Part shown: in pieces, positions 1 to 18,836 of the stretch
Layout: each line of letters opens with the position of its first letter
How positions within the stretch are numbered: position 1 is the stretch's first letter
Origin: Microcaldota archaeon
GTDB lineage: Archaea; Micrarchaeota; Micrarchaeia; Anstonellales; VGKX01
Assembly (NCBI GenBank): GCA_021823945.1
Contig: JAKALW010000002.1
Coordinates: forward strand, 1-18,836
Direction: 5' to 3'
DNA: 18,836 nt
Notes under the pieces: generated by a model
Databases searched by the model: none
Seen by the model: the letters and a program-made list of their open reading frames with translations, nothing else
What the model was told of the DNA's origin: nothing
Program-made: the position numbers and the translations under genes

Positions 1-372
1 ATCTGCCCTGGAACTGGCGGAGGCAGCGGCGCGGCGGGCGGCGCGAGAAGCCCGGGCGCGCAGCACACAATGGAGAAAGACGAATTCGAGCTTGTGGACA
101 GCTATGGCGTGAAAATCAAGGCGGCGCGAGAGAGGCTCGGATTGCCCCTTGCAGTGCTTGGCGAAAGGATAGCGGAAAAGGAGTCTTTCCTTGAAAGGAT
201 TGAGAAGGAAACAGCAAAGCCTTCAGACCCGCTTGCGAAAAAGCTCGAAAAGGAGCTTGGCATCACAATACTTGAACAGGCGTCCTCCATGCCATTCCAG
301 ACGGGCGGGAAGCCTGGGAAGGACATCACGCTTGGCGACGTCATAGAGATTGTCAGGAAAAAGAAAAAGTAA
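1..372 (+). CDS. MBF1-like transcription factor, N-terminus cut by window edge
   Basis: The frame is open from base 1 to the TAA at 370-372, so this is the C-terminal part of a longer protein. The first ATG (base 70) is probably internal. The visible part begins with a Gly/Ala-rich linker and continues into a helix-turn-helix domain of the Cro/XRE type (from GVKIKAAR through the FLERIEKET segment), ending in a lysine-rich tail. This matches archaeal multiprotein bridging factor 1, in which an N-terminal zinc ribbon precedes a linker and an HTH domain. MBF1 proteins act as transcriptional co-regulators and associate with ribosomes in some archaea. The expected zinc ribbon would lie left of the window; only one Cys (codon 2) is visible. 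A generic XRE regulator remains possible. Confidence 0.75.
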   Translation: MCPGTGGGSGAAGGARSPGAQHTMEKDEFELVDSYGVKIKAARERLGLPLAVLGERIAEKESFLERIEKETAKPSDPLAKKLEKELGITILEQASSMPFQTGGKPGKDITLGDVIEIVRKKKK

Positions 373-441
373 AAAACATTAGAATGACTGGATAGATATA
401 GTGCCGCAAAAGAGAAAACTCAGATATAATTGAGGGGAACA

Positions 442-726
442 ATGGCAAAAGGCGAAATAAGCGTATGTCCGAACTGTGGAACCCCTGCACTCGCAAAAAA
501 CTATGGGGGCGTCCGAGCCATTGGCCCTTTCCGCTGCAGCCAATGCGGATATTATGGCACAACATTAACTATTCCAAAAAATGAATATGGCAGGATAAAA
601 TTCAAGAACGCTAAAATTGGAATGAGCGCAAAGGAATTGGAAGCCAACAAATTGATTGCATACCTGACGATATTCCTTATCATTGCAGTTGTTGTTGAAT
701 TTATAGCAAGGACATATCATCTCTGA
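442..726 (+). CDS. small zinc-ribbon protein with C-terminal membrane helix
   Basis: This 94-residue protein starts at ATG 442, preceded by a GAGGGG ribosome-binding site at 432-437. A TTG at 430 would add four residues but sits upstream of that site. Residues 9-35 carry two Cys pairs (CPNC and CSQC), a zinc-ribbon signature. Residues about 72-90 form one hydrophobic helix (IAYLTIFLIIAVVVEF), so the ribbon is probably tethered to the membrane at the cytoplasmic face. It lies between the MBF1-like gene and FEN1, with its own short AT-rich upstream region. I do not recognise a named family. Small zinc-ribbon membrane proteins are common in archaea and mostly uncharacterised. Confidence 0.7.
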   Translation: MAKGEISVCPNCGTPALAKNYGGVRAIGPFRCSQCGYYGTTLTIPKNEYGRIKFKNAKIGMSAKELEANKLIAYLTIFLIIAVVVEFIARTYHL

Positions 727-810
727 AAAATGCCGATAGAACATTGGATTTTGAAAATATGCAACCTAAGAAATCTGTTCAATGAAAACCAATAGCCAAT
801 AAGTGATTTC

Positions 811-1848
811 ATGGGCGTATCTATTTCCGAACTTGTGAAGCCGAGGGAGACCTCATTTTCCGAGTTCTCCGGCAAAATAGTCGCGATTGACGCCTACAAT
901 ACGCTTTACCAGTTCCTCACCTCTATCAGGCAGCCTGACGGCACGCCGCTTTCAGATTCAAACGGCAACCCGACTGGGCACCTGACAGGCCTGTTTTACA
1001 GGACAACAAAGCTTCTGGAAGCTGGCGTGTTGCCGGTATTTGTCTTTGACGGCGTGCCACCGGAATTCAAGCGCGCGACCTTGGAGAAAAGGCACGACAT
1101 CAAGGTATTGGCGCACGCTGACATGGAGGCTGCCCTGAAAGCTGGCGACTTTGACGCGGCAAAGAAATTCTCGGCACGCACTGTCAGGCTCACAAAGGAA
1201 ATGGCGCTTGAGGCCCAGGGGCTTCTCAAGGCAATGGGCGTCCCTTCAGTCAATGCGCCAAGCGAGGGCGAGGCGTGCGCGTCCGTCATGGTCCGCGAGG
1301 GAATAGCATACGCTGTAGCGTCGCAGGATTATGACGCGCTCCTTTTTGGCGCGCCGAAACTGATTCGGAACATGTCTGTTTCAGGCAAGCGCAAAATGCC
1401 AGGCAGGAATGAGTGGGTTGAAACAAGCCCCGAACTGCTCGAACTTCCCGAAGTGTTGAAGCATCTTGAGCTTACGCAAAAACAGCTGATTTGGATTGGC
1501 ATACTCATTGGAAATGATTTCAATACAGGGATAAAGGGGATTGGCCCGAAAAAGGCGCTGAAGATTGTGAGGGCGTGCAAGTCCCTCGAGGAAGTCGTCG
1601 CATACGCGCGCGCGGAATTGGAATATGAATTTCCCGAAGATGTTTTCGCAATTGAAAGGTTCTTTTTGGACCCGCCCGCAGTCCACGACGAATACCTGGA
1701 ATTCGGGAAAATTGACAAGGAAGGCGTTGTTAATTTCCTGTGCAAGAAGCACGACTTTTCGGAAGAGCGCGTATCGCGCACGCTTGGCGCACTGGCAAAG
1801 AACGTGCAGGAAAAAAGGGCGCAGAAAGGATTAGGAGAATGGTTTTAA
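811..1848 (+). CDS. fen: flap endonuclease 1 (FEN1)
   Basis: Structure-specific 5' nuclease that removes 5' flaps during Okazaki-fragment maturation and long-patch repair. The 345 residues match the usual archaeal length, and the ATG gives the conserved N-terminal MGV that sits in the active site. Metal-binding acidic residues fall where expected: D27 (AIDAYN), D80 (VFVFDG), E152 and E154 (SEGEA), D173 and D175 (SQDYDA), and D236 (IGNDF), followed by the helix-hairpin-helix GIKGIGPKKA. The last eight residues, QKGLGEWF (338-345), are a canonical PCNA-interacting box, so recruitment to the sliding clamp is expected. Upstream is a 84-bp gap with only a weak AGTGAT ribosome-binding match. T-rich tracts follow the stop. 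Confidence 0.96.
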   Translation: MGVSISELVKPRETSFSEFSGKIVAIDAYNTLYQFLTSIRQPDGTPLSDSNGNPTGHLTGLFYRTTKLLEAGVLPVFVFDGVPPEFKRATLEKRHDIKVLAHADMEAALKAGDFDAAKKFSARTVRLTKEMALEAQGLLKAMGVPSVNAPSEGEACASVMVREGIAYAVASQDYDALLFGAPKLIRNMSVSGKRKMPGRNEWVETSPELLELPEVLKHLELTQKQLIWIGILIGNDFNTGIKGIGPKKALKIVRACKSLEEVVAYARAELEYEFPEDVFAIERFFLDPPAVHDEYLEFGKIDKEGVVNFLCKKHDFSEERVSRTLGALAKNVQEKRAQKGLGEWF

Positions 1849-1855
1849 GGAAAAA

Positions 1856-2116
1856 TCAATTTTTTCCTTTATTCAATATTTTTTTAAGAAGTACAGAATC
1901 ATACTTCATTCTCTCTGTATTCCAATCTGTTTCATCCCAAATAATTTTCTCATAAATATCAGATGGAAAAATACCTACACAACCTTTCAATTTCCACCAA
2001 GAAATAGATTGTCCATCTAGGTTATTATTTTTAATTCGTATTTGTGGCGAGTTACTACTGAAATAATTACGGATAGAATCAAAAACTGAAGGTAATTCAG
2101 TAATTTCTCTAGCCAT
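1856..2116 (-). CDS. hypothetical 86-residue ORF, doubtful
   Basis: An open frame of 86 residues, convergent with FEN1 and clearly more AT-rich than it. The predicted protein is Asn/Ile/Lys-rich with several Trp residues (SISWWK, DETDWN) and no motif I recognise. Translation signals are odd. The GGAGAG ribosome-binding sequence is about 17 bases from ATG 2116 and better placed for an upstream ATG at 2126. That upstream ATG (or one at 2141) opens a short frame ending in TAG inside ATGGCTAG, overlapping this start by the wrong frame. This could be a real small gene, a frameshifted remnant or a chance ORF. It sits next to vapBC in an AT-rich island, so recent acquisition is plausible. Confidence 0.35.
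   Translation of the reverse strand: MAREITELPSVFDSIRNYFSSNSPQIRIKNNNLDGQSISWWKLKGCVGIFPSDIYEKIIWDETDWNTERMKYDSVLLKKILNKGKN
1860..1885 (+). terminator. oligo-T terminator tracts after FEN1
   Basis: Runs of six T (1860-1865) and seven T (1879-1885) start 11 bases after the FEN1 stop. Archaeal RNA polymerase terminates on oligo-T tracts without needing a hairpin. The tracts overlap the 3' end of the doubtful minus-strand ORF. Confidence 0.5.
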
Positions 2117-2188
2117 TAAATCTCATTCTCTCTCCTTCCATCGGCATCTTAACACCGCCGAGCATATTCTACCTAGAGACCTTCAATC

Positions 2189-2584
2189 TCATTTCGGCTC
2201 CTGGCGCAGGATTCCTTTGGCCTTGTCAAAGCCTTGGTCATAACTGCATATGACATCTAACCCATTGGCAACCATAGTAGCCGCATGATAGGCATCGGTT
2301 GTGTCAAGATTGTAATCAATAAACCGAATGACATGATCAAGGCACCTGTCATCCACAGGCAAAATGATAAGATTTGGCATTTTTCTAATTTGTAAAAAGA
2401 TATGGCGCCCTCTTTCCAACCCCTGATTTGTTAAAAAGAAGTGCAAAACTTCGTTCAAGACAAGAATACTTGTATGGGCACGCACTTCTCCAGTAATTAT
2501 TCTTCTAAGAAGAGCCTGAGAATTCCTGGATTTTTTATCCCCAAATTCATAGGCATAAATGAAAACATTAGCGTCCAGGAACAT
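2189..2584 (-). CDS. vapC: VapC-type PIN-domain toxin
   Basis: A 131-residue PIN-domain ribonuclease, the usual size for a VapC toxin. The acidic active-site set is visible: D4 in FLDANVFIY, E45 in VLNEVLH, D97 in TTDAYHA, and D116 and D120 in SYDQGFD. VapC enzymes cleave RNA, often initiator tRNA or the sarcin-ricin loop of 23S rRNA; the target here cannot be read from sequence. The ATG at 2584 overlaps the end of the upstream antitoxin gene by 17 bases, which implies translational coupling. Assignment to the toxin half of a pair is firm because of gene order and the antitoxin type. Confidence 0.93.
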   Translation of the reverse strand: MFLDANVFIYAYEFGDKKSRNSQALLRRIITGEVRAHTSILVLNEVLHFFLTNQGLERGRHIFLQIRKMPNLIILPVDDRCLDHVIRFIDYNLDTTDAYHAATMVANGLDVICSYDQGFDKAKGILRQEPK

Positions 2585-2822
2585 TCAACCACTCATCTTC
2601 CATTTTCTTCTTGGATTTGAGAATTTTATCGTATATAGCAGCATCAGCAGTTTTTTCCCTGGATATGAGCGCCTCAAATTCCTCTAAAAAAGCATCTGTG
2701 TTTTCAATAATAGCCTTATTGCCCTCAAGCCGGACATTCACATGGCTGCGAGGAGTAATTTTTAGAGCATCGCGTATATATTTAGGCAAAAGGATTTGCC
2801 CTTTGTCGTATACTTCAGCCAT
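2568..2822 (-). CDS. vapB: VapB-type antitoxin, AbrB/MazE fold
   Basis: An 84-residue protein. Residues 1-45 form a SpoVT/AbrB swapped-hairpin DNA-binding domain (DKGQILLPKYIRDAL, then VNVRLEGNKAIIE). The C-terminal half is charged and helical and is expected to wrap and inhibit the PIN toxin. The start ATG is preceded by GGTG (2828-2831 on the complementary strand) five bases upstream. It is the first gene of the pair, overlapping vapC by 17 bases, and has a palindrome at its promoter, as expected for an antitoxin that represses its own operon. Confidence 0.9.
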   Translation of the reverse strand: MAEVYDKGQILLPKYIRDALKITPRSHVNVRLEGNKAIIENTDAFLEEFEALISREKTADAAIYDKILKSKKKMEDEWLNVPGR

Positions 2823-2833
2823 AATAGCACCGA

Positions 2834-2852
2834 GTTATACCTTAAGTATAAC
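2834..2852 (-). promoter_or_regulatory. palindromic operator at the vapBC promoter
   Basis: A perfect inverted repeat, GTTATAC-CTTAA-GTATAAC, ends 11 bases upstream of the vapB start codon. A TATA-like TTAAATAA on the minus strand lies just beyond it (about 2853-2860), so the palindrome covers the predicted transcription start. This is the layout of an autorepressor site for a dimeric AbrB-type antitoxin. Binding itself is inferred. Confidence 0.7.
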
Positions 2853-2908
2853 TTATTTAATAATCTTCCTTTAGATGCAAATCAACGACCTAGATTTGCA
2901 ATTGCGTT

Positions 2909-3958
2909 TCACCACCCATAAATCCGTCTTATTGCGGCTTCCAGAAGGACTCGGACCACTTCCCCTTCGTCCTCTGAAATCGGGACAAGCACTGACTGGA
3001 CAGAGCCGTTTGTGCCCTGCTCCGACGCCTTCAATGAATAGCCAAATGAAATGCCTTTTGAAAATTCTAGCACTGTGTTTCGCGTGTCCTTTGACGACTC
3101 GTACTGCCCCTTTGACGGGTCGTGGTAGAGTTTTGCCGACTTTGTGGAGCCTGTCAGGACAGAGAGCATCTTGCCAATGTCGGTTATTGAGAGCTTCATG
3201 GTGATTTTGTGCTCCCAGTCGAACTTCTGCTCGCCAATCTGCTTTGACACGTCTATGAATATGCTCTGCTTCTCCGCGTTCAGGTCAAGGGAAAACGCGC
3301 TTCCCGAATTGGCCTTTGTGGCCTTGTACAGTCGGAAAGGCGCGCCCCTCTTTTCATTGGAGCCGGAACTTGAATTTGATTGCGAGTTATAATTGGAGTA
3401 TGAACTTCTCCATGATGGCTGCGCCTGATTTGAAGAAGTGCCAGCTTGGCTTTTCCATGCCGATTGGGATTGCGAATTTGAAGAGTATGAAGGCTTTTGC
3501 TCCTGCGGATAGGATGGCTTTGCCTGTTGGTATGAAGGTTTTTGATTTAGTATTTCGGGTTTTGAAACAGGCACAGACGGCTTCTGCTCGTATGACACCT
3601 GCTTTTGCCATCCCGCAGGTTGGCTTGGCGGGGCAGGTTGGCTTGATTGATATGAAGTTGAAGGCTTTTGTTCATGGGAAGAAACAACTTGCTTAGGTTC
3701 TGGAGAATACGCGGGCGTTTGGGGAGCAGAAGCGGGCGACTGCGGGATATACTGTTTTTTTTGCTCAGTGATTGCAGGCTTGATGTCAGGAGAAACAGGT
3801 TTTGGCGTTTCCTGTTTTGCCGCCTGTGGCTGCGCAGAAGGTGTAGGATTGTCAAAGCTTGTCAGGCTCGGATAAATCTTCTTGTTCTGCGCAGGGGAAG
3901 AGTTTGACGGCTGGCGGGCATTAGAGCCAGAGTTGGAATTAGAATTTGTGTCTGCCAT
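2909..3958 (-). CDS. Whirly-like ssDNA-binding protein with long disordered N-terminal tail
   Basis: A 349-residue protein in two parts. Residues 1-203 are low-complexity (Ser, Gln, Pro, Asn, Tyr) with repeated QKPSY-like units between 97 and 160; this should be disordered. Residues 204-349 are a compact domain with a run of landmarks resembling plant Whirly proteins: FRLYKA (208-213), FDW (246-248), LSITDIG (256-262), HDPSKG (279-284), VPIS (325-328) and a terminal GW (348-349). Whirly proteins bind single-stranded DNA as tetramers and protect organelle genomes. A role as an archaeal ssDNA- or RNA-binding protein is inferred from this pattern, not shown. The start ATG follows AAGAGG (3969-3974). 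It is transcribed away from the hairpin-rich intergenic region and stands alone. Confidence 0.75.
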   Translation of the reverse strand: MADTNSNSNSGSNARQPSNSSPAQNKKIYPSLTSFDNPTPSAQPQAAKQETPKPVSPDIKPAITEQKKQYIPQSPASAPQTPAYSPEPKQVVSSHEQKPSTSYQSSQPAPPSQPAGWQKQVSYEQKPSVPVSKPEILNQKPSYQQAKPSYPQEQKPSYSSNSQSQSAWKSQAGTSSNQAQPSWRSSYSNYNSQSNSSSGSNEKRGAPFRLYKATKANSGSAFSLDLNAEKQSIFIDVSKQIGEQKFDWEHKITMKLSITDIGKMLSVLTGSTKSAKLYHDPSKGQYESSKDTRNTVLEFSKGISFGYSLKASEQGTNGSVQSVLVPISEDEGEVVRVLLEAAIRRIYGW

Positions 3959-4066
3959 GTTGGTCGGTCCTCTTGTATTTCATGAAAGCCAATTGAATTC
4001 AAGGGATTAATAATCAATATGCCTTCAGATTCCGGTCGCCTTGCGCATTCAGTGATTATGAGGGGA

Positions 4067-4196
4067 GGGGATGCAGGCAGAAGAGGGTATCAAACCGCCT
4101 GCATCTCCCAAGAGGATTTAAACGGCTTATGTCGCCGTTGACATGTTAATAGGTGTGAATATTGGCGGCTTTTAAACGCCCCTGGGGGTGTTTTTC
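4067..4196 (+). ncRNA. candidate structured RNA (three hairpins and a T-run)
   Basis: Three inverted repeats follow one another. First, 4067-4078 pairs with 4097-4108 (12 pairs, one G-T), with GGT/ACC (4086-4088, 4094-4096) able to pair inside an asymmetric loop. Second, AACGGC (4121-4126) pairs with GCCGTT (4134-4139) across 7 bases. Third, GGCG (4164-4167) pairs with CGCC (4177-4180). A short CCCC/GGGG element then runs into TTTTT (4191-4195), resembling an end point. The following gene has its own TATA box at 4229-4238, so this is more likely a separate transcript than a leader. The strand is assumed from the T-run. It could also be only a protein-binding region. Confidence 0.35.
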
Positions 4197-4228
4197 CAGT
4201 AATATTAACCTCGTAAACATACAATAGG

Positions 4229-4238
4229 CTTAATAAAG
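4229..4238 (+). promoter_or_regulatory. TATA box of the cobalamin adenosyltransferase gene
   Basis: CTTAATAAAG is centred about 26 bases before ATG 4260, so transcription should begin at or next to the start codon and give a leaderless mRNA. No ribosome-binding site is seen there, which agrees. Confidence 0.55.
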
Positions 4239-4259
4239 AAGAGTTGCATTTTCTTACCT

Positions 4260-4874
4260 ATGGCAAACGACGAAACCCCGGTCAAGGTGTATACCCGCAA
4301 AGGCGATGGCGGTTCCACTGCCCTCTACGGCGGCATGAAGGTTCGCAAAGACGAGGCCAGGATAGAGGCTGTCGGGACAATAGACGAGCTCAACTCAGTA
4401 ATCGGGCTGGCGCTTGTCCATACAAAGACGCCAGAAAGCGTTTTCCTCACAACTGTCCAGGAGGACCTCTTTGACATTGGCGCGGTCATTGGCACCACCC
4501 CGGGCATGCCCCAGCCGGTAGACATGGAATTTTTGGAATGGCAGACCAAGGAAATCGAGTCCAAGATAGACGCCATGTCCAAGCAGCTCCAGCCATTGAA
4601 CACTTTCATACTTCCAGGCGGTTCCGACGCGTCCGCGCATCTCCACCACGCAAGGACTGTCTGCAGGCGCGCGGAAAGGTGCCTTGTAAGCCTCAATGAG
4701 GAGGAAAAGGTGCCGCAGAACATAATTGGCTATGTTAACAGGCTTTCGTCATATTTGTTCGTGCTTGCGAGGTTTGAGAACCTTCACGCGGGGCGCCCCG
4801 ACCTCAAATGGGAGGCGAGGAGGAAATCCGACAAGACTGACACGACACTTGCCAATTTTGACAAAAAGCAATAG
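4260..4874 (+). CDS. ATP:cob(I)alamin adenosyltransferase, PduO type
   Basis: This 204-residue enzyme transfers the 5'-deoxyadenosyl group of ATP to reduced cobalamin, making adenosylcobalamin. Family motifs are in order: YTRKGDGGSTALY (11-23, ATP-binding loop), GTIDELNS (39-46), LPGGSDASAHLHHAR (118-132), RRAER (136-140) and NRLSSYLFVLAR (160-171). In many homologues the fourth residue of NRLSD is Asp; here it is Ser163. The family assignment is very secure. Nothing else in the window makes or uses cobalamin, so a salvage role is likely. The gene is predicted to be leaderless and is followed after 111 bases by a DHH gene on the same strand. Confidence 0.95.
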   Translation: MANDETPVKVYTRKGDGGSTALYGGMKVRKDEARIEAVGTIDELNSVIGLALVHTKTPESVFLTTVQEDLFDIGAVIGTTPGMPQPVDMEFLEWQTKEIESKIDAMSKQLQPLNTFILPGGSDASAHLHHARTVCRRAERCLVSLNEEEKVPQNIIGYVNRLSSYLFVLARFENLHAGRPDLKWEARRKSDKTDTTLANFDKKQ

Positions 4875-4985
4875 GCTACAGCCAGGCCCATTCCCGCGCG
4901 CACGCCGTCATTTTTACAAAGATGCCGGCATGAAATCAAATTTCCATTATGCAATGAGTGCGCCCGCAGCCAAAAGTGTTTTCTT

Positions 4986-5885
4986 ATGAGACTCATAACG
5001 CACACAGACATGGACGGCGTCGCATGCGCAGTCCTGATAACCACGGTCGAACAGGTCGACGAGATAAAGTTCATAGACCCCGGGGCAGTCCAGGCGGGCA
5101 AAGTCCAGATAGGCGAAAACGACATAATGGCGGACTTGCCATTTGACGGCAGGGCTGGATTGTGGTTTGACCACCATGAATCCTCAAAACCGCCGGAAGG
5201 CAAGAAATTCGAGGGCATGTTCCGGATAGCCCCGAGCGCAGCTCGGGTGGTTTACGAATACTACGATAACCCCTATCTTGAGAAATACGAAAATCTCGTG
5301 GAAGAAACCGACAAGATAGATTCAGGGCAGGTAACTTTAGACCAGGTCACAAACCCAACAGGCCTGTTTTTGCTGTCAAACACACTTGAGACAAGCGCGC
5401 CAAAGTCCGAGGACGACCATTACAGGCGCCACGTCATAAGCCTGCTGAGGAAAAGATCAATAGAGGAAACGCTTGCTGACAGGCACGTGGCAGAAAGGTG
5501 CGCCAAGGTCCTTGGGGAGTTCGAGGTTTTCAGGAAAATCATAAGGGAAAACACGGTCATGATAGGCAAGGTGGCGTTCTCCGACCTGAGGCAAAGGCCT
5601 GACCTGCCTAGGGGCAACAATTTCCTCATATACTCGCTGTTCCCCGAGGCAGTCACGTCTGTTCGGATACAGCCGCTTGGCGAGGACAAGGACCATGTCA
5701 AGATTTCAGCGGGGCATAACATATACGGCGAGAAGTCCGAATTCAATGTGGGCGAGGCAATGAAGAGGATAGGCGGCGGCGGGCACAAGCCGGTCGGCGG
5801 CGCAAGCGTGGCAAAGGAAGCTGCTCACGAGCTTGCGATGCGCATTGTCAGGGAAATCAATGATTTTGAGGAAAAACAGGGCTGA
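4986..5885 (+). CDS. DHH-family phosphoesterase (DHH plus DHHA1 domains)
   Basis: A 299-residue protein of the RecJ/NrnA-like DHH superfamily. Metal-binding motifs are HTDMDG (D8, D10), the signature DHH at 62-64 and the ETDKIDSG acidic patch (D109, D112). The C-terminal DHHA1 substrate-binding domain ends in the GGGGH loop (263-267). Such proteins hydrolyse phosphodiester bonds in nano-RNA, pAp, cyclic dinucleotides or ssDNA; the substrate cannot be settled from sequence. The length fits stand-alone archaeal members rather than full RecJ. The ATG at 4986 places the first motif at the extreme N-terminus, as is normal. No clear ribosome-binding site precedes it. Confidence 0.9.
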   Translation: MRLITHTDMDGVACAVLITTVEQVDEIKFIDPGAVQAGKVQIGENDIMADLPFDGRAGLWFDHHESSKPPEGKKFEGMFRIAPSAARVVYEYYDNPYLEKYENLVEETDKIDSGQVTLDQVTNPTGLFLLSNTLETSAPKSEDDHYRRHVISLLRKRSIEETLADRHVAERCAKVLGEFEVFRKIIRENTVMIGKVAFSDLRQRPDLPRGNNFLIYSLFPEAVTSVRIQPLGEDKDHVKISAGHNIYGEKSEFNVGEAMKRIGGGGHKPVGGASVAKEAAHELAMRIVREINDFEEKQG

Positions 5886-6008
5886 AGAGGCCGAAAGGGC
5901 ACGGGAAAAGCAAAATGATGGATAGAAAGGCATCAAGTGGCAGCCATGGCAATCCCCATGGGAATTTTCGCCCCTCATGTGCAAAGGTCAAAAACGGGCG
6001 CCAAGGGA

Positions 6009-6023
6009 ATATATTTTATATTA
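6009..6023 (+). promoter_or_regulatory. TATA box for the cystine-knot surface protein gene
   Basis: ATATTTTATATTATA-type sequence, the most AT-rich stretch between 5886 and 6060. Counting about 25 bases downstream puts the transcript start near 6038-6043, at the ATG cluster 6041/6044. This argues against the upstream starts at 5915 and 6026. Confidence 0.6.
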
Positions 6024-6040
6024 TAATGGGGCAAATGTGT

Positions 6041-8026
6041 ATGATGGTTGGAAGAAATCGGGTTTTCCTTGTTTTCATGCTGTTGCTTTCGGCAACAGCG
6101 TTTGCCAATGCGTATAATGTGTCATTTGTTAATAATGCCGGCGCAGTGACTGTCCTGAACTATGACACGCTTTCAGGCTCGTACATTGATGCAAACACGA
6201 ACCCGAACATACTTGTCAGGGCGTGCGGGATAGGCACCAATGGGAAATACGCCGCTTTGGCTTACAGCGGCGGGAATGCCACGCTAGTCATAAGCCAGCA
6301 GGCGGGGCCGCTTGGCAATGCCATAAGGATACCAGCCACTGCAACAGACTGCGTAGACATAGACCTGGACGTATCAAGCTTCCTCGCCGCATACCCCGGA
6401 CAGCCCGAACTCGTGATTTCAAACGACTCTTTCGTGTCCCAGGACGACGACTTCTACATGATTGGCGCGGAAAATGGCACATTGGTGGGCTATTACACTG
6501 CGTCGGGAACAGCCGACTCGGAAAATTTGACAATAACCATAGAAAAGATCGGCACCACTCTGGCGTGCAGCCAGCCAAACGAGATAACAGGCTCTAAAAA
6601 ACTCATTGTGGCCTGCGCGCACGACAATGCGGGCGCAAAATCGTGTGTCCTGGCGTCGCCCGCCGGGCCAATAATAGTGCCATTGAACGGGCTTAACTAT
6701 TCCTATTTCACATTGAACAACAAGCTGCAGATGACCTGCGTGTCAGGCTGCCAGGGCGGCACAGTCCTGTGCCCTGACGGCGCATGCAGGACAAGCTGCG
6801 GGGGAGGGGGCGGAACCACTAACGACAACATATATTCCCAGGCATCCGCAAACTGCACAAACGAGACTGCCACAATCACTTTCAGGAACGCCCTGAACGC
6901 GCTGTTTTCTCCTTCAACTGTCACGGTTTTGTTTGGAGGAACTCAGCAATCCACCCAGCTTGTTTCCGCTGGCACATACACACTGACACCGCACGAAGCA
7001 GGCACATATGACGTGTTGGCGACAAGCCCGGGTTTCACGCCATATTCTGGCAGTTTCAATGTCAACAACTGCGCCACCCCGCCAGCATGCAAGGAAAACG
7101 ACTTTTCATGCTCGCTTGGTTATGACTGTTGCTCTGGCTTTTGCAACTCATTTGGCGTTTGCGCCAATGCCACAGCGCCGCAGAACGCCACGCAGAACAA
7201 TACCGGAGGCAACAGGCCGCCGACGGAAAAACAGATTACAATTAGCGTGTCAGCCACGTGCATCGGCAAGGACGGCAGCCTTTACGTCGACCCCAAAGAT
7301 TCAGTGGTCACGCTTTACAGGCAGGATTCGGGCTCATACGTGAGCCTTGCCCTGACGCAGGGCGTCGTTGGGTACACATTCATGCCTAAGATTGCGGGCG
7401 CATACGAGGTCAGGGCGACAAAATCAGGATACCTGGACTCCACGCTCCCTTTCCAGGTATATGACTGCACACAGCCGCCCGCTTGCGTTGCAAGCGGGCT
7501 TGAATGCGCCACTGACACAGATTGCTGCTCTGATTACTGCAACCAGACTTCAAGGCTTTGCGAGCAGAGGCTGCCTCTCGCCACGTGCGTTGCAAAAGGC
7601 GGCTCATGCAATGCCACCGGAGACTGTTGCGTGGGCGCGTGCGTTTCAGGCACGTGCTCAGTCTGCTCCGCCACGCTTGGGCTTTGCAGGACAAGCGCGG
7701 ACTGCTGCGAGGGATACTGCTCAAGCAACAAGTGCGTGCTCCCAAGCGCAGACACCACCTTGATAGGCACGCTTGCGGACAAGGAAAAAAGCCAGAGCCT
7801 GTGGCCGGTGGTCGTAGGCCTTGCGGCGATAGCGGCATATGCTGGCGTGACCACGGGCGCAAGGATAGTCCCGCCCGCGGCATTCGCCCTGCCTATACTC
7901 GTGGGCTTCTTCTCATTGCCTTTCCTGGGCATACTCGCGGCAGTCGCGGAGATAATAATCGAGAAAACCGACCTTGGCGGGATTGTTTCAAGGCTTGGGA
8001 AAAAGCCTGCGGAAAAAAAGAAATAG
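6041..8026 (+). CDS. secreted, membrane-anchored protein with four cystine-knot-like repeats
   Basis: I place the start at ATG 6041 because the TATA box at 6009-6023 predicts a transcript start there. The frame is open back to 5915, but a signal peptide (basic GRNR, hydrophobic core, cut after AFANA) begins only here. The protein is 661 residues. After an unassigned N-terminal region come two beta-sandwich, Ig/carboxypeptidase-regulatory-like repeats (about 261-349 and 397-481). Each ends in a PPAC sequence leading into a Cys module. Four modules with spacing C-X6-C-X5-CC-X3-C-X(4-6)-C lie at 350-374, 482-507, 516-539 and 542-565. Two or three hydrophobic segments and a basic tail (KKPAEKKK) anchor the C-terminus. 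A cell-surface adhesion or interaction role is inference. Confidence 0.85.
   Translation: MMVGRNRVFLVFMLLLSATAFANAYNVSFVNNAGAVTVLNYDTLSGSYIDANTNPNILVRACGIGTNGKYAALAYSGGNATLVISQQAGPLGNAIRIPATATDCVDIDLDVSSFLAAYPGQPELVISNDSFVSQDDDFYMIGAENGTLVGYYTASGTADSENLTITIEKIGTTLACSQPNEITGSKKLIVACAHDNAGAKSCVLASPAGPIIVPLNGLNYSYFTLNNKLQMTCVSGCQGGTVLCPDGACRTSCGGGGGTTNDNIYSQASANCTNETATITFRNALNALFSPSTVTVLFGGTQQSTQLVSAGTYTLTPHEAGTYDVLATSPGFTPYSGSFNVNNCATPPACKENDFSCSLGYDCCSGFCNSFGVCANATAPQNATQNNTGGNRPPTEKQITISVSATCIGKDGSLYVDPKDSVVTLYRQDSGSYVSLALTQGVVGYTFMPKIAGAYEVRATKSGYLDSTLPFQVYDCTQPPACVASGLECATDTDCCSDYCNQTSRLCEQRLPLATCVAKGGSCNATGDCCVGACVSGTCSVCSATLGLCRTSADCCEGYCSSNKCVLPSADTTLIGTLADKEKSQSLWPVVVGLAAIAAYAGVTTGARIVPPAAFALPILVGFFSLPFLGILAAVAEIIIEKTDLGGIVSRLGKKPAEKKK
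7088..7735 (+). repeat. four knottin-like cysteine modules within the surface protein
   Basis: Modules at 7088-7162, 7484-7561, 7586-7657 and 7664-7735 share an identical cysteine framework, differing only by 0-2 residues in the last loop. Modules 1 and 2 are separated by an Ig-like domain; modules 2-4 are close together. Confidence 0.85.
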
Positions 8027-8098
8027 GTTTCCAAAGCCCAAAAGTGCGCATAAGAAGAAATCAGAAGGCAAGGCGGCTTTTCCAGACGCCAGGGAAAA

Positions 8099-8659
8099 TC
8101 AGTATCCAAGCGAGGATATTATCTTCGAGCTTTTGAGTATTCCAGGCGCCTTGTCCAATTCGAGCTTCACTATTTTGGCATTGCCAGTCTGGACGATTTT
8201 GGGGTTCTGGTCATACCCGAACACTACTACATCGGGTTTTGCGCGCTCCAAAAGCTCCTCTTTCCTTGCAAGCCCGCCCATTGCCAGGTCAACAGGCTTC
8301 AGGCTTTTTACGACGTAGAGCCTGTATTCCAGCGGGTGGAGAAGCTTGCCTTTTGACTTTTTGGCAGTTTCATCTGTGGCTACCACGACAAATAGGAAAT
8401 TCCCAAGTTTTGCCGCCTCAGTGAGCGTGAACACGTGCCCGGCATGGAGAAGGTCGAACACACCGCCAGTCATGACAACAGTGAGTTTTTTGCGCGCCGC
8501 GGGCAAAAGAAAATATCCGGCGCCTTCCCCGCTTGCCGTGCCCCGGGCAAGGAGCTTCCTTTCCTGTTCAGTTAGCAGGGCATAGTCCTTTTCAGGAATG
8601 CCATTGCCTGCGACCTGGATTGCAAAGAGCTTTTTTACTATTTCAAGTTCCGAGGGCAT
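8099..8659 (-). CDS. ribL: RibL-like FAD synthase (cytidylyltransferase fold) with N-terminal extension
   Basis: A nucleotidyltransferase of the HxGH class. Motifs (numbering from ATG 8659) are GGVFDLLHAGH (65-75), VVVATDETAKKSKGK (91-105), LKPVDLA (120-126) and PDVVVFGYDQ (142-151). These match archaeal RibL, which adenylates FMN to FAD, better than phosphopantetheine adenylyltransferase. Glycerol-3-phosphate cytidylyltransferase is the main alternative. A start at ATG 8659 is preferred over TTG 8665. Unlike minimal RibL proteins of about 150 residues, this has about 58 extra N-terminal residues, probably helical. It is convergent with the surface-protein gene (72-base gap) and 99 bases downstream of AsnRS on the same strand. 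Confidence 0.75.
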   Translation of the reverse strand: MPSELEIVKKLFAIQVAGNGIPEKDYALLTEQERKLLARGTASGEGAGYFLLPAARKKLTVVMTGGVFDLLHAGHVFTLTEAAKLGNFLFVVVATDETAKKSKGKLLHPLEYRLYVVKSLKPVDLAMGGLARKEELLERAKPDVVVFGYDQNPKIVQTGNAKIVKLELDKAPGILKSSKIISSLGY

Positions 8660-8758
8660 GTTCAAACATCCAATTGCATTTCGCGATTATCAGGCAGTGG
8701 CGCCAGGCAAAAATTCCATTGCCAAGGCACTCTGCCCTCCCTATTTTTTGCAAATCGG

Positions 8759-10078
8759 CTACGGGTAAACCCTGTTGATTGTGCGCGGGAACGGGATGGC
8801 GTCCCTGATGTGGTCAAGGTTGAGCATCCATTTCACGAGCCTTTCAATCCCAAGCCCGAAGCCCGAATGCGGCACCGAGCCGTATTTCCTCAGGTCAAGA
8901 TACCACTGGTAGTTCTTGACGTCAAGGTTCTCCTCCCTTATCCTTTGGAGGAGGTAATCGTATTCCCAAATCCTTTCAGAGCCGCCGATTATCTCGCCGT
9001 GCCCGAAAGGGGCTATCATGTCGGAGTTAAGGACAGTCTCCGGGTTCTCCGGGTCTGGCCTCATGTAGAATGACTTGATTTTTTTCGGGAAATTGTGGAC
9101 GAACACTGGCATTGACTTGCCCTTTGTGAGCAGTGCCTCCTCGTCAGCCCCGAAATCCTCGCCCCACGCCATCTTGCCGCCATTGGCATTGACAATCTCT
9201 ATTGCCTTTGTGTAGGGTATGCGCTCGAATGGCGCCTTTATGGAAGCGAGATATGCAGGGTCCTGCCCGCACGCCTTGACAATGTCGGAGTGCCTTGAAG
9301 CAAGGTTGTTTGCAACGTATGCAATCATCTTCTCCTGGAGTTCCATGTTCATGGCATTGCTGTAGAATGCCATTTCAGGCTCGAGGTGCCAGTACTCTGC
9401 CAAATGCCGCACGGTCCTTGACGGCTCCGCGCGGAAAGAAGGCGCAAGCACATAGACTTTCTCAAGCGCGGTGATGTATATTTCAGCGTAAAGCTGGCTT
9501 GACTGGGTAAGATACGCCTTGTCGCCAAAATAATTCACTTCAAAAAGTGTCGAGCCGCCCTCGCAGCCCGCCTTTGTGATGATTGGGGGCGCGACCTCGA
9601 AAAACCCTTCCTTGTCGAAAAACTCGCGAAGCAGGCCGAGCATGTAATACCTCGCCTTCATGACGTTTGTCAGCTTTTGCGACCTCAGCCACAGGTGGCG
9701 CGTGTCAAGCAGGAACTCCGTAGACTGGTCCTTTGCTATTGGGAATGCCTCGCCCAGGCATATGACGCCTATATTGTCGCATGTAAGCTCGAACCCGCCA
9801 GGCGCGCGGGAATCCTCGCGCACAGTGCCCTCTGCCCAAAGCGACGACTCTACGTAAATGCCCTTCGCCTTGTCGAACACGTCAGCTGGCACGGAATCCT
9901 TCTTGAAAGCGCACTGGATTATTCCCGAGGAGTCGCGGATTACTATGAATGCCAGGTTATTGGACGCGCGGGCCCTGTATGCCCAGCCGCGCACGCGCGC
10001 GCGCTTGCCATTTAGAGAGCCAGACAGCACGTCGCTGATTTTTGAAATCCCTTCCGAGCCTACGCCTTCATCCGCCAT
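8759..10078 (-). CDS. asnS: asparaginyl-tRNA synthetase
   Basis: Class IIb aminoacyl-tRNA synthetase of 439 residues that charges tRNA(Asn) with asparagine. An OB-fold anticodon-binding domain (about 25-110) precedes the catalytic core. Motif 2 is PSFRAEPSRTVRHL with EYWHLEPEM (213-236), and motif 3 is GFGLGIERLVKW with PFPRT (406-427). The sequence TQSSQLYAE (191-199) and the overall core favour AsnRS over AspRS, in which SPQLYKQ is usual. Its presence implies direct Asn-tRNA charging instead of amidation by Gat enzymes. GGTG at 10087-10090 (minus strand) lies eight bases before the ATG. LonB lies 51 bases upstream on the same strand, so co-transcription is possible. Confidence 0.93.
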   Translation of the reverse strand: MADEGVGSEGISKISDVLSGSLNGKRARVRGWAYRARASNNLAFIVIRDSSGIIQCAFKKDSVPADVFDKAKGIYVESSLWAEGTVREDSRAPGGFELTCDNIGVICLGEAFPIAKDQSTEFLLDTRHLWLRSQKLTNVMKARYYMLGLLREFFDKEGFFEVAPPIITKAGCEGGSTLFEVNYFGDKAYLTQSSQLYAEIYITALEKVYVLAPSFRAEPSRTVRHLAEYWHLEPEMAFYSNAMNMELQEKMIAYVANNLASRHSDIVKACGQDPAYLASIKAPFERIPYTKAIEIVNANGGKMAWGEDFGADEEALLTKGKSMPVFVHNFPKKIKSFYMRPDPENPETVLNSDMIAPFGHGEIIGGSERIWEYDYLLQRIREENLDVKNYQWYLDLRKYGSVPHSGFGLGIERLVKWMLNLDHIRDAIPFPRTINRVYP

Positions 10079-10129
10079 AAATTACACACCTAAGAACGGG
10101 CCGTTGCCCATAACGCATTTAATTTAATT

Positions 10130-12289
10130 TTACTTCCTTCCTTTGCCCCTGGCTTTTGCCTTGGCTTTTCCTTCAGGCACAGGCTTTAGCTTCTTGGCCG
10201 GAGGCACTGGCGCCAAAGCCTGCTTGGGCTTTTCCCTGCCATGCTGCTGCTTGCCAAGTTCAGATATTGAAAAGCTTGAAATCAGCCTATCCTTGTTCGG
10301 GCCTGGCTTGAGGCAGTGCTTGAGAATCTCCACTATGTTCGAGACCGAGACAATGCCTATCTTGCCCTTCATGTCAGGCGCAAGGTAAATGTCGTCCACA
10401 TTGGTTTTTGGGACAATGACGTGGGTTATGCCAGCGCCAATCGCTGCTTCTGTCTTTGCCGTTATCCCGCCGATTGGCAGGACCTCGCCACGCACTGTGA
10501 GCGAGCCGGTGAGCGCGTATGACTGGTCAACTGGTATGCCTTCCATTGCGGAAATGACAGCAAGGGCGATTGACACGGAGGCGGAATCGCCCTCGACGCC
10601 CTCGTATGTCTGGATGAATTGGACGTGGATGTCGTACTGCGACACGTCCTTGCCAATGTGCTTCTTGATGATTGCGGAGACATTCTCAACTGCCTCTTTG
10701 GCTATTGTGCCAAGCTTGCCCGTGACTATGAGCTTGCCCTCGCTTTTCGAGGATGCGGGGGTCACTTCCGCGACTATGGGCATGACAAGGCCGCTTGAAC
10801 CGTCGCCAAGCACTGCCAAGCCATTGACTTTCCCGACTTCCCAGCCGGATATGGAATACATGCTGTAATCCTTGCGGTACTCGACGCTCCTCGTTGAAAT
10901 CTGGTGCTCGAGCGTCTGGGCAATCGGCTTTGCGCGGAGCACTATGTCGCGCTCCACAAGCGGTTTGCCCTCGTCGCGCGCAACGTCGCCTGCGACCCTG
11001 ACCAGGCCGCCAAGCTCCCTCAAGTTCAAGGTGAGCCTGTTTTTCCTGCCAGCCTTCCTGCGCGCCTCGTCAATGACTTCCATGACCGCGTCGTAGGAGA
11101 AGTGCGGGATTTTCCCGTCCTTTCGGACTTCCTGGGCTATGAACTGGACAATCTTCTCGCGGTTTTCCTCAGTGTCGGGCATCGAGTCCTCGACATAGAC
11201 CTCATAGCCATTGCCGCGTATCCTTGAGCGGAGTGCCGGGTGCATGCGCGCCATGTCATGGACATTGCCTGCCGCGACCAATACGAAGTCGCACGGGACC
11301 TCCTCAGTCTTGACAATGGCGCCCGAGGACATCTCGGATTGCCCAGTAATCGAGTATTTCTTTTCCTGCATAGCGGTGAGAAGCTCCTGCTGGCTGTGCG
11401 GCTTCAATGACGCGATTTCGTCAATGAAAAGCACGCCCTTGTTCGCCTTGTGTATCGCGCCGGCCTCAACGCGCAGGTGCGCTGGGGTTCCAAGCCCGCC
11501 AGATTGCAACGGGTCGTGGCGCACGTCGCCAAGAAGCGCGCCAGCCCTGCCGCCAGTGGCGTCAACGAATGGAGCTGTCCTCTTGCCAGTGTTGTCCACA
11601 ATCAGCTTCGGGTCGAGATACTCGAAGGCGCCCATTCTTTTCCCAAGCGAGTTCGTGAACCGCCACAGGAGGTAAATTATCGTGAGGCCGAATATGACTG
11701 CAAGCAGGAACCACTTGTTGGCGTCCGTCAACCCGCCGCTTGCGAGGGTCAAAATGACCGCGACCATGAGTATCAGGAGGAATACCATTGCCGGGTTTAT
11801 GCCTTTCCCCTGGACAGACACCTGGGACGTCTTGCCTAGGTAAAGAATGCGCCTGCCCTGGCCCCACTCTGCCATGTTGATGTTCTCCTTAGGGGTAGCG
11901 TCGTAAGGGTTTTCCTGCGCATCAGGCTTGGCCTTCTGGGTATTCTGCTGCGTGATTATCTGGGCAAAACCTCGGTAGAGCCTGGACAGGAAAGAGTTTT
12001 GCCGGATTTCCGAGTCAGACGGATATGTCTTGACGGCTTTGACCTGCGGCTTGTTTTCGTCATTCGGGTTAGGGTAGACAAGAATGTCGAGCAGGTCCTC
12101 TGCGGGCATGAGCTGGGCCATAGCCCGCGCAAGCATGCTTTTTCCCGTGCCAGGCGCGCCAAGAAGAAGGACGTTTCTCCTCTGCTTTGCCGCCTTTTTG
12201 ATGATTTTCACCGCTGAATCCTGGCCTACGACTTGGTCTATGAGCATGGGGGGGACTGTTATCTCCTCGGTTGTCTTGAATTGTTTCAT
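10130..12289 (-). CDS. lonB: archaeal membrane-bound Lon protease (LonB)
   Basis: ATP-dependent AAA+ protease, 719 residues. Walker A is GAPGTGKS (44-51). Two transmembrane helices (about 165-185 and 192-210) are inserted between Walker A and Walker B, the hallmark of archaeal LonB. Walker B is GVLFIDE (285-291). The C-terminal protease domain has the Ser-Lys dyad: S569 in EGDSAS and K612 in ITAKTEAA. It degrades unfolded and regulatory proteins at the inner membrane face. A Lys/Pro/Ala-rich basic tail after about residue 680 looks like an unusual extension. The ATG follows AGGTG (12298-12302, minus strand). A 15-base-period repeat lies just upstream. Confidence 0.96.
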
Positions 12290-12305
12290 GAATAAAACAC
12301 CTACT

Positions 12306-12333
12306 TGGCATAAGAGCTTCTGGCATAAGAGCT
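12306..12333 (-). repeat. two direct copies of a 13-base element upstream of lonB
   Basis: TGGCATAAGAGCT occurs at 12306-12318 and 12321-12333, so the period is 15 bases. It lies between the lonB ribosome-binding site and the end of the TldE-like gene. It may be an operator or part of the lonB promoter (each copy has a CTTATG core on the minus strand), or a small tandem duplication. Confidence 0.6.
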
Positions 12334-12335
12334 GG

Positions 12336-12341
12336 AAAAAA
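12336..12341 (-). terminator. T6 tract directly after the TldE-like gene
   Basis: On the minus strand six T residues follow the TGA stop after a single base. This is enough for archaeal oligo-T termination and separates this gene from lonB downstream. Confidence 0.4.
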
Positions 12342-12342
12342 G

Positions 12343-13668
12343 TCAGTTCGAGCCCACAACGTCGACTTCCCTAAACATTATCCTTGGCGATATGAGATTT
12401 AAAAACCTACCCTGATTTTTATCGACGGCTGAGATGCTCCCGAAAAGCCTGAAAACATTGCCTGAAATCATGACATTCTTGACCGGCTTGCGCACGCCAT
12501 TTTTGGCATCGCACAGGAATGCCAGGTCCGAAATTACGGAAAAATCTCCCGTGGTCGTGTTCGCCGTGTGCGTGCCGTGGAAAGAGTGTACCTCAAGGTG
12601 CCTGCCATCGGGCGGGCTTGCATCCTTGCCGGGCATTTCAACAACAAGGGTGGATTCGCCGCAGCCTGGCATTGACTGGAAAGAGCTCCTTGAGCAATTG
12701 CCAATTTCCCCGAGCGCGCCTTTGCCGCCAAGCAGGCACGCTGTCCGGCTGTCGAGCAAAAAGCCGGAAACAATGCCGCCCTTCACAAGCGGCTTTTTGG
12801 GCGAGGACACGCCTTCGCCGTCAAATGGCGAAAAAAAGCCGCGCTTCTCCGACGGGTCGTCGTACAAGGAGAAATCAGGAGAAAATTCCTGTTTCCCGAC
12901 CTTGCCGGACAGAAGCGACGTCTTCTGGACAAGTGAATCCCCGCCAAAGGACGGAAGGAGGATTTCGGAAATCATGGAATGGAGCGCGGGAAGCTCGAAC
13001 ACAATGTCGTATTTGCCCGAGGCGAGTGCCCCGGCGCCCGCTATTTCCCTTGCAAGCAGCGAGCTTTTCGCGCCTTCCGCTGCGGAACCTGACGCAAAGT
13101 CGGAGACATTCTGGCTCGAATACGCGGCATAGGCCGAATTGTCATTGAACTTGGCCTGCATGAAAGCCGATATTGAGCCGCCGCTTGTGGATTTGGACAT
13201 GCCGGACGAATTGGCAATAGAGCATACATATGATTCCACAGAGAATGCGCCTTCGAGGGCCACAGTGCCGCCCTCCTCGCACGAGGATATGAATGACTTG
13301 AAAAGCTCCATTGATTCCGCGGGCCCCATGTCCCGGATTTTCTCAAATTCAAAGGCAAGGGAGGCCGGGGGATGATGGCTTTTGCCCGGGCCGGGAAATG
13401 AATAGCCCTCGCATTTGGTTGACAAGCCTTGCATGTCCCTGGCGCGGGATATGGAATCCGGTATGCTGCGCTCGTCCTGGCAGTATGAGAATCCGAGCCT
13501 GCCCTCAGAATCGCAGACGCGGATGCCGAATCCCTCGAATTCCCTGCTCTCCTTGCTGGAGACTGAGCCGTTCAGGCACATGTAAGAGGATTCCACGGAG
13601 CGCTCGTGGTAGATTTCAAGTTCCAGCCCTGCGGGCGCGTGCCTGCGGATAACATCAGTTAAGTCCAT
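12343..13668 (-). CDS. TldE/PmbA-like peptidase-family protein
   Basis: A 441-residue member of the TldD/PmbA family when started at ATG 13668; the frame is open to 13740 but those extra residues look non-coding. The typical PmbA/TldE features are present: an early segment with [11 protein letters not shown], and a C-terminal [15 protein letters not shown] motif (364-378) with HG..ISGNVF following. No HExxxH metal-binding motif is seen, so this is the TldE-type subunit, not TldD. In bacteria and in Sulfolobus TldD and TldE form a peptidase acting on peptides and proteolysis products. No TldD gene is in the window. It sits upstream of lonB on the same strand. Confidence 0.88.
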
Positions 13669-13742
13669 GGGAATCAGCACAATTTTGGATGCGACTATTA
13701 TCCTGGCAGGCTTTCTCGCAAAGCCAGGGCAAGCCAGCATTT

Positions 13743-14744
13743 CTATTCAGAAGGCCTTGAAAGCCCAATCGAGAAATACGCTATTGCCGCGAACACGCAA
13801 ATCACGAGGAGCGCTATTGGCACGCCTACGGCGCTATTGGCGAGGGCTGCGGACACTCCTGCGGCATTCGCTATGGAGTCGGACACCAGGTTTTGGAGAC
13901 CAGACGCCGGGTTCCCTTGCCGCGCGCCTACCGCATTCTGGGCTGGAGCCTCATTTGCAAGCTGGGATGCGCTCATGGCAATGACAGAGCCCGCGGCATT
14001 CCTGCCAGTGACGTTCATGAGGTAAGTGCCGGCGCTTGTTGTCTCAAATACTGCAATGCCCTTGGAATCGGAAACTATGCTTTTCACTGAGCCGTCAGGC
14101 GATTGGACTGTGAGCCTTGAATTAGGGAGAGGGTTGCCCTGCGTGTCGGTTATCTTGGCGGACACGACTGTGCCCGTGGCGACTTTTGCCGGGCCAGCCT
14201 GGATGATTGCAGGGAGGGGCCTGATTGAATACGTGATTGGCAGGCGCTCCTGCGTTGTGCCAGCAGACGACTGGCTCGTTATCAGAAGGTCGCTTGAATA
14301 ATGCCCCGCAATGCTTGTCGGCAAAGGGTCAAGCCTGATTGCCACTGCTATCCTGTCTGCGCTGTCTATGTAACGAAGATTGGTGCAGATTGGGATTGGC
14401 TCACCCGTGGCGTAAGCGGAGATTGTGCCCTCGCACGCGGGCCCGCCGCTGTCCTCCTTGTCCGAGATTGACGTGACAAACATCTTCACCCTTGACCCCT
14501 CGCTTGTGGACAAGGTTATGTTGGAGATTGTGTTCCCGTCGTTTTGGATGTAGAACACCTGGGTCTTGCCGCCTGTGATGTCGCCAAAGTCAAGGCTTGT
14601 CATGTTTGGCTGGATTGAAAAATAATTCGTAGGCGTGATATTTACATTTATCTGGTACTGGGCATGGAGCGCAATGGACAATGAGAGAAGCGCCAGGATG
14701 AATGCCGGCAGATGGCTAAGCCTGGGACTATTGAGTTTTGCCAT
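13743..14744 (-). CDS. secreted Ig-like protein with C-terminal membrane anchor
   Basis: Start chosen at ATG 14744: a TATA-like CTTAAATAAC box at 14767-14776 predicts a leaderless transcript there, and a signal peptide (hydrophobic core FILALLSLSIALHA) begins just after. The 333-residue product has an N-terminal beta-sandwich with a DFGDI..G pattern and IQNDGN typical of pilus-assembly/NEW3-like folds. It then has an Ig-like segment (about residues 180-255: TVVSAKITDTQGNPLPN, then FETTSAGTYLMNV) of the carboxypeptidase-regulatory type. An Ala/Asn-rich linker and a single hydrophobic helix (IALLVICVFAAIAYFSI) with a short cytoplasmic tail end it. N-glycosylation sequons are frequent. No enzyme motif is visible; a surface structural or binding role is inferred. 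Confidence 0.82.
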   Translation of the reverse strand: MAKLNSPRLSHLPAFILALLSLSIALHAQYQINVNITPTNYFSIQPNMTSLDFGDITGGKTQVFYIQNDGNTISNITLSTSEGSRVKMFVTSISDKEDSGGPACEGTISAYATGEPIPICTNLRYIDSADRIAVAIRLDPLPTSIAGHYSSDLLITSQSSAGTTQERLPITYSIRPLPAIIQAGPAKVATGTVVSAKITDTQGNPLPNSRLTVQSPDGSVKSIVSDSKGIAVFETTSAGTYLMNVTGRNAAGSVIAMSASQLANEAPAQNAVGARQGNPASGLQNLVSDSIANAAGVSAALANSAVGVPIALLVICVFAAIAYFSIGLSRPSE

Positions 14745-14766
14745 GGCTATTTTTGGGATTGGCTGG

Positions 14767-14776
14767 CTTAAATAAC
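14767..14776 (-). promoter_or_regulatory. TATA box of the Ig-like membrane protein gene
   Basis: TTATTTAAG on the minus strand, centred about 27 bases upstream of ATG 14744. A strong hairpin (14776-14807) abuts its upstream side. Confidence 0.5.
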
Positions 14777-14833
14777 TTGCTACTTGGGCGTTGCCGCCCG
14801 TAGCAAGAATTAGAAATTTGCAAAGCAAATTTC
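14776..14833. repeat. two adjacent strong inverted repeats
   Basis: The first, 14776-14807, has CTTGCTAC paired with GTAGCAAG and, inside, GGGCG paired with CGCCC around a four-base loop; only a TT bulge interrupts it. The second, 14813-14833, is GAAATTTGC-AAA-GCAAATTTC. They lie between the lipoprotein gene (ends 14907) and the next gene, directly upstream of its TATA box. They may be terminators, regulator sites or remnants of a repeat element. Confidence 0.65.
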
Positions 14834-14906
14834 AAATACCTTACTGGTTTGGGGAGGAAAAGGGAAATGCCAAAGGGGCAATCGGGCAGGATTTGAAAGC
14901 CCCCAT

Positions 14907-15734
14907 TCATGCCTTCTTTTCCCTTATTTCCTGGATTAGGAATTCGCCGGAATACGTGCCCAACGTGGCATTTGCGGGTATTACCGCCTTTATCCAGATG
15001 TCGTGCTCTTCCCCAAGCCTGTACATGGTGAAGGGCTTTGGATATTCGAACATGCCTGAAATGTTGCCTGTGCCATTGAAATGCACGTATACTGCGGAAT
15101 CCTGCTCATTTGTCAGCACCACAAGCCTTGCCGATGATTTGCCTTCGGAAATAGTGCCCAGGTTGAGCACATCCGCGCCCATTGTGATATTGAAGGCGAG
15201 CAATGACACATTGTTGCTCACAGTTATTGAGACAGGAACGCCCTTTTCAGCGGCTGTGCCGTTTGCCGGGATATAAACAGGCGTTTCGTTTTCCGAGGAG
15301 TTTGACGCGGGCGGGGCATACTCGATTACGCGGACAACTGTCTTTTTCTCGCCATACTGGTCTGCTGCCTCGAAAACGAACCTGTTTGGCCCCTCCACAA
15401 GAGTAAGGTTCACTGTGAAAGCCCTGTCAACGAGCCTGATTGGCCTGCCGCTGATTGCGAGCGTGGCATTCCTGTTCAATATGCCATGGATGGTGATGAG
15501 CGAGACATTTGATTGCGCAGGGACGTCGATGAGCGAGATGTCAAGTGGCGTAAGATTGGCAGGCAGGGCAGGCTGGCTGGAATTTAGCGCAGGAGTGCCA
15601 TTGCCCGCGGGTCCAGTTCCAGTAGTAGTATTATTGCCCATTGGAATCGAGGGGGTTTGGACGCAGCCAAGCAGGAGCAATGAAAACACGGCAATTAGGG
15701 CAATGGTTAGGATTCCAGAGTATTCGGATTTCAT
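14907..15734 (-). CDS. surface lipoprotein with glucodextranase-B-like and Ig-like domains
   Basis: Start at ATG 15734, preceded by GGGTG (15741-15745, minus strand) with six bases of spacing; the GTG at 15743 is inside that site. The protein has 275 residues and opens with a lipoprotein signal ending in LLLLGC, with Cys24 as the probable lipid-attached residue. A Pro/Thr/Asn linker leads to a bacterial-Ig/glucodextranase-B-like domain (NATLAISGRPIRL, then VEGPNRFVFEAADQYGE), then a C-terminal beta domain ending in TYSGEFLIQE. The same layout occurs in the next lipoprotein upstream, so the two are paralogues. No catalytic residues are seen; binding or scaffold function on the cell surface is likely. 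Confidence 0.85.
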   Translation of the reverse strand: MKSEYSGILTIALIAVFSLLLLGCVQTPSIPMGNNTTTGTGPAGNGTPALNSSQPALPANLTPLDISLIDVPAQSNVSLITIHGILNRNATLAISGRPIRLVDRAFTVNLTLVEGPNRFVFEAADQYGEKKTVVRVIEYAPPASNSSENETPVYIPANGTAAEKGVPVSITVSNNVSLLAFNITMGADVLNLGTISEGKSSARLVVLTNEQDSAVYVHFNGTGNISGMFEYPKPFTMYRLGEEHDIWIKAVIPANATLGTYSGEFLIQEIREKKA

Positions 15735-15790
15735 GCAAAACACCCAAAATATGATTATGTCAGACTATTGCACGGATTATGGAGCCGAGG

Positions 15791-15800
15791 CTATAAAAAG
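15791..15800 (-). promoter_or_regulatory. TATA box of the 14907-15734 lipoprotein gene
   Basis: CTTTTTATAG on the minus strand lies about 60 bases upstream of ATG 15734, giving a leader of roughly 30-40 bases that contains the GGGTG ribosome-binding site. Confidence 0.55.
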
Positions 15801-15852
15801 ATTTCAAATTAGCAGGCTGGAAGGGAAAAAAGAAAAATAGGAAAGGGAAGGC

Positions 15853-16635
15853 TTAGGAAGCCTGGCCCCTCGTTTCCGTCAGGATTATGCTGCCCGTCCT
15901 TTCGCCAAATATTGTGCCTGCGGGGACTGTAATGGAAACCTCAACCGCCCTGACTTCGCCGTTCTTGAAAAGGGTTATTGGCGCAATCGGGTTTATCATG
16001 TTTCCCGCGTCGCCTGTCGTATTGAACTCTATGTGGACCGGCGAGTTCTCATTGTTTGATAGCTGCATTGTTGCCACGGACGTGCTGCCAGGGAGGACGT
16101 TCAGGAACTCTACCCTGCCGTCAACTGCCTTGAAGCTGGATGGCGTAACGCCCACTGATACGTAGAGCGGCACCTCGTTGGTGGTCACCACCCCGTTTGC
16201 CGGGACATAAGTGTCGTCAAGCTTCTGGGGCGGCGCCGGGACTGTGTATGTCACGCTCCTGGTGACGGTGTTCTTGTTGTTGGAGCTGTCGGCCGACACA
16301 ATGACGATGGTATTGGCGCCCTCTGTCAGGGAGACCGTGGAGCTGAATGTGCCGTCTGCGGCAACGTCAACTGCAGCGCCGTTGATTGTGACAAAAGCGC
16401 CCGCCTCAGTAGTGCCTGAAACCGCGACTGATGACGCATTAGTGTCTGAGGGCACATTCACTGTCAGGAGGGGAGGAGTTATGTCCTTGGGCTTTGCAGG
16501 CGCCGCCGGAGTCGTGTTCGCAGCGGGCGCAGCTGGCGTTGACGGCTGCTGCACCGGAGGCGCGGGCTGTTGCTGCGCGCAGCCGAAAAACAGCATTGCC
16601 GTGATGAACAATGCGAAAAACAGTTTCATATTCAT
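15853..16635 (-). CDS. surface lipoprotein, paralogue of the adjacent lipoprotein
   Basis: A 260-residue lipoprotein starting at ATG 16635, four bases after the stop of the upstream gene and nine bases after GAGG; the two are clearly one operon. The signal ends in LFFGC with Cys19 as the lipid site. After a Pro/Ala/Gln linker comes a glucodextranase-B/Big_9-like domain with hallmark sequences VSGTTEAGAFVTING and LTEGANTIVIVSAD. A C-terminal beta domain follows (VPANGVVTTNEVPLYVSV, then VPAGTIFGERTGSIILTE). Length, order of domains and the shared VPANG/IPANG hinge show a duplication with the 14907-15734 gene. Function is unknown. Starting the frame at 16764 would overlap the upstream gene and give an implausible basic leader. 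Confidence 0.86.
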   Translation of the reverse strand: MNMKLFFALFITAMLFFGCAQQQPAPPVQQPSTPAAPAANTTPAAPAKPKDITPPLLTVNVPSDTNASSVAVSGTTEAGAFVTINGAAVDVAADGTFSSTVSLTEGANTIVIVSADSSNNKNTVTRSVTYTVPAPPQKLDDTYVPANGVVTTNEVPLYVSVGVTPSSFKAVDGRVEFLNVLPGSTSVATMQLSNNENSPVHIEFNTTGDAGNMINPIAPITLFKNGEVRAVEVSITVPAGTIFGERTGSIILTETRGQAS

Positions 16636-16639
16636 TTTA

Positions 16640-17983
16640 TCAATCCTCTTCGTCTTTTTGTTTCTGGGCAGGCGCAGGAGGCTGCGCTCCTTGCGCGCCC
16701 GTGTCACCTGGTGCAGGCGCCTGTTCCTGTGCAGCGCCTTCTTTTTTCTTGCCAAAGAAAACAAAGTAAATTGCCGCGAATACGACCAACGCGGCGCCGA
16801 TTATGATAAAGTTCATGTCAAAGCCGCCGCTTGGCTGCTCCGGCTGCGTGCCGCTCTGGTTTTGCCCTGGCTGGGTCGGATTCTGGCCCCCAGTTCCAGG
16901 CTGGGTCGTGTTCCCCGCGGGCGTTTCCGTAATCTTGGACACGACTTCAAGCGTGAAATCCTTGGTTACCTTCTTGCCGTTGTAGTCCAATTCGATTTCA
17001 GCGTTGTATGCGCCGTATGCGAGGCTTGTGGTGTCGACATAGACAAGGAAGTCCTTTGTTTCCCAGCCCGGGACCGCCATTGTTGCGCTCGGGACAGTCT
17101 CGACAACTGCGGTCTTGCCGTCAGAGCCGAAAATCCTCAAAAGCGCGTTTGCCGAAATGGGTTCGTTCCATGTGCTATCAATCGGAATCTTGTAAGGCTG
17201 GATTGACCCGCCAAGTATCTGGGTGGGCGGTGGGGCGATGTCAAGGGATTCCTCGCCAACGCGGATTACGCTTTTGGCGACAGAGGAATTGTTGGCGCCC
17301 CACGATATCCAAGCCTCAACAGGGTAAGAGCCTGTCTTCGGCGCATTCCATACCATGCTGAAATCAGTGGATGTTGCGAGCGGGATGTCCGCTGAGTCCG
17401 ATTGGAGATTGTCAATCACGGCGCCGGAGTTGTCAAATACAGTAGCGTATGCCTTTGCGCCAGATATGGGCAAGGAGCCCTTGTTTGCGCCCGTGACAGT
17501 GAGGGATACTGCCTTGTCCACGACTTTCACGCCGCTGACTTGTGCGTCCACATACGCGTCCGGGTAGGGCCTATCAACAAAAATAACGTAATTGAGCGCC
17601 ACTGCTATGCCAAACGTGGCGCCATTGTCAGGAGCCTTTGTGGCGGTCACCAAGAGGCGCGTCTGCCCTGGCGGGAAATCGTCAGGAAGCCTGACCTCGT
17701 ATGTGACAGTGTAGGAGCCTCCCGGCGGGATTTTGAAAACCTTTTCTGAAGTAACAGTTACATAAGGGGACTGGGATATGGCGGTCATGTCGCCCGCAGT
17801 TATGTCAGAGTTTATGACATTGAAGCTGCCAGTGGCGACCTTGCCGCCGGACGCCGCGTCATAAGTCAGGCTGCCGGATGCAGGCGATATCGCGGCTGAG
17901 ATTGGGTATGCCACGCCGGACAGCACAAGCATGAATGCGATTGCAAGCGCAAAATATGAAAACGCAGGGATTTTTCGTCTCAT
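16640..17983 (-). CDS. membrane-anchored beta-domain surface protein with acidic cytoplasmic tail
   Basis: Start at ATG 17983 (TTG 17986 is also open); a TATA-like AATAATATAT at 18001-18010 suggests a leaderless transcript. The 447 residues begin with a signal peptide (about 1-30). Two or three beta-sandwich domains follow, including a pilus-assembly/NEW3-like part near the N-terminus (VFKIPPGGSYTVTYEV, LPDDFPPGQTRLLVT). A Pro/Gln/Gly/Thr stalk (about 350-385), one transmembrane helix (FIIIGAALVVFAAIYFVFF) and a cytoplasmic tail rich in Ala, Pro and Gln that ends acidic complete it. It is the first gene of a two-gene unit with the lipoprotein that follows. Family similarity is by fold pattern only; function is unknown. 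Confidence 0.85.
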   Translation of the reverse strand: MRRKIPAFSYFALAIAFMLVLSGVAYPISAAISPASGSLTYDAASGGKVATGSFNVINSDITAGDMTAISQSPYVTVTSEKVFKIPPGGSYTVTYEVRLPDDFPPGQTRLLVTATKAPDNGATFGIAVALNYVIFVDRPYPDAYVDAQVSGVKVVDKAVSLTVTGANKGSLPISGAKAYATVFDNSGAVIDNLQSDSADIPLATSTDFSMVWNAPKTGSYPVEAWISWGANNSSVAKSVIRVGEESLDIAPPPTQILGGSIQPYKIPIDSTWNEPISANALLRIFGSDGKTAVVETVPSATMAVPGWETKDFLVYVDTTSLAYGAYNAEIELDYNGKKVTKDFTLEVVSKITETPAGNTTQPGTGGQNPTQPGQNQSGTQPEQPSGGFDMNFIIIGAALVVFAAIYFVFFGKKKEGAAQEQAPAPGDTGAQGAQPPAPAQKQKDEED

Positions 17984-18304
17984 CAAATATCAACTCGGAG
18001 ATATATTATTGCCAATAGTGCGCCGCGTGCCCATGCACAATGGCGCAAACCCCGGGAGAAATATCCTCGATATTCCAGGAAGGGCTGAGATATCTATTGT
18101 CGTGAACGGGTTTAAAAAGGTTTTGAAAAAACAGGATTTTTTTCAGACTTGTCCCGCAGGGCAAGCAGATGAAATTTTTGTTAAAAAATCCAGATTTGCC
18201 AGATAGGGCAAGCAGATGGAAAAAATTAGGCGGATTCCATTGGAAAATAAAGGAAAAAAGAAAGAAATGGTGGCGGGTTTTGGCCGCCCATTCAACCACT
18301 GGCA
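17984..18304. other. intergenic region with promoter and repeat-type hairpins
   Basis: A 321-base stretch with no convincing gene. The left end holds the TATA box (18001-18010) of the downstream membrane-protein gene. The middle holds duplicated hairpins and T/A runs that look like the end of the 18305 gene. Bases 18220-18300 contain nothing I can name. Confidence 0.6.
18134..18218 (-). terminator. duplicated terminator-like hairpins after the right-edge surface gene
   Basis: AGGGCAAGCAGATG occurs at 18158-18171 and again at 18205-18218. Each copy forms one arm of a small hairpin: CTTGTCC with GGGCAAG around CGCA, and TTGCC with GGCAA around AGATAG. On the minus strand each is followed by a run of T. 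In addition GGATTTTTT (18134-18142) pairs with AAAAAATCC (18183-18191). A tandem terminator is the simplest reading; the exact duplication is unusual. Confidence 0.45.
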
Positions 18305-18709
18305 TCAAACCTGCGTTGATGTGTAGGTGATTGTCGCTGAGTTCGCTGCTACAGGCGCGTCCGAAGGCACAAGCACTGTCACATAGGTGTAGACAGTGTC
18401 ATTGGAGTCCTGGAACATCAGCTTGTCGCAGGCAAGCGAGCCGGATGAGCCAAGCGCAAACCTGCCCGCGTATGCCACTGTGGTCACGCAAGAGCCCGGT
18501 TTCTTGTTCACGCTCCACATTGCCATTTCGGGATTTGTGCCTCCGACGAAGACCGAAGCGTTTTCAGAGGACGTGACATTGACTGAAACATTCACGTTTC
18601 CCTGGTTTTCGACTATGTAGCCAGTCACGCCGCCAGTCATGTTGCTTGACTCGTTTGTAAAGAGCCTGACGGAGCCCGCTGCTGGCGGGGATACAGGGAC
18701 ATAGCTCAA
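18305..18709 (-). CDS. C-terminal part of a secreted surface protein
   Basis: The open part reads through a beta-rich, Asn/Ser/Thr-rich domain (VRLFTNESS, IVENQGNVNVSVNV) with a Cys pair (GSCVTT and LACDKL) and ends in ITYTSTQV. Frequent N-x-S/T sequons indicate an exported glycoprotein. This resembles the NEW3/CARDB-like domains of the other surface proteins in this locus. The only in-frame start is TTG 18709, with no signal peptide and no ribosome-binding site, so this is not a complete gene. The same frame continues toward the window edge after one TAG (18764-18766), described separately. Confidence 0.7.
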   Translation of the reverse strand: MSYVPVSPPAAGSVRLFTNESSNMTGGVTGYIVENQGNVNVSVNVTSSENASVFVGGTNPEMAMWSVNKKPGSCVTTVAYAGRFALGSSGSLACDKLMFQDSNDTVYTYVTVLVPSDAPVAANSATITYTSTQV

Positions 18710-18836
18710 TGTGCTTGAGGAGGTGTTGCCACGCGTACAGGCCCAGGTGCCCGAGGTGCATTTCTATATAGTTGGGCGCGGCTCTGATCGCATGCTCGGC
18801 CATGCGGCTGGCCCATCTGTTACGGTGACGGGCAAA
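18710..18836 (-). pseudogene. upstream continuation of the surface protein, broken by one in-frame TAG
   Basis: Reading the minus strand from the right edge in the same frame gives VTVTDGPAAWPSM, then EPRPTI, then TAG at 18764-18766, then KCTSGTWACTRGN, running without another stop into the 18305-18709 frame. Both sides look like the same type of Thr/Ser-rich exported protein. A single-base change from TAC or CAG, a sequencing error or a genuine disruption would explain it. The gene continues beyond the window. Confidence 0.5.

Follow-up and report, generated by a model that had tools for sequence, protein, structure and literature searches.

The window analysed here, an 18,836-nucleotide stretch from a genome that we assign to Micrarchaeota (NCBI name Microcaldota), carries on the minus strand, at 2909..3958, a gene of 349 codons plus a stop with an ATG start. 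Its product (P0001) ends in a Whirly domain (residues 206–349; 2912..3343, minus strand), preceded by a disorder-prone tail rich in S, P, Q and Y (residues 1–204; 3347..3958, minus strand) that was characterized by composition, open-frame shuffles and the extension lengths of relatives; the tail contains four QKPS repeats, and DNA repeats lie within its region at 3485–3676. The original prediction gave no strand; all six motifs on which it rested were located in this minus-strand frame, in the order given there, between residues 208 and 349: FRLYKA (208–213), FDW (246–248), LSITDIG (256–262), HDPSKG (279–284), VPIS (325–328) and the terminal GW (348–349). A short palindrome is found at 3973–3992, immediately 5' of the start codon.

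The gene is convergent with that of a FEN1-type flap endonuclease (811..1848, plus strand; Pfam XPG_N and XPG_I), the gene order in the window being helix-turn-helix (HTH_3, above cut-off), zinc ribbon (below cut-off), FEN1 and Whirly. Between the last two lie an 86-residue orphan frame (1856–2116, minus strand; no Pfam match up to E 0.1) and a toxin-antitoxin-type pair, in which a PIN-domain gene is joined by a MazE/AbrB-like one that falls short of the Pfam cut-off (2189–2822, minus strand). A DHH/DHHA1-type phosphoesterase is encoded at 4986..5885 on the plus strand (DHHA1 23.8 bits, under the cut-off of 25.9; DHH motifs by reading). Farther away, a run of minus-strand genes at 13743–18709 reads as exported or membrane-anchored proteins, and two of its frames (14907–15743 and 15853–16764) resemble paralogous lipoproteins. 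Rfam (at gathering threshold) and tRNA scans of the window gave no matches. Scans for sigma-70 promoters and for terminators, methods whose scope does not extend to archaeal promoters, returned one site each, both on the plus strand at about 2785–2825 and below shuffle counts, and none at 3900–4300.

The window protein is a member of the Whirly family by profile and predicted fold. The Pfam Whirly model (PF08536) matches it with 48.5 bits (E 1e-12; cut-off 23), and the one other Pfam match in the domain region, Coatomer_b_Cpla, scores 15.1 bits, below its cut-off of 32.7. In a single-sequence phmmer search of the PDB the best match is Arabidopsis WHY2 (AtWHY2, 4kop; E 3.5e-9), the search retrieving six distinct plant Whirly sequences before the next match of any kind at E 0.55. 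No NCBIfam model came near its cut-off for the window protein, and two bacterial relatives had no match there. The predicted structure of the domain is confident (pLDDT 93.7) and shows the Whirly arrangement of two stacked antiparallel β-sheets with helices. In two structure comparisons the top matches of the model are plant Whirlies, followed by trypanosome MRP1/MRP2, with which it has the Whirly-like fold in common. None of the 50 matches listed by the VIA-align comparison stood out as an OB-fold chain, which is no proof of absence. A profile-profile alignment (hhalign) with four plant Whirlies gave a probability of 99.0% (E 3.2e-18). The proposal of a Whirly-type domain in an archaeon is thus upheld by the profile searches and the structural comparison alike.

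The tail is N-terminal and of disorder-prone composition, as originally described, with S at 22%, P at 14%, Q at 14%, K at 8% and Y at 5%, and with V, I, L, M, F, W and C together at 8.8%; such a composition suggests disorder and perhaps phase separation. The tail is probably coding, because its frame stays open in just 10 of 5000 dinucleotide shuffles. We regard it as highly unlikely that it is an assembly or start-codon artefact preceding a standard Whirly some 150 residues long, although several features could be read that way. GC3 is 0.44 in the tail, against 0.65 in the Whirly domain and 0.62–0.70 in six neighbour genes; GTG codons occur in frame within the tail, so that a shorter start is possible; and the sister genome G001 provides no confirmation, since a contig end leaves only the last 44 residues of its gene. 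The remaining 19 archaeal loci that were read show nothing comparable. The ATG lies 6–21 residues before the YK motif in 15 of 20 archaeal loci, and three have no ATG, with a GTG or TTG 7–19 residues ahead of the motif; the open frame upstream of the motif reaches at most 127 residues in all archaeal loci read except the window. Against the artefact stand, besides the shuffles, the sole in-frame ATG of the gene, which sits at the start of the tail 210 residues ahead of the YK motif, and the 51-residue extension of the G246 relative, rich in T, A, S, P, N and Q. Within the archaeal loci compared, the tail appears to be lineage-specific, its long version occurring in the window protein alone of 20. 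Bacterial relatives can have longer extensions, the nearest ATG being 80 residues ahead in L046 and 53 in L037.

Whirly matches are present in 21 of 295 genomes of the same phylum, the window's own included. A scan of genome_contigs with a DNA pattern yielded 70 stretches, of which 49 were retained as Whirly on the strength of a frame containing the domain (L080, cut by a contig end, among them) and 21 were dropped as chance matches or other proteins; the 49 comprise 17 archaeal and 32 bacterial loci, the latter nearly all from Verrucomicrobiota. Two pattern matches in viral_contigs were rejected, their frames reading as helicase-like. Forty-six of the retained loci and the window form alignment set A2 (L080, L053 and L090 excluded), and all 47 rows match Whirly at E ≤0.01. 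Positions conserved across 49 or more of the 50 prokaryotic rows and three or more of the four plant rows include K212, W248, K251, H279, Q314, E331 and W349; K212, the first lysine of KGKAAL, is conserved in 50/50 and 4/4 of these rows, respectively, and the residues following it align uncleanly.

A divergent family whose members span roughly 200 residues (L144–L169), found in a phylum sample around a Verrucomicrobiota genome, has the Whirly fold by prediction. Its own profile detects it in 35 of 288 genomes, in one of which the Pfam model is above cut-off, and 22 of the 24 divergent frames picked by pattern from 26 loci make up set A5, from which L144 and L163 were excluded; the pattern did not pick L154 and L156. 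The L144 relative (1501–2100) carries a Q-rich C-terminal tail, the reverse of the window protein.

The window domain has no match in phage records and one bacterial relative none in plasmid records, so the gene looks chromosomal and phage or plasmid cargo was rejected as an explanation; PHROG returned nothing for the three proteins tried. Since relatives occur in Micrarchaeota and Verrucomicrobiota, a family usually called plant-specific exists in archaea and bacteria as well, and the Whirly domain is a conserved family of these lineages, well beyond the single case first noted.

An unrooted tree of 77 rows was built from the 47 of set A2, three further archaeal sequences, 23 from the 26 fetched loci of the divergent Verrucomicrobiota set and four plant fragments. 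The Verrucomicrobiota of the A2 type (29 rows) fall on one side of a branch with support 96/89, the divergent set (23 rows) on one side of another with 97/76, and Micrarchaeota together with plants are separated from the bacteria with 100/99. The tree draws the plants nested inside Micrarchaeota, but we do not adopt this placement: it is unsure because the plant branch is long (3.27) and built on four fragments, and keeping every Micrarchaeota row in one group gives a tree that the AU test does not reject (p-AU 0.477). Being unrooted, the tree shows no direction of transfer.

Passages of PMC9070903 call the Whirlies plant-specific, passages of PMC6963530 and PMC11359715 call them unique to plants, and passages of a survey (PMC11135702) trace them back to a green-lineage ancestor, that of Chloroplastida. 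No description of prokaryotic Whirlies was met in such portions of the literature on plant Whirlies, and members of this kind may already be listed on Pfam or UniProt pages. In literature searches whose scope stopped short of subscription journals and preprints, no title on an archaeal Whirly stood among the matches listed for Whirly and archaea; the literature on Whirly and Verrucomicrobia was unrelated by title, and that on PF08536 concerned plant topics throughout, again by title. The set from Micrarchaeota and Verrucomicrobiota provides candidate sources of the plant Whirlies, and its compact versions of about 140–160 residues should be easy to study. A possible, decidedly tentative scenario makes Whirly an ancient family of prokaryotic single-strand binders with a long history in Micrarchaeota and Verrucomicrobiota. 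The plant Whirlies of plastids and mitochondria would then not have been invented by plants but would descend from such a gene gained by the ancestor of green plants, and the lineage of the window would have gained a flexible arm like that of SSB, placed at the other terminus.

The adjacency of FEN1 and Whirly is common to the window's genome and the related G001, where (contig C70) the end of the Whirly gene and FEN1 are convergent with about 50 bases between them and no PIN/MazE pair; a zinc-ribbon gene and then a helix-turn-helix gene follow beyond FEN1, by reading. In other families, a DHH-family gene lies upstream of Whirly on the same strand in nine of the 20 archaeal loci laid out (18 plus G093 and G147, with G001 excluded and the upstream side of G255 lost at a contig end). 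This DHH/DHHA1 gene is directly upstream in seven (G065, G290, G246, G099, G122, G097 and G133), its frame overlapping that of Whirly by 8–17 bases in G065, G290 and G246, and is separated by one opposite-strand ORF in two (G095 and G172). Among five members of the DHH cluster scanned, DHH is above cut-off in four and 0.1 bit under in the fifth, and DHHA1 is above in two; one member has 5yh1 ("member of s1p family") as its best PDB match at E 8.8e-21, and RecJ-type exonucleases appear only from E 0.0087. Another DHH-type gene, distinct from the upstream one, is two genes from Whirly in the window (the one at 4986..5885) and in G169, which has its relative (cluster c17). An obligate partnership with a DHH nuclease was rejected: the DHH family is present in 241 of 295 genomes, the window's included, and the link to Whirly is therefore one of gene order only.

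The bacterial SSB model (PF00436) has no match in the window's genome; it has one in all five bacterial Whirly genomes tested and also in G013, a genome with an estimated 6% contamination. A search of the window's genome with PF01336 identified four OB stretches, one in the window at 8759–10078, which reads as AsnRS, two within long frames, and one within a short frame on contig C87. The short frame encodes a 94-residue single-OB protein whose best PDB matches are 2mna (E 2.5e-13) and 1o7i (E 2.6e-13), both named SSB and which we take to be Sulfolobus SSB, and whose best NCBIfam matches are SSB models, below their cut-offs. The original prediction suggested that the Whirly protein might act beside or in place of SSB/RPA. 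Replacement of SSB, for which a ThermoDBP-like role provides a precedent, was rejected given this SSB-like gene: because the genome encodes the 94-residue OB protein, Whirly is placed beside an SSB-like protein. The archaeon would then have a further presumed binder of single strands, of a type other than OB.

We think it likely that the window protein is a Whirly-family nucleic-acid binder, its most probable task being to cover single strands of nucleic acid, alongside SSB, during repair or RNA metabolism. By analogy with plant Whirly and MRP1/MRP2, the C-terminal domain would most likely assemble into a small ring and use its β-sheets to coat single-stranded DNA and perhaps RNA as well, dividing the labour with the SSB-like OB protein encoded in the same genome. 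A role in single-stranded intermediates is suggested because FEN1 adjoins the gene here and a DHH nuclease-type gene does so in other families; the protein may protect these intermediates or hand them over in repair, replication or RNA processing. The tail could be a flexible, lineage-specific arm, probably tethering partners or other copies.

The likeness to trypanosome MRP1/MRP2, which bind guide RNA, raises the alternative that the protein is chiefly an RNA chaperone or RNA-processing partner and not a binder of single-stranded DNA. We judge this unlikely, if far from negligible: the sequence similarity is to plant Whirly, Pfam MRP (PF09387) giving no match to the window protein at E 10 or better under HMMER's filters, and the neighbour FEN1 is a DNA enzyme. 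The name of the Pfam family would make the protein a transcription factor, which is very improbable, even though TFB-, Trm1- and TrmB-like genes recur near the upstream DHH gene in other families, with a TFB-like gene in 7 of 21 genomes and one for a TrmB-like regulator in 8 (fetched stretches; names by reading). TFB- and TrmB-like genes are absent from the cluster list of the window. Parts of PMC9070903 do describe nuclear roles of plant Whirly with transcription factors, but the emphasis there and in parts of PMC6963530 is on nucleoid and ssDNA-binding roles.

Coating of single strands beside SSB, the reading we prefer, can be set against known systems. Whirly proteins form tetramers, and 24-mers on long ssDNA for which the second lysine of KGKAAL is needed; plant-type members have an acidic/aromatic disordered C-terminal tail. 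With plant Whirly (WHY1/2/3, PBF-2; PF08536) the window protein shares the profile, the predicted fold, the order of motifs and the residues YK...DW..K...H...Q...E...W, at 22–26% identity in structural alignments. It differs in its long N-terminal S/P/Q tail and archaeal host, and the second KGKAAL lysine has no clear counterpart in the uncleanly aligning stretch after K212; because it stops at GW (residue 349) without a C-terminal tail, we file it in the wider PF08536 family and not as plant-type. Trypanosome MRP1/MRP2 are alike in their Whirly-like fold and different in being kinetoplastid proteins with 15% identity, whose Pfam family does not match the window protein. PUR-alpha, including the bacterial Pur (Borrelia BB0047), consists of PUR repeats, has no sequence match and, when structures are compared with the model, ranks well behind Whirly in both comparisons. 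Archaeal SSB presumably shares the ligand, ssDNA, but has an OB fold and is encoded separately in the same genome. Bacterial SSB (PF00436), found in all five bacterial Whirly genomes tested and not in the window's, resembles the window protein in joining a core to a flexible arm; its core, however, is an OB fold and its arm is C-terminal, whereas that of the window protein is N-terminal.
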